DNA of 64,000 bases from an uncultured Pelagibacteraceae bacterium (GTDB lineage: Bacteria; Pseudomonadota; Alphaproteobacteria; Pelagibacterales; Pelagibacteraceae), in the NCBI GenBank assembly GCA_902518165.1, contig CABYFB010000005.1:1-64000 (forward strand), read 5' to 3'. Under the pieces are notes generated by a model. It was not told the origin of the DNA, searched no databases, and worked only from the letters and a program-made list of their open reading frames with translations. Positions 1-64,000 of this stretch are shown here, one piece after another. Both the position numbers and the translations under genes were made by a program. Each line of letters begins with the position of its first letter. Position 1 is the first letter of the stretch.

Positions 1-31
1 TCCAAAAGGACTTAAAACTTTCATTAATTTT

Positions 32-520
32 TTATATTTTTGTTGGATTAGGTTGTCCTTTATAAACAACTTCTGGGTCAAATTTTTTTTCTTCTTCTTC
101 AAATTTCATTTCGATTTGTCTTGCATTATCAATTTTACCCAAAGGAACAGATCTGTAAAAACAGGATCTGTAACCGACGTGGCAACTAGAACCTTCACCA
201 ATATCTACAGTCATCCAAACTGCATCTTGATCATCATCAATTCGAATCTCTTTTACTTTTTGAACAAACCCACTTGTTTTTCCTTTATGCCAAATTGATT
301 GTCTTGATCTGCTCCAGTAATGAGCTTCTTTAGTTTCAATAGTTAACTTGAAGGCTTCGACATTCATATACCCATGCATTAATATTTCTTTTGTTTTTGA
401 GCATGTTGTAATGACTGGAATCAATCCATCATTGTCGAATTTAGGAGATAAAAGCTTACCTTCTTCTATTTCTGCTACATTTTCTCTTTTTTTAAACATA
501 TATGTGGAATTATCTAACAT
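32..520 (-). CDS. hisI: Phosphoribosyl-AMP cyclohydrolase
   Basis: Opens the purine ring of phosphoribosyl-AMP in the third step of histidine synthesis (cytosolic). The 162-residue product carries the HGYMN motif (49-53), WSRSR (69-73) and the C-terminal CHVGYRSCFYR segment with Cys113 and Cys120, expected metal ligands. The metal block reads IDDDQD at 94-99, where the family commonly has D-C-D-x-D. There is no fused HisE pyrophosphatase domain, so this is the stand-alone HisI form. An alternative ATG eight codons in (position 499) would give 155 residues; the first ATG (520) lies 57 bp from the divergent folE start. Family call firm, start uncertain. Confidence 0.93.
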   Translation of the reverse strand: MLDNSTYMFKKRENVAEIEEGKLLSPKFDNDGLIPVITTCSKTKEILMHGYMNVEAFKLTIETKEAHYWSRSRQSIWHKGKTSGFVQKVKEIRIDDDQDAVWMTVDIGEGSSCHVGYRSCFYRSVPLGKIDNARQIEMKFEEEEKKFDPEVVYKGQPNPTKI

Positions 521-577
521 AATAATAAATATATTAAATATTTTAAAATTAAGGTTTTATATATATAAAAGCACGTC

Positions 578-1180
578 ATGAAATTAGTAAAAAACGAAAA
601 CGAAAAAAAAATTAATGAAGTAACTGATAAAGAAGCTGAAGAAGCTTTTGTCAAAATCCTTAAATGGTTAGGTGAAGATCCTACTAGAGAAGGTTTATTG
701 GAAACTCCAAAAAGAGTTACAAAAGCATTTAAAGAATATTTCAAAGGCTACAAAGAAGATCCTAAAGCAGTTTTAGATAAAACATTTGGTGATGTTGAAG
801 GCTATAGCGATATGGTTGTTCAAAAAAATATTTCAGTACAAAGTCATTGCGAACATCACATGGCACCAATTATAGGAATTGCTCATGTAGCATATATTCC
901 AAATCAAAGAGTTGTGGGATTAAGTAAAATAGCAAGAGTTGTAGAAGTATTTTCAAAAAGATTACAAACACAAGAAAGATTAACCGTTCAGATTGCTAAT
1001 ACTTTAATGGAGTCGTTGGATGCAAAAGGTGTTGCGGTTACAATAGATTCAACTCATCAGTGTATGACTATGAGAGGTATAAAAAAAGAGCAAGCTACCA
1101 CAGTTACAAATTTTTATCTTGGACAGTTTAAAGACGATTTAAGTTATCAAAATAGATATTTGCGATTTATTGCAAAATAA
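578..1180 (+). CDS. folE: GTP cyclohydrolase I
   Basis: Converts GTP to 7,8-dihydroneopterin triphosphate, the entry to folate synthesis (cytosolic homodecamer in known members). At 200 residues it has normal length. The zinc site is visible: QSHCEHH at 88-94 supplies Cys91 and His94, and STHQCM near 158-163 supplies Cys162. The GLLETPKRV segment (39-47) is the usual N-terminal family signature. It is divergent from hisI with a 57 bp spacer that must hold both promoters, and is followed 15 bp later by the acrylyl-CoA reductase gene, so the two may be cotranscribed. The spacer is too A+T-rich for me to pick a promoter. Confidence 0.96.
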   Translation: MKLVKNENEKKINEVTDKEAEEAFVKILKWLGEDPTREGLLETPKRVTKAFKEYFKGYKEDPKAVLDKTFGDVEGYSDMVVQKNISVQSHCEHHMAPIIGIAHVAYIPNQRVVGLSKIARVVEVFSKRLQTQERLTVQIANTLMESLDAKGVAVTIDSTHQCMTMRGIKKEQATTVTNFYLGQFKDDLSYQNRYLRFIAK

Positions 1181-1195
1181 TATTTACTGATAAAC

Positions 1196-2197
1196 ATGGC
1201 GGACTCATTTAAAGCAGTTGTAATAAACAATCAGAACGAAAATTTTACAAGAGAAGTCAAAGAATTAAGTTTAGACCATTTTAAAGATGGAGAGGTGCTA
1301 GTTAAGATAGATTATTCTGATCTTAATTGGAAAGATGCAATGATACTAAAAGATGGCGGTAAATTAGTGAAAGAGTATCCAAGAATACCTGGCATTGATT
1401 TTTCTGGAACTGTTGCACAAGGTGATGGTGAAGAATTTAAAGAAGGAGACAGAGTTATATTAACAGGTTGTAGAGCAGGTGAACTTTTTGATGGTGGATA
1501 TTCTCAATACGCAAAAGTTAAAAAGGATCATATTACAAAAACACCTGAAGGAATGACAAATAAACAAGCTATGATTTTAGGAACTGCTGGTCTTACAGGT
1601 TTGTTATGTGCTTTTGCAGTTAAAGCAAGAGAGGAACTATTGATGCAGTCAAAAGTTAATGATGTATTAGTAACTGGTTCTACAGGAGGTGTTGGAATGG
1701 TGGCAGTAATGGTTCTTGCTAAAATGGGAATTAACGTTACAGCGATAACTGGTAAACCAGATAAAGCAGATTATCTAAAAGAACTTGGCGCTAAAAACGT
1801 TATAGATCGTAAAGAATTTGAGGGTGAAGCAAGATTAATAGATAAAGGAACATGGGATGGAGTTGTAGATACTGTAGGTGGTAACATTTTATCTAATGCA
1901 ATAGCTCAAACTAAACCAAAAGGAATTGTTGCTATATGTGGAAATGCTAGTGGCAATAAATTAAACACCTCAGTAATTCCATTTATATTAAGAGCAGTCA
2001 AATTATGGGGAGTAGACTCTGTTAATATCAGTAAAAAAAGAAAAGAGTTTGTGTGGGGAGAATTTCCTGCTTTGCTAGATTTTAATATTTTAGAAAAATC
2101 AGTAAATACTATTGGATTAGATGAATTATTAAATGTCTATCCTGATATATTAAAAGGAAATTTAAAAAATAAAATAGTAGTGGATGTAAATAAATAA
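1196..2197 (+). CDS. acuI: Acrylyl-CoA reductase, YhdH/YhfP-type MDR
   Basis: Medium-chain dehydrogenase/reductase of the YhdH/AcuI branch, which reduces acrylyl-CoA to propionyl-CoA with NADPH. The 333-residue protein has the GroES-like N-terminal half, the subfamily block LNWKDAMILKDGGK (43-56), and the nucleotide-binding VTGSTGGVGM at 159-168. It lacks the structural-zinc cysteine cluster of classical alcohol dehydrogenases, as expected here. In marine alphaproteobacteria AcuI detoxifies acrylate-CoA from DMSP breakdown; its product can enter the methylcitrate cycle encoded at 51.7-55.2 kb. Its stop overlaps the LysR start by one base (TAATG). A general quinone-reductase-like role cannot be excluded from sequence. 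Confidence 0.85.
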   Translation: MADSFKAVVINNQNENFTREVKELSLDHFKDGEVLVKIDYSDLNWKDAMILKDGGKLVKEYPRIPGIDFSGTVAQGDGEEFKEGDRVILTGCRAGELFDGGYSQYAKVKKDHITKTPEGMTNKQAMILGTAGLTGLLCAFAVKAREELLMQSKVNDVLVTGSTGGVGMVAVMVLAKMGINVTAITGKPDKADYLKELGAKNVIDRKEFEGEARLIDKGTWDGVVDTVGGNILSNAIAQTKPKGIVAICGNASGNKLNTSVIPFILRAVKLWGVDSVNISKKRKEFVWGEFPALLDFNILEKSVNTIGLDELLNVYPDILKGNLKNKIVVDVNK

Positions 2198-3087
2198 TGG
2201 ATTGGGATAAATTAAAGATATTTCATGCAGTTGCTGAAGCAGGCAGTTTCACTAGTGCAACAGTAATTTTAAATCTAAGTCAATCTGCAATTAGTAGACA
2301 AATTCAATCTTTAGAAGAGGATTTAAAAGTTAAATTATTTGAACGTCATGCTAGAGGTTTAACACTAACTGAAAATGGAGAATATGTATTTAAAACAGCA
2401 CATGAAGTTATTTCTAAATTAAAAGAGGTGGAAACAACCTTAGGAGATAAAAAACACAAACCTTCTGGAAAACTGTCAGTAACAACAGTAGTTAGTTTTG
2501 GAACAACCTGGTTAACACCTAGAATCCAAGAATTTATGCAATTAAATCCAGAAATTGAAGTTGAACTCATATTTGATGATAGAGAGTTAGATTTAAGCAC
2601 GAGACAAGCAGATATTGGTATATTTATGAGAAGACCAAAACAGCTAAACTATATTCAAAAAAAGCTGATTGATATCAACTATCATATATATGGATCACCA
2701 AAATACCTTGAAAAACATGGATATCCTAAGACAATTAATGACTTGAATAAGCATAACTTTATTTCCTTTGGTAGAGGAGCTCCATCTCCTGTTTATAATC
2801 CAGATTGGGCATTAAAACTTGGAATGAAAGATAATAAAAAAAGAAAAACTGTAATGAGAGTGAATAGTGTTTATGGTTTACTATTAGCTGTTCAAAGCGG
2901 TGTAGGATTAGCTGCAATACCAGATTACTTAACTGTCAAACAACCAAATATTGTTAAAGTTTTACCAAGTGTTCAAGGTCCAACTACAGAGGCACACTTT
3001 GTATACCCTCAATCACTTAAAAATGTTGCTAGAGTTCAAGCTTTTAGGAACTTCCTTTACAGTAAAATTTCTGAGTGGGAATTTTAA
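2197..3087 (+). CDS. LysR-family transcriptional regulator
   Basis: A 296-residue LysR regulator: winged helix-turn-helix at about residues 3-60, with the typical GSFTSAT...LNLSQSAISRQIQSLE pattern, then a periplasmic-binding-protein-like effector domain (about 90-290). It sits in the same direction as acuI and overlaps it by one base, so the two are probably translated together; most LysR genes are instead divergent from their target. The effector is not identifiable from sequence. It might control acuI or the iron operon beginning 145 bp downstream, but the Fur-like boxes there suggest separate control. Family call firm, target unknown. Confidence 0.92.
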   Translation: MDWDKLKIFHAVAEAGSFTSATVILNLSQSAISRQIQSLEEDLKVKLFERHARGLTLTENGEYVFKTAHEVISKLKEVETTLGDKKHKPSGKLSVTTVVSFGTTWLTPRIQEFMQLNPEIEVELIFDDRELDLSTRQADIGIFMRRPKQLNYIQKKLIDINYHIYGSPKYLEKHGYPKTINDLNKHNFISFGRGAPSPVYNPDWALKLGMKDNKKRKTVMRVNSVYGLLLAVQSGVGLAAIPDYLTVKQPNIVKVLPSVQGPTTEAHFVYPQSLKNVARVQAFRNFLYSKISEWEF

Positions 3088-3120
3088 ATAAATCATAATA
3101 AAAACAGTACTAATTGCGAT

Positions 3121-3157
3121 TGATTATCAATTGCGACAATATTGCAATTGATAATCA
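3121..3157. promoter_or_regulatory. 14-bp perfect inverted repeat upstream of iron-uptake operon
   Basis: Left arm TGATTATCAATTGC (3121-3134) and right arm GCAATTGATAATCA (3144-3157) are exact reverse complements separated by 9 bp. No T-run follows, so it is not a normal terminator; its right arm runs into the Fur-like boxes at 3149-3179. The left arm itself contains a degraded Fur half-site. It is best read as part of a multi-site operator for an iron regulator controlling the binding-protein gene that starts at 3233. Confidence 0.6.
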
Positions 3158-3179
3158 TTTTCATTGAGAATAGTTATCA
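3149..3179 (+). promoter_or_regulatory. Two tandem Fur-like boxes
   Basis: Positions 3149-3163 read TGATAATCATTTTCA, which matches the 7-1-7 Fur consensus TGATAAT-N-ATTATCA at 13 of 14 fixed positions. Positions 3165-3179 read TGAGAATAGTTATCA and match at 12 of 14. The boxes are adjacent, 53 bp upstream of the ferric-iron binding-protein start, fitting iron-dependent repression of that operon. A weak TTGCAG...TATAAA promoter candidate (3186-3191 and 3208-3213) follows. The responsible regulator could be Fur or another Fur-family protein; its gene is not in the window. Confidence 0.7.
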
Positions 3180-3232
3180 TCCGCATTGCAGGACAAATTA
3201 CGTTTAATATAAATATAAATTTAAGGAGTAAA

Positions 3233-4255
3233 ATGAGAAAATTAACAATAATTTCATTGTTTTTTGCTTTAATTTCAAGTTTTACGATTGCAGCTGAGGT
3301 CAATATTTTTAGTGCAAGACACTATGATTCTGACATTCAATTATATGAAAAGTTCACAGCAGCAACAGGAATTAAAGTAAACGTAGTATCAGGTAAAGAT
3401 AAAGCCCTGCAGAAAAGAATTACAGAAGAGGGAGCAGACTGTGTTGGAGATTTATACATCACAGCTGATGCTGGAAGATTAGGTGCATTTGCAGCCAAAG
3501 GCATGATGCAAAACGCTGGTTGGTCAAAAGCTATTAAGGATGCTGTACCTGCACAATTTAGATCTAAAAAATGGACTGGAATAGCTAAGAGAGCAAGAAT
3601 AATTTATTATTCACCTGAAAGAGTAAATGCAAATGAACTAAATGGCATGACTTATGAAGGTCTAGCTGATCCAAAATGGAAAGGTAGATTAGTAATAAGA
3701 AAATCTAACAACATTTATAACCAGTCTTTAGTTGCTTCACTAGTTAAGAATAATGGTAAAGCTAAAACTGCAGAATGGTCTAAAGCTGTTGTAGCAAACA
3801 TGGCAAGAACTCCAAAAGGTAACGATCGTGCTCAAATCATGGCTGTAGCTGCTGGAGAAGCTGATATAGCTGTTGCAAACACATACTATCATGCGTTGAT
3901 GTTATCTGGAAAAAAAGGTGCTGAACAACAAGAAGCAGCAAAAAAAGTAATGCCTTTTTTCCCTAATCAACAAGATAGAGGAACACACATTAATATAAGT
4001 GGAGCTGGTATGCTTAAACATGCACCAAACAAAGCTAATGCTGTAAAATTAGTTGAGTTTTTATTATCAGAAGAGGCTCAAAATCATATTGTGAATAATA
4101 CTTTTGAGTATCCAATGATCGGTGGTGTAACACCTAATGATTTAGTTCCAGGCAAAGAGATGAACTTTGTAATGGATACTAAAACAAGTGTTAAGTCATA
4201 TGGTGCAAAACAAGCAGATGCATTAGAAGTAATGTTGGCTGCAGGTTGGAAGTAA
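3233..4255 (+). CDS. Ferric-iron ABC transporter substrate-binding protein
   Basis: Periplasmic Fe3+-binding component of an FbpA/FutA/SfuA-type importer, 340 residues. I place the start at the ATG at 3233, behind AAGGAG (3223-3228); it gives a clean signal peptide (positively charged MRK, hydrophobic core, cleavage near residues 20-21 at IAA-EV). An upstream TTG at 3164 would lie inside the Fur-like boxes and spoil the signal peptide. Family hallmarks include FSARHY near the mature N-terminus, ARIIYYSPERV, and the tyrosine pair in ANTYYHALM, the usual iron-coordinating position. The downstream hairpin at 4443-4486 probably limits read-through into the permease. Class assignment firm, iron specificity supported by the operator. 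Confidence 0.93.
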   Translation: MRKLTIISLFFALISSFTIAAEVNIFSARHYDSDIQLYEKFTAATGIKVNVVSGKDKALQKRITEEGADCVGDLYITADAGRLGAFAAKGMMQNAGWSKAIKDAVPAQFRSKKWTGIAKRARIIYYSPERVNANELNGMTYEGLADPKWKGRLVIRKSNNIYNQSLVASLVKNNGKAKTAEWSKAVVANMARTPKGNDRAQIMAVAAGEADIAVANTYYHALMLSGKKGAEQQEAAKKVMPFFPNQQDRGTHINISGAGMLKHAPNKANAVKLVEFLLSEEAQNHIVNNTFEYPMIGGVTPNDLVPGKEMNFVMDTKTSVKSYGAKQADALEVMLAAGWK

Positions 4256-4429
4256 ATGATAGCTGCTAAAAAAAAATTTACTACGGAAGTTGATTATAAT
4301 AAATCTTCCAAAGCCTGTCCTGTATGTGCTTCGGAGTGTGAAAAAATCAATAAACGTGTAAATAATAGAAAATTGTCTGAAATTAAAACTAAGGAGGTTC
4401 CGCATATCCTAAAAGTATTTAATTTTTGA
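4256..4429 (+). CDS. Small Cys-rich protein in iron operon, function unknown
   Basis: A 57-codon frame begins with the ATG immediately after the binding-protein stop (TAAATG) and ends at 4429, before the hairpin at 4443. The product is hydrophilic, has no signal peptide, and carries CPVCASEC at 21-28 (a CxxCxxxC cluster) followed by a basic stretch. I do not recognise a family. The cluster could bind iron or zinc. Evidence that it is real: exact abutment with the upstream gene, placement before the terminator-like hairpin, and a clustered Cys motif rarely produced by chance in such A+T-rich DNA. No separate ribosome site is obvious beyond coupling to the preceding stop codon. Confidence 0.5.
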   Translation: MIAAKKKFTTEVDYNKSSKACPVCASECEKINKRVNNRKLSEIKTKEVPHILKVFNF

Positions 4430-4442
4430 TTTTCTAAAGTTT

Positions 4443-4486
4443 GTGCCTATGGTTTGGTCTCCTAAGCCATGGGCACTTTTGATTTT
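4443..4486 (+). terminator. Intra-operon terminator/attenuator hairpin
   Basis: Arms 4443-4455 (GTGCCTATGGTTT) and 4464-4476 (AAGCCATGGGCAC) pair over 13 positions, two of them G-T wobbles, around an 8-nt loop. The stem is followed by TTTTGATTTT. It lies between the binding-protein gene with its small companion ORF and the permease at 4513, the usual place for a partial terminator that keeps binding protein in excess. Confidence 0.75.
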
Positions 4487-4512
4487 CATGATTATAAGGC
4501 GGATTATAATAT

Positions 4513-6123
4513 ATGAAATTTAATTCCTGGTACTTATCATCTTTTATAGTTTCATTTGTTGTTGCAATTCCAATTTTAACTGTGTTTGCAAGTTTCTTCC
4601 AAGAAACAAGTAATTACTTTGATATTTTAAAAAATACATTTTTAATTGAATATATTTATAATTCCTTAATATTACTTTTAGGAGTTTTGTTTCTTACATT
4701 AATTTTAGGTGTTGGCTGTGCATACGTAGTTTCATTTTATGATTTTCCAGGCGTTAAATTTTTTAAATGGGCCTTAATATTATCTTTTGCAGTACCTGCT
4801 TACATTTATGCTTATTCATTAACTGCTTTTTTTGAAAACTTTGGAACACTATATTCCATATTAAAATCTTTATTTGGTCCTGGTGAATATAATAGATCAA
4901 TCCCCAAATTTGATGGTATGCTTGGTGCTATCTTATCAGTTTCTTTCTCACTATTTGGATATGTTTACGTTCTAACTAGAGCATCTTTTCATTATCAGTC
5001 TCAAAATTTAATCGAATTAGGACAAAATCTAGGTTTTTCAAAATATAAATCTTTCTTTAAAATCATTCTACCATCAGCTAGACCAGCAATAGTTGCAGGA
5101 TTAGCCTTAGTTGCAATGGAAACTCTATCTGATTTTGGTGCAGTTTCATTTTTTGGAATAGCTACTCTTACTACTGGAATATACGATTCATGGATATCTT
5201 TTGATGATTTAGCTTTTGCAAATCAACTCTCATTTTTTTTACTATTATTTATTCTAGGACTTTTTTTTATTGAGAATATCTCAAGAAAAAAAGCTCAATA
5301 TCACTCTCCAGTTAAGGGAGGAATCAAAGAAAAGAAGAAAATTAAATTAAACTTTTCAAAAGGGTTTTTAGCATTCGGATTTTGTTTTTTAGTTTTTTTA
5401 GTCAGTTTTTTATTCCCTGTTTTACAAATGTTGTATTGGACAATAATTTTTCCAAAAAATTTATTTGATTTAAATACTTTTCAATTATTTATAAACACAA
5501 TTTACCTGGTATTTTTATCAAGTGTTGTTCTAGTAATTTTTTCATTTATTTCAAATTATGGAAACAGAGTAACTAAAAGTAAATTCTTAAATTATCTTAC
5601 AACGTTTTCTATTACTGGTTATGCAATCCCTGGTGTAATTTTAGCTGTAGCATTCATCACTTTTATTGCTTGGTTTGATAATACTTTTATAAAAGCCTTT
5701 GAATTTAATTCTATAAAGAGAGTATTTATAGGATCTATTTTTGGTTTAGTAATAGTTTATTTTATCAGATTTTATTCTCTAGCTTATAACGGTTTGAAAA
5801 CTGGATATGAAAGAATAAATAGATCAATTGATGAAAGTTCTTATCTCCTTGGTTACTCAAAAATAAAAACTTTCTTAGGAATTCATGTACCTTATTTAAA
5901 AAATTCTGTATTTTTAATAGGGATATTAATTACTATAGAAGTAATAAAAGAATTACCTATAACTTTAATATTGAGACCATTTAACTTTGAAACATTCGCT
6001 ACAACAGCATATATTTTTGCATCTCAAGATCTTTTAGAGGCAGCAGCAGTTCCATCATTATTCTTGATATTAATTGCAAGTACATTTATTTTGATTACAT
6101 CTAAATTTATTTTGAAAGACTAA
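4513..6123 (+). CDS. Ferric-iron ABC transporter permease
   Basis: Inner-membrane permease of the FbpB/FutB/SfuB type, 536 residues. It is a tandem duplication of two binding-protein-dependent permease units, each with about six membrane segments: one spans roughly residues 1-250, the second 285-535. Each half shows the EAA-type cytoplasmic loop: ELGQNLGFSKYKSFFKIILP in the first, ESSYLLGYSKIKTFLGIHVP in the second. The basic linker SRKKAQ...KEKKKIKLN joins them. Length and architecture match the iron family. It starts 26 bp after the hairpin tract and overlaps the ATPase start by one base (TAATG), so the two are translationally coupled. Confidence 0.94.
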   Translation: MKFNSWYLSSFIVSFVVAIPILTVFASFFQETSNYFDILKNTFLIEYIYNSLILLLGVLFLTLILGVGCAYVVSFYDFPGVKFFKWALILSFAVPAYIYAYSLTAFFENFGTLYSILKSLFGPGEYNRSIPKFDGMLGAILSVSFSLFGYVYVLTRASFHYQSQNLIELGQNLGFSKYKSFFKIILPSARPAIVAGLALVAMETLSDFGAVSFFGIATLTTGIYDSWISFDDLAFANQLSFFLLLFILGLFFIENISRKKAQYHSPVKGGIKEKKKIKLNFSKGFLAFGFCFLVFLVSFLFPVLQMLYWTIIFPKNLFDLNTFQLFINTIYLVFLSSVVLVIFSFISNYGNRVTKSKFLNYLTTFSITGYAIPGVILAVAFITFIAWFDNTFIKAFEFNSIKRVFIGSIFGLVIVYFIRFYSLAYNGLKTGYERINRSIDESSYLLGYSKIKTFLGIHVPYLKNSVFLIGILITIEVIKELPITLILRPFNFETFATTAYIFASQDLLEAAAVPSLFLILIASTFILITSKFILKD

Positions 6124-7178
6124 TGACTGATAATTTTTTTGAAATTGATAATGTCTCTTTTTCTGCTGGCGGTAAAAATAAAGTTAATAATGTTTCTTTA
6201 AAAATTGAAAATGAGGGAGATATTGTTTGTTTACTTGGTCCTTCTGGCATAGGTAAAACCACAATATTAAGAACTATTGCGGGTTTAGAAAAAATTAATA
6301 AAGGTAAAATTAATCTAAAAGGCAGAACTATTTCATCTCAAAATATTCATATCGAACCAGAAAATCGTAATATTGCTTTATCATTTCAAGAGAACAGCTT
6401 ATTTCCTCATTACAATATAGAAAAAAACATTAATCTTGGTTCAGATAGAGTGAAAGATGATAAAAAAATACAAACTAAAGAAGTAATTAATTTTTTAAAC
6501 TTAAACAAAATATTAAATAAATTTCCGCATGAGATTAGCGCCGGTGAAGCCCAAAGAGCTTCTTTAGCAAGGTCATTGGTCTCTCAACCAGATTTACTAA
6601 TGCTTGATGAGCCATTATCTAATGTAGATCAAAGCTTTAAGGAGGAAATCCAAGTTGAATTAAAGCAAATTTTAACAAATTCTAAAATAACAACAATAAT
6701 TGTAACACACGATTCTTACGAAGCTTTTTATCTAGGCAGCAAATGCGGAATAATATTAGATGGTGAATTAAAGCAATATGACGATCCATATAACGTCTAT
6801 CATTTACCAAATTCAGTAGAGGTAGTTAATTTTTTAAATAGAGGAACTTTAATACCAGCTGAAGTTACTAGTCCAAAAAGTCTTGAAAACGAGGATTTAG
6901 GAACAATCACAGGAAATTTTGCAAGACCGTTCCCAATAGGATCTAAAGTAAAACTTTTAATACAGCCAGAAGACTTACAACATGATGATGCAAGTAATCT
7001 TAAACTTGAAGTAGTAGATAGAAAATTCAGAGGTTCAAATTTTATTTATACATTAAAAACATTAAGTAATAAATTAATACCAGTTTTTGTGCATTCTCAT
7101 CATATTCATCAACATGAAGTTGATGAAAAATTTGGTATAAAAAGACCCATTCATATTGATCATATTGTTTGCTTTTGA
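6123..7178 (+). CDS. Ferric-iron ABC transporter ATP-binding protein
   Basis: Cytoplasmic ATPase of the Fe3+ importer (FbpC/SfuC class), 351 residues. Walker A GPSGIGKTT is at 39-47, the Q-loop near FQE (88-90), and Walker B LLMLDEP at 158-164, with the switch His in IVTHD. The ABC signature is degenerate: ISAGEAQ at 138-144 rather than LSGGQ. A C-terminal TOBE-like regulatory domain occupies about residues 245-350, as is usual for this class. It is coupled to the permease by a one-base overlap. The flavoprotein dehydrogenase gene begins only 20 bp downstream, suggesting read-through. Confidence 0.94.
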   Translation: MTDNFFEIDNVSFSAGGKNKVNNVSLKIENEGDIVCLLGPSGIGKTTILRTIAGLEKINKGKINLKGRTISSQNIHIEPENRNIALSFQENSLFPHYNIEKNINLGSDRVKDDKKIQTKEVINFLNLNKILNKFPHEISAGEAQRASLARSLVSQPDLLMLDEPLSNVDQSFKEEIQVELKQILTNSKITTIIVTHDSYEAFYLGSKCGIILDGELKQYDDPYNVYHLPNSVEVVNFLNRGTLIPAEVTSPKSLENEDLGTITGNFARPFPIGSKVKLLIQPEDLQHDDASNLKLEVVDRKFRGSNFIYTLKTLSNKLIPVFVHSHHIHQHEVDEKFGIKRPIHIDHIVCF

Positions 7179-7198
7179 ATTTAATTATATAAATTCAA

Positions 7199-9643
7199 AT
7201 GCATATGAAAGAGTTACCTAAAAGCACTAAAGTAGTTGTCATTGGAGGTGGTGTTGCTGGAACATCATGTGCTTATCATCTTGCAAAATTTGGATGGAAA
7301 GATGTGGTTTTGCTTGAAAGAGATTTACTCACCTCAGGAACTACTTGGCATGCAGCAGGTCTTCTAGGTCAATTAGGTGCATCATCAACAATTACAAAAA
7401 TAAGAAAATATTCTTTAGATCTATATAAAGATTTAGAAAAGACTACAGGATTATCAACTGGAATGAAGCAAAATGGTGCAATTACAGTCGCATCTACCAA
7501 AGAAAGAATGCAAGAATTATTAAGACAAGCAACAACTGCTCAATTGTCAGATGTTGAAGTAGAAGTTCTAGATAAAAAACGTTTGAAGGAATTGTACCCC
7601 GTTTTGCATAGTGAAGATATTGTAGGTGGTGTTTACATGCCAAAAGATGGTCAAGCAGATCCAGTTGGAGTAACCAATGTACTTGCTAAAGCTGCAAGAA
7701 TGGAGGGCGCAAAGATTTTTGAAAAAACTCCTGTAAAAAAAATTTTAATTAAAAATTCTAGAATTAGCGGGGTAGAGACTGATAAAGGTGTCATTGATTG
7801 TGAATACGTTGTTATGGCAACAGGAATGTGGTCAAGACAATTAGGTGAAGAAATAAATGTGAGTGTGCCTTTGTATCCAAACGAGCATTTTTATATCATT
7901 ACAGAACCAATAAAAGATTTACCTAAAAATCTTCCGGTATTGAGAGATTATAATGCTTGTTTATATTTAAAAGAAGATGCAGGGAAAATGCTTGTTGGTA
8001 TTTTTGAACCAAAGGCAAAACCGGCTTTTAAAGATACAGGAAGAGTGCCAGACAATTTTTCGTTTGGTGAACTGCCAGATGATTTTGATCACTTTGAACC
8101 TTTCTTAGAAAAATCATTTCATAGATTGCCAATGTTAGAAAGTGCAGGAATAAGAAAATTCTTCTCTGGTCCGGAGTCTTTTACTCCAGATACTCAATAT
8201 TTACTAGGCGAAACCCCTGAAGTTAAAAATCTATATACATGTTGTGGTTTTAATAGCATTGGAATTGCTAGCTCAGGAGGAGCGGGGAGAGTTACAGCTG
8301 AATGGATGATGAATGGACATATTAATGAAGATTTATTTTCAGTAGATATTAAAAGGTTTCAAAAATTCCACTCATCAAAAAAATTTATTATGGAAAGGGT
8401 AACAGAAACACTTGGTGATCTTTATGGTATGCATTGGCCATTTAAACAGCACAATACATCAAGAAATCAAAAGCTTTTACCTTATCACGAGGAATTAAAA
8501 AATGCTGGAGCTTGTTTTGGAGTTGCAGGAGGTTTTGAAAGACCAATGTGGTATTCATTAAATGGTAAAGAGCCTAAGTATGAATATAGTTTTAATTATC
8601 AAAATTGGTACCCATCAGCAAAGCATGAAACTTTAAATGCAAGAAAAAATGTTGGACTTTTTGATTTTTCAACTTTTTCAAAGTTTGATTTAAAAGGGGA
8701 AAAAACTCATCAAGAACTTCAAAAGTTATGTACCGCTAACATTAAAAACGAAATTGGTAAAACTACATATACTCATATGCTGAATGAAGATGGTGGAATA
8801 GAAACAGATTTAACTGTTGTATGTATGGATAAAAACTTTTTTAGAGTTGTAAGCTCTGCAGCTACGAGAGAACACGATAAATATCATATATTAAAGTATT
8901 TAGATGAAGATGTATCATTTAAAGATGTAACAGAGGATATTTGTTGTCTAGGATTATTCGGTCCAAAGACTAGAAAGATGATTTCGAAAATAAGTAATGA
9001 TGATTTTAGTAATGATGAATTTAAGTTTGGAACTGGGAAGTTCATCATGATAAATGGTGTTAAAGTTTGGGCTCAACGACTTTCTTATGTTGGTGAATTA
9101 GGATTTGAGCTTTATGTTGACTCAAGTTTAGCTAAGGATTTATATGAAATTCTAATTGAAGAGGGAAAAAACTTCGAACTATCTCATTGTGGAATGCATG
9201 CAATGGATATTATGAGAATGGAAAGTGGATTTGTTCACTGGGGTCACGATATTTCGCCAGAAGAAAATCAGTATCAAGCAGGTTTAAAATTTGCAATTAG
9301 TTATAAAAAAAATGTAAACTTTATTGGAAAAGATGCCCTATTAAAAATTAAAGACCAAAAATTAGATAAGAGAATGATGATGTTTACTCTTAAAGACAGC
9401 AAACCTGGTGAGCCACTTTTACTACATGAAGAACCTATTTATATGGATGATAAAATAATTGGTAGAACAACTTCAGGAAATTATTCTTTTTGCTATGATA
9501 AAAATCTTTCTTTTGGATATGTCAATTCTGGAAATACAGTTGAAACATTAAAAGACAAAAATATATATATTGAAATTGAAAAACAAAAATATCCAGTTGA
9601 GGTGTTGGAAAAACCTTTAAACAATAAAAATTTTAAGAACTAA
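7199..9643 (+). CDS. Dimethylglycine/sarcosine dehydrogenase-like flavoprotein (FAD + GcvT)
   Basis: An 814-residue two-domain enzyme. The N-terminal half (to about 430) is a DAO-type FAD domain with VVVIGGGVAG (12-21) and TSGTTWHAAGL, whose His51 corresponds to the histidine that covalently holds flavin in dimethylglycine dehydrogenase. The C-terminal half resembles GcvT and would pass the one-carbon unit to tetrahydrofolate. The likely role is oxidative N-demethylation of dimethylglycine, sarcosine or a related methylamine, giving 5,10-methylene-THF. The start could be the ATG at 7199 or the one at 7205; both give the same domains. Its C-terminus overlaps the convergent DMT gene by 11 bp. 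Exact substrate not determinable. Confidence 0.88.
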   Translation: MHMKELPKSTKVVVIGGGVAGTSCAYHLAKFGWKDVVLLERDLLTSGTTWHAAGLLGQLGASSTITKIRKYSLDLYKDLEKTTGLSTGMKQNGAITVASTKERMQELLRQATTAQLSDVEVEVLDKKRLKELYPVLHSEDIVGGVYMPKDGQADPVGVTNVLAKAARMEGAKIFEKTPVKKILIKNSRISGVETDKGVIDCEYVVMATGMWSRQLGEEINVSVPLYPNEHFYIITEPIKDLPKNLPVLRDYNACLYLKEDAGKMLVGIFEPKAKPAFKDTGRVPDNFSFGELPDDFDHFEPFLEKSFHRLPMLESAGIRKFFSGPESFTPDTQYLLGETPEVKNLYTCCGFNSIGIASSGGAGRVTAEWMMNGHINEDLFSVDIKRFQKFHSSKKFIMERVTETLGDLYGMHWPFKQHNTSRNQKLLPYHEELKNAGACFGVAGGFERPMWYSLNGKEPKYEYSFNYQNWYPSAKHETLNARKNVGLFDFSTFSKFDLKGEKTHQELQKLCTANIKNEIGKTTYTHMLNEDGGIETDLTVVCMDKNFFRVVSSAATREHDKYHILKYLDEDVSFKDVTEDICCLGLFGPKTRKMISKISNDDFSNDEFKFGTGKFIMINGVKVWAQRLSYVGELGFELYVDSSLAKDLYEILIEEGKNFELSHCGMHAMDIMRMESGFVHWGHDISPEENQYQAGLKFAISYKKNVNFIGKDALLKIKDQKLDKRMMMFTLKDSKPGEPLLLHEEPIYMDDKIIGRTTSGNYSFCYDKNLSFGYVNSGNTVETLKDKNIYIEIEKQKYPVEVLEKPLNNKNFKN

Positions 9644-10514
9644 GTTTCTTTTTTCTACTTTCGGCCTGAACAAATAAAACTCCAAAAACTATTATTCCAA
9701 TAACTCCAAAAGTTTTATTAAAATCAAAAGGTACTCCAAATATATAAAAATTGATTAATGTTGACCAAATTAATTGTGAATATTGAAAATTAGTTACAAA
9801 AGATAAATTTGATAGCTGAATTGCAAATATAATTAAAAGGTGGCTAGTAAAACCTAATACACCTAGAAACACTAGCCAAATCCACAAACTTTTATTCTCA
9901 ATTGGTGTCCAGTCAAACATTACATAAATAGAGAAAACAATGGCCCCTACAACAGCAGCATAAAATAACGCCACTAAAGGATTATTATTACCAGAAATAA
10001 ATTTTGTAAAAAATTGATATAAAGCCCAACATACTGGTGGTACCAAAGGAAAAATTAAGTCTAAACTTAATACCTTCATACTTGGACTCATTGAATAAAT
10101 TATACACCCAAAGCTTAACAACATTAAAACTATACCTTTAGGTGAAAGAATATCTTTTAAAAATAACGCTGTTAAAATTGATACTATTAGTGGAGCTGAA
10201 AAGAAAACTACATAGATATCTACAAGGTCAAATTTTTGTAAAGAATGAATGAAAAAAAAAGTAGCAAAAACCATGAGGATCGATCTAATGATATTAATTT
10301 TAAAATTACTTTTTAGGTTTAACTTAGGTTTTAATATTGCAAATAAAATTAAAATAATAACAAAGTGAAAAAAAAATCTGCCCCAAATTACTTGATTTAA
10401 TGGCATTAATGTTCCCAGATATTTTGCAGTAGAGTCTTGGCAAACTAAAATAAAAAATCCTGATATAGATAAAATTATAACTTTGGTAATAGATTTATTT
10501 TTAAGAAAATTCAT
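9633..10514 (-). CDS. DMT-superfamily (EamA) transporter
   Basis: A 293-residue, very hydrophobic inner-membrane protein with about ten predicted membrane segments arranged as two EamA repeats (roughly 10-140 and 150-285). The N-terminal segment includes the CQDSTAKYLG block often seen in alphaproteobacterial EamA proteins. It probably exports or imports a small metabolite; the family does not allow a substrate call. It is the last gene of a minus-strand run (guaC, dehydrogenase, transporter) with 15 bp separating it from the dehydrogenase, so it may carry a related organic acid, but that is only position-based. Confidence 0.85.
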   Translation of the reverse strand: MNFLKNKSITKVIILSISGFFILVCQDSTAKYLGTLMPLNQVIWGRFFFHFVIILILFAILKPKLNLKSNFKINIIRSILMVFATFFFIHSLQKFDLVDIYVVFFSAPLIVSILTALFLKDILSPKGIVLMLLSFGCIIYSMSPSMKVLSLDLIFPLVPPVCWALYQFFTKFISGNNNPLVALFYAAVVGAIVFSIYVMFDWTPIENKSLWIWLVFLGVLGFTSHLLIIFAIQLSNLSFVTNFQYSQLIWSTLINFYIFGVPFDFNKTFGVIGIIVFGVLFVQAESRKKKLSS

Positions 10515-10529
10515 AATTTTGATTAAATT

Positions 10530-11603
10530 TTAGACTGAACTAAGATTATCTAAAATTCTTTTTGAGCACTGTTCTGTATTACTAGACCCTTGAAGATCTT
10601 TTGTTCGACTGTTTTTATCTTTAAGAGTTAATTCAATTGATTTTACTATTCTATCAGAAGCTTCTTTTTCACCCAAGTAATCTAGCATCATTGCAGCTGA
10701 CCAAATCTGTCCCACTGGATTGGCTATCCCTTGGCCCGCAATATCTGGTGCGGATCCATGTACAGGTTCAAATAATGATGGGTATTTATTTGTTGGATTA
10801 ATATTTCCAGATGGTGCAATTCCAATAGTTCCAGTACAAGCTGGCCCTAGATCTGATAAAATATCTCCAAAAAGGTTTGATGCTACTATCACATCAAAAC
10901 GTTCAGGACTTAAAACAAATCTAGCAGCTAATATATCAATGTGATACTGATCAGTTTCCACATCAGAATAGTTCTTTTTATTCTCATTAAATCTTTCATC
11001 CCAATAAGGCATTGTAATTGATATTCCATTTGATTTTGTTGCACTTGTTAATTTTTTTCTTTTTCTTTTTTTAGCTAATTCAAAAGCAAATTGTTGAACT
11101 CTATCTATTCCATATTTTGACATTACTGTTTCTTGGATAACAACTTCTCTATCAGTTCCTTGATACATTCTTCCACCAACTGATGAATATTCTCCTTCAG
11201 TATTTTCTCTAACAATTATCATGTCAATATCGCCTGGCTTTTTATTAGCTAATGGAGCATTTACACCTTCAAAAAGTTTTACAGGTCTTAAGTTAATAAA
11301 TTGATCAAATTCTCTTCTAAATTTTAACAATGATCCCCAAAGTGTTATGTGGTCAGGGTATTTATCTGGCATACCAACTGCACCAAAGAAAATTGCATCA
11401 TGTTTAGTTAGCTTTTCCTTCCAGTCATCTGGCATCATTTTTCCATGTTTTTCATAATAATCACATGATGCAAAATCATAATCTTCAATATTTAATTTAA
11501 ATTGATGTTGTTGAGAAATTTCTTTTAATATTTTTTGCGCTTCAGGTACTACTTCTTTACCAATACCGTCACCAGAAATTGACGCTATAGAATACTCTTT
11601 CAT
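10530..11603 (-). CDS. Tartrate/D-malate dehydrogenase-like beta-decarboxylating dehydrogenase
   Basis: A 357-residue member of the isocitrate/isopropylmalate dehydrogenase family, closest by eye to the tartrate dehydrogenase/decarboxylase (TtuC/DmlA) branch. The N-terminus SISGDGIGKEVVPEA is the family signature; IIVRENTEGEYSSVGG and the metal site NLFGDILSDLGP follow, and the FINLRPVKL segment favours tartrate/malate over leuB-type substrates. It would oxidatively decarboxylate a 2-hydroxy acid using NAD+ and Mg2+/Mn2+. It abuts guaC (stop at 11604) and precedes the DMT transporter. A role as leuB is less likely because no leucine genes are adjacent. Subfamily moderately sure. Confidence 0.8.
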   Translation of the reverse strand: MKEYSIASISGDGIGKEVVPEAQKILKEISQQHQFKLNIEDYDFASCDYYEKHGKMMPDDWKEKLTKHDAIFFGAVGMPDKYPDHITLWGSLLKFRREFDQFINLRPVKLFEGVNAPLANKKPGDIDMIIVRENTEGEYSSVGGRMYQGTDREVVIQETVMSKYGIDRVQQFAFELAKKRKRKKLTSATKSNGISITMPYWDERFNENKKNYSDVETDQYHIDILAARFVLSPERFDVIVASNLFGDILSDLGPACTGTIGIAPSGNINPTNKYPSLFEPVHGSAPDIAGQGIANPVGQIWSAAMMLDYLGEKEASDRIVKSIELTLKDKNSRTKDLQGSSNTEQCSKRILDNLSSV

Positions 11604-12656
11604 TTATTTTACAAATGTATCGTTAAATTGCTTTGTAACTCTTACAAAAGTCGTACATTTACTTAATTGTTTTAATGAGGGTGCGCCAACATACGTGCAA
11701 CTACTTCTAACACCACCTAAAATATTTAAAATGGTGTCATTAATTTTACCACGGTACTTAACCCTTACTGTTCTACCTTCACTGCTTCTATAATCAGATA
11801 AACCACCATAATGTTTTTTATTAGCAGTTTCAGAACTTGATCCATAAAATTCAACATATTTAGAACCATTAGATTTTACTAATTTCCCTTTACCTTCATC
11901 GTGACCTGCAAACATTCCCCCAAGCATAACAAAATCAGCTCCTCCACCAAATGCTTTAGCAACGTCACCTGGACATGTGCATCCACCATCTGCAATTATA
12001 TGTGCACCTAATCCATGAGCTGCATCTGCGCATTCTATTACTGCACTTAACTGAGGATAGCCAACTCCAGTTTGTATACGTGTCGTACAAACACTACCTG
12101 GTCCAATTCCAACTTTGACAATATCAGCACCTGATAAAATTAATTCTTGAGTCATATCAGCAGTAACAACGTTTCCTGCAATTATTGTTTTTGTTGGATA
12201 TTTATCTCTTACAGATTTTAAAAATTTACTAAAATGCTCTGAATAACCATTTGCTACATCAATACAAATGAATTTAATGAAACTAAATTCTTTTAAAACT
12301 TTATCTAAATTTTGAAAATCCTCTTTTTTTGTTCCAATACTTAAAGCTACATTTGGATATATTGATTTAATTTTTTTAAATTGTTTTATTTTTTTTACAT
12401 CATGCTGTTTTGTTAAGCATGTAATCATTCCGTATTCAGATAATTTTTCGGCAACACCAAGCACGCCCACACCATCCATATTAGCTGCCATTATAGGAAT
12501 TCCAGACCATTCATTTTTACTGTATTTAAAACGATAAGTTCTTTTTAAATTAACATCTTTTCTACTTTTAAGAGTGCTTCTTTTAGGTCTAAAAAGTACG
12601 TCGGAATAATCTAGTTTTAGCTCTTCTTCAATTCTCACAAAAATGAAGGTATACAT
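11604..12656 (-). CDS. guaC: GMP reductase
   Basis: Reduces GMP to IMP with NADPH, releasing ammonia; purine salvage, cytosolic. The 350-residue protein has the IMPDH/GMPR barrel with the catalytic cysteine in GPGSVCTTR and the GuaC-specific block [20 protein letters not shown]; there are no CBS domains. The conserved family N-terminus [20 protein letters not shown] begins at residue 8, directly after a GTG codon (residue 7, position 12638). That GTG start would give 344 residues, close to the enterobacterial enzyme (347), so the ATG at 12656 may be six codons too early. It is divergent from the dehalogenase operon across 104 bp. Confidence 0.9.
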
Positions 12657-12760
12657 TCAATGAATGATAATTCAATTTAATAATTGACCTTATTAACGTT
12701 GTATTTGAACAATTTTAAAATTATTGATTAAATTATTAATATATAAATTAGAATAAATAA

Positions 12761-13636
12761 ATGTTTGAAGGTTTTAAAAGTAAATACGTCAAAGTTAAAA
12801 AGGGGAAGGTCTTTTGTAAAATTAAAGGAGATGGAACACCTTTATTATTACTTCATGGTTACCCTCAAACGCATTTAATGTGGCACAAGACAGCTCCTGA
12901 GTTATCAAAAAATTTTACTGTAGTTGCAGCAGACCTAAGAGGTTATGGAGACAGTTTAGCTCCACCATCTGATAATAAACATTTTAATTATTCTAAAAGA
13001 GAAATGGCGAATGACATGAAACAAATGATGGTAAAATTAGGATATCCTAAATTTTTTGTTGCAGGCCATGACAGAGGGGGAAGAGTTGCTCATAGATTGG
13101 CAAGAGATCACAGAAAAAACGTGCTTGCTCTTAGTGTTTTAGATATTTGTCCAACTTTAGATATGTACGAACTAACAACTAGAGATTTTGCAAAAGCTTA
13201 CTTTCATTGGTTTTTCTTAATTCAACCAAAATGGTTACCAGAAAGAATGATAATGAGTGATCCAAGGAAATGGATGAAGAATTGCTTGGACAAATGGTCT
13301 GGCAATCATAAATTTGGAAAAGTTGAAGAGGGTTACTTAAAGTGCTTTAAGCAACCAAAGAGAATTCATGGATCATGTGAGGATTATAGAGCATCTGCTA
13401 CTATTGATCTTGATCATGACAGAAACGATCGAAAGAAAAAATTAAATATTCCTGTTCAAGTTTTATGGGGAAAAAGTGGAGTTATAGGTAAACAATTTAA
13501 ACCAATCAAAATTTGGCAAAATTATTCAAATAAAAAAGTTGTTGGAGTTGCTGTTAAATCTGGACATTTTATACCAGAGCAAAATCCCAAAGAAACAATT
13601 AAACAATTAAAAAGTTTCTTTTTAAAAAATGTTTAA
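12761..13636 (+). CDS. Fluoroacetate/haloacetate dehalogenase-like alpha/beta hydrolase
   Basis: A 291-residue alpha/beta hydrolase with a strikingly complete fluoroacetate dehalogenase motif set. HGYPQTHLMW (32-41) forms the oxyanion region, GHDRGGRV (102-109) carries the aspartate nucleophile Asp104 plus carboxylate-binding Arg105 and Arg108, and His149-Trp150 match the halide-pocket HW pair. A Tyr in DYRAS and the catalytic His in SGHFIPEQNP complete the set. The known reaction is hydrolysis of C-F or C-Cl bonds in haloacetates to glycolate; the natural marine substrate is open. It starts a three-gene run with a dioxygenase (8 bp overlap) and an AEC transporter. Epoxide hydrolase is an alternative, but the nucleophile block favours dehalogenase. 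Confidence 0.85.
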   Translation: MFEGFKSKYVKVKKGKVFCKIKGDGTPLLLLHGYPQTHLMWHKTAPELSKNFTVVAADLRGYGDSLAPPSDNKHFNYSKREMANDMKQMMVKLGYPKFFVAGHDRGGRVAHRLARDHRKNVLALSVLDICPTLDMYELTTRDFAKAYFHWFFLIQPKWLPERMIMSDPRKWMKNCLDKWSGNHKFGKVEEGYLKCFKQPKRIHGSCEDYRASATIDLDHDRNDRKKKLNIPVQVLWGKSGVIGKQFKPIKIWQNYSNKKVVGVAVKSGHFIPEQNPKETIKQLKSFFLKNV

Positions 13637-14417
13637 AATTATTCCTAATAAAAAAAACATAGGTGCAGAATTAATCTGTGATTTGAATAAAATTAATAAT
13701 TCTAAATTAAAAAAAATAAAATCTGCCTTATCGAAATATGGGATGATTTACTTTAGAAATCAAAAATTAAATTCTGATAATTACGTAAAATTTGCAAAAA
13801 AATTTGGGAAACTAGCAAACTACCCAAGACTTAAAGGATTGAATAAAAAATATCCTCAAATAACTGTTGTTCAGAGAAAATCTACTGACAAAGGCCCTAG
13901 TTTTGGCGAACAATTTCACACAGACTCAATTTATACAAAAAAGCCGCCTAGATTTACAATGTTGTTATCTAAATTAGTTCCAAAAAAAGGTCAGGCAAAC
14001 ACAGATTTTTGCTCTCAATATTTAGCTTATGAAAAACTACCTGCTAACTTTAAAAGAAAGTTTAAAAACGAAAAATGTGTATTTTCATCAGAAGGACCTA
14101 TTTCTGTAACAAGATTGGAAAGAGAGAAAGAAAAGGGGAAAAAAGCTAAAGAGCTTATTTCAAAACATAATTTGATAAGAAAAATAAATAGTAAATACAC
14201 TTTATATTGTAGTCCAGGACACTTTATTCGGTTTAATAACAGTAAAATTGATAAAAAATTAAAAACTTATTTATTCAAACACCAAGTAAAAAAAAGTTTT
14301 CAATATACTTTGGAGTGGGAAAAGAACCAATTAGCTATTTGGGATAATAGATCTATGCTTCATCAAGCAACAGCTTTTAAAGGTGATAGAATTATGCATA
14401 GAATTACTGTCCAATAA
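13629..14417 (+). CDS. TauD/TfdA-family 2-oxoglutarate-dependent dioxygenase
   Basis: A 262-residue non-haem Fe(II)/2-oxoglutarate dioxygenase. The metal triad is visible: His97-x-Asp99 in FHTDSIY, and the distal His245 in SMLHQATAF; Arg258 near the C-terminus (HRITVQ) is placed to bind 2-oxoglutarate. Family members hydroxylate taurine, alkylsulfates, phenoxyacetates or similar small acids. It overlaps the dehalogenase by 8 bp and its stop touches the transporter ATG by one base (TAATG), so the three genes look cotranscribed and may process one imported organic acid. The substrate cannot be read from the sequence. Confidence 0.87.
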   Translation: MFKIIPNKKNIGAELICDLNKINNSKLKKIKSALSKYGMIYFRNQKLNSDNYVKFAKKFGKLANYPRLKGLNKKYPQITVVQRKSTDKGPSFGEQFHTDSIYTKKPPRFTMLLSKLVPKKGQANTDFCSQYLAYEKLPANFKRKFKNEKCVFSSEGPISVTRLEREKEKGKKAKELISKHNLIRKINSKYTLYCSPGHFIRFNNSKIDKKLKTYLFKHQVKKSFQYTLEWEKNQLAIWDNRSMLHQATAFKGDRIMHRITVQ

Positions 14418-15340
14418 TGTTTCAGGTATTTTTAGGCTTAACTCCATTTATAGGCATTACTCTTATTGGTTATCTTTTAGGATACATTAAAATATTTGAT
14501 TTACAAAAAGCTAGAATATTTAACTTATTCTCATTTTATATCGCAGTCCCTGCTTTAATTATAAAACTAGTTGCCCAAAGTGATGTTGGTGAAATAGATG
14601 TGTCTCAAATTTCATCATATTTTTTAATGCAATTAACAAGCGGAATATTTGCTTTCTTATTAACCAAAAATACTTTCAAAAGATCAATGCAAGAATCTAT
14701 TATTTGGGCTCTAACAGTTGCTTTATCAAATCACGTAATATTAGTTTTACCTATTGCTGAAATATTCTTTCAAGGAAGTACGATAACTCAAATATCAGGT
14801 ATTATTTTAATGGATAGTGTAGTTTTAATATCCATAGTTAGTTTCTTTTTAGAACTTACTGTAAAAAAAAAAATTAAATTATTTCAGTTTTTAAGAAATT
14901 TAATTTTAAACCCTATGATATTAGCAATTTTAATTGGATTGATAATAAGAATTTCAAAGATCAATATTGATGAAACTCCATTTGAGTATATTCTTCAAAG
15001 ACTGGCAGCATGTGTGATGCCAGTTGGATTATTTGCAATTGGTATTATTCTATCTTTTTACTCAAAAAAACTTTTCAATAAATTAACAATCACTATCTCA
15101 ATATTAAAACTTATTATATCACCACTGATTTTGCTAATTTTAGGGTACACATTCTTTAACTTATCAAATCCAATTAATTTTGCTGGAGCCTTGTTAGTTA
15201 GTGTCGGACCATGTGGGGCCACCTCAATTGTTATGTGCTCAGCATACAATGTAAGCCCAGAGAATATAATTAAGGCAATATTTATTTCAACATTTGCTTC
15301 AATATTTACTTTTTTATTTACTATAAATTTATTAAATTAA
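14417..15340 (+). CDS. AEC-family transporter (auxin efflux carrier type)
   Basis: A 307-residue inner-membrane protein with about ten hydrophobic segments in two halves, typical of the AEC/malonate-transporter family. The N-terminus LTPFIGITLIGYLLGY and the second-half glycine-rich GALLVSVGPCGATSIVM are family-like. Bacterial members move malate, malonate or related organic acids. It is coupled by one base to the dioxygenase gene and is the last recognisable gene of that operon; the Lys-rich micro-ORF begins 4 bp later. Substrate unknown. Confidence 0.83.
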   Translation: MFQVFLGLTPFIGITLIGYLLGYIKIFDLQKARIFNLFSFYIAVPALIIKLVAQSDVGEIDVSQISSYFLMQLTSGIFAFLLTKNTFKRSMQESIIWALTVALSNHVILVLPIAEIFFQGSTITQISGIILMDSVVLISIVSFFLELTVKKKIKLFQFLRNLILNPMILAILIGLIIRISKINIDETPFEYILQRLAACVMPVGLFAIGIILSFYSKKLFNKLTITISILKLIISPLILLILGYTFFNLSNPINFAGALLVSVGPCGATSIVMCSAYNVSPENIIKAIFISTFASIFTFLFTINLLN

Positions 15341-15344
15341 AATA

Positions 15345-15458
15345 ATGTCAAAAAGGTATAGCGGTAAATCATTTAAAGACTCTAGTGTAATGAAAAAAGC
15401 CAAACTTTCTCTTAAGGAAAAAAGAAAAATTAAAAAAGATAAGAAAAAGAGTAAGTGA
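15345..15458 (+). CDS. Possible 37-residue Lys-rich protein
   Basis: A 37-codon frame starts 4 bp after the AEC transporter stop and ends at 15458, 51 bp before a tRNA. The product is very basic: 15 Lys and 2 Arg, no cysteines and no membrane segment, with an N-terminal MSKRYSGKSFKDSS portion that is not just an A-tract translation. I do not recognise it. There is no Shine-Dalgarno sequence. It could be a small RNA- or ribosome-associated protein, or a chance frame in A-rich DNA. Confidence 0.3.
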   Translation: MSKRYSGKSFKDSSVMKKAKLSLKEKRKIKKDKKKSK

Positions 15459-15509
15459 AATCTTGTTTGCATCAAAAAATAAAAGTAGTATAAACCAACA
15501 ATTATTTAC

Positions 15510-15586
15510 GGCGGGGTAGCTCAGTTGGTTAGAGCGCGGGACTCATAAGCCCGAGGTCAGTGGTTCGATCCCACTTCCCGCTACCA
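15510..15586 (+). tRNA. tRNA with CAU anticodon, probably elongator tRNA-Met
   Basis: A 77-nt cloverleaf with encoded CCA (15584-15586). The D arm is GCTC-loop-GAGC, the anticodon loop CTCATAA gives CAU, and the T arm is AGTGG-TTCGATC-CCACT. The acceptor GGCGGGG pairs with TCCCGCT, giving G-U wobbles at 1:72 and 7:66. The anticodon stem CGGGA/GCCCG leaves A31 opposite G39. The initiator-type C1:A72 mismatch and GGG/CCC stem features are absent, so elongator Met is preferred; tRNA-Ile2 (lysidine-modified CAU) remains possible. It abuts the apt stop codon on the other strand. Confidence 0.88.
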
Positions 15587-16114
15587 TCAATGACCAGGAA
15601 AATCTAAAAGATTTTCAACTTTATATCCTTTTTTTAAAAGATTATCAGTACCACCAAGATCAAATAGATTAATTACAAAAATAAACCCTGCAACTTTGCT
15701 TTTTGATATTTCAATTAATTTAGCAGCTGCCTCCGCGGTACCTCCTGTAGCAATTAAATCATCAATAATTAATACTTTATCATTTTCATTGAAAGAATCT
15801 TTGTGAACTTCAATGGTTGCAGTTCCATACTCAAGCTCAAAATCAACAGAGTGTACTTCTGCAGGTAATTTATTTTTTTTTCTGAGCATTATGAATGGTT
15901 TATCTAAAGTATATGAAATAGCGGAAGCAAATACAAAGCCTCTAGATTCTACAGCGGCTATTTTATCAAAATTAAATTTTTTTGATCTTTCAACAATTTG
16001 GTTGATACATTCTTTAAATGCCTTTTCATTTTTTATGAGAGTTGTGATGTCTCTAAATAGAATGCCCTTTTTAGGATAGTCTTGAATTGATCTAATATGT
16101 TCTTTTAAATCCAT
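15587..16114 (-). CDS. apt: Adenine phosphoribosyltransferase
   Basis: Joins adenine to PRPP to make AMP (cytosolic salvage). The 175-residue protein has normal length and the family's N-terminal IQDYPKKGILFRDITTL, the AAVESRGFVFA block, and the PRPP-binding VLIIDDLIATGGTA. It is divergent from mtnP with only 28 bp between the two starts, and adenine is the base released by MtnP, so the arrangement fits joint expression. Its stop codon begins directly after the tRNA 3' end, a convergent, gapless junction. Confidence 0.95.
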   Translation of the reverse strand: MDLKEHIRSIQDYPKKGILFRDITTLIKNEKAFKECINQIVERSKKFNFDKIAAVESRGFVFASAISYTLDKPFIMLRKKNKLPAEVHSVDFELEYGTATIEVHKDSFNENDKVLIIDDLIATGGTAEAAAKLIEISKSKVAGFIFVINLFDLGGTDNLLKKGYKVENLLDFPGH

Positions 16115-16142
16115 AAAACTTAATTATAATCTAAAATGTATT

Positions 16143-17015
16143 ATGGCAAATAATAAATTAGCAATTATCGGTGGAAGCGGCTTATATGATGTTGAAGAGT
16201 TTAAAGATAGAGAAACTCTTGATTTAAATACTCCGTGGGGGAAACCCTCTGATTTAATTTTAAAGGCAAAATATAATAATAAAGAAATTTATTTTCTTCC
16301 AAGACACGGAAAAGGTCATTTTATTTCTCCATCAAAAATAAATTTTAGAGCAAATATTGATGCACTTAAACAACTAGGAATCACAGACATAATTTCTGTT
16401 TCAGCCGTTGGATCTTTAAAAGAAGATTTGTCCCCAGGTAAATTTGTTATCGTTGATCAATTCATTGATAGAACTTTTGCAAGAAATAAAACCTTTTTTG
16501 ATGATGAAATTGTTGCGCATGTATCAATGGCACACCCAACCTCAAATGGGCTGATGAATGCTTGCGAAGATTCTATTAAAAAAGAAAATATACCTTATCA
16601 AAGAGGTGGAACTTATGTTGTAATGGAAGGTCCACAATTTTCTACATTAGCAGAGTCAAACCTATATAGATCATGGAAAGCAGATGTTATTGGAATGACA
16701 AATATGCCAGAAGCTAAACTAGCAAGAGAAGCTGAAATCAGATATGCTTCAGTATCGATGGTAACAGATTATGATTGTTGGCATCCAGATCATGAAAATG
16801 TTGACGTTCAACAAGTAATAAAAGTACTTTTAGATAATGCAGCAAAAGCGAAAAATATGATTAAAAATTTGATAGATAACTTCGAAATTCACATAGATCC
16901 TAATGACCCAACTAATAATTGCTTAGATGTAGCAATAATTACTGCTCCAGAAAAAAGAACGCAAAAAACTAAAGATAAATTAAATACAATCGCAGGAAGA
17001 GTTCTTAATAAATGA
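16143..17015 (+). CDS. mtnP: S-methyl-5'-thioadenosine phosphorylase
   Basis: Phosphorolysis of methylthioadenosine to adenine and 5-methylthioribose-1-phosphate. The 290-residue protein shows IIGGSGLYD (8-16), the phosphate/ribose block FLPRHGKGH, VSAVGSL, and the purine/methylthioribose pocket YVVMEGPQFSTLAE. The TNMPEAKLAREAEI segment and the following VTDYDCWH favour MTA over inosine or guanosine phosphorylases. It overlaps mtnA by 4 bp (ATGA) and is divergent from apt. MTA is the by-product of the SpeE reaction encoded at 20.2 kb. Function firm. Confidence 0.95.
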   Translation: MANNKLAIIGGSGLYDVEEFKDRETLDLNTPWGKPSDLILKAKYNNKEIYFLPRHGKGHFISPSKINFRANIDALKQLGITDIISVSAVGSLKEDLSPGKFVIVDQFIDRTFARNKTFFDDEIVAHVSMAHPTSNGLMNACEDSIKKENIPYQRGGTYVVMEGPQFSTLAESNLYRSWKADVIGMTNMPEAKLAREAEIRYASVSMVTDYDCWHPDHENVDVQQVIKVLLDNAAKAKNMIKNLIDNFEIHIDPNDPTNNCLDVAIITAPEKRTQKTKDKLNTIAGRVLNK

Positions 17016-18088
17016 AAATTAATGGTGTTGAATATAAAACAATTTGGTTTGATGAAGAAAAACAGGTTGTAAAAATAATAGATCAAACAAAGCTTCCACA
17101 TAAATTTATAATAAAAGAATTAAGTTCAGTTAAAGACGCGATAAATGCTATAAAAACAATGGAAGTGAGAGGCGCTCCATTAATCGGAGGTACAGCTGCA
17201 TTTGGATTGGTTTTAGCCATAAAAGAAAATAACAGTTTAGATTTTATAAAAAAAAGTTCGGAAGAATTAGTTGCTTCTAGGCCAACGGCCATAAATCTTC
17301 AGTGGGCAGTTCATAGAATGAATAACAAATTGTCATTTGTTGAACCTGGAGATTTATTTAATGTTGCACTCAACGAAGCTAAAGAAATTTGCAAAGAAGA
17401 CGAGAGATTTTGTGAAAGTATTGGTAAAAATGGATTAAATATTATTGAGGATATATATAATAAAAAGAAAGATACTGTAAATATTCTAACGCATTGTAAT
17501 GCTGGTTGGTTAGCTACAATAGATTGGGGAACGGCAACTTCACCTATTTATCATGCACATAAAAAAGGAATACCAATTCATGTTTGGGTAGATGAAACTA
17601 GACCAAGAAATCAAGGAGCAAACCTTACATCATATGAACTTAATGAAGAAGAAATTCCAAATACAATTATAGCAGATAATACAGGTGGAATATTAATGCA
17701 AAGAGGACAGGTTGATATGTGTATTGTTGGAACAGATAGGACATTATCAAACGGAGATGTATGTAATAAAATTGGAACATATTTAAAAGCTCTTGCAGCT
17801 CATGATAATAAGGTACCTTTTTATGTTGCTTTACCAAGTTCAACGATAGATTGGAATTTAAAAAACCCTAAAGATATTCCAATAGAAGAAAGAGATCCAA
17901 AAGAACTTTCTCATGTGGATGGAATTAACAAAGATAATAAAGTTGATAAAGTTTTAATATATCCTGAAAAAAGCAAATCATTAAATTTAGCATTTGATGT
18001 AACACCTGCTAAATATGTTACTGCATTAATAACAGAAAAGGGAGTTTGTGATGCTTCATCTGAGGGCTTAAAAAAATTATTTAATTAA
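17012..18088 (+). CDS. mtnA: Methylthioribose-1-phosphate isomerase
   Basis: Isomerises 5-methylthioribose-1-phosphate to 5-methylthioribulose-1-phosphate. The 358-residue protein is of the eIF2B-like family with EVRGAPLIGG (51-60), the catalytic cysteine Cys162 in LTHCNAGWLATIDWGTA, and catalytic Asp242 in IVGTDRTLSNGDVCNKIGTY. It is translationally coupled to mtnP. The later enzymes of the universal methionine salvage route (MtnB, MtnC, MtnD, or MtnW/X) are not in this window; instead the convergent neighbour, touching at 18088/18089, is a class II aldolase fused to a dehydrogenase. Confidence 0.95.
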   Translation: MKINGVEYKTIWFDEEKQVVKIIDQTKLPHKFIIKELSSVKDAINAIKTMEVRGAPLIGGTAAFGLVLAIKENNSLDFIKKSSEELVASRPTAINLQWAVHRMNNKLSFVEPGDLFNVALNEAKEICKEDERFCESIGKNGLNIIEDIYNKKKDTVNILTHCNAGWLATIDWGTATSPIYHAHKKGIPIHVWVDETRPRNQGANLTSYELNEEEIPNTIIADNTGGILMQRGQVDMCIVGTDRTLSNGDVCNKIGTYLKALAAHDNKVPFYVALPSSTIDWNLKNPKDIPIEERDPKELSHVDGINKDNKVDKVLIYPEKSKSLNLAFDVTPAKYVTALITEKGVCDASSEGLKKLFN

Positions 18089-20122
18089 TTATCTTAAAGA
18101 AGCTGCAATATTTCCACCATCTACAGTTAGCACTGCTCCAGTTGATTTTTTTGATATCGCAAGATGATAAAAAGCTTTAGCGACATCATCTGCTTTAACT
18201 TCGCTTAAGAGTAAATTACCACTCATATATTGATCCGTGGTTACTTCTCTTGCCTTTGCTCTTTGTTTAATCATTTTATCATTTAATAAACCACTTCTAA
18301 TTCTATCAGCATTAACACCATTTGATCTAATACCAAGGTGTCCATAATCAACTGCATATTGTTTACATAAATTTAAAAGTGCAGACTTAGGCAATCCATA
18401 TGGTCCAAAATTTTTACCAGGATTAACTGACTGTTTAGATATATTAAATAACAAACATCCATTTATATTTTGTTTTTTCATAATTTTTACAGCCTCTGAA
18501 GCACAATTTTGGTGTGAGAAAAAATTATCTTCGAAACTTTTTCGAAGTACTTCATCATTAACTTCTGCAATTGATCCGCCCATAGCAGTACCAGCATTAG
18601 ATATTAAAATATCTACACCTCCATATATTTCCAAAATTTTACTAAATGCTTTTTTTACACTTTGTTTGTTGGTTACATCACAGTGAATACAAAGATCACT
18701 TATTTTTGTCTGTAAATCATTTATCTTACTTTTATTAATATCAAGCAAAACAACTTCTGCTCCGTATTTTTTAAATAATTTATAGGTTGCTTTACCAATT
18801 TCACCAGTGCTACCAGTGATAACAACAACGTTGCCTTGCAATTCTTTTTTTGCTTTATTTAACTTTGCTTGTTCTAAGGACCAATACTCAACATCAAATA
18901 AGTCTTTTTTCGATAAAAATTTATATCTGGATGTTTCTTCAACACTTGAAATTACATTGGCATTAGTTTGAGTTAAATCACCTGCAATTCTTGCAGCTTT
19001 TAAGGTATCACCTACAGTAAATAAACCAAAATTCTGAATAAGAATTACTCTAGGAGATGTATCAAGCATTACTTTTTTTTCTTTAGTTTTTTTCTTATTA
19101 GATTCAAAATATTTTTTATATTTTTGGCGGTATTCTTTGAATTTTTTTTCAGCTAAATTTTTAAATTCATTCAAAGTACAATTTGGTTTTGGTGACATTA
19201 TCAAAGGAAATGGTTTAACTCTTATAACATGATCAGGAGTAGCTGTTCCTTCATTTGAGTATCTATTTATATCTTTACCATTAATAAAATAATCTAACTT
19301 ACTATTTTTTTTAAAATTTAAGATAAATTTATTATCATTTTTCTCAGATAAAAGACCTCTCAATATAGGAGCTACATCCGCAGTTGAGAAATTAAATTTA
19401 GTTTTTTTAATTTGTTTTATTTTTTTCTTTTTTAGTTTGGTTAAAGTTTTTTCAGCATTAGATATATACTTTATCATTAAAGTGTAAGCATCTTTTGCAT
19501 TATCAGCAAATGTGAAAATGCCATGGTTTAATAAAATCAAACAATTTATATTTGGATTTTTAGAATAAACTTCATTTATTTTTTGTGCTAATTTAAATCC
19601 TGGCATTACATATGGGACTATTGCAGTTTTTTTACCAAATATTTTTTTTGATAATATTTCTCCATTTGGTCTATTAGTGATTTTCATAATTGCATCAGAA
19701 TGAGTGTGATCAACAAATTTAAACGGTAAAAATGCATGTAAAAAAGTTTCAACTGATGGATTGGGCGATTTTGTATCTATCAAATTTTTTTTTTGAAAAG
19801 CAACCATGTCATCATCAGAGAGCGTTTTCTTTTTTTTCATAGTAAGCAAAGGATTTAATTTAACAGCTGGCAAACCCTCTGGTTCAATTTCAGCCATATC
19901 CCATCCACTGCCTTTTACGCAAAGAACATCATAATATTTACCATCTATATCTTTGATTTTGGTCTTGACTGAAGTATTGCCACCACCATGCAAGACCAAT
20001 TCTGGATTTCTTCCTAGAAGCCTAGTTGTATAAACTCTTAAAGCCATATCTTCAGAATGACCTAATTTCTTATACTTTTTAATATATTTTTTAGCTTCGT
20101 TTTCTGACCAATTGTTTTTCAA
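18089..20122 (-). CDS. Bifunctional class II aldolase / short-chain dehydrogenase
   Basis: A 677-residue fusion. The N-terminal half is a zinc class II (fuculose/rhamnulose-type) aldolase: HGGGNTS at 45-51, catalytic-position Glu125, zinc ligands His139, His141 and His200. Its C-terminal part (from about 430) is a short-chain dehydrogenase with TGSTGEIG (436-443), Ser562 and the catalytic YGLPK (Tyr575, Lys579). Proteins of this architecture are usually annotated as rhamnulose-1-phosphate aldolase/lactaldehyde dehydrogenase. No rhamnose genes are nearby; the flanks are mtnA and speDE. I infer that it may split methylthioribulose-1-phosphate (or 5-deoxyribulose-1-phosphate) into DHAP and an aldehyde handled by the fused dehydrogenase. 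Confidence 0.88.
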   Translation of the reverse strand: MKNNWSENEAKKYIKKYKKLGHSEDMALRVYTTRLLGRNPELVLHGGGNTSVKTKIKDIDGKYYDVLCVKGSGWDMAEIEPEGLPAVKLNPLLTMKKKKTLSDDDMVAFQKKNLIDTKSPNPSVETFLHAFLPFKFVDHTHSDAIMKITNRPNGEILSKKIFGKKTAIVPYVMPGFKLAQKINEVYSKNPNINCLILLNHGIFTFADNAKDAYTLMIKYISNAEKTLTKLKKKKIKQIKKTKFNFSTADVAPILRGLLSEKNDNKFILNFKKNSKLDYFINGKDINRYSNEGTATPDHVIRVKPFPLIMSPKPNCTLNEFKNLAEKKFKEYRQKYKKYFESNKKKTKEKKVMLDTSPRVILIQNFGLFTVGDTLKAARIAGDLTQTNANVISSVEETSRYKFLSKKDLFDVEYWSLEQAKLNKAKKELQGNVVVITGSTGEIGKATYKLFKKYGAEVVLLDINKSKINDLQTKISDLCIHCDVTNKQSVKKAFSKILEIYGGVDILISNAGTAMGGSIAEVNDEVLRKSFEDNFFSHQNCASEAVKIMKKQNINGCLLFNISKQSVNPGKNFGPYGLPKSALLNLCKQYAVDYGHLGIRSNGVNADRIRSGLLNDKMIKQRAKAREVTTDQYMSGNLLLSEVKADDVAKAFYHLAISKKSTGAVLTVDGGNIAASLR

Positions 20123-20211
20123 TGTTTATCCTCGATAAATTATTATAATAGTTTTTTGTTTGAAAGAAGTAAAAAATTTCGTTAGTTAAAAAAGATATAT
20201 ATTAGATTCTT

Positions 20212-21252
20212 ATGGAAAAAGTTGGGGAACATATAACACTGGATATAGTTGGAACTAAAAAGGAATATACTCCCGAATTTTATGAAAAGTTAGTTTATAA
20301 AATTGCTAAAGCAGCAAAAGTAACAGTTTTAAAAATTTCTAAATATAAATTCGAGCCACAAGGATTTACATTGGTTGCTTTGCTTGCTGAAAGTCACATT
20401 AGTTTTCATACTTTTCCAGAAAAAGAAATTGTAAGCTTTGATTTTTTTACATGTGGAAAAGTATCACCAAAAGTTTCTCTAGATATAATAAAAGACGAGA
20501 TGGAACATACAAATATCATAATTAAAGAATTTAATAGAGATACTATTGATCTTTATCATGACAATTATAGTTCTCCAGGTTTAAAAAAATCATATGTTGT
20601 TAATAGAGTTTTAGAAAATTTCAAATCTAAAGTAGGTCAATATATTGAAATACTTGATTTAGAACAATTTGGAAAAGCTTTATTTATTGATAATGAAATA
20701 CAAGTAGCTGAAAGTGACGAACATTTGTATAGCTCAAACTTTGTAAATTCAGGTCTTAATTTAAATTCAAACAAGGAAAAAGCTGCAATTATTGGTGGAG
20801 GTGACGGTGGTGTTGCAAGAGAATGCATTTCACAAAATTTTGGCTTTATAGATTGGTATGAATTAGATCCCGAGGTTGTTGATGTATGTGATAAACATCT
20901 GAGCAAAATTGGTGAGAAGGCTACAGAAAAGAATTCAGTTAAATGTGTTTGGGGGGATGCTTTTGAAAGTATTAAATCTGTCAAAGACAATACTTATGAT
21001 CAAATATTTGTTGATCTAAATGATGATCAATTTTGTATAGATTTGGCTGCAAAAAATATGTCATCCTTAGAAAGAATTTTAAAACCTAAAGGTGTAATTA
21101 CCGCTCAAGTAGGAAGCCAAGACAAAAAACCAAAACAAGTTGAAAATTGGTTAAATGTTTTTAATAAAAATTTTGGAAATACAAAACTTTCAAGAGTTTA
21201 TATACCTAGTTTTGATTGTTCTTGGAATTTTTCCTCGTCAATAAATCATTAA
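20212..21252 (+). CDS. Fused S-adenosylmethionine decarboxylase / spermidine synthase
   Basis: A 346-residue SpeD-SpeE fusion. Residues 1-120 are a bacterial type 1b AdoMet decarboxylase: the self-processing site LLAESHISFHTFPE gives pyruvoyl Ser61 after cleavage behind Glu60, with His66 and Cys81 (FFTCG) in the active site. Residues 125-340 are a spermidine synthase-type aminopropyltransferase with AAIIGGGDGGVAREC (191-205), DWYELDPEVVDVC and the DQIFVDLND acidic block. It would make decarboxylated AdoMet and transfer its aminopropyl group to a diamine, releasing methylthioadenosine for the adjacent mtnP/mtnA. Processing would leave the decarboxylase alpha chain attached to SpeE. The amine acceptor is not known. 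Confidence 0.92.
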   Translation: MEKVGEHITLDIVGTKKEYTPEFYEKLVYKIAKAAKVTVLKISKYKFEPQGFTLVALLAESHISFHTFPEKEIVSFDFFTCGKVSPKVSLDIIKDEMEHTNIIIKEFNRDTIDLYHDNYSSPGLKKSYVVNRVLENFKSKVGQYIEILDLEQFGKALFIDNEIQVAESDEHLYSSNFVNSGLNLNSNKEKAAIIGGGDGGVARECISQNFGFIDWYELDPEVVDVCDKHLSKIGEKATEKNSVKCVWGDAFESIKSVKDNTYDQIFVDLNDDQFCIDLAAKNMSSLERILKPKGVITAQVGSQDKKPKQVENWLNVFNKNFGNTKLSRVYIPSFDCSWNFSSSINH

Positions 21253-21310
21253 TTTTTCTTTTTAAAACAATAATTTTATGAAATAATCTTCAAAATTTTT
21301 GGAGGAAAAA

Positions 21311-22138
21311 ATGAAAAAATTAAAAGTATTAGGACTTGGTATTTTGATATCGTCATTTCTAACAATTTCTTCAATTGCAGATCAAATTAAAATAGGAACC
21401 GAAGGCGCATATCCGCCTTGGAATTCTAAAGATTCAGCTGGAAATTTGATTGGCTTTGAAGTCGAATTAGCAAATGAATTATGTAAAATAATGAAACATG
21501 ATTGCACAATTGTAGAGCAAGACTGGGATGGAATGATACCAGCTTTAGTCTCAAGAAAATTTGATGCCATCATGGCTGGAATGTCAATAACTGGTGAGAG
21601 AATGAAAACAATAAACTTTTCTCAAGGTTATGCTGATGAAGTTGCATCATTAGCTGTTATGAAAGGATCAAAAAACGAAGGTCTTAAAACTATGTCAGCT
21701 ATAAATTTATCTGATGTAAGTGCTGATGAACAAGCAACACTAGATGTTTTGACTAAAGCATTTAAAGGTAAAACTATAGGTGTACAAACAGCAACAATTC
21801 ACCAGAACTTTCTAGAGTCTGGTTTAATGGGTAATGTAAAAATTAGAACTTACAAAACTCAAGATGAAGTAAACTTAGATTTATCTGCTGGTAGAATAGA
21901 TGCGGCACTAGCTGCAGCAGTTGCTTTTACAGATTATGCAGAGAAATCTGGTAAAGCAGTTGTATTAACTGGACCAACATTTGCAGGTGGAGATTTTGGT
22001 AATGGTGTTGGCGTAGGTATTAGAAAAGGTGACTCTAAACTTTTAAATGATTTTAATGCAGCAATTGATAAAGCTAGAGATGATGGCATTATTAGTAAGC
22101 TTGCTATAAAACATTTTGGTTTTGACGCTTCTATGTAA
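21311..22138 (+). CDS. Basic-amino-acid-type ABC transporter substrate-binding protein
   Basis: Periplasmic binding protein of the lysine/arginine/ornithine/octopine class, 275 residues. The start is the ATG at 21311 behind GGAGG (21301-21305); a TTG at 21299 would extend over that site. The signal peptide runs MKKLKVLGLGILIS... with cleavage near SIA-DQ. Mature-protein hallmarks are GTEGAYPPWNSKD, GFEVELANELC, the DWDGMIPALVSRKFDAIM block and ITGERMKTINFS, all close to LAO-binding-protein motifs. Two permeases follow after a hairpin. Given speDE just upstream, arginine, ornithine or a polyamine precursor is an appealing ligand, but that is inference. Confidence 0.9.
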   Translation: MKKLKVLGLGILISSFLTISSIADQIKIGTEGAYPPWNSKDSAGNLIGFEVELANELCKIMKHDCTIVEQDWDGMIPALVSRKFDAIMAGMSITGERMKTINFSQGYADEVASLAVMKGSKNEGLKTMSAINLSDVSADEQATLDVLTKAFKGKTIGVQTATIHQNFLESGLMGNVKIRTYKTQDEVNLDLSAGRIDAALAAAVAFTDYAEKSGKAVVLTGPTFAGGDFGNGVGVGIRKGDSKLLNDFNAAIDKARDDGIISKLAIKHFGFDASM

Positions 22139-22150
22139 TAAATTATTTAT

Positions 22151-22172
22151 GGGTGGCTATAATTAGCCACCT
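22151..22172 (+). repeat. Hairpin between binding protein and permease genes
   Basis: GGGTGGCTA (22151-22159) pairs with TAGCCACCT (22164-22172): a 9-bp stem, including one terminal wobble, around a 4-nt loop. No T-run follows. It sits 13 bp after the binding-protein stop and 6 bp before the permease ATG, so it could protect the upstream mRNA from 3' exonucleases, lower permease translation, or both. The permease has no visible Shine-Dalgarno sequence apart from this stem. Confidence 0.6.
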
Positions 22173-22177
22173 ATATT

Positions 22178-22870
22178 ATGGAACTTCTATATTTTGGTGA
22201 TAAAGGTTGGGGAGACGAGTTATTCTTTGCAACCTTAATGACAATTGCGGTCTCAATAACCGCAATGATAATTGGCTTTATATTTGCTGCTTTATTTACT
22301 CCATTAAAATTATCTAATAATAAATTTCTTAATTCTATTGGTAATGCATACACCACTGTTATTAGAGGTGTACCAGAGCTTCTAGTAATTTATTTATTTT
22401 TCTTTGGTGGAAGTGGAGCAATTATGTTTGTTGCTTCAATATTTGGTTATAATGATTACATCGAAATTAATGCTTTTTTAACTGGTTCATTTTCAATAGG
22501 GATAATATCGGGAGCATACTCAACCGAAGTATTTAGAGGAGCCCTACAATCAATCGATAAAGGTCAGTTTGAGGCTGCAAAGGTTTTAGGTTTTAATAAA
22601 TATATTTACTTCTTTAAAATTATTTTGCCTCAAATGCTAAGACTTGCAATTCCAAACTTAAGCAATGTTTGGCAAATTACATTAAAAGATACTTCTCTTA
22701 TATCTGTAACGGGTTTAGTTGAAATAATGAGACAATCCTATATTGCAGCTGGTTCAACTAGAGATCCATTATTTTTTTACTCATTTGCAGCAGTTCTATA
22801 CTTAATGCTTACATTTTTAAGTATGCAATTATTAAATAGATTAGAAACAAAATATAGCAAAGGTTATTAA
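22178..22870 (+). CDS. Polar amino acid ABC transporter permease (HisQ type)
   Basis: A 230-residue inner-membrane permease with about five membrane segments. The HisMQ family hallmark lies at residues 50-75 (AYTTVIRGVPELLVIYLFFF), and the EAA loop is GQFEAAKVLGFNKYIYFFKI. It pairs with the next permease, overlapping it by one base (TAATG), to form the heterodimer expected for HisQM/ArtQM/OccQM importers. The start ATG at 22178 comes straight after a hairpin. No ATPase gene is in the operon. Confidence 0.92.
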   Translation: MELLYFGDKGWGDELFFATLMTIAVSITAMIIGFIFAALFTPLKLSNNKFLNSIGNAYTTVIRGVPELLVIYLFFFGGSGAIMFVASIFGYNDYIEINAFLTGSFSIGIISGAYSTEVFRGALQSIDKGQFEAAKVLGFNKYIYFFKIILPQMLRLAIPNLSNVWQITLKDTSLISVTGLVEIMRQSYIAAGSTRDPLFFYSFAAVLYLMLTFLSMQLLNRLETKYSKGY

Positions 22871-23547
22871 TGGATATTGAATTAATGATAAATAGTTTTC
22901 CTAAGTTGTTAAACGCAACTTTGATTACTCTTAAACTATTATCTGTATCTCTAATTCTTGGTCTTTTAATTGGATTAGGTTTTGCAATCTTGAGAATGAA
23001 TAATAATAAGTTGATTAATAAATTTGCTTACGGGTATTCATATATTTTTAGAGGAACACCTTTATTGGTTCAAATCTTCATAATATATTTTGGATTAGGT
23101 CAAATTGAATATTTAAGAACAACCTTTTTATGGGTAGTTTTAAAAGAACCATACTGGTGTGCGATAATAGCATTTTCACTAAATACAGGGGCTTATACTT
23201 CTGAAATATTGAGATCAGCTTTTCAAACTATAAAACCGGGATATTTAGAAGCTGGAAAAAGTTTAGGTATACCTTCAAAAATAATTTTTACAAAAATACA
23301 AATTCCTATTGCAATTAAACAGTCTTTACCAGCCTATGGGAATGAAATTATTTTGATGCTTAAAGGAACATCTCTAGCAAGTACAGTCACACTAATGGAT
23401 TTAACAGGTGTTGCAAAATATATAATTTCAACGACATTTAAACCAGTAGAGGTGTTTATTGTTGCAGGAGGTATTTACTTGTTTATGACTTTTATAATTC
23501 ATAATGTAATTAAATATTTAGAAAAAAAATATGGGTTTCAAACATGA
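22870..23547 (+). CDS. Polar amino acid ABC transporter permease (HisM type)
   Basis: A 225-residue inner-membrane permease, partner of the upstream HisQ-type protein. It shows the family segment YIFRGTPLLVQIFIIYFGL, the AFSLNTGAYTSEILRSA block and the EAA loop GYLEAGKSLGIPSKIIFTKI. Its last 4 bp overlap the start of the nitrilase-family gene (ATGA), tying import to a C-N hydrolase. In most genomes the ATPase subunit follows here; it is missing, so the system must borrow an ATPase encoded elsewhere. Confidence 0.92.
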   Translation: MDIELMINSFPKLLNATLITLKLLSVSLILGLLIGLGFAILRMNNNKLINKFAYGYSYIFRGTPLLVQIFIIYFGLGQIEYLRTTFLWVVLKEPYWCAIIAFSLNTGAYTSEILRSAFQTIKPGYLEAGKSLGIPSKIIFTKIQIPIAIKQSLPAYGNEIILMLKGTSLASTVTLMDLTGVAKYIISTTFKPVEVFIVAGGIYLFMTFIIHNVIKYLEKKYGFQT

Positions 23548-24329
23548 AAATAGCATGCATACAATTATCTAGTGGAGAAAATTATAAAGATAATTATAAA
23601 GATATTCTTAAATATGTAAATCAAGCTATAAAAAATAAATCAGATTTAATCATTACACCCGAAACCTCCTCTTTGATGTCTAGCAGTAGAGAAACATTAT
23701 TTAAATTTTCATTTGAAATGAATAAAGATCCAATTTTAAAGAAAATTAAAGAAGTTTCAAAAAAATATAAGAAATGGATTTTACTTGGTTCAATTTGCGT
23801 TAAAGTTAAAAATAAACTCAGAAATAGATCGATACTGGTTGGACCAAATGGAAAAATTGTCAAATATTATGACAAAATTAATATGTTTGATGTTAAAATT
23901 CCGAATAAAGAACAGCATAAAGAAAGCAAAACTTTTAAAGCAGGAAATAAATTAGTAACTGCTAATTTACCTTGGGGTAAAATAGGTTTTACAATATGTT
24001 TTGATCTGAGATTTCCAGAACTTTACAGAAATTTATCAAAAAAAAATTTGAGTTTTATTGCTGTTCCATCAGCTTTCACAAAATTTACTGGACAAAAACA
24101 TTGGTTAACACTTTTAAGAGCAAGAGCGATTGAAAATTTTTGTTATATATTTGCACCAGCTCAAACTGGAAAAAATACCCCTAAAAGAGAAACATTTGGT
24201 CATACGGCTATTATTTCACCAGATGGAAAAATATTAGCATTAAAAAAATTAGGTAAGGGAGTGATATATTCAAAAATTAATCCTAAGCTCTCCATGGATT
24301 TAAGAAAAATAATACCAACTCTAATTTAA
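23544..24329 (+). CDS. Carbon-nitrogen hydrolase (nitrilase superfamily, Nit1/Nit2-like)
   Basis: A 261-residue cytosolic amidase with a complete nitrilase-fold triad: Glu40 in IITPETSS, Lys111 in YYDKINMFDV, and Cys152 in GFTICFDLRFPELYR. That last block and the DKINMFDVKIP stretch resemble Nit1/Nit2 (deaminated glutathione amidase, omega-amidase) more than nitrile hydrolases or N-carbamoylputrescine amidases. It overlaps the HisM-type permease by 4 bp, so it probably acts on the imported nitrogen compound or on an amide made from it. Convergent with the ATP-grasp gene, the two share 4 bp at their stops. Confidence 0.87.
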   Translation: MKIACIQLSSGENYKDNYKDILKYVNQAIKNKSDLIITPETSSLMSSSRETLFKFSFEMNKDPILKKIKEVSKKYKKWILLGSICVKVKNKLRNRSILVGPNGKIVKYYDKINMFDVKIPNKEQHKESKTFKAGNKLVTANLPWGKIGFTICFDLRFPELYRNLSKKNLSFIAVPSAFTKFTGQKHWLTLLRARAIENFCYIFAPAQTGKNTPKRETFGHTAIISPDGKILALKKLGKGVIYSKINPKLSMDLRKIIPTLI

Positions 24330-25774
24330 TTTCTACTATCCACAATCAATGTATCTTTAGATCCACCACCTTGAGAACTGTTAACTATAGTACTACCTTT
24401 TTTTAGAGCAACTCTAGTTAATCCACCCGTTGTTACATAAGTTGATTTACCTGTTAAAATAAAAGGTCTTAAATCTAAATGTCTAGGCTCGATGTTATCA
24501 GGTGTAATCGTAGGAACAGTAGAAAGAATTTCCAATGGTTGTGCAATGTAATTTCTGGGATTTTTTTTTATATTTTTTATCATTTCTTCTTTTTCTGCTT
24601 TAGAAGCTTTAGGACCAATCATAATTCCATAGCCACCCGATGCATTTGAAGGTTTGACTACATATTTGGAGATATTATCTATAACGTGTTCTCTATTTTT
24701 TTTATCTCCACAAAGAAGAGTTTCAACTTGATCAATAATTGGTTGTTCTCCTAAATAGTAAATGATCATTTTATTAACATAAGAATAAACTGCTTTATCA
24801 TCTGCAACTCCTGTTCCTAAAGCATTAATAATTCCAACATTTCCTTTTCTCCAACATTTGAAAACACCAGGCACACCTAATAAGGATCCCTTGAAAAAAA
24901 CTTTTGGATCCATAAAATTATCATCTATTCGTCTATAAATACAATCTACCTTCAAAGGGCCTTTAACTGTTTTCATGTAAACATGATCGTTTTCAACAAA
25001 TAAATCTTTACCCTCCACCAATGCTATTCCCATTTGTTCCGCTAAAAAAGAGTGTTCAAAATAAGCTGAATTATAAATACCAGGTGTTAATAAAACCATG
25101 TGTGGGTTATTAGTTTTTTTTGGAATACACTCTGTCATACAATTATATAATTTATTTGCATATTGATGAACTGAAGAAACTTTATATCTTGTAAATAGTT
25201 CTGGAAAAATATCTCTCATTACCATTCTATTTTCCAGCATATATGAAACTCCAGACGGTACTCTTAAGTTATCTTCAAGAACTAAAAAATCCCCATCAAT
25301 GTTTTTTATAAGATCAATCCCAGATATATTTGACCATGCTTTGTGTTTTGGTGAGAAACCTTCACATTCTTTTAAATATAGAGGAGAATTAAAAATTAAT
25401 TCTTTAGGTATTACTTTGTCTTTAAATATTTTTTTTGCATTGTAGACATCATCGATAAATAAATTTAGTGCCTTAACTCTTTGTGCAAGTCCCTTTGCAA
25501 CCTTTAACCATTGACTTTTTGGTATAATTCTAGGAATGATGTCTAAAGGCCATTTTTTCTCTTCAGCTCTATTGTTTGCAGCATAAACTCTAAAATTTAT
25601 TCCTCTAGCGCTTATTGTACTTTGACAATTTTTTTCTATTTCTTGTAATTTTTTTTTTCCATATTTTTCAAGTATGCCTGCAATGATCTTAGCATGACTT
25701 CTCAACTTCTTCTCTTTACTGATATATCCATCAAAAGTTGATTTAGAATCGTAATTTTTCCAAAAATCAGACAT
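24326..25774 (-). CDS. Circularly permuted ATP-grasp family protein
   Basis: A 482-residue member of the circularly permuted ATP-grasp (type 2) family. Recognisable stretches are NGINFR-like ARGINFRVYAANN, the LEDNLRVPSGVSYMLENR block, CIYRRIDDNFMDP, GTGVADDKAVYSYVNKMI, VVKPSNASGGYGIMIGP, and the C-terminal RPFILTG...GGLTRVA and SSQGGGSKDTLIV segments. In other bacteria this protein travels with an alpha-E protein, a transglutaminase-like protein and a proteasome-type protease, a proposed peptide-ligation and processing system. Here only the protease is present, divergent across 114 bp. The substrate of the ligase is unknown. Confidence 0.88.
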   Translation of the reverse strand: MSDFWKNYDSKSTFDGYISKEKKLRSHAKIIAGILEKYGKKKLQEIEKNCQSTISARGINFRVYAANNRAEEKKWPLDIIPRIIPKSQWLKVAKGLAQRVKALNLFIDDVYNAKKIFKDKVIPKELIFNSPLYLKECEGFSPKHKAWSNISGIDLIKNIDGDFLVLEDNLRVPSGVSYMLENRMVMRDIFPELFTRYKVSSVHQYANKLYNCMTECIPKKTNNPHMVLLTPGIYNSAYFEHSFLAEQMGIALVEGKDLFVENDHVYMKTVKGPLKVDCIYRRIDDNFMDPKVFFKGSLLGVPGVFKCWRKGNVGIINALGTGVADDKAVYSYVNKMIIYYLGEQPIIDQVETLLCGDKKNREHVIDNISKYVVKPSNASGGYGIMIGPKASKAEKEEMIKNIKKNPRNYIAQPLEILSTVPTITPDNIEPRHLDLRPFILTGKSTYVTTGGLTRVALKKGSTIVNSSQGGGSKDTLIVDSRN

Positions 25775-25888
25775 ATTAATTTAATTTTTTTACATAAGAG
25801 TTAAATAAGCAAATGATTAAATTCGATATCTGATATGAAATAAATGGGTTTTATTGTAATCACATATAATTTAAACATTTAACTTATT

Positions 25889-26611
25889 ATGACTTATTGT
25901 ATTGGCATTAAAACAGAAACAGGACTAGTTTTTGCATCAGACTCTAGAACAAATGCTGGATTGGACAATGTAAATATATATTCTAAAATGCTTACACACG
26001 ATGTTGGAGATAGAACAATAGTAATTGTTACATCAGGAAATCTTGGAACTTCTCAAGCAGTTTATAATTCAATAAAAAAAGATTTAAAAAGCGAAACAGG
26101 TATTATGAATTTAAATACTTGTAGTGATTTTGAACAAATTGCTTCCTACATAGGTTCTCTCAATATTGAAAATTCATCTCCTCAAGGAATTAATACTGAT
26201 AGCGTTTTATTAGGTTCAACTTTTATTGTCGGTGGTCAAATAAAAGATCAACCTCCTGAATTATACTTAGTTTACCCTCAAGGTAATTATATTCGTCCAG
26301 CAGATAGCAAACCATATTTAGTAATAGGAGAAGTGAAATATGGAAAACCTATTTTAGATAGAGTAATTACTCCAAATGTCTCAATTGGAGATGCATCGAG
26401 ATGTGCACTGATATCAATGGACTCTACATTAAAAAGTGATTTAACTGTTGGTCCACCAATAGATTTTGCTGTGATAAAAAAAGATGAAATCAAAATAGCA
26501 TCGCTTAAATGTTTAAATATGAATGACCCTGAATTTTCCAAAGTTTGTAATCAATGGTCACAAGGTATTTTTAAAATATTTGATTCTTTTCAAAGGTTTG
26601 ACTGGGAATAA
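25889..26611 (+). CDS. Proteasome-type protease (COG3484-like)
   Basis: A 240-residue Ntn-hydrolase related to proteasome beta subunits. The N-terminus MTYCIGIKTETGLVFASDSRTN gives Thr2 as likely nucleophile after methionine removal, with the ASDSR strand typical of the family; YSKMLTHDVGDRTIVIVTSGN and the STLKSDLTVGPPIDFAVI segment follow. It has no signal peptide, so it should act in the cytoplasm. Members are usually linked to circularly permuted ATP-grasp/alpha-E/transglutaminase genes; here the ATP-grasp gene is divergent next door. Family call firm, substrate unknown. Confidence 0.88.
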   Translation: MTYCIGIKTETGLVFASDSRTNAGLDNVNIYSKMLTHDVGDRTIVIVTSGNLGTSQAVYNSIKKDLKSETGIMNLNTCSDFEQIASYIGSLNIENSSPQGINTDSVLLGSTFIVGGQIKDQPPELYLVYPQGNYIRPADSKPYLVIGEVKYGKPILDRVITPNVSIGDASRCALISMDSTLKSDLTVGPPIDFAVIKKDEIKIASLKCLNMNDPEFSKVCNQWSQGIFKIFDSFQRFDWE

Positions 26612-26613
26612 AA

Positions 26614-27003
26614 TTAATATTTGGTGTATTCTTTAATTTCTTTAATTTTAGAACCAGTTTTATTATTTATTTCTAATTTTAATTTTGCCCTTTCATCATT
26701 TAGGAAGTGAACATCTCTTGATAATTTTATAAATTTTTCACCAAAATCAGAATTTTTTTCACATAATCTTTTATTATCTTCTATTACCCAAAGCTTTGAA
26801 TTAATTTCTTTTAGTGAATTATATAAACTTTCAATTTCACTGTAATTTTTAATATTTGTATTTAATTGATCTTGTAAAATTTTATATTCATCATTTATGA
26901 AATTTAGTTTTTCAGGATCTTTAATTTTTTTAGATTTAATTTCTAAAATTGAAATTTTATCCAGTAATTCTCCAACTGATACTTCTACTAAAATTTTATT
27001 CAT
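26614..27003 (-). CDS. DUF6165-like protein
   Basis: A 129-residue, highly charged protein, predicted mostly helical/coiled coil. The opening MNKILVEVSVGELLDKISILEIKSKKI is characteristic of the uncharacterised DUF6165 family as I remember it; NSKLWVIEDNKRLCEKN and the VHFLNDERAKLKLEIN stretch also fit. No signal peptide or membrane segment. It lies between the protease (2 bp away, convergent) and a divergent family 9 glycosyltransferase (32 bp). A role in surface polysaccharide assembly is conceivable from the neighbour only. Function unknown. Confidence 0.75.
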   Translation of the reverse strand: MNKILVEVSVGELLDKISILEIKSKKIKDPEKLNFINDEYKILQDQLNTNIKNYSEIESLYNSLKEINSKLWVIEDNKRLCEKNSDFGEKFIKLSRDVHFLNDERAKLKLEINNKTGSKIKEIKEYTKY

Positions 27004-27035
27004 ATAAATCGATATTATGTTAAGTTGTTAAAAAT

Positions 27036-27977
27036 ATGTCTAATATACTTATTATAAAACATGGATCTTTAGGTGATATAGCGCAAGCAAGTGGTGCAAT
27101 TCAAGATATATCTGATAACCATCCAAATGACGATATTTATATACTATCAACCAAACCTTATCATGATTTATTAAAAAAGAATCCAAATATAATAGATGTT
27201 ATTTTGGATAAACGACTCTCTAGATTTAATTTAATTTATTTATATTTATTAATGAGAAAAATAAAAAAATATAAATTTATTAAAGTTTACGATCTTCAAA
27301 ATTCTAAAAGAACAAGTTTTTATAAAAAAATTCTTTACCCTAAAGCTTCTTCAGATGTTTGGTCCTCTTCTGAAACAACTCTCCCAGAGGGAACTAATAA
27401 GACAGATTTTGACAAAGATACTGTTTTAAATCGTTTTGAGCATCAGTTAAATGCGTCTGGTATCAAAACTGATAAAGTAATCAAACCAGATTTTTCATGG
27501 AGTTGTGAGGATATTTCAGATATCAAAAAAAAATATAATTTAAATAAGTATATAATTTTATTCCCTTTTTCATCATCTCACTTAACTATAAAAAGATGGC
27601 CGTATTACAATGAATTGATAAAAAAAATTAAATCCTTTTTTAGAGATGAATTCCAAATATTAATTGCCCCCGGTCCAAATGAAATCAAATTAGCAAATGA
27701 TATTGATGCTAATATTATTTTAGATAATGATAAAGCATTAAGCATTTCTCAACTTTCGTCATTAATAAAAGATAGTTATTTTGTTATATCTAATGATACT
27801 GGGCCAGCACACATGGCTGCACATTTAAATGTAAAAGGATTAGTTTTATTTGGATCACATACTACTGCAAAAAAAGTTAGTATTGAAAGAAAACATTTTA
27901 AAGCAATCCAAGTTTCAGATTTGTCTAAACTTTCAGCAGATAAAGTATTTCAAAGAATGCAAGAAGCAATTAATTAG
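27036..27977 (+). CDS. Glycosyltransferase family 9 (heptosyltransferase-like)
   Basis: A 313-residue GT-B glycosyltransferase. The N-terminus NILIIKHGSLGDIAQASGAIQ and the C-terminal nucleotide-sugar site DSYFVISNDTGPAHMAAHL are the two hallmarks of the ADP-heptose:LPS heptosyltransferase family; the LILF-type motif appears as YIILFPFSSS. It would add a sugar to lipopolysaccharide core or another surface glycan at the inner face of the inner membrane. Donor and acceptor are not assignable. Its last 8 bp overlap the convergent AbrB-family gene. Confidence 0.88.
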   Translation: MSNILIIKHGSLGDIAQASGAIQDISDNHPNDDIYILSTKPYHDLLKKNPNIIDVILDKRLSRFNLIYLYLLMRKIKKYKFIKVYDLQNSKRTSFYKKILYPKASSDVWSSSETTLPEGTNKTDFDKDTVLNRFEHQLNASGIKTDKVIKPDFSWSCEDISDIKKKYNLNKYIILFPFSSSHLTIKRWPYYNELIKKIKSFFRDEFQILIAPGPNEIKLANDIDANIILDNDKALSISQLSSLIKDSYFVISNDTGPAHMAAHLNVKGLVLFGSHTTAKKVSIERKHFKAIQVSDLSKLSADKVFQRMQEAIN

Positions 27978-29049
27978 TTTTTCTAAATTTTGATAATAAA
28001 AAAGGTAAAAATAAAACTATTATAAAAATTCTTAAAAAATGATGGTAGCTCACAAATATTGGATCTATGTTATAAGCAACACTAATAACCACCATTTCAT
28101 GAATTCCTCCAGGCGCAAAACTTAAAAAAGTTGGGATAAATTCAAACCCTATATAAGTGAGCAAATAAGCAGTTATCATTGCAACAATTACCAAAATTGA
28201 ACTAACTATTATTCCATGAAATATAAAAAATAATAACTCATTAATTTTTAATCCGTTTAATCTGGTGCCTAAAGCAGTGCCTAGAAATATAAATGCAATA
28301 TTTATAAATGCATCTGGAAATCTGGCATTAATTATTTCAAAAGTATAAAAAGCACCAGATAAAGCCATTGCACCAACTAAAGTGGGTGATGGAATTTTAT
28401 AATTTTTTAAGATGTTTGCAAAAATGAAACAGATTATTAATAAAAATAATATTTCTAAAAAATATCTTTCATTATAGATATTTTCATAATTGTAACCGGT
28501 CATTTCTGAGAAACCTAAATTATTAATAAAAAAAATTGGAACAAAACTTACAATAAATATCACCCTAGTAGCCTGAGGGATCAAAACACCTTTATCATTT
28601 TTTGATTTACCAAATTCTAATAAAGCTGCAGATATTGGAACAAATGCACCCGGAAGAGCTGCTAAAACTGAAATGAATTTACTAAATTTACAAACTTTAA
28701 AAAAATAATAACCAGCAAGAATAGTACTGACTATTGTGCATATTAACATCGCTAATGACGAAAAAATCCATAGATGAATTTTATACAATAATGTTACATT
28801 TAAAGTTCCGCCAAGAATTATACCAACAATTAAAAATATAGGATTTAATAATTTCGTTGGAAAAACTATTTTAAAATTTGTAAATGCGAAACATAAATTT
28901 AAACCTAGAGATCCTAATAACCAGGGCAAAGGTAGGCTAATTAAAGTACCTATGTATCCACCAACAAGTCCTATAAATAGAGCTTTATAACTACCTAATA
29001 AAGCTAAAATATATTCCTTTATTTTTTTGGAAAAATTATATTTGAGCAT
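27970..29049 (-). CDS. AbrB-family membrane protein (PF05145 type)
   Basis: A 359-residue integral membrane protein with about ten hydrophobic segments. It carries the family's internal repeat: GGYIGTLISLPLPWLLGSLG near the start, the central AALPGAFVPISAALLEFG, then APGGIHEMVVISVAYNIDP near the C-terminus. Databases call this family AbrB or putative ammonia monooxygenase, both misleading; it is probably a transporter or a regulator of transport. It is divergent from the TTT operon with 61 bp between starts, and such pairing suggests a related organic-acid function. Confidence 0.82.
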   Translation of the reverse strand: MLKYNFSKKIKEYILALLGSYKALFIGLVGGYIGTLISLPLPWLLGSLGLNLCFAFTNFKIVFPTKLLNPIFLIVGIILGGTLNVTLLYKIHLWIFSSLAMLICTIVSTILAGYYFFKVCKFSKFISVLAALPGAFVPISAALLEFGKSKNDKGVLIPQATRVIFIVSFVPIFFINNLGFSEMTGYNYENIYNERYFLEILFLLIICFIFANILKNYKIPSPTLVGAMALSGAFYTFEIINARFPDAFINIAFIFLGTALGTRLNGLKINELLFFIFHGIIVSSILVIVAMITAYLLTYIGFEFIPTFLSFAPGGIHEMVVISVAYNIDPIFVSYHHFLRIFIIVLFLPFLLSKFRKTN

Positions 29050-29110
29050 TGACTAAAATTTATAACTTATGTTTAATGATCGTTTCATAAATATAATAAG
29101 AGAGGAAATA

Positions 29111-30085
29111 ATGAAACTAATTAAAACTTTTATTTCAGTTTTATTCTCTGCTTTCCTTCTATTTTCATCAACAAGTTCATTTGCAGTTGAAAAATTACAT
29201 TTTTTAATTGGCGGTGGTGCTGGTGGTGGATGGGATGGAACTGCTAGAGGTACTGGAGAAGCATTAACAAAAGCTGGTTTTTTGAAAAGTGCATCATTTG
29301 AAAACATGTCAGGTGGTGGAGGTGGTAAGGCTTTGGCTTACCTAATCAATAACGCTCCGAAAGATACAGTTTTAGTTCAGTCAACACCATTGGTGTTAAG
29401 ATCTATTACAAGACACAAAGGTTATATAAAAGGTACTGGCACTTTATCTTATAAAGATGTTAAACCAATTGCAGGTGTAATTGGAGATTATGGTGCAATA
29501 GTTGTTGCAAAAAATTCACCTATCAAAAATTTCAAAGATGCAGTTGATCAATATCAAAAAGATCCGAAGTCTATTAAAATGGCTGGAGGATCTGTAAGAG
29601 GAAGCATGGACCACTTAATAGGTGCGTTAGCTTTCCAAGCAGCTGGAGCAAATCCAAACGATGTGATTTATGTTCCATATGATGCTGGTGGAAAAGCACT
29701 TGCTGGACTTTTATCTGGCGAAACTCAAATACTTTCAACAGGTTTGGGAGAAGTAATGGGTGCCAGAGATCAAGTAAGAATAATTGGTATTACAGCTCCT
29801 GAAAGAGTAGGTGATGCACCAGAAGCTCCAACATTAAAAGAGCAAGGATATGATGTTCAGTTTGTTAACTGGAGAGGTTTCTTTGCACCAAAAAGTATGA
29901 GCATGAGTGACTATAACAAAATCTCTAAAATGCTTGGCGACGTTCAAAAAACACCAGAGTGGGAAGCTGTTAGAAAAAGAAATGCATGGGTAAATATTTA
30001 TAACCCAGGTTCTAAATTTGATGCATTCTTGGAAAAACAAACGGTTGAGATGACAGCTCTGATGAAAAAACTTGGAGTAATATAA
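29111..30085 (+). CDS. tctC: TTT transporter substrate-binding protein
   Basis: Periplasmic binding protein of a tripartite tricarboxylate transporter, 324 residues. I start it at the ATG at 29111 behind GAGG (29103-29106), which gives the signal peptide MKLIKTFISVLFSAFLLFSS... cleaved near SFA-VE; an earlier ATG-like start at 29069 would bury this. Family features: GGGAGGGWDGTAR close to the mature N-terminus, VKPIAGVIGDYGAIVV, and YVPYDAGGKALAGLLSGE. Ligand could be citrate, another carboxylate or an unrelated organic acid; TctC homologues are very diverse. Permease subunits follow directly. Confidence 0.92.
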   Translation: MKLIKTFISVLFSAFLLFSSTSSFAVEKLHFLIGGGAGGGWDGTARGTGEALTKAGFLKSASFENMSGGGGGKALAYLINNAPKDTVLVQSTPLVLRSITRHKGYIKGTGTLSYKDVKPIAGVIGDYGAIVVAKNSPIKNFKDAVDQYQKDPKSIKMAGGSVRGSMDHLIGALAFQAAGANPNDVIYVPYDAGGKALAGLLSGETQILSTGLGEVMGARDQVRIIGITAPERVGDAPEAPTLKEQGYDVQFVNWRGFFAPKSMSMSDYNKISKMLGDVQKTPEWEAVRKRNAWVNIYNPGSKFDAFLEKQTVEMTALMKKLGVI

Positions 30086-30105
30086 TCTTTATAGATTATT
30101 AAAGA
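30086..30105 (+). repeat. Weak A+T-rich hairpin after TTT binding-protein gene
   Basis: TCTTTA (30086-30091) pairs with TAAAGA (30100-30105) around an 8-nt loop, starting at the base after the binding-protein stop codon. Six A+T-rich pairs is weak and could be chance; I list it because the three other binding-protein genes in this window also end with a hairpin before their permease genes. Confidence 0.3.
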
Positions 30106-30115
30106 ATGTAAAGCA

Positions 30116-30586
30116 GTGAGAATAAGTCCTACAAAATTTATCTCACTGCTTTTTCTAGTTTTATCAGTATTTTATCTATACACAGCTTACAACATTCAAG
30201 TATTTGCATTTGATGAGAACGCTCCATTCAATGCTAGGACTTTTCCAATATATTTAGGTTGGGCTGGAATAATTTTATCAAGTTTAAAAATAATATTACC
30301 TGAAAAAGTTACTACAGAGGTAAATCATAAACACTTAGATTATAAAAGTATAATCTATCTAATAATTATCTCACTAATATATGCAGCTGTAATTTTGAAA
30401 ATTGGATATTTTATATCAACTTCTTTATTTCTTTTTGCATCTTACTATTTCTTAGGTGAAAGAAGATGGGGGTTAATGTTTATTTTATCTTTCCCATTTG
30501 TTGCTGCATTTATGTATTTGTTACATGGATTATTAAACATTTATCTTCGTGATCCGTTTTTAAAATATATCGGAGTTATGGGATGA
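30116..30586 (+). CDS. tctB: TTT transporter small membrane subunit
   Basis: A 156-residue inner-membrane protein with four hydrophobic segments (about 8-26, 44-60, 85-103, 110-145), the expected TctB architecture. The FPIYLGWAGIILS segment after the periplasmic loop is typical. No ATG exists near the frame's start; a GTG at 30116 is the best candidate, with poor Shine-Dalgarno support. It overlaps TctA by 4 bp (ATGA), so the membrane subunits are coupled. Confidence 0.85.
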   Translation: MRISPTKFISLLFLVLSVFYLYTAYNIQVFAFDENAPFNARTFPIYLGWAGIILSSLKIILPEKVTTEVNHKHLDYKSIIYLIIISLIYAAVILKIGYFISTSLFLFASYYFLGERRWGLMFILSFPFVAAFMYLLHGLLNIYLRDPFLKYIGVMG

Positions 30587-32082
30587 TAGAAGGTATACTT
30601 ATCGGATTATCAACTGCTTTATCTCTAACAAATATTTTAATGGTGATGGTTGGATGTTTTGCAGGAACAATAATTGGAATGTTACCTGGACTTGGACCAA
30701 TGACTGCAATTGCATTAATGATACCAATTACTTATGGCTTTGATCCATCAACAGGTTTGATTTTGATGGCTGGTGTTTACTACGGTGCAGTATTTGGAGG
30801 ATCAACATCTTCAATTTTATTAAATGCTCCTGGAATACCAGGAACTGTTGCTACTGCTTTTGATGGTTATCCAATGGCACAACAAGGTAAAGCTGGTAAA
30901 GCTTTAGCGATAGCAGCATATAGTTCATTTGCAGGTGGAACAATTTCTGCAATATTTTTATTAGTTGCAGCCCCTAGTTTGTCAAAAGTAAGTTTAGCTT
31001 TTAGATCACCTGATTATTTTGCATTAATGATCTTAGGTTTAACTGCCATTTCTGCATTTTCGTCAAAAGGACAGTTTTTAAAGGCAATGATGATGGTAGT
31101 TTTAGGATTAATGTTAGCAACTGTAGGACAAGACTCGTTGTCAGATATCACAAGGTTCACATTTAATAATATGAATCTAACTGATGGAATAAGCTTTGTA
31201 TTAATCGTCATGGCTACATTTGCAATGAGTGAAGCTCTTACAATTATTTTTAGAGGAAAAGATCCAAATAGAGCTGCAAAACAAATTTCATTAACAGAAC
31301 TAGGTTCAATTAAAGTAAATAAAGAGGAAACAATCAAAATGGCTAAAACGATACCTAGGTCATCTATATTGGGTTTTTTGATAGGTGTTCTACCTGGAGC
31401 AGGCGCAACTATAGCATCTTTCTTAGCTTATGGAATGGAAAGAAATTATGTGAATGAAGAAGAAAAACAAAAATTTGGAAAAGGTAGTGTTCATGGTTTA
31501 TCCGCACCAGAAACTGCTAACAATGCAGCTTGCTCTGGATCATTTGTTCCATTACTAACATTAGGAATTCCTGGGAGTGGCACAACAGCTGTAATGCTTG
31601 GAGCTCTTTTAGGATTTGGTATTCAGCCAGGACCAAGACTTTATCAGACAAACCCTGAAATTTTTTGGTCGGTTATCATGTCAATGTATATTGGTATGGT
31701 TGTACTTTTAATTTTAAATTTGCCATTAATTCCTTATATAGCTAGAATTTTAGCGGTACCTAGAAATTACTTAATACCTTTAATTTTATTTTTCTCCGTG
31801 ACTGGAATTTATTTAATGTCATTTAATAATTTTGATATTTTTTTAATGATAGGTATTGCAGTGGTTGCAACTTTTTTAAGGCTCTATGATTTTCCCATGC
31901 CACCTTTAATATTAGCTTTTGTACTAGGGGGATTAATGGAGGAAACATTGAGAAGGTCACTTTTAATAAGTGATGGTTCACCTAATTTTTTATGGGATAG
32001 ACCAATAACTCTAATAATATTATTGATCACAATCACAATTGTTGGGTGGCAAATTTTTTCAACTTTTAGAAAAAAAAGTTAA
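30583..32082 (+). CDS. tctA: TTT transporter large membrane subunit
   Basis: A 499-residue inner-membrane protein with about twelve segments. The duplicated TctA signature is plain: GMLPGLGPMTAIALMIPITYG (early, about 33-53) and GVLPGAGATIASFLAYG (about 267-283), plus FGGSTSSILLNAPGIPG and TLGIPGSGTTAVMLGAL. Together with tctC and tctB it forms a secondary, Na+- or H+-driven importer. It meets the small membrane protein gene convergently with a 4 bp overlap. Confidence 0.95.
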   Translation: MIEGILIGLSTALSLTNILMVMVGCFAGTIIGMLPGLGPMTAIALMIPITYGFDPSTGLILMAGVYYGAVFGGSTSSILLNAPGIPGTVATAFDGYPMAQQGKAGKALAIAAYSSFAGGTISAIFLLVAAPSLSKVSLAFRSPDYFALMILGLTAISAFSSKGQFLKAMMMVVLGLMLATVGQDSLSDITRFTFNNMNLTDGISFVLIVMATFAMSEALTIIFRGKDPNRAAKQISLTELGSIKVNKEETIKMAKTIPRSSILGFLIGVLPGAGATIASFLAYGMERNYVNEEEKQKFGKGSVHGLSAPETANNAACSGSFVPLLTLGIPGSGTTAVMLGALLGFGIQPGPRLYQTNPEIFWSVIMSMYIGMVVLLILNLPLIPYIARILAVPRNYLIPLILFFSVTGIYLMSFNNFDIFLMIGIAVVATFLRLYDFPMPPLILAFVLGGLMEETLRRSLLISDGSPNFLWDRPITLIILLITITIVGWQIFSTFRKKS

Positions 32083-32495
32083 ATATATATTTTATCAGCT
32101 AGACCGTAGCAAAGAATTCCACTTAGAACTGTTAAAATTCCCGATGCAATTACTCCTTCGCTATTTGTTTTTTCGTTATGTCCAAGCTTATTGATATAAA
32201 TTGTATATATCCCAATTAAAAAATATAAAACGTTTTGAGCAAAAATTAATGTAAAGAAACCCCATGTTCCTGCCAAACCATCTGCTTTAATTAACATTAT
32301 GTATAGTGCTACTAAAACTGATGCAATAAACGGTGCTCCAAAAAATCTAACCATCACAGCTGCAGAGTGATCTATATTGTATTGATCTAAAAATGACTTT
32401 GTTGCAACAACTGTTCTAAAAGCATAAACGGCGTAAACGATAAAATGAACAACAAAAATACTTAAATAAATTATTCCATTAAATTTATCTAACAT
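32079..32495 (-). CDS. Small membrane protein, unknown
   Basis: A 138-residue protein with four predicted membrane segments (about 8-26, 48-66, 75-97, 115-132) and no enzyme motif I recognise. It begins 10 bp after the stop of the upstream glycosyltransferase gene on the same strand, so the pair could be cotranscribed. The open frame is supported by its hydrophobic pattern and by tight packing between two genes. Function unknown. Confidence 0.7.
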   Translation of the reverse strand: MLDKFNGIIYLSIFVVHFIVYAVYAFRTVVATKSFLDQYNIDHSAAVMVRFFGAPFIASVLVALYIMLIKADGLAGTWGFFTLIFAQNVLYFLIGIYTIYINKLGHNEKTNSEGVIASGILTVLSGILCYGLADKIYI

Positions 32496-32504
32496 GTTTT
32501 AACT

Positions 32505-33587
32505 TTATAAGATTCTTTTGTAGTTTTCAATTATCTTATCCCAAAGAAAATTTTCAGAGTGTGTTTTGCACTCTTTTCCAAACTCAATATATTTATTACC
32601 TACAAATAAATTATCTATGCTTGAATAAATATCATCTAGGCTATTGCCATCGCAAATTAATCCTGTTTTATTATGAACAATTGCATCAGAAGCACCACCA
32701 TCTTTACCACCTATAGATGGAATCCCATATTGTGCAGCTTCAATAAAAGAAATTCCAAAGCCTTCAACTGAGGTTTTGTGAATTATTGATGGCATTATAA
32801 AAATGTTTGATTTTGCAATTAATGCATTTTTTAATTCATTAGATATGTCGCTTAAAAAATTTACATATTTATCAAGTTTTAATTCTATCACTAATTTTTT
32901 TAAATTTTCTTCTTCATCTCCGTATCCTATACAGGTGTAAGTAATATCTGGATATTTCTCTTTTAAATTCCTAATAGCCATAATAACTTTTTCATGATTT
33001 TTTCTTTTGTCAAATCTAGAAACAGTAATTAGCCTTTGTTTTTTTCCTTTAAGCATTTCTTCTGCTTGTTTAAGGTCATCTTTTGGAATTTCTTCAACGG
33101 GATCTATACCTGGATTTATGACTATTAATCTTTTTTCTTCAACTCCAAGACTAACCGCTAAATTTTTTGTAAAGTTTGAGTTTGCCACCACATGGTCAAC
33201 TTTATTTAAAACTTCTAAAACTTTTTTGTTTAATCTAGATCCTTTAGGGTGATTAATTTCTTTAGAATGAATTAGACATATTTTCTTTTTTTGGGATTTT
33301 ATAAGTTCTAAACTTTTCCAGTGATCTGCAATGATACAATTCACATTTTTATTTTCATTCAAATATTCATTTATAAGCAAAGATTTTCTATATTTTCTTA
33401 ATAATTTAACTCCACTAACTCTTTCAATTGTAAATGAAACTTTGTCATCAAATTTTTTATGATCTTCGTGATAATCGGCAAAAACTTTAACCATATCAAT
33501 TTTTGATAAAGATCTTGCTAATCCCCACATCAGATTTTGCATACCACCAACTTCAGGAGGGAAAGTTCTAGTTATTATTAAATACAT
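32505..33587 (-). CDS. Glycosyltransferase family 4
   Basis: A 360-residue GT-B glycosyltransferase. The N-terminal FPPEVGGMQNLMWGLARSL (acceptor side) and the C-terminal donor domain with VSRFDKRKNHEKVI and the EGFGISFIEAAQYGIPSIGG block (E-x7-E motif) place it in family 4. It probably adds a sugar during envelope glycan or glycolipid synthesis. It meets the upstream redoxin gene at the same base (33587, stop/start overlap). The specific product is not predictable. Confidence 0.88.
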   Translation of the reverse strand: MYLIITRTFPPEVGGMQNLMWGLARSLSKIDMVKVFADYHEDHKKFDDKVSFTIERVSGVKLLRKYRKSLLINEYLNENKNVNCIIADHWKSLELIKSQKKKICLIHSKEINHPKGSRLNKKVLEVLNKVDHVVANSNFTKNLAVSLGVEEKRLIVINPGIDPVEEIPKDDLKQAEEMLKGKKQRLITVSRFDKRKNHEKVIMAIRNLKEKYPDITYTCIGYGDEEENLKKLVIELKLDKYVNFLSDISNELKNALIAKSNIFIMPSIIHKTSVEGFGISFIEAAQYGIPSIGGKDGGASDAIVHNKTGLICDGNSLDDIYSSIDNLFVGNKYIEFGKECKTHSENFLWDKIIENYKRIL

Positions 33588-34141
33588 TAATTAGATGACC
33601 ACTTAATACCACAACCCATACTTGGGAATTGTTCTTCGGGACCTTTACCAGTTTCTGAAACTTGTTTCATAGCAATAAATAAATCACTATCTCCTGATCT
33701 AACAGGTTTTAGTTCCCTTAATTCTCTTATTCTTCCTCTATATTGAAGACCAAAATTTTTATCATAACCAAAAAAATCTGGAGTACATACAGCATCATAT
33801 TTTTTTGCAATTTCTTGTGTTTCATCAATCAGGTAAGGAAAATTAAACTTATGTTTAATTGCAAACTCTATCATTTTTTCAAAAGAATCTTCTGGATAAT
33901 TAATTGGATCATTAGAGCATATTGCAACTGAATTTATTCCTAAATCGTTAAGTTTAGTACAATCCTCCACCACATCTTTTATAATTGCTTTTACATATGG
34001 ACAATGATTACAAATAAACATTATCAACGTTCCATTTTCACCTTTGATATCATTTAATGATATTAATTTGTTCTCTGTAGATTTTAATTCAAAATTTTCT
34101 GCTTTTCTTCCAAAATCACATACTGGTGTTTTAATAGGCAT
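33587..34141 (-). CDS. Thioredoxin-fold redoxin protein
   Basis: A 184-residue AhpC/TSA-Redoxin-type protein. The active site is CNHCPYV with Cys44 and Cys47 in LIMFICNHCPYVKAI; FKLKST-like NFELKSTENKLISLNDIKG precedes it as in ResA/TlpA and peroxiredoxin-like proteins. It lacks a signal peptide, so a cytosolic oxidoreductase is likely. The group is widespread in marine bacteria without an assigned role. Divergent from the gamma-carbonic-anhydrase-like gene across 20 bp. Confidence 0.83.
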   Translation of the reverse strand: MPIKTPVCDFGRKAENFELKSTENKLISLNDIKGENGTLIMFICNHCPYVKAIIKDVVEDCTKLNDLGINSVAICSNDPINYPEDSFEKMIEFAIKHKFNFPYLIDETQEIAKKYDAVCTPDFFGYDKNFGLQYRGRIRELRELKPVRSGDSDLFIAMKQVSETGKGPEEQFPSMGCGIKWSSN

Positions 34142-34161
34142 AATGTAATAATATATAAATT

Positions 34162-34674
34162 ATGTTTTACGATTTGGAAGATAAAAAACCAAAAAACTCT
34201 GGCGAAAATTGGGTAGCACCGAATGCAACTATAATTGGAGATGTCACATTAGAAAAAAACTCCAGTGTTTGGTTTAATGCTGTAATTAGAGGAGATAATG
34301 AAAACATTCATGTTGGAGAAGGTTCAAATGTTCAAGATGGAAGCGTTTTACATACCGATCCAGGTTGCCCTTTAAGAATTGGTAAATACGTAACTATCGG
34401 TCATATCGTTATGCTACACGGATGTACGATTGGAGATAATAGTTTAATAGGTATTGGAGCTGTCATTTTGAATAATGCAAAAATTGGAAAAAATTGCATC
34501 ATTGGTGCAAAAGCATTAATAACCGAAAACAAAGAAATTCCGGATAACTCATTAGTAGTTGGAGCCCCAGGCAGGGTAGTTCGAAAACTTACTGATGAAG
34601 AAATAGGTAAAATTGCTGAGAACGCAAAACATTATCAAGATAATTGGAAAAGATACGTAAAAACTGTTTTTTAA
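34162..34674 (+). CDS. Gamma-carbonic anhydrase-like hexapeptide protein (YrdA type)
   Basis: A 170-residue left-handed beta-helix protein. Hexapeptide repeats cover about residues 18-135, and the three zinc-ligand histidines of the gamma-CA fold are present at His64 (SVLHTD), His81 (IGHIVML) and His86 (MLHGC). The WFNAVIRGD segment is a YrdA/PaaY hallmark. It may hydrate CO2 or act on a thioester; many YrdA homologues are inactive as anhydrases. It sits 1 bp before the DUF1330 gene. Confidence 0.9.
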   Translation: MFYDLEDKKPKNSGENWVAPNATIIGDVTLEKNSSVWFNAVIRGDNENIHVGEGSNVQDGSVLHTDPGCPLRIGKYVTIGHIVMLHGCTIGDNSLIGIGAVILNNAKIGKNCIIGAKALITENKEIPDNSLVVGAPGRVVRKLTDEEIGKIAENAKHYQDNWKRYVKTVF

Positions 34675-34675
34675 T

Positions 34676-34966
34676 ATGCCAGCTGGTTATGTAATTGCAC
34701 AATTAAGAGTAACTAATCCAGAAAATTACAAAGAGTATATTGAAAAAGTTAATCCAATTGTAAAAAAATTTGATGGAGAGTTTTTAGTTAGAAATGGTGA
34801 ATATCAAATATTTGATGGTAAAACTAATTTTCCAAGAATAATAGTTCTAAAATTTCCAAGTTATGAAAGAGCGCTAGAGTGGTATAATTCTGAAGAATAT
34901 AAACCTATAAAACAGATTAGACTCGATAATTCTGAAGGGACAAATATAATAATTAGAGGATTATGA
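34676..34966 (+). CDS. DUF1330 family protein
   Basis: A 96-residue dimeric alpha/beta-barrel protein of the DUF1330 family. The pattern GYVIAQLRVTNPENYKEYIE, FLVRNGEYQIFDG and PRIIVLKFPSYERALEWYNS EEY matches family members, which resemble monooxygenase-like ferredoxin folds but have no proven reaction. It begins one base after the hexapeptide gene stop and overlaps the secreted HExxH protein by 4 bp, so the three are likely one transcript. Confidence 0.88.
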   Translation: MPAGYVIAQLRVTNPENYKEYIEKVNPIVKKFDGEFLVRNGEYQIFDGKTNFPRIIVLKFPSYERALEWYNSEEYKPIKQIRLDNSEGTNIIIRGL

Positions 34967-35829
34967 AAAAAATATTATTAGCATTATTAATTACATTATT
35001 TAGTTCATCAATATTCGCATCAGATGAAAAACCTGGTAGATTTTTTGAAGATCAACCAGATGTAACTGATGATTATCAAATTCATTTTATTTATTTTCTT
35101 GCAAAAAAAACAAAAGATAATGAAAGAGACATAAATGGCTGGATAGAAAAAGAAGTTAAAAAAATAGATGATTTATTTTTTAAAATGACTGGCAATAAGC
35201 AAAGATTAAAATTTGATTATCGACAAGATGGCAAACTAGATATCTCATTTGTAAGAATGGATCGTAAAGCTAGAAAAGGTGGATGGAATGTTAATTATCC
35301 GGATTATTACTTGCAAAAACAAGGATTTAATAATCCAAAAAAATTATATTTCTCATTTACAGATGCGGCAAGTGGAGATGGAGGTCAAATGGGACCTCAT
35401 CATGGATACTTGTTTATAAAAAGAGCATCAGGTCAAATTACTAAAATTTCAATTCATGAATTACTTCATGGCAATGGATTTGCTATGCCTTGTACTAAAG
35501 GAGTTAAAAATGGATCACATTTAAGTACTGGTATTCTTAGTCAAAATCTTTCAAAAAAATTTGGAAAAGGAGTTTACGATCACAATGATCCAACTTGTCC
35601 AGATTTAAAAGACTCTGTTTATTTAACTCCAACCTCAGATAATCCATTTGATCCACTTCAAATTGCTTGTGCTTTAGGTCAAAAAAAAAGAGGCAATCCT
35701 CCTGGAAATTATCAAATTCCAGAAAGATATACTCATAAAAAATTGCATAAAGGACGAAAAAATGAATGGTGTACCTATAAGTTAACTGAGTATGCCAAAG
35801 AAGATTGGTTTAAAAAATGGAAAGAATAA
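34963..35829 (+). CDS. Secreted HExxH protein, putative metallopeptidase
   Basis: A 288-residue exported protein I cannot place in a named family. The signal peptide MKKILLALLITLFSSSIFAS-DE is clear (cleavage near residue 20). The central segment ISIHELLHGNGFAMPC contains a zincin-type HExxH with His165, Glu166 and His169, followed by Gly172 and Cys177. Other cysteines lie at about 212, 236 and 272, enough for two disulfides in the periplasm. No metzincin third ligand is obvious; His186 or His207 could serve. It overlaps the DUF1330 gene by 4 bp. Possible periplasmic protease, unproven. Confidence 0.7.
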   Translation: MKKILLALLITLFSSSIFASDEKPGRFFEDQPDVTDDYQIHFIYFLAKKTKDNERDINGWIEKEVKKIDDLFFKMTGNKQRLKFDYRQDGKLDISFVRMDRKARKGGWNVNYPDYYLQKQGFNNPKKLYFSFTDAASGDGGQMGPHHGYLFIKRASGQITKISIHELLHGNGFAMPCTKGVKNGSHLSTGILSQNLSKKFGKGVYDHNDPTCPDLKDSVYLTPTSDNPFDPLQIACALGQKKRGNPPGNYQIPERYTHKKLHKGRKNEWCTYKLTEYAKEDWFKKWKE

Positions 35830-35843
35830 TCTTGTAAAATTTA

Positions 35844-36242
35844 TTACTTATCACTTAGTTTTAATATTTTAAAATATAGTTTTAATTGAGGAAATCTTTT
35901 GTTTAAAATTGCTTTAATTTTTTCAAACGAGTCTTTATGAATTTTCTTTTCTACAAGCGAACTAAATTCTTTTTTTCCATTTACTATTTTGGCTGCACCA
36001 CAATCTTCGTGATTAATAACTATTAATTTATTAATATTATGCAACTTTATCGAAGTTGATAAATTATCCAAAAAGGTTGATTGCCATTTTTTAAATTTTT
36101 TAGAAGTTACACCAATGGCTGCTCCAGCAATAGTAAATGAGCTATACTTTCCAGTTAATTTCTTTTTTTTTAAATAATTAAAAACTTTTGGCTGAAACCT
36201 TGGATCCATACATGACAAAACCATAGCTTCATATTTTTTCAT
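35844..36242 (-). CDS. Small beta-carbonic anhydrase-like protein
   Basis: A 132-residue protein with the beta-CA zinc motifs in compressed form: Cys11-x-Asp13-x-Arg15 (LSCMDPRF) and His78-x-x-Cys81 (NHEDCGAAK). I choose the ATG at 36242, which overlaps the preceding stop as TAATG like other junctions here; an ATG at 36257 would add five residues inside the upstream gene. At this length it lacks much of the usual 200-residue beta-CA fold, so catalysis is uncertain. Cotranscribed with the flavin/PNPOx-like gene. Confidence 0.75.
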   Translation of the reverse strand: MKKYEAMVLSCMDPRFQPKVFNYLKKKKLTGKYSSFTIAGAAIGVTSKKFKKWQSTFLDNLSTSIKLHNINKLIVINHEDCGAAKIVNGKKEFSSLVEKKIHKDSFEKIKAILNKRFPQLKLYFKILKLSDK

Positions 36243-36847
36243 TATGGTACCAACCAAGAATCTTTACTATTATTAATGTCAAATCTAGCTCTTCGATGAC
36301 CTTTTGCAGCTAAATATAACCACTCAATAGATTTAATTTTACACTGTATAACAGTAAAGTTTTTATATCCTTCTTCGCTTTGTTCTTTTGTATAATCAAA
36401 ATTATCTAATTCAGGTTTTAAACCAGATGTTGGAAAATCAGACTCTGTACCTGGTCCATTATATACTAAGTAACATTTACGACTTATATGCTGGGTTTTT
36501 TCCCAAGATTGTTTTGTTATATCATTATTATGATTGATAATTGCTTCAACTTTTAATCTAACCTGAATTTTTTCATCTTTATCGTAAAATAACATAGAAG
36601 AATTAGGATTTTTTTCTAAAATTTTAATTTTATCAGATCTAATATCACTGTGGAATTGCACTAAATTATTTTGTTCATCTGATTTTCTAAGAACAACAAT
36701 TCTACTTTCGATATTGTTTTCACTTCCACATGAAAATACAGGTATTCTAAAAGGAGACGATCTATTAGTAACTGCATCAGTTAACATTAACCAAATTTTC
36801 TTTTTAATTTCAGAAAAATCTTCGTAGTAGGGAACAGTGGTAGACAC
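36242..36847 (-). CDS. Pyridoxamine 5'-phosphate oxidase-like FMN-binding protein
   Basis: A 201-residue split-barrel flavoprotein. Family features: RSSPFRIPVFSCGS early, SRIVVLRKSD, VQFHSDIRSDKI (FMN phosphate region), NPNSSMLFYDKDEKIQVRLK, and a C-terminal HRRARFDI. The HSDIRSDK and RARF segments are close to PdxH, but the middle differs and it is somewhat short, so it may be a PdxH paralogue acting on a different substrate. It lies between the hydroxyisobutyrate dehydrogenase-like gene (2 bp) and the CA-like gene (1 bp overlap). Confidence 0.8.
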   Translation of the reverse strand: MSTTVPYYEDFSEIKKKIWLMLTDAVTNRSSPFRIPVFSCGSENNIESRIVVLRKSDEQNNLVQFHSDIRSDKIKILEKNPNSSMLFYDKDEKIQVRLKVEAIINHNNDITKQSWEKTQHISRKCYLVYNGPGTESDFPTSGLKPELDNFDYTKEQSEEGYKNFTVIQCKIKSIEWLYLAAKGHRRARFDINNSKDSWLVP

Positions 36848-36849
36848 AA

Positions 36850-37725
36850 TTACTTTTTCTTTTTTAATCTAGCTATTAAACTTGAGCTATCCCAACGGTT
36901 TCCACCCATTTTTTGAACTTCAGCATAATAACCATCAACAATTTCAGTTACTGGTACAGGTGAACCATTTCTTTTTGCTTCTTCAATACAAATTTTTAAA
37001 TCTTTTCTCATCCAATCTACAGCAAATCCGTAATCAAATTTATCAGCTACCATAGTTTTATATCTATTTTCCATTTGCCAAGATTGAGCTGCACCTTTTG
37101 AAATAGTTTCCATAACTTTATCCATATCTAAACCTGCATTAATTCCAAAATTTACTGCTTCAGATAAACCTTGAACTAAACCACCAATACACATTTGATT
37201 AACCATCTTAGTTAATTGTCCACTGCCTGATGGTCCAATCAAAGTTACTTTTTTACTATAACAATCAATTATTGGCTCTGCTTTTTTAAAATCATTATCA
37301 TCTCCACCAACCATGACAGTTAATATCCCACCTTCAGCACCTGATTGTCCTCCAGATATAGGTGCATCTAAAAAACCAAATCCTTTATCTTTTGCAGCTT
37401 TATAAAGTTCTCTAGAAATTTCAGCAGACACTGTTGAATTATCTATATATATACTTCCTTCTTTAGCATTATGAAATAACCCATTATCACCTAAAGAAAC
37501 TTGTCTTAAATCATCATCATTCCCAACACACGTAAAAATAAAATCAGCATCTTTAGCAGCTTCAGATGGTGTATCAGCCATATTACCTTTGTATTCACCA
37601 ATCCATTTTTCTGCTTTTGATTTTGTTCTGTTAAAAACAGTTACATTATGTCCTGCTTTTGATATATATCCTGCCATTGGATAACCCATTACACCAAGAC
37701 CTATGAAAGCAACTTTAGAAGTCAT
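36850..37725 (-). CDS. 3-hydroxyisobutyrate dehydrogenase-family oxidoreductase
   Basis: A 291-residue beta-hydroxyacid dehydrogenase. The Rossmann motif FIGLGVMGYPMAGYISKAGH opens the protein; substrate-binding FLDAPISGGQSGAEGG and the catalytic lysine region LTKMVNQMCIGGL (Lys in TKMVNQ) are complete. Family members oxidise 3-hydroxyisobutyrate, tartronate semialdehyde or related acids with NAD(P)H. It heads a minus-strand run with the PNPOx- and CA-like genes and is divergent from an MFS transporter only 8 bp away. Exact substrate unknown. Confidence 0.88.
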   Translation of the reverse strand: MTSKVAFIGLGVMGYPMAGYISKAGHNVTVFNRTKSKAEKWIGEYKGNMADTPSEAAKDADFIFTCVGNDDDLRQVSLGDNGLFHNAKEGSIYIDNSTVSAEISRELYKAAKDKGFGFLDAPISGGQSGAEGGILTVMVGGDDNDFKKAEPIIDCYSKKVTLIGPSGSGQLTKMVNQMCIGGLVQGLSEAVNFGINAGLDMDKVMETISKGAAQSWQMENRYKTMVADKFDYGFAVDWMRKDLKICIEEAKRNGSPVPVTEIVDGYYAEVQKMGGNRWDSSSLIARLKKKK

Positions 37726-37733
37726 ATTTTTTT

Positions 37734-38942
37734 ATGTTTAAAAATTTAAGTTTAAAAGTAATTGTATTTGGTTTTATATTTACATTTTTTTCAAGTTTTG
37801 GACAGAGTTTTTTTCTTGGAATATTCAACACAAGTATAAGAGAGACACTATCGATAACTCATGGACAATTTGGCTCAATATATGCATCTGCAACATTGTG
37901 CAGTAGTTTACTACTAATATGGGTTGGAAAGAAAATTGATGATATAAATATTTTCCGATTTGCAATCTATGTAACATTACTTTTATCTTTTTCTTGTTTT
38001 TTCTTTTCAAAAATTTCCTCAATAATTTTTTTATTTATTGCAATTTTCTTAATGAGATTTTCAGGACAGGGAATGATGTCTCATACTGCAACAACAACAG
38101 TTTCAAGATATTTCACAAAATCAAGGGGTAGGGCATTAAGTATTTGTTGGTTTGGTTTATCTAGTGCTGAATTTATTTTACCTGTTTTAATGGTATTTTT
38201 GTTGTCATTAACAAATTGGCAAAATATTTGGACAGTGATTGCTTTATTAATTTTAATATTTTTACCGATTGCATCATTCTTTCTAGTTCGAACTGTTAAA
38301 CTTGATACAAGAGAAAGCACCGAAGGTGAAGAATTTAAAGAGGAAAATATTAAGCAATGGAAAAGAGTTGAAGTAATAAAAGATTACAAATTTTATATAG
38401 TAAGCATGAATATGCTAGCCATGCCTTGGATTGCAACTGGTGTATTTGTTTATCAGTCATTTATTACTGAATCAAAAAACTGGGGACCATTTGTAATTGC
38501 TCAGTCTTTTATGTCTTATTCAGTATTTTCAGTAATTACTCTTTTAATATCTGGTTTTTTAATTGATAAATTCACAAGTCGAAAACTTTTAATTTTTATG
38601 AATATTCCTTTATTTCTATCGACTTTTGTAATTATTTATTTTGATGCACAATTAGCTGCATTTATATTTTTAGGTTTAATTGGAATATCAAATGGTTTGG
38701 CAAATGTTTTGGGATCTTCCACTTGGGCTGAGGTTTATGGTGTAAAGCATATTGGATCTATTAAAGCTTTGACCACTGCACTTATGGTTTTTTCAACAGC
38801 TTTCGGAACTGCTCTTTTTGGTTTTTTAATTGATATCGGATTTTCAATTGAAAAAATTGCTATAATTTCTGCACTTTATATACTTATTTCTTTTATTCTT
38901 CTTTTTTTAATTAGAAAAAAATTAAATCCAATTTTAGTGTAA
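37734..38942 (+). CDS. MFS transporter
   Basis: A 402-residue major facilitator protein with twelve predicted membrane segments and a cytoplasmic loop near residues 190-215 (rich in Glu/Lys). The motif RYFTKSRGRALSICWFG between segments four and five and the LIDKFTSRKLLIFM loop between eight and nine are MFS-typical. It resembles monocarboxylate-type MFS carriers, but a substrate cannot be given. Its start is 8 bp from the divergent dehydrogenase start, so both promoters must overlap neighbouring coding DNA. Confidence 0.87.
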   Translation: MFKNLSLKVIVFGFIFTFFSSFGQSFFLGIFNTSIRETLSITHGQFGSIYASATLCSSLLLIWVGKKIDDINIFRFAIYVTLLLSFSCFFFSKISSIIFLFIAIFLMRFSGQGMMSHTATTTVSRYFTKSRGRALSICWFGLSSAEFILPVLMVFLLSLTNWQNIWTVIALLILIFLPIASFFLVRTVKLDTRESTEGEEFKEENIKQWKRVEVIKDYKFYIVSMNMLAMPWIATGVFVYQSFITESKNWGPFVIAQSFMSYSVFSVITLLISGFLIDKFTSRKLLIFMNIPLFLSTFVIIYFDAQLAAFIFLGLIGISNGLANVLGSSTWAEVYGVKHIGSIKALTTALMVFSTAFGTALFGFLIDIGFSIEKIAIISALYILISFILLFLIRKKLNPILV

Positions 38943-38984
38943 AAATACTTGATTTTGTTGATCTTGGAGTATATTTAATCGCCC

Positions 38985-39512
38985 ATGGCAAGAGTTACCG
39001 TTGAAGACTGTATAGATAAAGTAGATAGCCCTTATGAATTAGTTTTGGTTGCTAAAGAAAGAGCTACTCAACTGAATTCAGGAATTGAACCTACATTAGA
39101 TAGAGATAACGACAAACATACAGTTATTGCTTTGAGAGAAATAGCTGAAGAAACAATTAAAGTTCCAGATTTAACTGAAGCTGCAGTTTACAAACTAAGA
39201 AAACATGTAGAACAAATTGATGACACTGCTGAAGAAGATGAAGATATTGGTGATGATTTTGAGAATTTATACAAAGGTGAAATCTCAAAAAGTGGTGTAC
39301 CAATTCTTCCTTCTAAAAGAGCTAGAAAAATTCCTGAAAAAATTCAGGTTTCAAAAGAAGATCTTGCTGAATTATCACCATCAGCTCAACCTGATGTTAA
39401 TGTAGAAGCTCCAAGTGAGGCTGAAGAAAATGATGACGTTTCACTAGATCAAGTTTCAGAAGCAGAAGAACAAGTTTCAGATAACGTAAGTGACGAAGAA
39501 AATAATTCTTAA
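38985..39512 (+). CDS. rpoZ: RNA polymerase omega subunit with long acidic tail
   Basis: Omega subunit that helps assemble and stabilise RNA polymerase. Residues 1-75 carry the family pattern [31 protein letters not shown] and [12 protein letters not shown]. Canonical omega is about 90 residues; this one has 175, the extra 80-100 being strongly acidic (many Glu/Asp/Ser, with [11 protein letters not shown] and repeated SEAEE) and probably disordered. The gene touches the convergent CoA-transferase stop at 39512/39513. spoT/relA-type genes that often follow rpoZ are absent. Confidence 0.93.
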
Positions 39513-40655
39513 TTAAGAAAACTCTTTTAATATTTGTTCCCTGTGTTCATCAAGATCAGGAATGTCCCCTCTAGTACTTTTATCTTCGTATGAAGACATT
39601 TTTATAGGATTGCCTGCTAATCTAAAATCACCAACTACTTTATGATAGGCTTTAACAATCATGTTTCTTGCTTCGACTTGAGGATTTTCTACCGCTTCTT
39701 TAATATTAAATATTGGTCCACAAGGTATCTTTAATTTTTCCATTTCACTTACCCATTCAGAAGTATTTTTTGAAGAAAGTTTATCTTCAAAAATTGATTT
39801 AAGTTCATTCATATTTTCACATCTGAGTGAATTGGTATTAAATCTTTTATCACTGACCATTTCAGGTATTCCTAATACTTCACAAAGTTTTTCATATAAT
39901 TTATCGTTACCTGCAGCAATGATTATATAACTATCTTTTGTTTTAAATGCCTCAAACGGAGCGATTGAAGGATGTCTAGATCCCATAGGTTTAGGAATTT
40001 CATTTTTAGATAAATATCTTGCAATTGCATTTTCTAAAATCGCAATTTGGCAGTCTAACATTGAAACATCTATAAACATTCCCTTGCCTGTTTTTTGTCT
40101 ATCATACAAAGCTGCATTAATTCCGATTGCAGTAAAAAGGCCTGCTGTAATATCACCAATTGATGTTCCAACTCTTGTTGGTTCACTATTTGGATGACCT
40201 GTAACACTCATCAGTCCACCCATTCCTTGAACGACCATGTCATAAGCGGGTAATTCTTTTAAAGGTCCGGTTTGACCAAAACCAGATGCAGATGCATATA
40301 TTAATTTTGGATATTTTTTGCTTACATCTTTCCAACCATATCCCCATTTTTCTAAAGTACCTGGTTTAAAATTTTCTACTAAAATATCTGCTTTTGCTAA
40401 AATTTTATCAAAGATTTTTTTATCATCTTCATTTTTTAGATTTAGAGCAATACTTTCTTTTCCTCTATTCAGTGACATAAAATATGCTGAATAGTCTTTT
40501 ACAAAAGGTCCAAACTTTCTTGAATCGTCACCAATTTCTGGTGCTTCTACTTTAATTACACGTGCACCGAGATCAGATAAAATCATTGTACAGTATGGAC
40601 CTACTAAAACCCTAGTAAGATCAACAACTAATAAATTTTTTAAAGGACCATCCAT
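39513..40655 (-). CDS. Family III CoA-transferase (CaiB/BaiF)
   Basis: A 380-residue CoA-transferase of the formyl-CoA/succinyl-CoA:dicarboxylate type. VDLTRVLVGPYCTMILSDLG at 11-30 is the family N-terminus, with LNRGKESIALNLK and GMGGLMSVTGHP following; Asp168 in TSIGDITAGL is the catalytic aspartate. It is divergent from a TRAP transporter and malonyl-CoA decarboxylase, so I infer that it activates imported malonate (or a similar diacid) using succinyl-CoA or acetyl-CoA. Itaconate, mesaconate or glutarate activation are alternatives known for the family. Confidence 0.88.
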   Translation of the reverse strand: MDGPLKNLLVVDLTRVLVGPYCTMILSDLGARVIKVEAPEIGDDSRKFGPFVKDYSAYFMSLNRGKESIALNLKNEDDKKIFDKILAKADILVENFKPGTLEKWGYGWKDVSKKYPKLIYASASGFGQTGPLKELPAYDMVVQGMGGLMSVTGHPNSEPTRVGTSIGDITAGLFTAIGINAALYDRQKTGKGMFIDVSMLDCQIAILENAIARYLSKNEIPKPMGSRHPSIAPFEAFKTKDSYIIIAAGNDKLYEKLCEVLGIPEMVSDKRFNTNSLRCENMNELKSIFEDKLSSKNTSEWVSEMEKLKIPCGPIFNIKEAVENPQVEARNMIVKAYHKVVGDFRLAGNPIKMSSYEDKSTRGDIPDLDEHREQILKEFS

Positions 40656-40681
40656 AATAATAAGTATGTCATTTCCTTATA

Positions 40682-40710
40682 TTGACTCTTACTCTCAAGT
40701 TCAATTTAAT
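40682..40710 (+). promoter_or_regulatory. Sigma-70-like promoter for dctP
   Basis: TTGACT (40682-40687) and TTTAAT (40705-40710) match the -35 and -10 hexamers at five of six positions each with 17 bp spacing. They lie 30 bp upstream of the dctP start at 40741 and inside the spacer shared with the divergent CoA-transferase. One of the few clear promoter matches in this A+T-rich window. Confidence 0.5.
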
Positions 40711-40740
40711 ATCTACATTATAAATAAAAAGGGGAAAACT

Positions 40741-41751
40741 ATGTTAAGAAAAATAACATTATATTTGTCTTCAATAATTATAGCTTTTTCAATAGTAGGA
40801 TCTGCATATGCAGTTACATTAAAAGCAAGTCACCAATGGCCAGGAACACCAAGAGCTGATGGCTCTTTTGACCCACGTCATGAAATGGTACAAATTATTG
40901 CTGATGAAGTAAAAAAAGCAAACGTTGATTTAGAAATTAGAATTTATCCAGCTAAGTCACTTTATAAGCCAAAAGAACAGTGGAAACCTATGACTACAGG
41001 TCAATTAGATATTTCTGCTTTCCCATTAGCTTATGCATCAAAATTCCATCCAGAGTTTGATGCTACATTAATGCCAGGAACTGTAAAAAATCATGAGCAT
41101 GCATTGAGATTTAATAAAGGTCCAATGATGACTGAGATTAAAAAAATAATCAGTGATGCTGGTGTTGTAGTACTATCTGATGCATGGTTAGGTGGTGGTT
41201 TCGCATCAAAAACTAAATGTATCAAAAATCCAAGTGATGCTAAAGGACAAGTGATGAGAGCTGCAGGAAAAGCTTTCAACCAAATGTTAGAAGCTGCTGG
41301 TGCAGGTATTCAAAGTATGCCATCATCTGAAATTTATACTGGATTACAAACTGGTGTATTGACAGGTGCAAATACTAGTTCAGGAAGTTTTGTAAGTTAC
41401 AAAATTTATGAACAAGTAAAATGCGCAACTCCTCCAGGAAAATTTGGTTTATGGTTTATGTATGAGCCAATTTTAATGTCTAAGAAAAGCTACAATGCTT
41501 TAAATTCTAGCCAACAAGTGGCTTTAATGAAAGCAGGTAAAATTGCTGAGAAATATATGACAGCTCAAGTAGAAAACTTAGATAAAAAGTTTGAGGAAGC
41601 ATACAAAGCTGCAGGTGTTAAATTAGTGTATATGGATGCTGATGATCATGCTGCATGGGTTGATATTGCAATAAAATCATCTCACAAAGCTTTTGCTGAA
41701 AAAGTTCCAGGTGGCGATAAGCTAATGGAAATGGCTTTAGCAGTTAAATAA
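40741..41751 (+). CDS. dctP: TRAP transporter substrate-binding protein (DctP family)
   Basis: Periplasmic binding protein of a TRAP importer, 336 residues. The ATG at 40741 follows AAAGGGGAAAA and begins a good signal peptide (MLRKITLYLSSIIIAFSIVGSAYA-VT); a frame start at 40666 lies upstream of the promoter. Features: LKASHQWPG..., IYPAKSLYKPKEQW, the conserved arginine region KGQVMRAAGKAFNQML, and SSEIYTGLQTGVLTGAN. The cognate membrane subunits follow after a terminator-like hairpin. Position beside malonyl-CoA decarboxylase suggests malonate as ligand; this is inference. Confidence 0.92.
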   Translation: MLRKITLYLSSIIIAFSIVGSAYAVTLKASHQWPGTPRADGSFDPRHEMVQIIADEVKKANVDLEIRIYPAKSLYKPKEQWKPMTTGQLDISAFPLAYASKFHPEFDATLMPGTVKNHEHALRFNKGPMMTEIKKIISDAGVVVLSDAWLGGGFASKTKCIKNPSDAKGQVMRAAGKAFNQMLEAAGAGIQSMPSSEIYTGLQTGVLTGANTSSGSFVSYKIYEQVKCATPPGKFGLWFMYEPILMSKKSYNALNSSQQVALMKAGKIAEKYMTAQVENLDKKFEEAYKAAGVKLVYMDADDHAAWVDIAIKSSHKAFAEKVPGGDKLMEMALAVK

Positions 41752-41765
41752 AATAATATATAAAG

Positions 41766-41801
41766 AACCCCTATTTATTGTCTATAAGTAGGGGTTTTTT
41801 T
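41766..41801 (+). terminator. Terminator-like hairpin overlapping dctQ ribosome site
   Basis: AACCCCTATTTA (41766-41777) pairs with TAAGTAGGGGTT (41785-41796), one wobble, 7-nt loop, followed by T's to 41801. The dctQ ATG is the next base (41802). The only Shine-Dalgarno-like sequence, AGGGG at 41790-41794, is in the 3' arm, so the same element could both terminate transcription after dctP and mask the dctQ ribosome site. Confidence 0.82.
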
Positions 41802-42296
41802 ATGAAAGAAAAATACTTAAAATTCTGTGATTATGTTGCAAGAGCTTGTGGAGCTTTTGCTGTATTAGCTTTACTGTTATCAATTCTTGTAATTGTAGAA
41901 TTAGTTTTTGAAAGATACTTTTTTCAAAGAGCAATAACATGGCAAACTGAGCTAGTTACAATGCTTCTAGTTGCTTCAACATTTATTGGAAGTGCATATG
42001 TTTTAAGTGAGAAAGCTCATGTGAGTATGGAGTGGATCTATGATTTCTTATCAAAAAAAAATATATTAAGACTTAAAATTTTTACCTCATTAGTCAGTTT
42101 ATTATTCTTCTTAATTTTATTCTATTTTGGTTTTTTAATGGTTGAGGAAGCGTTTACTAAAAATTACTCAACAGGAACGGTTTGGGATCCTCCATTGTGG
42201 GTACCATATTCTTCAATGATGATAGGTGCTGCATTAATGATTTTACAATATATAGCAGAAATTATTAAGCTTACAGACGAAAAGGAAACTAACTAA
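41802..42296 (+). CDS. dctQ: TRAP transporter small permease (DctQ)
   Basis: A 164-residue inner-membrane protein with four segments, as expected for DctQ. ELVFERYFFQRAITWQTELVTMLLVASTFIGSAYVLSEKAHV-type features, notably the W-x-x-E and AHV pieces, are typical. The ATG at 41802 directly follows a terminator T-run; a TTG at 41778 inside the hairpin loop would add eight residues that do not look like DctQ. It overlaps dctM by one base (TAATG). Confidence 0.9.
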   Translation: MKEKYLKFCDYVARACGAFAVLALLLSILVIVELVFERYFFQRAITWQTELVTMLLVASTFIGSAYVLSEKAHVSMEWIYDFLSKKNILRLKIFTSLVSLLFFLILFYFGFLMVEEAFTKNYSTGTVWDPPLWVPYSSMMIGAALMILQYIAEIIKLTDEKETN

Positions 42297-43627
42297 TGGA
42301 TCCATTAATAATTGCAATAATCGTTGCTGTTTTTACTTTGATAGTATTATTTTCCGGAATTCCAATTGCTTTTGGTTTAAGCTTTGTATCAATAGCTCTT
42401 TTAGTTGCTTTCGAAGGTTTCCAAATGTTAGATGTTTTTGCTGAAACTTTCTATGCAGGTTTAAATTCGTTTGTTCTGCTTTCAATACCAATGTTTATAT
42501 TAATGGGGATGGCAGTTGCTAATTCTCCAGCAGGAAAAGATTTATATACAGGATTGGATAGATGGCTATGGAGAGTACCTGGAGGTTTAGTTATTTCTAA
42601 TATAGGAGCTTGTTCAATTTTTGCAGCACTAAGTGGATCAAGTCCTGCAACTTGTGCTGCAATTGGCACTATGGGAATTCCTGAAATGAGAAAAAGAGGA
42701 TACTCAGATCAAATTGCAACGGGAACTATAGCAGCCGGTGGAACATTAGGAGTATTAATTCCTCCAAGCATTGTTTTAATTGTTTATGGAATAGCAACAG
42801 GAACATCAATTGGAAGATTATTTTTAAGCGGATTGATACCTGGATTTATGCTTGCAGGTATGTTCGCTATCTGGGCACTAATACACAGTTACTTTATAGA
42901 TAAAGACTCAGCTAAAGCTTTAAAAAATAGAACGCCTCCAACGTTTAAAGAAAAAATTGAAGTTCTGCCAAGGATACTTCCTTTCTTAGCAATCATTGCT
43001 GGTGTTTTATATGTTTTATATGGTGGTGTTGCTACTCCATCAGAGGCTTCAGGGGTTGGAGCCTTTTTAGTTTTTGTTTTGATTGCAGTCGTCTACAAAA
43101 TTTATCAACCAAAAAAAATATGGAATATTGTTAAAGTTTCAATGAAAGAAAGCGTAATGATAATGTTTATTATCGCAGCGTCTTATCTTTTTGCATTTAC
43201 ATTATCACAACTTTATGTAACTCAATCCTTAGCCCAAAGCATGGTAGAGATGAGCTCTAATAAATGGGTGGTATTTATTTTAATAAATATATTTCTTTTG
43301 ATTGCAGGTTTCTTTTTACCTCCAGTTGCCGTGATTGTTATGACTTCAGCAATATTATTGCCAGTTATAACTCAACTGGGATTTGATCCGTACTGGTTTG
43401 CAATTGTATTTACAATTAATATGGAAATTGGTCTTATTACCCCTCCCGTTGGATTAAATCTTTATATAATAAAAGGTATAACACCAGATGTTAGTTTGTC
43501 AGAAATTTTAAAGGGATCGATACCATTTATGATAATTATGGCTTTAGCTATACTTATTTTATGCATTTTTCCTGAGATTGTAACTTGGCTACCTGACAAA
43601 ATAATGGGTAAAAGTTTAGGTTTTTAA
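42296..43627 (+). CDS. dctM: TRAP transporter large permease (DctM)
   Basis: A 443-residue membrane protein with about twelve segments. DctM hallmarks are present: LLSIPMFILMGMAVANSP, the ALSGSSPATCAAIGTMGIPEM block, GTLGVLIPPSIVLIVYGIATGTSIGRLF, and the second-half FTINMEIGLITPPVGLNLY. It completes the dctPQM importer, driven by a sodium gradient in characterised members. Coupled to dctQ by a one-base overlap and followed 15 bp later by malonyl-CoA decarboxylase. Confidence 0.94.
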   Translation: MDPLIIAIIVAVFTLIVLFSGIPIAFGLSFVSIALLVAFEGFQMLDVFAETFYAGLNSFVLLSIPMFILMGMAVANSPAGKDLYTGLDRWLWRVPGGLVISNIGACSIFAALSGSSPATCAAIGTMGIPEMRKRGYSDQIATGTIAAGGTLGVLIPPSIVLIVYGIATGTSIGRLFLSGLIPGFMLAGMFAIWALIHSYFIDKDSAKALKNRTPPTFKEKIEVLPRILPFLAIIAGVLYVLYGGVATPSEASGVGAFLVFVLIAVVYKIYQPKKIWNIVKVSMKESVMIMFIIAASYLFAFTLSQLYVTQSLAQSMVEMSSNKWVVFILINIFLLIAGFFLPPVAVIVMTSAILLPVITQLGFDPYWFAIVFTINMEIGLITPPVGLNLYIIKGITPDVSLSEILKGSIPFMIIMALAILILCIFPEIVTWLPDKIMGKSLGF

Positions 43628-43642
43628 TATATAAAAAACACC

Positions 43643-44950
43643 ATGTTAAATATAAAAAGAATATTCGAGACGATCGCTGATGCTGGTCAAAAAATTTTAG
43701 AGAAAAAATCATTAAAAAAATTCTCTAAAAAAAGAGATTTAATTGAGCTATGTGATGACTTGTTATCATCTAAAGGAGCGGCATTCGGAATTACATTAGC
43801 AAGAGATATTCTTTTTAGATATCATAACTTATCTAATGAAGATAAATTAAAATTCTTACTTCAAGTAAATGAAAAATATAAACCTGATACAGTAAATATT
43901 GACAATGCTATAAAAGACTATACCGAAAATAAAAATAGTAGATCAATTTTAAATTTATCAAGAATTACATCAGGAATTAGAAAAGAATTGTTTATTAGAT
44001 TAAACATGGCTCCTAATGGAACAGCTGAGATTGTTTCTTTAAGAGAAGATCTACAAATGTTTTTATTAAAAAATCCTGAATTAAAAGAATTAGATTACGA
44101 TTTGATTGATATTTTTAAAAATTGGTTCAATCCTGGATTTTTAAAATTAAGAAAAATAACCTGGGACACAAAAGCTGCAATATTAGAAAAATTATTAAAA
44201 TATGAAAAAGTTCATTCAATGAAAGATATGAATGAATTGAAAATTAGATTAGGAGAAAACAGAAGATTTTTTGCTTATTTTCATCCAGCATTAGAAGATG
44301 AGCCAATAATTTTTGTTGAGATTGCGCTAACTAAAGGACTAGCTAAATCTATTCAAGAATTAACAAGACCTAATGATGGAAAAAAAGAAGATTATGATAC
44401 AGCAACTTTTTATTCAATTAGTAACTGTCAAGAAGGGCTTTCAAGAGTTACATTGGGTAATTTTTTAATCAAAAGAGTTGTATACGAATTGCAAGAAGAA
44501 CTACCTGATGTAAAAAATTTTGGAACTCTATCACCTATGCAAGGTTTTGCTGATTGGGTTAAATCATCTGAAAATGAGAAAATAAGTGAGATAGTTCAAA
44601 AAGATAATTTTGTTAAAGTTGAGTTTCTAAAATCACTAGATATTAAAATTGGAGATAGAAAATTTATTGATAATAAAGATTTACTTACAAAAATTGCTTT
44701 AAATTACTTGGCTGTACAAAAAAATAATCTAGGTTTTCCCATTAATGATGTTTGTAGGTTTCACTTAAAAAATGGAGCTGAAATTGATGATATCGTTATT
44801 AATGCCAATGTTTCCGATGTTGGTTTTAAAAGATCATTTGGAATAATGGTTAATTACAAGTATGAACTCGGTAAAATTGAGCAAAATCATCAAGAGTATG
44901 TAAACGAAAAGAAAATTAATATATCAAGCAAACTTAAAAAATATGTCTAG
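43643..44950 (+). CDS. Malonyl-CoA decarboxylase
   Basis: Converts malonyl-CoA to acetyl-CoA and CO2. The 435-residue protein shows the N-terminal helical domain (about 1-190) and the GNAT-like catalytic domain: FAYFHPALEDEPIIFVEIALT, the FYSISNCQEGLSRVTLGNFLIKR region and KNFGTLSPMQGFADWV. It carries no targeting sequence, so cytosolic. Lying immediately behind a TRAP transporter and near a CoA-transferase, it resembles the matA role in malonate operons. It overlaps dusA by 8 bp, which may be only compaction. Confidence 0.92.
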   Translation: MLNIKRIFETIADAGQKILEKKSLKKFSKKRDLIELCDDLLSSKGAAFGITLARDILFRYHNLSNEDKLKFLLQVNEKYKPDTVNIDNAIKDYTENKNSRSILNLSRITSGIRKELFIRLNMAPNGTAEIVSLREDLQMFLLKNPELKELDYDLIDIFKNWFNPGFLKLRKITWDTKAAILEKLLKYEKVHSMKDMNELKIRLGENRRFFAYFHPALEDEPIIFVEIALTKGLAKSIQELTRPNDGKKEDYDTATFYSISNCQEGLSRVTLGNFLIKRVVYELQEELPDVKNFGTLSPMQGFADWVKSSENEKISEIVQKDNFVKVEFLKSLDIKIGDRKFIDNKDLLTKIALNYLAVQKNNLGFPINDVCRFHLKNGAEIDDIVINANVSDVGFKRSFGIMVNYKYELGKIEQNHQEYVNEKKINISSKLKKYV

Positions 44951-45944
44951 ATTAAATAGAACTGTTTCTGTTGCTCCTATGATGGACTGCACAGACAAAC
45001 ATGAAAGATTTTTCTTAAGACTAATTAGTAAAAACGTTCTTCTCTATACTGAAATGATCGTCTCTGAAGCTATTGATAGAGGAGATAAAAAGAAACTACT
45101 AGAATTTGATATGAGGGAAAAACCTGTAGCTCTGCAACTTGGTGGTTCTTCTCCAAAATTATTAGGAAATGCAGCATATTTAGGTGAAGAATTTGGTTAT
45201 GATGAAATAAATTTAAATTTAGGTTGCCCAAGTAAAAAAGTTCAAAAAAATAGATTTGGAGCTTGTCTAATTCAAGAACCAAAACTTGTTGCTGATTGTC
45301 TAAGTGAAATGATTTCAAAAACTTCATTACCAGTAACTGTTAAAACCAGGATTGGATATGACAACGTTGATCAATATGAAAATTTATATAATTTTATAAA
45401 TATTTTAAAAGATACTGGTGTTAAAACATTTATCATACATGCAAGAAAGGCAATGTTAGGAAAATTTACACCTAAACAAAATTTAAATATACCACCGTTG
45501 AAATATGAATATGTAAATAGATTAAAAAAAGATTTTCATCAATTGGAAATAATAATTAATGGAGGAATAACTTCTACCGGTCAAATTAAAGAACATTTAG
45601 AAAATGTAGATGGTGTTATGATTGGAAGGTCAATTTATCATTCCCCTTATATGTTAGCAGATATTGAGAACCAAATTTTTAAAAATAATGATATTTTGAC
45701 AAGACAAGAAGTAATTGAGAAACTAATTGAGTATGTAAAAGAAGAAATTAAAAAGGGTACAAGATTAAATCAAATTATGAGACATACTCTTGGTTTGTTT
45801 CATGGACAAACAGGTTCTAGTTTTTGGAAAAGATATTTAAGTGAAAATATGTGTGTAAGAGATGCCGATGTTAAGAAAATTGATCACATAATGGATAAAG
45901 TAAAATTTAATCCACAAAGTATATCGGCAGGTCAAATTGAATAA
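44943..45944 (+). CDS. dusA: tRNA-dihydrouridine synthase A
   Basis: Reduces uridine 20/20a in the tRNA D-loop with FMN and NADPH. The 333-residue TIM-barrel protein has VAPMMDCTDKHERFFLR at the start (DusA type, rather than DusB/C), INLNLGCPSKKVQKNRFGACL with the catalytic Cys in the R-F-G-A-C-L context, FIIHARKAMLGKFTPKQN and the IINGGI...GRSIYHSPY FMN phosphate region. It overlaps the malonyl-CoA decarboxylase gene by 8 bp and the TauE/SafE gene by 8 bp. Confidence 0.95.
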   Translation: MSRLNRTVSVAPMMDCTDKHERFFLRLISKNVLLYTEMIVSEAIDRGDKKKLLEFDMREKPVALQLGGSSPKLLGNAAYLGEEFGYDEINLNLGCPSKKVQKNRFGACLIQEPKLVADCLSEMISKTSLPVTVKTRIGYDNVDQYENLYNFINILKDTGVKTFIIHARKAMLGKFTPKQNLNIPPLKYEYVNRLKKDFHQLEIIINGGITSTGQIKEHLENVDGVMIGRSIYHSPYMLADIENQIFKNNDILTRQEVIEKLIEYVKEEIKKGTRLNQIMRHTLGLFHGQTGSSFWKRYLSENMCVRDADVKKIDHIMDKVKFNPQSISAGQIE

Positions 45945-46770
45945 TACTCTTCTTGAGATTAATAATATTTATTTTATTTTTTTAATGATGGCAGCTGCAG
46001 TACCAGTTGGTTTTTTTGCAGGATTTTTTGGAATTGGTGGAGGATTAATTTCAGTTCCATTTTTATTTTTCGTATTTGAAGCATTTAATGTAGATAAAGA
46101 TTATTTAATGCATTTATCCGTAGGGACAGCCTTCTCAATAACAATTTTAACAGCAACAGCCTCAGTATTAACTCATAGAAAATATAATGCTGTTGATTTT
46201 AATATAATTAAAAATTATGGAACATTTGTAATAATTGGAGTTTTCACCGGAACATTAATGGCAGCATTGATGAATACCAAAACATTATTATTCTTTTTTT
46301 CTGCCGTTGTTTTCTTTTTTGGAGCTTACTTGTTGTTACAGAGTGAAAAGAAAAAAAAGGTAAAAAAAAAATTTAATATATACCCAAGAATAATATTTGG
46401 TTTTTTGTCAGGATTAATTTCTGCTCCTATGGGAATTACCGGAGCTATGATGAATGTCCCTATATTAAGATATTTTGGCTATCCAATTAATTTAGCAATT
46501 GGAAGCTCTGCAGCTATTGGATTTATAATAGCTTTGTTTGGATCAATAGGATTTTTTACATCTGGTTTGATGTTAAAAGCCGATATCCCACTTAGTATTG
46601 GATTTATAAATATACCTGCATTTATAATTTTTGTTCCAATAACCACATTTATGGCAAGGATTGGAGCAAAAACAGTCCAAGATTTAGATAGAATTAAAAC
46701 TCAAAGGTTATTTGGTGTTTTTCTTTATGTTATTGGTACTTTATTTTTATATAGATTTTTAGTGACTTAG
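45937..46770 (+). CDS. TauE/SafE-family membrane exporter
   Basis: A 277-residue inner-membrane protein with about eight segments. The duplicated family motif is visible: GFFAGFFGIGGGLISVPFLFF near the start, then GFLSGLISAPMGITGAMMNVP in the second half. Members export sulfite, sulfoacetate or other sulfonate breakdown products, or bring in anions. I take the TTG at 45937 as start, supported by GGCAGG (45926-45931), 5 bp upstream; a later ATG at about 45985 would cut into the first segment. Sulfur substrate not provable. Confidence 0.83.
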   Translation: MNNTLLEINNIYFIFLMMAAAVPVGFFAGFFGIGGGLISVPFLFFVFEAFNVDKDYLMHLSVGTAFSITILTATASVLTHRKYNAVDFNIIKNYGTFVIIGVFTGTLMAALMNTKTLLFFFSAVVFFFGAYLLLQSEKKKKVKKKFNIYPRIIFGFLSGLISAPMGITGAMMNVPILRYFGYPINLAIGSSAAIGFIIALFGSIGFFTSGLMLKADIPLSIGFINIPAFIIFVPITTFMARIGAKTVQDLDRIKTQRLFGVFLYVIGTLFLYRFLVT

Positions 46771-46805
46771 GAGACGAGGTGGTTTCAGTCTCCCTCCGCC
46801 ACCTC
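46770..46805. repeat. Two interleaved inverted repeats after tauE-like gene
   Basis: GGAGAC (46770-46775) is complementary to GTCTCC (46788-46793), and GAGGTGG (46776-46782) to CCACCTC (46799-46805). The two pairings interleave (pseudoknot order) and the G+C-rich block stands out in this A+T-rich DNA. No T-run follows. It lies in the 88 bp between two convergent genes, so a bidirectional stop signal, a small structured RNA, or a decayed tRNA 3' end (GTCTCCCTCCGCCAC looks tRNA-like) are options. The remaining spacer to 46858 shows nothing I can name. Confidence 0.4.
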
Positions 46806-46858
46806 AATTAAATAATAATCGATTCTCTAAAACTTTCTTAACTCTTTATAGTTGAATT

Positions 46859-48313
46859 TTAAATTTTTTGATCGTAATCCCCAACTTTACCAGTTTTTTT
46901 AATTAAATTATCAATAAATTCAAAGATTTTTATCTTTCTTTTTTCAGAAGTTGCGCTTTCAATTACTATTACTAATGAGGGTTTATTGGAGGATGCTCTT
47001 ATTAATCCCCAGGATCCATCTTTAAAAGAAAATCTTATTCCATTTACTGTTAGTATTTCATTAATTTCTTGATCATCAATTTTTATTTTATCTTCTTTAA
47101 TTTTCTTAATTTCCTCAACCAATTTATCAATAACCTCATATTTTTCGCTATCTTTACAGTATGGACCCATTGTAGGACTTTGATAAGTTATTGGTATTTC
47201 GTTGAGAATTTCGCTAATCCTTTTTTCACTTTTATTTAGTAATTTACAAACTTGGATTGCAGAATTTATTCCATCGTCGTATCCGTAACCTAGAGGCTCA
47301 TTAAAAAAAAAATGTCCGCTTTTTTCAAATCCAGCTAAAGCTTTTTCAGCATTTACCTTTCTTTTGATATGAGAGTGTCCTGTTTTCCAATAAATTGTTT
47401 CACAATTATTTTCTTTTAATACTTTATCATTTAAATATAGACCTGTGGATTTTACATCAACAATAAATTTACTATTTTTATGATCTTTTGAGAGATTTCT
47501 AGCAATTAAAAGGCCTATTTTATCTGAAAAGATTTCGTTACCTTTATCGTCAATAACACCAACTCTATCTCCGTCACCATCAAATCCAAATCCTATGTCT
47601 GCATTATTATCTTTTACAGCTTTTGAAATTGCATGTAACATTTCTAAATCTTCAGGATTAGGATTGTATTTTGGAAAAGTCCAATCCAGATTGCAATCAA
47701 GTTCAACGACTTCGCACCCAATACCTCTTAAAATTTCTGGTGCAAATATGCCTGCTGTTCCGTTACCACATGCAACAACTGCTTTAATTTTTTTATTTAG
47801 TCTGTTTTTTGTTATTAGCTCATTTTTATATATATCCTGAAAACCATCAATTTTATTTATATTTCCCTTACCATTAATAAATTTTTGATTGAGAGTAATA
47901 TCTTTTAGTTCTTTCATTTCTTCAGGTGCATGGGTAAGACCTTTTTTGATACCCATTTTTACACCTGTCCAACCATTTTCATTATGACTAGCTGTAACCA
48001 TTGCAATTGCATCTGAATTTAAATTAAATTGTGCGAAATAAACCATAGGAGATAAGGATAATCCTATATCTTCGATTTTGCATCCAGTTGAAACTAAACC
48101 TTCTTTTAATTTTTCTTTAATATGTTCACTGTAAGATCTGTAATCTTGACCAACTATAATTCTAGGATTGTCTTTTTTCGTATGTTTAATTATTTGAGTT
48201 CCAAGACCTTTGCCAAGTTGAACGATTCCATCATCATCTATGTCTTTTTCGTATACCCATCGTGCGTCATATTCCCGAAAGCCGTAGGGATCAATTTTTC
48301 CCGAATTATTCAT
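46859..48313 (-). CDS. Phosphomannomutase/phosphoglucomutase
   Basis: Interconverts hexose-1- and 6-phosphates (Man or Glc), feeding nucleotide-sugar and envelope synthesis; cytosolic. The 484-residue protein has all four alpha-D-phosphohexomutase domains: phosphoserine Ser109 in VTASHNENGWTGVKMG, the metal loop GFGFDGDGDRVGV, sugar-binding GFEKSGHFFF, and the C-terminal phosphate-binding RASSNKPSLVIVIES. The length and the E-K-S-G-H motif fit the AlgC/ManB type. It is divergent from nrdA across the NrdR-box spacer. Confidence 0.93.
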   Translation of the reverse strand: MNNSGKIDPYGFREYDARWVYEKDIDDDGIVQLGKGLGTQIIKHTKKDNPRIIVGQDYRSYSEHIKEKLKEGLVSTGCKIEDIGLSLSPMVYFAQFNLNSDAIAMVTASHNENGWTGVKMGIKKGLTHAPEEMKELKDITLNQKFINGKGNINKIDGFQDIYKNELITKNRLNKKIKAVVACGNGTAGIFAPEILRGIGCEVVELDCNLDWTFPKYNPNPEDLEMLHAISKAVKDNNADIGFGFDGDGDRVGVIDDKGNEIFSDKIGLLIARNLSKDHKNSKFIVDVKSTGLYLNDKVLKENNCETIYWKTGHSHIKRKVNAEKALAGFEKSGHFFFNEPLGYGYDDGINSAIQVCKLLNKSEKRISEILNEIPITYQSPTMGPYCKDSEKYEVIDKLVEEIKKIKEDKIKIDDQEINEILTVNGIRFSFKDGSWGLIRASSNKPSLVIVIESATSEKRKIKIFEFIDNLIKKTGKVGDYDQKI

Positions 48314-48387
48314 GTGGATATATGTACATTTTTTTAAAATTTTTATTGATAAATATTTAATAAGTTCTATAAATGTTCTATTGATTT

Positions 48388-48403
48388 ACAATTTATATAG
48401 TAT
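48388..48403 (+). promoter_or_regulatory. NrdR box, distal
   Basis: ACAATTTATATAGTAT matches the palindromic NrdR consensus ACACTATATATAGTGT at 13 of 16 positions. It starts exactly 31 bp upstream of the second box, the helical-phase spacing usual for paired NrdR sites, and lies ahead of nrdA. Confidence 0.7.
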
Positions 48404-48418
48404 ATCAGGTAAATCTAC

Positions 48419-48434
48419 ACACTATATCTAGTTA
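48419..48434 (+). promoter_or_regulatory. NrdR box, proximal
   Basis: ACACTATATCTAGTTA matches the NrdR consensus at 13 of 16 positions, 41 bp upstream of the nrdA ATG. The pair implies dATP/ATP-dependent repression of the ribonucleotide reductase operon by NrdR, whose own gene is not in this window. Confidence 0.78.
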
Positions 48435-48474
48435 TTTACTAGATTTTTTAGTATAAAGATAAAAAGGGAGTTTA

Positions 48475-50412
48475 ATGAACAAAATATTGTCTCAGGCAAT
48501 CAGGAAGGCTGTCTCTGATTATAAACCGGCTGAAAAAATCAGCAATAATGACAAAAGACCAGACTTATTTTCACTAAATAACAACACAGAGTTGTTTCAA
48601 AATTCTAAAGGGATAACTATTAAAATAGATAGATCTAGAGATAATAATTTAACAGATTTCGGAAGAGCAACACTAAGTGATAGATACCTTGGAGAAAACG
48701 AGTCTTTCCAAGATTTATTTGCAAGAGTTGCAAGCCATTATGCAGATGACAACTTGCACGCGCAAAGACTTTACAACTACATAAGTAATTTATGGTTCAT
48801 GCCAGCAACACCAGTTTTATCAAACGGTGGAACAAAAAGAGGTTTACCAATTTCTTGTTTCTTAAATGAAGCAGGGGATAGCTTAACAGGAATATTAGAT
48901 CTATGGAGTGAAAATGTTTGGTTGGCTGCTAAAGGTGGAGGTATTGGAAGTTATTGGGGCAACTTAAGATCTATTGGAGAAAAAATTGGAAGAGTTGGAA
49001 AAACTTCAGGCATTATTCCTTTTATAAAAGTTATGGACTCTTTGACAATGGCGATCAGTCAGGGTTCTTTAAGAAGAGGATCAGCAGCTTGTTATCTTCC
49101 AATTGATCATCCTGAGATAGAAGAATTTATTGAAATGAGAAGACCAACAGGTGGTGATCCAAATAGAAGATCATTAAATTTACACCACGGTGTTTTAGTT
49201 TCAGATGCATTTATGAGAGCCGTAGAGCTAGATGAACAATGGGCATTAAAAAGTCCAAAAGATCAATCAGTACAAGCTACTGTTTCTGCAAGAAATTTAT
49301 GGATTAGATTATTAACTGCAAGAATTGAAACTGGAGAACCTTATATTGTTTTCATTGATACGGTTAATAGAATGATACCTCAACATCATAAGCTTGCTGG
49401 TTTAACTGTTAAGACATCTAACTTGTGTAGTGAAATAACTTTACCAACAGGAATTGATAAAGAGGGTAGAGATAGAACGGCAGTATGTTGTTTATCATCT
49501 TTAAATTTAGAAACTTATGATGAATGGAAAGACGATGAAAACTTTGTTCCAGACATAATGAGATTTTTAGATAATGTATTAACGGACTTTACTGAAAAAG
49601 CACCTGAGTCATTTAGTGATGCTGTTTATTCAGCATTGAAAGAAAGAAGTGTTGGTCTAGGTGTTATGGGACTTCATTCATTCTTTCAACAAAAAATGAT
49701 TCCTTTTGAGTCAGTGATGAGTAAAGTTTGGAATAAAAAAATATTTGAAAGCATCCAAAAACAAGTTGATCAAGCTTCAAAAGATTTGGCCGATGAAAGA
49801 GGTGCATGTCCAGATGCTGCTGATTATGGTATTAATGAAAGATTTTCAAATAAAACTGCAATTGCTCCAACTGCTTCAATTTCAATTATTTGTGGCGGAA
49901 CATCTCCAGGAGTTGAACCAATTGCAGCAAATAGTTATACACATAAAACTTTGTCTGGATCATTTAATGTTAGAAATAAATATCTAAGTAAATTATTAGA
50001 GAAGCACGGTAAAAATGATGATGAAACATGGTCAAGCATAACAACCAATCAAGGCTCAGTTTCTCATCTTGATTTTTTAACACAACAAGAAAAAGACGTA
50101 TTTAAAACAGCTTTTGAACTAGACCAGAAATGGATTGTGGAATTAGGTGCAGATAGAACACCTCATATTTCACAAGCACAATCAATAAATATATTTATAC
50201 CTGCAGATATTCATAAAAGGGACTTACACCAAATCCATTTCCAAGCTTGGAAAAAAGGATTGAAGAGCCTTTATTACTGTAGATCTAAATCAATACAAAG
50301 AGCGGAAAACGTAAACGATGCAAATTCTACAGATGTAACTGCAAATGTTTACAAATCTAAGAAACAAGAAAATCAACAACCAGAATATGAGGAGTGTTTA
50401 TCATGTCAGTAG
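48475..50412 (+). CDS. nrdA: Class I ribonucleoside-diphosphate reductase alpha subunit
   Basis: Large catalytic subunit reducing NDPs to dNDPs; cytosolic. At 645 residues it is about 100 shorter than enterobacterial NrdA: the N-terminal ATP-cone is absent, the core beginning near residue 60. Core features: PATPVLSNGG, the redox Cys in LPISCFLNEAG, KGGGIGSYWG, NLCSEITLPTG with the thiyl-radical cysteine, and the substrate-phosphate PTASISIICGGTSPGVEP. The C-terminal shuttle pair is Cys641/Cys644 (CLSCQ). Start behind AAGGGAG; nrdB overlaps by 10 bp. Two NrdR boxes precede it. Confidence 0.95.
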   Translation: MNKILSQAIRKAVSDYKPAEKISNNDKRPDLFSLNNNTELFQNSKGITIKIDRSRDNNLTDFGRATLSDRYLGENESFQDLFARVASHYADDNLHAQRLYNYISNLWFMPATPVLSNGGTKRGLPISCFLNEAGDSLTGILDLWSENVWLAAKGGGIGSYWGNLRSIGEKIGRVGKTSGIIPFIKVMDSLTMAISQGSLRRGSAACYLPIDHPEIEEFIEMRRPTGGDPNRRSLNLHHGVLVSDAFMRAVELDEQWALKSPKDQSVQATVSARNLWIRLLTARIETGEPYIVFIDTVNRMIPQHHKLAGLTVKTSNLCSEITLPTGIDKEGRDRTAVCCLSSLNLETYDEWKDDENFVPDIMRFLDNVLTDFTEKAPESFSDAVYSALKERSVGLGVMGLHSFFQQKMIPFESVMSKVWNKKIFESIQKQVDQASKDLADERGACPDAADYGINERFSNKTAIAPTASISIICGGTSPGVEPIAANSYTHKTLSGSFNVRNKYLSKLLEKHGKNDDETWSSITTNQGSVSHLDFLTQQEKDVFKTAFELDQKWIVELGADRTPHISQAQSINIFIPADIHKRDLHQIHFQAWKKGLKSLYYCRSKSIQRAENVNDANSTDVTANVYKSKKQENQQPEYEECLSCQ

Positions 50413-51416
50413 AAAGTCTAAAAGATACAAAACAAAAAATTATAGAACCAAAAAAAATGGGTCTATTAGTTGAGAACCCAGTTTATAAACCATTCAGATA
50501 CCCATGGTGTTATGATGCTTGGTTAACTCAACAAAGAATTCATTGGTTACCAGAAGAAGTTCCACTTGGTGATGACGTCAGAGATTGGCAAAAAAATCTT
50601 TCAGAGTCAGAAAAAAATTTATTAACACAAATTTTTAGATTTTTTACTCAAGCAGATGTTGAAGTTAATAACTGTTATTTAAGACATTACACAACTGTAT
50701 TTAAACCTACAGAAGTTTTAATGATGATGACAGCATTTGCATCCATGGAAACAGTTCATGTAGCAGCTTATTCACATCTATTAGATACTATCGGAATGCC
50801 AGAGTCTGAATATTCTGCATTTATGAAATACAAAGAGATGAAAGATAAATATGATTACATGCAAAACTTTAATGTAAACTCAAAAGAAGATATCGCAAAA
50901 ACTGTTGCGGTATTTAGTGCCTTCACAGAAGGTCTTCAGTTATTTGCAAGTTTTGCAATTTTATTAAACTTCCCAAGACACAACAAACTCAAAGGAATGG
51001 GTCAGATAGTTACTTGGTCAGTAAGAGATGAAACTCTTCATTGTAATTCTATGATTAGAATTTTTAAAGAGTTCATTAAAGAAAACCCTGAGATTTGGAC
51101 TCCGAAACTTAAAAAAGAACTTTATGAAGCTTGCAGAACTATAATTGAACATGAAGATGCATTTATTGATCTGGCTTTTGAAATGGGTCCAATGCAAGGT
51201 TTAACTGCTCAAGAAGTTAAAGATTATATAAGGTTCATTGGTAATAGAAGATTAACTCAGTTAGGTCTTGAGCCAATATATGATGTTCAGAAGAATCCAT
51301 TAACATGGTTAGACACAATGTTAAATGCTGTAGAGCACATGAACTTCTTTGAAGGTAGAGCCACTGAATATTCAAAAGCATCTACACAAGGCAACTGGAT
51401 AGACGCTTTCTCCTAG
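50403..51416 (+). CDS. nrdB: Class I ribonucleoside-diphosphate reductase beta subunit
   Basis: Radical-generating partner of NrdA, 337 residues from the ATG at 50403 (GGAG at 50391-50394, 8 bp spacing). The ferritin-like di-iron site is complete: ADVEVNN, ASMETVHVAAYSHLL with Glu, His and the expected radical Tyr, FTEGLQLFASF, and WSVRDETLHCNSM with Glu and His. The Tyr in place supports class Ia rather than a Phe-type Ic enzyme. It overlaps nrdA by 10 bp and is followed 6 bp later by a DUF1289 gene. Confidence 0.95.
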   Translation: MSVESLKDTKQKIIEPKKMGLLVENPVYKPFRYPWCYDAWLTQQRIHWLPEEVPLGDDVRDWQKNLSESEKNLLTQIFRFFTQADVEVNNCYLRHYTTVFKPTEVLMMMTAFASMETVHVAAYSHLLDTIGMPESEYSAFMKYKEMKDKYDYMQNFNVNSKEDIAKTVAVFSAFTEGLQLFASFAILLNFPRHNKLKGMGQIVTWSVRDETLHCNSMIRIFKEFIKENPEIWTPKLKKELYEACRTIIEHEDAFIDLAFEMGPMQGLTAQEVKDYIRFIGNRRLTQLGLEPIYDVQKNPLTWLDTMLNAVEHMNFFEGRATEYSKASTQGNWIDAFS

Positions 51417-51422
51417 GATTGA

Positions 51423-51671
51423 GTGATAGTAAGTCCCTGTATAAGTATTTGTAAGACTGATCCAGTATCAGGTCTATGTTACGGATGTGGTAGATCTGAT
51501 GAAGAAAAGAAAATCTGGAAAGACCCTAAAACAACTGATGATTGGAAAAATAAAAATCTAAAAGAAATAGAAAACAGACTTTCAGGTTGGCAATTAGAGA
51601 GCTTTAAAAGGTCTTACAAAAATAAAATTGAAAAAGGTGTCTCTTTATATAAAGAAAAGCAAATTAAATAA
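51423..51671 (+). CDS. DUF1289 family protein
   Basis: An 82-residue protein whose N-terminus SPCISICKTDPVSGLCYGCGRSDEE carries the four cysteines of the DUF1289 family, a probable zinc or iron-sulfur binding patch; the C-terminal half is a charged helix (lengthened by about 20 residues relative to many members). A GTG at 51423 is the start; no ATG precedes the cysteines. It follows nrdB by 6 bp, so it is probably expressed with ribonucleotide reductase. Function unknown. Confidence 0.85.
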   Translation: MIVSPCISICKTDPVSGLCYGCGRSDEEKKIWKDPKTTDDWKNKNLKEIENRLSGWQLESFKRSYKNKIEKGVSLYKEKQIK

Positions 51672-51673
51672 TA

Positions 51674-52798
51674 TTACCTTTGATTTAGAAGCATTACTTT
51701 TCTGTATTTACTTCCTTTGTATTTAGCCAATGGTCTAATTAATTTATTTGATGAATGTTGTTCCATTATATGGGCTGACCAACCAGTAATCCTTGAAATT
51801 ACAAATATTGGTGTAAAGAAATCAGTATCAAAACCCATTAAATGATATGTTGGTCCTGTTGGGTAATCTACGTTTGGATGAATATTCTTTTTACTGATCA
51901 TTACTTTTTCAACAATATCGTAAATCTTTAAAAACTTTTTATCTTTTTTAATTTTAGCAACTTTTTTGAAATACTCTTTCATGGTAGGAACTCTAGAGTC
52001 ACCACTTTTATAAACTCTGTGCCCAAAACCCATCACAACCTCTTTTTTCTTTAAGGCATTATTGATCCATTTTAAGGCATTCTCAGGTTTTTTGATTTTA
52101 TTCATCATATGCATAACCTCTTCATTAGCGCCTCCATGCAAAGGTCCTTTTAAACTTGCAATGGCACCTGTTATTGCGCCATGAATATCAGATAAACTAC
52201 TTGTTATTGTTCTAGCAGTAAAAGTTGAAACATTAAAACTGTGTTCTGCGTATAAAATTAAAGATACATCAAACGCTTTTACAATTTCTTTTTGAGGAAC
52301 CTTTCCAAAACACATATAGAAGAAGTTTTCTGCAAAAGTTAATTCTTTTTTAGGTTTAATAATCTTCTTACCTTTTCGTATTCTATAAAAAGCTGCTAAA
52401 GCAGTTGGAGTTTTAGCTAAAATTCTTAAAGCTTTTCTTGTATTTGCTTCTTGAGAATTATCTGTAGTTTCTTTATCCTCTAATCCCATTACACTAACCG
52501 CTGTTCGAGCAACATCCATAGGATGAGACTTTTTTGGCATATGTTTGATTATTTCGTAAAGATTTTTTGATAAATCTCTATGTCCTCTTTCAATTTTTTC
52601 AAATTGTCTTAGCTCTATACTGTTTGGTAAATCACCCTTTAAAATAAGATATGCAGCTTCTTCAAATCTGCAAAATTCACACAGATCTTGAACAGCATAA
52701 CCCCTATAAGTTAATGAATTAATCTCAGGCATAACTTTAGAAACTTCTGTTTCATCAACAACAATTCCTAATAAACCTTTTTTTACTTCTTCACTCAT
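51674..52798 (-). CDS. prpC: 2-methylcitrate synthase
   Basis: Condenses propionyl-CoA with oxaloacetate to 2-methylcitrate. The 374-residue citrate-synthase-fold protein has the PrpC-like N-terminus GLLGIVVDETEVSKV...LTYRGYAVQDL, the catalytic-His regions HGGANEEVMHMM and GFGHRVYKSGDSR, and the C-terminal SAHIMEQHSSNKLIRP. At this length, and coupled to prpB and prpD, it is 2-methylcitrate rather than housekeeping citrate synthase. It shares one base with the prpB stop (52798). Confidence 0.93.
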   Translation of the reverse strand: MSEEVKKGLLGIVVDETEVSKVMPEINSLTYRGYAVQDLCEFCRFEEAAYLILKGDLPNSIELRQFEKIERGHRDLSKNLYEIIKHMPKKSHPMDVARTAVSVMGLEDKETTDNSQEANTRKALRILAKTPTALAAFYRIRKGKKIIKPKKELTFAENFFYMCFGKVPQKEIVKAFDVSLILYAEHSFNVSTFTARTITSSLSDIHGAITGAIASLKGPLHGGANEEVMHMMNKIKKPENALKWINNALKKKEVVMGFGHRVYKSGDSRVPTMKEYFKKVAKIKKDKKFLKIYDIVEKVMISKKNIHPNVDYPTGPTYHLMGFDTDFFTPIFVISRITGWSAHIMEQHSSNKLIRPLAKYKGSKYRKVMLLNQR

Positions 52799-53694
52799 TA
52801 TTCATGTCCCTCAGTACTAAAATTATATATCTTTTCGTCTAAAGAGTTGTATTTTTCATACTCAACTAGATCATATAATCTTTTTCTGGTTTGCATCTTA
52901 TCTATAATATTATTTTGATGTCCATCCGCAAAAATGGCACGTAGACCATCCTCAACACTTTTCATTGCTAGTCTTTGTGTAGTAACTGGATAAATTACAA
53001 TATTGTAACCAAGCTCTTCTAATTGTTTAAAATCTAGCAGCTTCGATTTACCAAACTCAGTCATATTTGCTAAAAGATAACAATCCAGGGATTTTCTAAC
53101 TTTTTCAAACTCAGCTTCATCTTTTAATGCTTCTGGAAAAACAATTTCTGCACCAGCATCAATATAAGATTTGCAACGTTCAATCATTTTATCAATACCC
53201 TCTACGCTTTTAGCATCAGATCGTGCGATGATTTTAAAATTTTTGTCTGATCTTGCTTCTACACATTCTTTGATTTTTTTTGTCATATCCTCTTTTGATA
53301 TCAATTCTTTATTGCCTAGATGACCACATCTTTTCTGTTCTATCTGATCTTCTAAATGAATTGCCGAAATACCAAAATTTTCAAATGTTTGAACAGTTTT
53401 TTTACAAGATTTAAAACCTGTATCGACATCAACAACTGTTGGAAGATTTGTAACACGTGCAATTTGCTTTGATCTGTTACTTACATCATTAAGAGTTGTT
53501 AATCCTATATCAGGATATCCCAAATCATTAGACATAACACCTCCTGATACATAAACTCCGTCGTATCCAATTTCTTCAATAACTTTTGCTGTTAATGGAT
53601 TATATGCACCTGGTATTCTTAAAATTTTATTTGATTTTAGTTTATTATCTAAATCAATTCTTTTCTCTTCAGGTTTTTTTTCAACAAAGTGCAC
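52798..53694 (-). CDS. prpB: 2-methylisocitrate lyase
   Basis: Splits 2-methylisocitrate into pyruvate and succinate. The 298-residue PEP-mutase/isocitrate-lyase-fold protein has the catalytic loop KRCGH at 121-125, VDVDTGF (88-94) for Mg2+ and IHLEDQ (112-117), and the expected PGAYNPLTAKVIEEIGYDG start. Oxaloacetate decarboxylase-like proteins share the fold but lack the K-R-C-G-H loop, so methylisocitrate lyase is firm. Middle gene of prpD-prpB-prpC with one-base overlaps on both sides. Confidence 0.94.
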   Translation of the reverse strand: MHFVEKKPEEKRIDLDNKLKSNKILRIPGAYNPLTAKVIEEIGYDGVYVSGGVMSNDLGYPDIGLTTLNDVSNRSKQIARVTNLPTVVDVDTGFKSCKKTVQTFENFGISAIHLEDQIEQKRCGHLGNKELISKEDMTKKIKECVEARSDKNFKIIARSDAKSVEGIDKMIERCKSYIDAGAEIVFPEALKDEAEFEKVRKSLDCYLLANMTEFGKSKLLDFKQLEELGYNIVIYPVTTQRLAMKSVEDGLRAIFADGHQNNIIDKMQTRKRLYDLVEYEKYNSLDEKIYNFSTEGHE

Positions 53695-55196
53695 TAGAAT
53701 ATTCCTTTTTTATTATTCGATTTTAAGTATCTTCTGCTTACTTCAATATTTAGTTTTGTAAGCTGATTATTTTTTAATTTTTTTAAATTTTGAACATCTT
53801 TTAAAAATCTATCACTTTCTTTTTTAGAAATAATATTTTCTGTTAAAATTTTAAATTTATTTATATAATCTTTTCTTTCAAAAGGTCTTTTACCGTAAGG
53901 ATGAGCATCTGCTCTTTCTAATTCCTGAATAATTTTTTTCCCATTATTTAATGTTACTATAACCTTTGCACCAAAAGATTTCTTTTTTGGATCAGGATCA
54001 TGGTATTTCTTTGTCCATTTTTTATCCTCATGAGTTTTAATTGATCTCCATATTTTAATTGTGCTTTTTTTATTAGCTCTCTTTTTAGTATAAGACTTTA
54101 CATGATGCCAATTTGCATCTTCTAAAGCTACTGCAAAAATATACATTATTGAGTGATCTAAAGTTTCTCTACTAGCATTCGGATCCATTTTTTGCGGATC
54201 ATTAGCTCCTGTCCCTATTACATAATGCGTATGATGACTTGTATATATATCTATCTTTTTAATTGTATTTAAATTATCAATTTTTTTATTAAGTGCTTTT
54301 GCAATATCAATTAATGCTTGAGCTTGATATTCTGCAGAATATTCTTTTGTATATGTTTCGAGAATGGCTTTCTTTTCTTCGTTTTTTTTAGGCAAAGGAA
54401 CAAAATATTTAGCATTTTTTCCATCTAATATCCTTGCAATTACACTATCCTCACCTTCATAAATAGGACTCGGAGCTCCTTCACCTCTCATCGTTCTATC
54501 TACAGCTTCAATTGCTAATTTTCCTGCATGAGCTGGAGCATACGCCTTCCAACTTGAAATCTCACCTTTTCTTGATTGTCTTGTTGAAACACTCACATGT
54601 AATGCTTGTTGAACAGCTTGATAAATAGTTTCTGTATTTAATTTTAACATAGATCCAATACCAGCAGCAACACTTGGTCCCAAGTGAGCGATATGATCAA
54701 CTTTGTGTTTATGAAGACAAATAGCTTTTACAAGATTAACTTGTACTTCATAAGCAGTTATAATTCCCCTTAATAAATCATTTCCATTTTTTTTTAATTG
54801 TTGTGCCACTGCTAAAAGAGCAGGAATATTATCACCAGGATGACTGTAATCAGCTGCTAGAAATGTATCATGAAAATCTAATTCTCTAACAGCAGTTCCA
54901 TTTGCCCACGCAGCCCATTCACAATCAAATTTAAGTTTTGAATTTATGCCAAAAAGATTAGCTCCATTTTTTCTAACATGTTTTTTTGCCATTTCTCTTG
55001 CAGATATTACAGGTCTTCTATTTAAGGAAGCTATAGCAACAGAAGCGTTATCAATAATTCTATTAATAACCATTTCTACTGAATTTTTATTTAATTTAGC
55101 ATTATCACTTGCCATCTCTGCTATTTTCCAAGCAAGCTGTTTCTTCTTTGGAAGATTTATTTTTGACGGATATACTTTAATTGTATGCAATAACAA
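53694..55196 (-). CDS. prpD: 2-methylcitrate dehydratase
   Basis: Dehydrates 2-methylcitrate to 2-methylaconitate (PrpD/MmgE family). The 500-residue protein has family stretches [63 protein letters not shown] and [12 protein letters not shown]. It is the first gene of the operon on the minus strand, with the promoter in the 53 bp between it and gph or beyond. Together with prpB, prpC and an aconitase encoded elsewhere it oxidises propionyl-CoA to pyruvate. Confidence 0.93.
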
Positions 55197-55249
55197 AATA
55201 ACTCCTAATTTGTGATTTTGTTTTAATAGTTAAAATAAATTAATCAATA

Positions 55250-55930
55250 TTAAAGATATTGAGATACAATTTTTTCAATACCTACAAAGTCTTTTATTAA
55301 GTGATTATGATAAATTTCATCAATATTTTTTTCAGTATATCCATCTTCTAATAAAATCATTGGAATATCCGCCGCTTTAGCTGCATTTGCATCCGACTCA
55401 CTATCACCAATCATAATTGATTTATTTTTACTACCATCTAAAATTTCTATTATTGTTGTTATATGTCTCGGATCAGGTTTACAATAATCAAAAGTATTAT
55501 AACCCGCAACATACTCAAAGTAATCATATATCCCAATTTTTTTTAAAAGATCTACTGCAAGATGTTCCGTTTTATTCGTACATACAGCCATTGATATATT
55601 TTCTTTTTTACACCAATTTAAAAAATCTTTTACACCAGGCATCAGAGTACTTTCATTTAAAATATTTTTTCCATAATAAGAAATAAATTCATCTGTCATT
55701 TCATTTTTAATTTTCTCATTAATCGAAGTTAATTCTTTTTTGGCCTGGCTCCATATAGATCTACCAATCATTGCCCCAGCTCCTTGACCAACAGTATTTT
55801 TAAGTTCATCAAGAGATTTTGTGGGGTATCCAAATTTCTTCATAACATGGTTATGAGCAAGCATTAGATCAGGTGCTGTGTCTACTAACGTGCCATCTAA
55901 ATCAAAAACAACTGTGAATTTTTGTGTCAT
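55250..55930 (-). CDS. gph: HAD-family phosphatase, phosphoglycolate phosphatase-like
   Basis: A 226-residue HAD subfamily IA phosphatase. The four motifs are visible: VVFDLDGTLVDTA with Asp10/Asp12, CTNKTEH (Thr), Lys in YCKPDPRH, and MIGDSESDANAAKA. The cap helices and length fit phosphoglycolate phosphatase, which detoxifies 2-phosphoglycolate from DNA repair. Other small phosphate esters are possible. It is divergent from the glmU-like gene across 69 bp. Confidence 0.87.
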   Translation of the reverse strand: MTQKFTVVFDLDGTLVDTAPDLMLAHNHVMKKFGYPTKSLDELKNTVGQGAGAMIGRSIWSQAKKELTSINEKIKNEMTDEFISYYGKNILNESTLMPGVKDFLNWCKKENISMAVCTNKTEHLAVDLLKKIGIYDYFEYVAGYNTFDYCKPDPRHITTIIEILDGSKNKSIMIGDSESDANAAKAADIPMILLEDGYTEKNIDEIYHNHLIKDFVGIEKIVSQYL

Positions 55931-55999
55931 TTAAAAAGTATTAATAAGAAATAAATTGTGAGTTAATTAATTTAATACCCAGTTATATACAACTATCTA

Positions 56000-56608
56000 A
56001 TGAATAGTCAAAATTTACAAAATAAACTTAGAGATAAATTTTTAAAAAAAGGTGTCAAAATGAAGGGGCCTGAGACAGTTTTTTTTTCTAAAGATACTAA
56101 AATTGGAAAGAATGTAGAGATAGAACCTTATGTTGTCTTTGCTGATAAAGTTCAAATAGGAAACAACGTTAAAATTCTGTCTTTCTCTCATCTTGAGGGT
56201 GTTAAAATAGAAAGTAACGTGAGTGTTGGTCCATATGCTCGTTTAAGACCTGGAACAAAAATAAAATCTGGATCAAAAATTGGAAATTTTGTCGAGGTAA
56301 AAAAAACTACAATAAATAAAAATTCTAAAGTTAATCATTTATCATACATTGGTGATGCTCAACTGGGAAAAAATGTTAATATTGGAGCTGGAACAATAAC
56401 TTGTAATTATGATGGAAGAAAAAAAAGTAAAACATATATTAAGGATAAAGTATTTGTAGGTTCAAATACATCTTTAGTAGCACCAGTTACTTTAAATGAA
56501 AAAAGTGTTATAGGAGCAGGTTCAGTAATTACAAAAAACGTAACTAAAGGTTCTCTAGCACTAACAAGACCAAAGCAACAAGAAAAAAAAAATTATAAAA
56601 GGAGATAA
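56000..56608 (+). CDS. GlmU acetyltransferase domain only (half-length GlmU)
   Basis: A 202-residue left-handed beta-helix protein matching the C-terminal half of Glm[10 protein letters not shown] (77-85, with Arg81 and Arg83), [10 protein letters not shown] (93-102), [10 protein letters not shown] (111-120, catalytic-type His113) and [13 protein letters not shown] (127-139) are all diagnostic, as is the ending RPKQQEKKN. The N-terminal UTP-binding pyrophosphorylase domain is entirely missing and the upstream DNA is noncoding. It would acetylate glucosamine-1-phosphate; the uridylylation must come from elsewhere. It is 6 bp ahead of glmS, so this pair runs fructose-6-P to GlcNAc-1-P jointly with a mutase. 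Confidence 0.9.
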
Positions 56609-56614
56609 TAGGCA

Positions 56615-58435
56615 ATGTGCGGAATAGTTGGTATTACAAGCTCTAAAGAGGTTACTCCAAGAATTATAAGATCATTAAAAAAACTTGAGTATAGAGGCTA
56701 CGACTCTGCAGGCTTAGCAACTCTTTCAAATGGAAATATAAATGAGGTCAAATGTGAGGGTAGAGTAGACGCTTTAGAGAAAAACATAATACAAACTAAA
56801 ATATCTGGCTATATTGGTATCGGACACGTTAGATGGGCCACACATGGTAAACCTAGTTCAATTAATGCACATCCTCATTCATCAGAAGATGTATCCGTAG
56901 TTCACAATGGTATAATTGAGAATTCAACTATTCTAAAAAAGGTATTAGAAAATAAAGGTTATAAGTTTAAATCTCAAACAGATACAGAAGTAATAGTTCA
57001 TTTAGTAACTGATTATTTAAAAAAAAATAACCTTAAAAATACAATTATAAAAGTTTTAAAAAAATTACACGGTAGTTTTGCACTAGGAATAATATTCAAA
57101 GACCAACCAGACTTAATAGTTGGGGCAAGAAGAGGATCTCCTCTTGCAGTTGGTTATGGTCCTAACGAACACTACCTTGGTTCAGATTCTTATGCATTAA
57201 AGTCAATGACTAATAAAATTTCATATTTAAATGATGGAGAATTTTGCATATTAAAAAAAGATCAAGTTGAATTTTTTGATGCTGATGGAACTAAAGTAAA
57301 CAAAAAAATTTTAAATCTTTCTAAAGATGATCAAAATTATGAAAAAGGAGATTACAAATATTATATGGCCAAAGAAATAGACGAGCAGCCAATCACTTTA
57401 AAAAATTGTATTAATGAGTACATAGACAAACATAATAAGGATATAAATATCTACAATTTTCCATGGAAAATAAGTGAAATTTCATCGGTAGTTTTAATTG
57501 GATGTGGAACAGCCTATCACTCATGCCTTATTGCTAAGTATTGGTTTGAACAAAATACAAGTTTAGATGCTGGTGTTGATATAGCATCTGAGTTTAGATA
57601 TCGAAAAATTAAATTTAAAAAAGATTGTCTTTATGTGTTTGTTTCTCAATCAGGAGAAACTGCAGATACATTTGCTGCGTTAGATTTGTGCAAAAAAAAT
57701 AATGTTAAAACATGTGCTGTCATAAATGTTGTTGAAAGTTCAATTGCAAGAGACGCAGATCTAGTTTTGCCAATTCATTGTGGTCCGGAAGTTGGAGTTG
57801 CCTCTACAAAGGCTTTTTTAGGACAAATGTTAGTTCTTTATTTATTGTGTACTAAACTTTCTTATGAACAAAAATCAATTAATAAAAAGGATTATCAAAA
57901 GAAGATAAAAGATTTGTTATCTTTATCTAAATCAGCAAAAAATACACTAAATATTGAGGATAAAATTCAAACACTTGGAAAAGATTTTGCTAATTCTAAA
58001 GGATCAATGTTTTTGGGGAGAGGTTATTCATATCCAATTGCACTTGAAGGCGCTTTAAAACTAAAAGAGCTTGCTTATGTTCATGCTGAAGGTTATCCAG
58101 CAGGGGAAATGAAACATGGACCTCTTGCACTTATAGAAGAAGGTATGCCAGTAGTTGTTATTGCCCCAAGAGACGAGCATTACAAAAAAACTATTTCAAA
58201 TATGCAAGAAGTTATATCTAGAGGGGCAAAAGTTTTATTAATAACAAACAAAAGTACTGATGAAATTTATTCAGAAAATATTTGGGAGCAAATAGAAGTT
58301 GATGCTATATCTGATGAACTCGTTCCTTTTTTGACTACTATACCTTTGCAAAAGTTAGCTTATTACTCTGCATTAGATAAAGGATACGATATAGATAAAC
58401 CAAGAAACTTAGCTAAATCTGTCACTGTTGAATAA
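56615..58435 (+). CDS. glmS: Glutamine-fructose-6-phosphate aminotransferase
   Basis: Makes glucosamine-6-phosphate from fructose-6-P and glutamine; cytosolic, first step of amino-sugar synthesis. The 606-residue protein starts MCGIVGITSS with Cys2 as glutaminase nucleophile; LEYRGYDSAG, GHVRWATHG and two SIS domains (CGTAYHSC, SQSGETADT, GRGYSYPIALEGALKLKE, HAEGYPAGEMKHGP) follow, ending in KSVTVE. ATG sits 6 bp after the GlmU-domain gene behind AAGGAGATAATAGG. No glmS ribozyme sequence is present in the 6 bp gap. Confidence 0.97.
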   Translation: MCGIVGITSSKEVTPRIIRSLKKLEYRGYDSAGLATLSNGNINEVKCEGRVDALEKNIIQTKISGYIGIGHVRWATHGKPSSINAHPHSSEDVSVVHNGIIENSTILKKVLENKGYKFKSQTDTEVIVHLVTDYLKKNNLKNTIIKVLKKLHGSFALGIIFKDQPDLIVGARRGSPLAVGYGPNEHYLGSDSYALKSMTNKISYLNDGEFCILKKDQVEFFDADGTKVNKKILNLSKDDQNYEKGDYKYYMAKEIDEQPITLKNCINEYIDKHNKDINIYNFPWKISEISSVVLIGCGTAYHSCLIAKYWFEQNTSLDAGVDIASEFRYRKIKFKKDCLYVFVSQSGETADTFAALDLCKKNNVKTCAVINVVESSIARDADLVLPIHCGPEVGVASTKAFLGQMLVLYLLCTKLSYEQKSINKKDYQKKIKDLLSLSKSAKNTLNIEDKIQTLGKDFANSKGSMFLGRGYSYPIALEGALKLKELAYVHAEGYPAGEMKHGPLALIEEGMPVVVIAPRDEHYKKTISNMQEVISRGAKVLLITNKSTDEIYSENIWEQIEVDAISDELVPFLTTIPLQKLAYYSALDKGYDIDKPRNLAKSVTVE

Positions 58436-58469
58436 ATAATAAAGTCTGATAAAACAATTCTGAGTTGAA

Positions 58470-59849
58470 ATGAAAAATTGGAAAATAAATAGTTGGAGAA
58501 AATATCCTGTTAAACATATTCCTCAATATGATGATGAAAAGGAATTGGAGATAGTTTTAAATAAATTGAAAACCTTTCCTCCACTAGTTTTTGCAGGTGA
58601 AACAAGACATTTGAAAGATCAGTTGGCAATGGTCAATGATGGAAAAGCTTTTCTATTACAAGGCGGTGATTGTGCAGAAAGTTTTGCAGAATTTCATCCA
58701 GATAATATAAGAGATACCTTTAAGGTTATTCTTCAAATGGCATTGGTGATGACTTACTCAGCATCTTTACCTATTGTTAAACTTGGAAGAATTGCTGGAC
58801 AATTTTCAAAACCAAGAAGCGCACCAACTGAAAAACAAGGAGATAAAGAATTACCAAGTTATTTGGGAGACAATATAAATGCAATAGATTTTAATGAAAA
58901 AGCTAGAAGACCTGATCCAAAAAGAATGTTTAAGGCCTATTCTCAATCTGCATCAACTTTAAACCTTTTAAGAGCATTTTCAAAAGGTGGTTTTGCAGAC
59001 TTAAATAAGGTTCACTTATGGAATTTAGATTATATTAAGAAAAGTCCCCAAGCTAAGAAATTTAAAGAATTAGAAGATAAAATAGCAGATGCATTAGCTT
59101 TTATGGATGCTTGTGGAATTACATCTGACTTTAATAATAGATTGTACACAGTTAATTTTTGGACTTCTCATGAGGCTTTACACTTACCTTTTGAAGAAAG
59201 CATGACAAGAGTAGACTCAACCACGGGTGAATATCACGATACTTCAGCTCACTTTGTTTGGATAGGGGATAGAACAAGACAATTAGATGGAGGGCATGTT
59301 GAGTTTTGTAAAGGCATAGAAAATCCAATTGGTATCAAATGTGGTCCAACTTCTAAACCTGATGAGATTGCAAAAATATGTGAAGTTATAAATCCTAAAA
59401 ACGAAAAAGGAAAAATTACTCTAATTTCAAGATTTGGTCATCAAAACGTTGAAAAATTCTTACCAAAATTAATTAGAGGTATTAAAAAGGAAGGTTTAAA
59501 TGTTGTTTGGTCATGTGATCCAATGCATGGTAATACAATTAAATCAACTACTGGTTTTAAAACGAGACCGTTTAATGATGTTGTAAGTGAAGTTAAAAAT
59601 GTATTTGCAGTTCATCAAGCGGAAGGTTCTTATGCAGGTGGTCTGCATGTTGAAATGACAGGGCAAGATGTGACAGAGTGTACAGGTGGAGCAAAAAAAA
59701 TATCCGATGCAGATTTATCAAGCAGATATCATACGCATTGCGATCCAAGATTGAACTCCGATCAAGCTATAGAATTAGCATTTTTAATTTCAGATGAGAT
59801 AAAAAAGAATAGTTTGTATTCTAAAACTGCAATTAAAGCGGCATCTTAA
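58470..59849 (+). CDS. Class II 3-deoxy-7-phosphoheptulonate synthase
   Basis: First enzyme of the shikimate pathway (PEP plus erythrose-4-phosphate). The 459-residue length and LLQGGDCAESFAEFHP, KLGRIAGQFSKPRS, IWIGDRTRQLDGGHVEF, KCGPTSKPDE, VWSCDPMHGNT and GGLHVEMTGQDVTEC stretches mark the plant/alphaproteobacterial class II (AroA-II) enzyme, not the AroG/F/H class I. No regulatory ACT domain. Stands alone between glmS and nadE with 34-37 bp gaps. Confidence 0.95.
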   Translation: MKNWKINSWRKYPVKHIPQYDDEKELEIVLNKLKTFPPLVFAGETRHLKDQLAMVNDGKAFLLQGGDCAESFAEFHPDNIRDTFKVILQMALVMTYSASLPIVKLGRIAGQFSKPRSAPTEKQGDKELPSYLGDNINAIDFNEKARRPDPKRMFKAYSQSASTLNLLRAFSKGGFADLNKVHLWNLDYIKKSPQAKKFKELEDKIADALAFMDACGITSDFNNRLYTVNFWTSHEALHLPFEESMTRVDSTTGEYHDTSAHFVWIGDRTRQLDGGHVEFCKGIENPIGIKCGPTSKPDEIAKICEVINPKNEKGKITLISRFGHQNVEKFLPKLIRGIKKEGLNVVWSCDPMHGNTIKSTTGFKTRPFNDVVSEVKNVFAVHQAEGSYAGGLHVEMTGQDVTECTGGAKKISDADLSSRYHTHCDPRLNSDQAIELAFLISDEIKKNSLYSKTAIKAAS

Positions 59850-59886
59850 CACTTTAAAAAATAATTTATTTTTCTATATTCTGTTT

Positions 59887-60624
59887 ATGACTCCTAAAGA
59901 CAAAGTAATTCATATTAAAAGCTGGATATCAGATTATGTAGATTCGATGCCAAAAAAAGCTCAATCTTTAGTAATTGGTATTTCTGGTGGAATAGACTCT
60001 TCAGTCTCAAGCACATTAAGTGCAATGACAGGTTTAAAAACAATTGTTTTATCAATGCCTATTAAACAAAAATCTGCACAACATGATCTAAGTTTAGCAC
60101 ATCAAGAATGGTTAAAGAAGAATTTTAGCAATGTAGAGGGACACACATTAGAATTAGATAGTTTATTCAAAACATTCGAAGGAACACTAAATAATTTTGG
60201 TAGTGAACACGGGATGGCAAACTCTAGAGCAAGATTAAGAATGACAACGCTTTATCAAGTAGCTGCTGCAAATAACGGAATAGTTGTGGGAACAGGAAAT
60301 AAAGTTGAGGATTTTGGAGTTGGTTTTTATACAAAATATGGTGATGGTGGAGTAGATATTTCTCCAATTGCAGATTGCAATAAAACTGAGGTATGGGAGC
60401 TTGGTAAAGAACTTGGAATTTTAAAAGAGATTATTGATGCTCCTCCTACAGACGGTTTATGGGATGATGGTCGTACTGATGAGGGACAGCTTGGTCTGTC
60501 ATATAAAGAATTAGAAGAAGCAATGGATAATGAAAATTCTGTAAATCGAGATAAATATAATTCAATTCGAAGTACAAATTTGCATAAAATGGAACCTATT
60601 CCAGTATGCAAAATTCCTAATTAA
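59887..60624 (+). CDS. nadE: NAD synthetase (ammonia-dependent form)
   Basis: Amidates deamido-NAD in the last step of NAD synthesis. The 245-residue single-domain protein has the ATP pyrophosphatase P-loop SGGIDSS at 33-39, the NSRARLRMTTLYQVA block, VVGTGNKVEDFGVGFYTKYGDGG, and the LWDDGRTDEGQLGLSYKELE C-terminal region. There is no N-terminal glutaminase (nitrilase) domain, so it should use free ammonia. Set between the DAHP synthase and cysS genes. Confidence 0.94.
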   Translation: MTPKDKVIHIKSWISDYVDSMPKKAQSLVIGISGGIDSSVSSTLSAMTGLKTIVLSMPIKQKSAQHDLSLAHQEWLKKNFSNVEGHTLELDSLFKTFEGTLNNFGSEHGMANSRARLRMTTLYQVAAANNGIVVGTGNKVEDFGVGFYTKYGDGGVDISPIADCNKTEVWELGKELGILKEIIDAPPTDGLWDDGRTDEGQLGLSYKELEEAMDNENSVNRDKYNSIRSTNLHKMEPIPVCKIPN

Positions 60625-60669
60625 TCAAATACATTCACAAATCCACAATTTAGGTATATTCCTAGTTGT

Positions 60670-62031
60670 ATGGCTAAAGATATATTTTTAACTAATAGTC
60701 TAGGTGGTAAGAAAGAAAAATTTACTCCCAAAAATGAAAAATCCATAGGCATGTATGTTTGTGGTCCTACAGTTTATGACGATCCACATATTGGTAATGC
60801 AAGACCATTAGTTGTTTTTGATATTCTGTATAAAATTTTAAAAAATAGATATGGATCAACATCTGTAAAATATATCAGAAATATAACAGACATAGATGAC
60901 AAAATAATTAAAGCATCTAATGATCAAAATATTTCTATAAACGACTTAACTTCAAAAATTACTGAGAATTTTCATAAAGATTGTAATTACTTAAAATGTG
61001 AAAAACCAAATAGCGAACCAAAGGCAACAGAAAATATAAAACAAATGATTCAAATGATCGCAGAACTAGAGAAAAAAGGATTTGCATATTTAAAGGATAA
61101 ACATGTTTATTTTGAAGTTAAAAAATTTAGTGATTATGGAAAACTATCTAATAAAAAGTTAGATGAATTAATAGCTGGATCACGAGTAGAGGTTTCAGAA
61201 ATAAAAAAAAATCCTGAAGATTTTGTATTATGGAAACCATCAACAGACAAAGAGCCATCATGGGATTCTCCTTGGGGCAAAGGTAGACCAGGTTGGCATC
61301 TAGAATGTTCGGTTATGTCAAAAAGATATTTAGGGGAAGAATTTGATATTCATGGGGGTGGTAGAGACTTGATTTTTCCTCATCATGAAAATGAGATTGC
61401 TCAATCAAGATGTGCAAATGAAACAAATTCATTTGCAAATTATTGGGTTCATAACGGATTTATAACACTTTCTAATGAAAAAATGGCAAAATCTCAGGGA
61501 AACATATTAAAAATAAAAGATTTTAAAAATAAATATAATGGTCAAGTTTTAAGATTAGCATTAATCAGTGCTCACTATAGACAAGGATTAGATTGGAATG
61601 AAAAACTAATATTAGATTGTGAAAAGACTTTAAGTAAATGGTACTCAGTCTACTCAGATGTTAAAAAAAGTAAAATTTTACCAGATGAATTATTAGCTCC
61701 TTTATATGATGATTTAAATACTCCTGGTTATATTGCAAATTTACATTCTTTATATAGCAACGCTTCAAGTGGAACGAACGAAGATAGAGCAACTTTTGTA
61801 AAAGCTTGTAACTTTATAGGTTTATTAACTGATACTCCAGAAGAGTGGCTACAAACAAAAAAAAATACAATTTCTCTTTCAGAAGATGAAATTAATTCAA
61901 AAATAGTTGAGAGAAATAAAGCAAGAGAAGAAAAAAATTATGAATTAGCTGATAAAATTAGGAAAGATCTTTTAGATAAGGGTATTTTAATTGAAGATAA
62001 AAATGGTACAACCTCGTGGAAATTAAAATGA
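60670..62031 (+). CDS. cysS: Cysteinyl-tRNA synthetase
   Basis: Charges tRNA-Cys. The 453-residue class I synthetase has MYVCGPTVYDDPHIGNARP (zinc Cys31, HIGN at 40-43), the zinc ligands in GWHLECSVMS and FPHHENEIAQS, and a KMSKS motif that reads KMAKS in SNEKMAKSQGN. The DALR-like anticodon region occupies the C-terminus. It overlaps cimA by 4 bp (ATGA). The Ser-to-Ala change in KMSKS is seen in some cysS genes and should not abolish activity. Confidence 0.96.
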   Translation: MAKDIFLTNSLGGKKEKFTPKNEKSIGMYVCGPTVYDDPHIGNARPLVVFDILYKILKNRYGSTSVKYIRNITDIDDKIIKASNDQNISINDLTSKITENFHKDCNYLKCEKPNSEPKATENIKQMIQMIAELEKKGFAYLKDKHVYFEVKKFSDYGKLSNKKLDELIAGSRVEVSEIKKNPEDFVLWKPSTDKEPSWDSPWGKGRPGWHLECSVMSKRYLGEEFDIHGGGRDLIFPHHENEIAQSRCANETNSFANYWVHNGFITLSNEKMAKSQGNILKIKDFKNKYNGQVLRLALISAHYRQGLDWNEKLILDCEKTLSKWYSVYSDVKKSKILPDELLAPLYDDLNTPGYIANLHSLYSNASSGTNEDRATFVKACNFIGLLTDTPEEWLQTKKNTISLSEDEINSKIVERNKAREEKNYELADKIRKDLLDKGILIEDKNGTTSWKLK

Positions 62032-63629
62032 GCAAAGAAAAAATCTATATATTTGATACAACTCTTAGAGATGGGGCACAAACTCAAGGAGTAGACTTTT
62101 CATTAAATGAAAAAGAAAAAATTGCTAAATCTTTGGATAATTTAGGAGTTGATTACATAGAAGGCGGTTGGCCAGGAGCAAATCCAACTGATACAGAATT
62201 TTTTAACATGAATCATAATTTTAAAAATTCAAACCTTACAGCTTTTGGTATGACTAAAAAATCAGAGCATAGTGCAAAAAATGACCCAATGTTGTCATCC
62301 CTGATTAATTCAAAGAGTTCATCAGTTTGTTTATTTGGTAAAAGTTGGGATTTTCATGTGGATGTTGCCCTAGGTATTTCAAACGATCAAAATTTAGAAA
62401 ATATTAGCGAGAGTGCAAAGCATATAGTTAATTCAGGTAAAGAATTTATGTTTGATGCTGAACATTTTTTTGATGGTTATAAATCAAATCCTGAATATGC
62501 AATATCATGTTTAAAAGCAGCACATGATAATGGCGCAAGATGGATTGTTTTATGTGATACTAATGGAGGGACATTACCTCACGAAATTTCTAAAATCGTT
62601 GAAGAGGTATCAAAACATATACCTGGTAAAAATCTTGGAATTCATGCTCACAACGATACCGAAAATGCAGTTGCTAATAGTTTAGTAGCTGTCCAAGCAG
62701 GAGTAAGGCAGGTTCAGGGTACAATTAATGGACTAGGAGAAAGATGTGGTAATGCAAATTTAATGTCTTTAATCCCAACTTTTTTTTTAAAAAAAGATTT
62801 TTCAGACAAATATGAAATTAATATTAAACCTGAAAACATTAAAAATTTAACTCAATGTTCAAGATTATTAGATGAAATATTGAATAGAAAACCTAACAAA
62901 CATTTACCTTATGTGGGCGCTTCTGCATTTTCACACAAAGGTGGAATGCATGTATCAGCTGTACAAAAAGATCCAAAAACTTATGAACATATTAATCCTG
63001 ATGAAGTAGGTAATGCTAGGAATATTGTTGTTTCTGATCAATCAGGTCAATCTAATATAATGTCTAGATTAAATGCAATTGGTATTAATATTAAAAAAGA
63101 CGATCCAAAAATTAAAAAACTTCTTCACGAAGTAAAAGATAGAGAGTTCATAGGATATAGTTACGATGGTGCTGATGCATCTTTTGAGCTTTTAGCTAGA
63201 AGATTGATGGGTGAAATACCAAGATATATTTCAATTAATGAATATGATGTTTCTGTTAAGAAAGATTCTACTGGAGAAGTAATATCATTTGCAAAAGCAA
63301 AACTTGAGGTGGATGGTCATGAAATATTATGTGAAGGTGAGGGTAACGGACCTGTTAATGCTTTAGATAATGCAATTAGAAAAAATGTAAATAAACTTGA
63401 AAAGTACTCAGAATACTTAAAAGATCTAAAATTAGTTGATTATAAAGTTAGAATTTTAAATACAGGAACTGGAGCTGTTACTAGAGTTTCAATAGAAAGT
63501 GCAGACTCAAAACATGGTAATTGGTTTACTATAGGAGTTTCTCCAAATATTATTGATGCATCTTTTAAAGCTCTAGTTGATAGTTTAGACTACAAGCTAT
63601 TTAAGGATAATGCTCCTGCAAGTACTTGA
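62028..63629 (+). CDS. cimA: (R)-citramalate synthase
   Basis: Condenses pyruvate and acetyl-CoA to citramalate, the threonine-independent entry to isoleucine. The 533-residue protein (ATG at 62028, overlapping cysS by 4 bp) is an HMGL-like barrel followed by a LeuA-type dimer/regulatory domain. FDTTLRDGAQTQGVDFS near the start, GVDYIEGGWPGANPTD, NLGIHAHNDTENAVANSL and TINGLGERCGNANL are CimA-type rather than LeuA-type. It is followed with a one-base overlap (TGATG) by a partial methyltransferase gene. Confidence 0.92.
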   Translation: MSKEKIYIFDTTLRDGAQTQGVDFSLNEKEKIAKSLDNLGVDYIEGGWPGANPTDTEFFNMNHNFKNSNLTAFGMTKKSEHSAKNDPMLSSLINSKSSSVCLFGKSWDFHVDVALGISNDQNLENISESAKHIVNSGKEFMFDAEHFFDGYKSNPEYAISCLKAAHDNGARWIVLCDTNGGTLPHEISKIVEEVSKHIPGKNLGIHAHNDTENAVANSLVAVQAGVRQVQGTINGLGERCGNANLMSLIPTFFLKKDFSDKYEINIKPENIKNLTQCSRLLDEILNRKPNKHLPYVGASAFSHKGGMHVSAVQKDPKTYEHINPDEVGNARNIVVSDQSGQSNIMSRLNAIGINIKKDDPKIKKLLHEVKDREFIGYSYDGADASFELLARRLMGEIPRYISINEYDVSVKKDSTGEVISFAKAKLEVDGHEILCEGEGNGPVNALDNAIRKNVNKLEKYSEYLKDLKLVDYKVRILNTGTGAVTRVSIESADSKHGNWFTIGVSPNIIDASFKALVDSLDYKLFKDNAPAST

Positions 63630-64000
63630 TGTCATTTAAGAATATAACTTTCATTTTACATAAACCTCAATTGTCAGAAAATATAGGAGCTTGTGCTAGA
63701 GCTATAAAAAACTTTAATTTTAGTAATCTTTCAATTGTTAATCCAAAACCCTCATTTCCAAATGATAAAATTATTGCAACATCTGTAGGGGCAAAGGATA
63801 TTATTAAAAAAGCAAAAGTATATGAAAATTTAGAAACATCATTAAGTAATTTGGATATATTAGTTGCAACATCTGCAAGATTTAGAAATAAAAATATTAA
63901 ACATATATCAATAACTGATCTAAATAAGATTAATTACAAAAAAAAGGTTGGTTTTCTTTTTGGATCAGAAGCATCTGGATTATCAAATAATGAAGTTAGT
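63629..64000 (+). CDS. TrmJ-like tRNA/rRNA 2'-O-methyltransferase, partial
   Basis: The first 124 codons of a SpoU/TrmH-family (SPOUT) methyltransferase, cut by the window end. The opening SFKNITFILHKPQLSENIGACARAIKNF and the later GFLFGSEASGLSNNEVS motif 2 are those of TrmJ, which methylates position 32 of tRNAs; the AdoMet-binding C-terminal knot lies outside. The ATG overlaps the cimA stop as TGATG, so the genes are coupled. Call of family firm, exact member likely TrmJ. Confidence 0.9.
   Translation, partial: MSFKNITFILHKPQLSENIGACARAIKNFNFSNLSIVNPKPSFPNDKIIATSVGAKDIIKKAKVYENLETSLSNLDILVATSARFRNKNIKHISITDLNKINYKKKVGFLFGSEASGLSNNEVS

Follow-up and report, generated by a model that had tools for sequence, protein, structure and literature searches.

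An aldolase-dehydrogenase fusion beside mtnA in SAR11 bacteria as a probable component of a variant DHAP shunt

A compact island of five genes in an uncultured Pelagibacteraceae bacterium very probably serves spermidine synthesis together with the disposal of MTA by a variant of the DHAP shunt, in which a fusion of a class II aldolase with a short-chain dehydrogenase (SDR) replaces the separate aldolase. The fusion is most likely a methylthioribulose-1-phosphate (and 5-deoxyribulose-1-phosphate) aldolase with a fused NAD-type aldehyde dehydrogenase or reductase. What is observed are the gene identities, the replacement of one aldolase by another at the same slot, the co-occurrence with mtnA, the conserved catalytic residues and the lack of any match over cut-off to MtnD, MtnC or rhamnose isomerase in the SAR11 fusion genomes; from these we infer the substrate, the handling of the aldehyde and the direction of its conversion.

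The island and the pathway proposed for it

The window analysed comprises 64,000 nt of contig CABYFB010000005.1 (assembly GCA_902518165.1), belonging to a genome of 1.23 Mb in 35 contigs with a completeness of 93%. The island extends from 15587 to 21252, and open reading frames as well as family scans confirm the gene content and the gene positions which the earlier note had given:

15587..16114, (-): apt, adenine phosphoribosyltransferase, 175 aa; TIGR01090 203 bits (cut-off 186)
16143..17015, (+): mtnP, S-methyl-5'-thioadenosine phosphorylase, 290 aa; TIGR01694 314 bits (cut-off 275), PRK08931 441 bits (cut-off 437)
17012..18088, (+): mtnA, S-methyl-5-thioribose-1-phosphate isomerase, 358 aa; TIGR00512 413 bits (cut-off 279)
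18089..20122, (-): class II aldolase-SDR fusion, 677 aa, TTG start as listed; NF006192 904 bits (cut-off 639)
20212..21252, (+): SpeD-SpeE fusion (AdoMet decarboxylase - spermidine synthase), 346 aa; TIGR03330 92 bits (cut-off 76), PF01564 85 bits (cut-off 23)

The order on the strands is thus apt (-), mtnP (+), mtnA (+), fusion (-) and SpeD-SpeE (+), with an overlap of 4 bases between mtnP and mtnA, both on the (+) strand. SpeD and the spermidine synthase domain PF01564 share a single reading frame at 20212..21252, the SpeE part of which stays under the NCBIfam spermidine synthase cut-offs in the family scan (TIGR00417, 104 vs 250); this protein is the likely source of MTA. A tRNA at 15510-15583 is the sole match at Rfam gathering scores between 10000 and 28000, a stretch in which no riboswitch was found.

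In the proposed pathway SpeD-SpeE would make spermidine and thereby release MTA, which MtnP would split into methylthioribose-1-phosphate and adenine, the latter to be re-used by Apt. MtnA would convert methylthioribose-1-phosphate to methylthioribulose-1-phosphate, from which the aldolase half of the fusion would produce DHAP and 2-methylthioacetaldehyde, and the fused NAD-type SDR would convert this aldehyde inside the same protein. 5'-Deoxyadenosine, via 5-deoxyribose-1-phosphate, would be handled in the same way and end in DHAP and acetaldehyde. By analogy with RhaEW we slightly favour NAD+-linked oxidation to methylthioacetate over reduction to methylthioethanol. The term “one-protein DHAP shunt”, under which the island was initially described, holds insofar as the aldolase and aldehyde steps are fused, but is overstated because MtnP and MtnA, both separate proteins, are still needed.

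Scans for the methionine salvage route are in line with its predicted absence. MtnD dioxygenase (ARD) does not exceed the cut-off in any of 147 genomes of the order, the single match under the cut-off being located in another genome (G007) than the one studied here. Likewise, MtnC enolase-phosphatase is found over cut-off in none of the 16 fusion genomes, seven of which, including our own, contain weak matches of 18-22 bits vs a cut-off of 128. Since the fusion is the only Aldolase_II match in its own genome (93% complete), no MtnB dehydratase is detected there.

Two aldolase types at the mtnA slot

The order-wide sample comprises 147 genomes, 79 of which possess mtnA, among them all 16 genomes with the fusion; the co-occurrence of fusion and mtnA, for which the earlier note suggested a search in SAR11 genomes, holds throughout this sample. 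A stand-alone FucA-like aldolase, at most 15 kb from mtnA and co-directional with it, is present in 61 of the 79 mtnA genomes and the fusion alone in 16, and among the Aldolase_II matches listed, which reach down to about 68 bits at a score of 154-181 for the slot-type aldolase, no genome has both types near mtnA. In the two genomes with neither type the slot lies beyond the contig end. Accordingly, exactly one type occurs in 77 of 79 genomes, no more than 2.6 kb from mtnA in 74 of them, at a distance of 9 kb in two (G074, G088) and on a separate contig in one (G121). Two further genomes, G036 and G114, stand outside the 79, as their slot-type aldolase is situated at a contig end with no mtnA match in the scan; in G114 a piece of mtnA runs off the contig end. 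On the mtnA gene tree (77 rows, the partial genes of G070 and G100 being excluded) the aldolase state changes ten times, and at least six of these changes are forced by supported branches.

The two aldolase types share no significant BLASTP similarity (E 0.24) and their common function therefore rests on position. Two examples of the stand-alone aldolase have FucA-type models as their best matches (191-198 bits, under the models' own cut-offs of 264); the protein also matches FucA structures (E 1e-46) as well as 6btd, i. e. DrdA (E 7e-39). An MtnB-like identity was rejected for the same two examples, as TIGR03328 reaches 58-67 bits vs a cut-off of 137. Ald2 is FucA-like, and the stand-alone aldolase of the slot is presumably Ald2. 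The fusion is a non-orthologous replacement of the separate FucA-like aldolase kept by sister lineages between mtnA and speDE, and the role in the DHAP shunt that had been suggested for it, favoured by this exchange along with the co-occurrence with mtnA, is well supported. Among the matches listed, eight of the 16 genomes possess an additional Aldolase_II protein (242-252 aa) outside the 15 kb around mtnA, which could in principle serve as the shunt aldolase.

The arrangement itself recurs far beyond chance. In 80 named Pelagibacteraceae fusion loci, the best 80 of 336, SpeD-SpeE lies within 300 bases of the fusion in 78, and mtnA within 8 kb in 70, convergent with it in every case (70/70); in the remaining 10 loci mtnA is not seen within the stretch examined. 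Owing to this convergent orientation, the fusion shares no operon with mtnA in SAR11 family f1. Family f2 is represented in the order-wide sample by 53 genomes; three of them possess mtnA, and precisely these three contain the fusion, both genes being adjacent here and pointing in one direction.

These three f2 genomes also bear on a reading in which the main job of the protein is the salvage of 5'-deoxyadenosine, a by-product of radical SAM enzymes, to DHAP and acetaldehyde, MTA being no more than a secondary substrate. They carry mtnP, mtnA and the fusion with no SpeD match over cut-off (mtnP seen in two of the three, mtnA partial in G100), and the known DHAP shunt, according to PMC10986504 and PMC12632272, takes both by-products. 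In f1, however, the immediate vicinity of SpeD-SpeE in 78 of the best 80 of 336 loci and the presence of SpeD in 75 of the 79 mtnA genomes of the order point to MTA, and we consider 5'-deoxyadenosine very unlikely to be the main substrate.

Domains of the fusion and the rhamnose label

The fusion protein is composed of the following parts:

19466..20032, (-): Aldolase_II domain, residues 31-219 (PF00596)
18839..19417, (-): middle region, residues 236-428, no fold assigned; toward its end faintly similar to a degenerate half of Aldolase_II (PF00596 E 0.038, hhalign probability 53%)
18113..18832, (-): SDR domain, residues 431-670 (PF00106/PF13561)

Residue counts, from which G176 was excluded, reveal E125, H139, H141 and H200 of the aldolase half to be conserved, and by analogy with FucA we take the three histidines to be metal ligands and E125 to be the acid. 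Classical SDRs possess an Asn-Ser-Tyr-Lys tetrad and a Rossmann glycine motif; the fusion displays both the tetrad (N533, S562, Y575 and K579, conserved in the same counts) and a TGxxxxIG stretch. D461 following beta-2 suggests that the fused SDR uses NAD. An argument from the substrate pocket was dropped because the predicted structure has a mean pLDDT of 67; a Foldseek search with this model (best match 3m4r, TM by target 0.72) supports the two domain folds only.

Proteins of this architecture are usually labelled after rhamnose, i. e. as RhaEW, an L-rhamnulose-1-phosphate aldolase fused to an L-lactaldehyde dehydrogenase. RhaEW of Chloroflexus aurantiacus and Bacillus subtilis (YuxG) is biochemically validated, shares the two-domain architecture of the fusion and, according to PMC3870299, resembles it in the chemistry proposed here, in that a ketose-1-phosphate is cleaved to DHAP and an aldehyde which is taken over by the fused SDR, NAD+-dependent in the case of RhaEW. 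In addition, TIGR02632 (RhaD_aldol-ADH) matches the fusion with 444.1 bits, a score which nonetheless remains under the curated cut-off of 567.75. Rhamnose isomerase is recorded in none of the 16 SAR11 fusion genomes (TIGR02629 0/16, RhaA PF06134 0/16), whereas TIGR02629 matches in all 11 RhaEW-type control genomes, in 8 of them over cut-off; this control excludes G443 and the second copies G339 and G431. Among the neighbours of the RhaEW-type genes (81 ORFs, 68 of them scanned) TIGR02629 matched six. In a quick tree with long-branch and composition warnings the 11 RhaEW-type rows form a clade of their own without SAR11 (support 100), and in all 11 proteins the position of E125 is occupied by D and that of N533 by L. 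The tree further includes 11 of the 16 SAR11 fusions, 53 of 68 other fusions of the class and two deep second copies, leaving out 12 class fusions available without their whole sequence, three truncated ones and G443, whose fusion and mtnA are in pieces. On cut-off, isomerases, clade and residues we rejected membership of the fusion in RhaEW, which we regard as extremely unlikely; the doubt initially cast on the rhamnose label is thus justified, the more so as a FucA-like aldolase takes the same slot.

Distribution in the class and relation to known systems

The fusion type is by no means peculiar to the locus: of 385 genomes sampled from the class, 69 contain it. MtnA is encoded in 65 of these 69 vs 118 of the 316 others (Fisher p 1e-19, uncorrected for phylogeny), and in 43 of the 69 mtnA or mtnP lies within 5 kb of the fusion. 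Three of four plasmid regions read contain mtnK and a sugar-type ABC transporter at most 4.5 kb from the fusion; mtnA adjoins mtnK in two of them and the third stretch stops inside mtnK. Contrary to expectation, fusion and MtnD do not avoid each other class-wide (MtnD in 7 of 69 fusion genomes vs 8 of 316 others). A further 26 class fusions, some of which sit on short contigs, lack both mtnA and mtnP in the surrounding 5 kb; no shared alternative pathway emerges for them, as no Pfam family (E 1e-10) is found in more than two members in a tally of 79 of 127 neighbours from 19 of the 26 regions.

MtnA is undetected in four of the 69 genomes. One of these, G176, harbours the fusion on a single 1.4-Mb contig adjoining genes for a UgpC-like transporter and a sugar kinase, and the fusion on pSymB of S. 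meliloti has a similar context; part of the family may therefore cleave other 1-phospho-ketoses. Such homologues in polyol- or sugar-type clusters, few as they are, also speak for a reading in which the SAR11 fusion itself acts on another 1-phosphorylated ketose, derived for example from a polyol, and resides in the island as a passenger of an insertion hotspot, as do the cargo genes found around the slot in relatives (TrpB-like, DUF1015, SerC/SerA, asparaginase II). Yet the fusion and the stand-alone aldolase exclude each other in all 77 resolvable genomes over at least six swaps, which is not to be expected of a hitchhiker, the TrpB-like cargo accompanies either aldolase type, and the linkage to mtnA, mtnP or mtnK recurs far beyond SAR11. 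We therefore judge this reading very unlikely and retain the shunt aldolase as the preferred assignment.

The DHAP shunt of Rhodospirillum rubrum, Rhodopseudomonas palustris and some E. coli consists of MtnP or MtnN plus MtnK, MtnA and Ald2. The island resembles it in its clustered mtnP and mtnA, in the class II aldolase beside mtnA and in the lack of MtnD and MtnC over cut-off, and differs from it in that the aldolase occupies the N-terminal half of a protein which continues into an SDR. The protein is no separate FucA-like aldolase, the usual sense of Ald2, and fits NCBIfam NF006192 (PRK08324.1-6, “bifunctional aldolase/short-chain dehydrogenase”) over its full length, a name giving neither the substrate nor the pathway that are proposed here. 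The published shunt (PMC5893883) leaves the aldehyde step to a “putative alcohol dehydrogenase”; the fusion would build this step in. According to the same paper, an R. palustris strain lacking ald2 and its RubisCO-like proteins is reported to grow poorly with MTA as its sole sulfur source. MTA-salvage fusions with a class II aldolase-type part are MtnBD of Tetrahymena and DEP1 of Arabidopsis, the latter an aldolase-phosphatase fusion, but these, as described in PMC5893883 and PMC6079011, dehydrate methylthioribulose-1-phosphate toward methionine, whereas C-C cleavage with no recovery of methionine is proposed for the present fusion. The literature searched, which did not cover North 2017 and North 2020, yielded no account of this fusion as a part of MTA salvage.

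Our assignment provides a testable substrate for a widespread Alphaproteobacterial fusion whose database names either give no pathway or follow the analogy to rhamnose, and puts it forward as a candidate enzyme for the aldehyde step, which is unassigned in the DHAP shunt. A farther-reaching picture, in which SAR11 has swapped this MTA step repeatedly, the SDR oxidises the aldehyde to methylthioacetate and MTA-type PRK08324 proteins constitute an oxidative DHAP shunt across the Alphaproteobacteria, is offered tentatively and is, as a whole, rather doubtful. At this one locus of ocean bacteria a single pathway step has been exchanged repeatedly between unlike enzymes, and the aldolase type could decide which organic sulfur compound is given off during spermidine synthesis. 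If the fused SDR indeed oxidises the aldehyde to methylthioacetate, co-existing SAR11 populations would differ in their organosulfur end products, releasing methylthioacetate or methylthioethanol, respectively.

The MTA island and the slot between mtnA and speDE

The five-gene layout described in the earlier note is found in the window at exactly the coordinates given there:

15587-16114, minus strand: apt (curated NCBIfam/Pfam cut-off passed)
16143-17015, plus strand: mtnP (curated NCBIfam/Pfam cut-off passed)
17012-18088, plus strand: mtnA (curated NCBIfam/Pfam cut-off passed)
18089-20122, minus strand: aldolase–SDR fusion of 677 residues (NF006192, PRK08324.1-6; 904 bits)
20212-21252, plus strand: SpeD-SpeE (cut-offs passed, the SpeE part over that of Pfam only)

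The fusion is the sole Aldolase_II match in the host genome, which comprises 1.23 Mb and is 93% complete. A tRNA gene (15510-15583, plus strand) immediately adjoins apt; in relatives the spacing between apt and the next conserved gene is not constant.

The fusion, mtnA and Aldolase_II domains were sought in 147 genomes of the order; the fusion is over cut-off in 16 and mtnA was found in 79, two of these partial. mtnA is present in every one of the 16 fusion genomes. In fusion-free relatives a stand-alone aldolase gene, running in the same direction as mtnA and encoding about 210-230 residues, fills the gap between mtnA and speDE. Among the 79 mtnA genomes, 16 possess only the fusion, 61 a stand-alone aldolase less than 15 kb from mtnA, none both and two neither, the contig ending before the slot in the latter two. 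The distance to mtnA is at most 2.6 kb for 60 of the 61 stand-alone aldolases (9 kb for the other) and for 14 of the 16 fusions, the remaining two lying 9 kb away (G088) and on a separate contig (G121). Hence, the slot has two alternative occupants. A second Aldolase_II protein of 242-252 residues is encoded elsewhere in eight of the 16 fusion genomes, never less than 15 kb from mtnA, and such proteins also occur in genomes without the fusion. Among fusion loci elsewhere, the best 80 of 336 all carry the name Pelagibacteraceae or Pelagibacter, which places the window in SAR11, and the stand-alone aldolase is absent from the stretches fetched for these 80.

BLASTP gives no significant match between the stand-alone protein and the fusion (E 0.24). 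Two examples of the stand-alone protein match FucA models and structures better than MtnB, so that it presumably corresponds to Ald2 of the published DHAP shunt.

In a tree built from 77 MtnA sequences, a gene tree and not a species tree, the label "fusion" or "stand-alone" requires 10 changes, of which well-supported branches enforce at least six. Its distribution is mildly clustered, as shuffling gives a mean of 14 changes and as few as observed in only 1-2 of 500 shuffles. Judged from this tree, the occupants of the slot have been swapped repeatedly rather than by one ancient event. In f2, a family of the order from which many sampled genomes are incomplete, mtnA is present in three of 53 genomes, exactly the three with the fusion, and both genes adjoin in the same direction, a further, separate arrangement. 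Of the 53 f2 genomes, 46 have matches to class II aldolases other than the fusion, most of them 249-264 residues long, yet mtnA is present in only three.

The mtnA-side flank of the slot is a cargo hotspot in L046, L080, L093, L098 and other SAR11 loci, harbouring a TrpB-like PLP enzyme (11/80 loci), DUF1015 (10/80), asparaginase II (4/80) and, in a single case, SerC-SerA. In L201 (G131) it is the stand-alone aldolase that the TrpB-like gene accompanies. None of TrpB-like, DUF1015, asparaginase II, SerC or SerA was found in the window.

Residues of the fusion and the rhamnose label

In the aldolase half, His139, His141 and His200 align with metal ligands and Glu125 with the acid, functions which we assume by analogy with FucA. 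The SDR half retains the N-S-Y-K tetrad of SDRs intact and has an Asp461 pointing to NAD(H) as the likely cofactor. Glu125 is retained in 62 of 63 MTA-type proteins (the remaining one has a gap) and Asn533 in all 63, while the 11 RhaEW-type proteins, i.e. the lower-scoring fusions, carry Asp and Leu at these positions. The end of residues 236-428 (window 18839-19417, minus strand) resembles a degenerate second Aldolase_II half whose metal-ligand His is replaced. For the structure of the fusion there is a single, weak predicted model.

RhaEW, the bifunctional rhamnulose-1-P aldolase/lactaldehyde dehydrogenase, is the identity which the usual label implies. Against the rhamnose model TIGR02632, the fusion scores 444 bits, under the cut-off of 568. 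Rhamnose isomerase (TIGR02629) and RhaA were each found in none of the 16 fusion SAR11 genomes, whereas TIGR02629 matches all 11 RhaEW-type genomes (eight over cut-off, three below), its gene directly adjoining the fusion in nine and lying about 5 kb away in two. In a quick fusion tree, which was flagged for long branches and for composition, the RhaEW-type proteins are united in a single clade (support 100). The SAR11 fusions make up another clade (97), nested in the other large group, in which fusions next to mtn genes are intermixed with fusions that are not. Given the isomerase not being found, the separate clade, the differing residues and the TIGR02632 score, we reject the RhaEW identity; the earlier note had already called the rhamnose label unsupported. 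Second aldolase–SDR fusions of about 650 residues (L305 and L306, in G339 and G431) are deep-branching, with a branch length of 3.25 changes per site, and fall outside both the MTA-type and RhaEW clades.

The fusion across the class and on plasmids

Across the class, the fusion is over cut-off in 69 of 385 genomes, with mtnA in 65 of these 69 versus 118 of the 316 others (Fisher p 1e-19, kinship ignored). mtnA lies within 5 kb of the fusion in 37 genomes and mtnP alone in six more; neither is near in 26, some of them on short contigs, and the neighbours in 19 of these 26 regions have no theme in common. In one locus (L304, G443) the island looks decayed because the fusion and mtnA each match only in several pieces.

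For plasmids, the annotation was read around four of 64 fusion matches. On those of Mariluticola, Pararhizobium and Shinella (L313, L315, L316) a sugar-type ABC transporter and mtnK lie less than 4.5 kb from the fusion; mtnA adjoins mtnK in two, and the third stretch stops inside mtnK. A sugar-binding regulator is also nearby in all three. These clusters possibly serve to import methylthioribose or 5-deoxyribose and to metabolise it. Two other MTA-type fusions lie in polyol- or sugar-transporter clusters whose sequenced surroundings, as far as read, contain no mtn genes. The one on S. meliloti pSymB (L314) has sugar transporter genes nearby, and that of G176 (L291), a genome without detected mtnA, adjoins genes for a UgpC-like transporter, a glycerol-phosphate dehydrogenase-like protein and a sugar kinase. 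These two fusions perhaps act on other substrates, as may part of the wider family.

Proposed MTA breakdown and the aldehyde step

By the searches for MtnD and MtnC, universal methionine salvage is unlikely in the SAR11 fusion genomes, since MtnD is over cut-off in none of the 147 genomes of the order and MtnC in none of the 16 with the fusion; this agrees with the earlier proposal that MTA is handled without these enzymes. Within the class, MtnD occurs in 7 of 69 fusion genomes versus 8 of 316 others, so the fusion does not exclude it.

MTA arising from SpeE would be converted by MtnP and then MtnA to methylthioribulose-1-P, which the aldolase half would split into DHAP and 2-methylthioacetaldehyde, the latter being processed by the SDR half. 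Published work on SAR11, in which MTA is named, describes SpeE as a multidomain fusion protein; in the available part of its text, MTA breakdown by an aldolase is not mentioned, and "aldolase" and "mtnP" do not occur (PMC8437039). Reduction of the aldehyde to 2-methylthioethanol is assigned to a "putative alcohol dehydrogenase" in R. palustris (PMC5893883), and 2-methylthioethanol is likewise the end product in E. coli with the DHAP shunt (PMC10986504). We lean slightly towards oxidation of the aldehyde by the fused SDR, favoured by the fusion architecture and the likely cofactor; reduction is nearly as likely, since RhaEW has no Asn at position 533 and the DHAP shunt is known to yield 2-methylthioethanol. 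The fusion most likely works as an MTA-pathway aldolase joined to an aldehyde-handling SDR.
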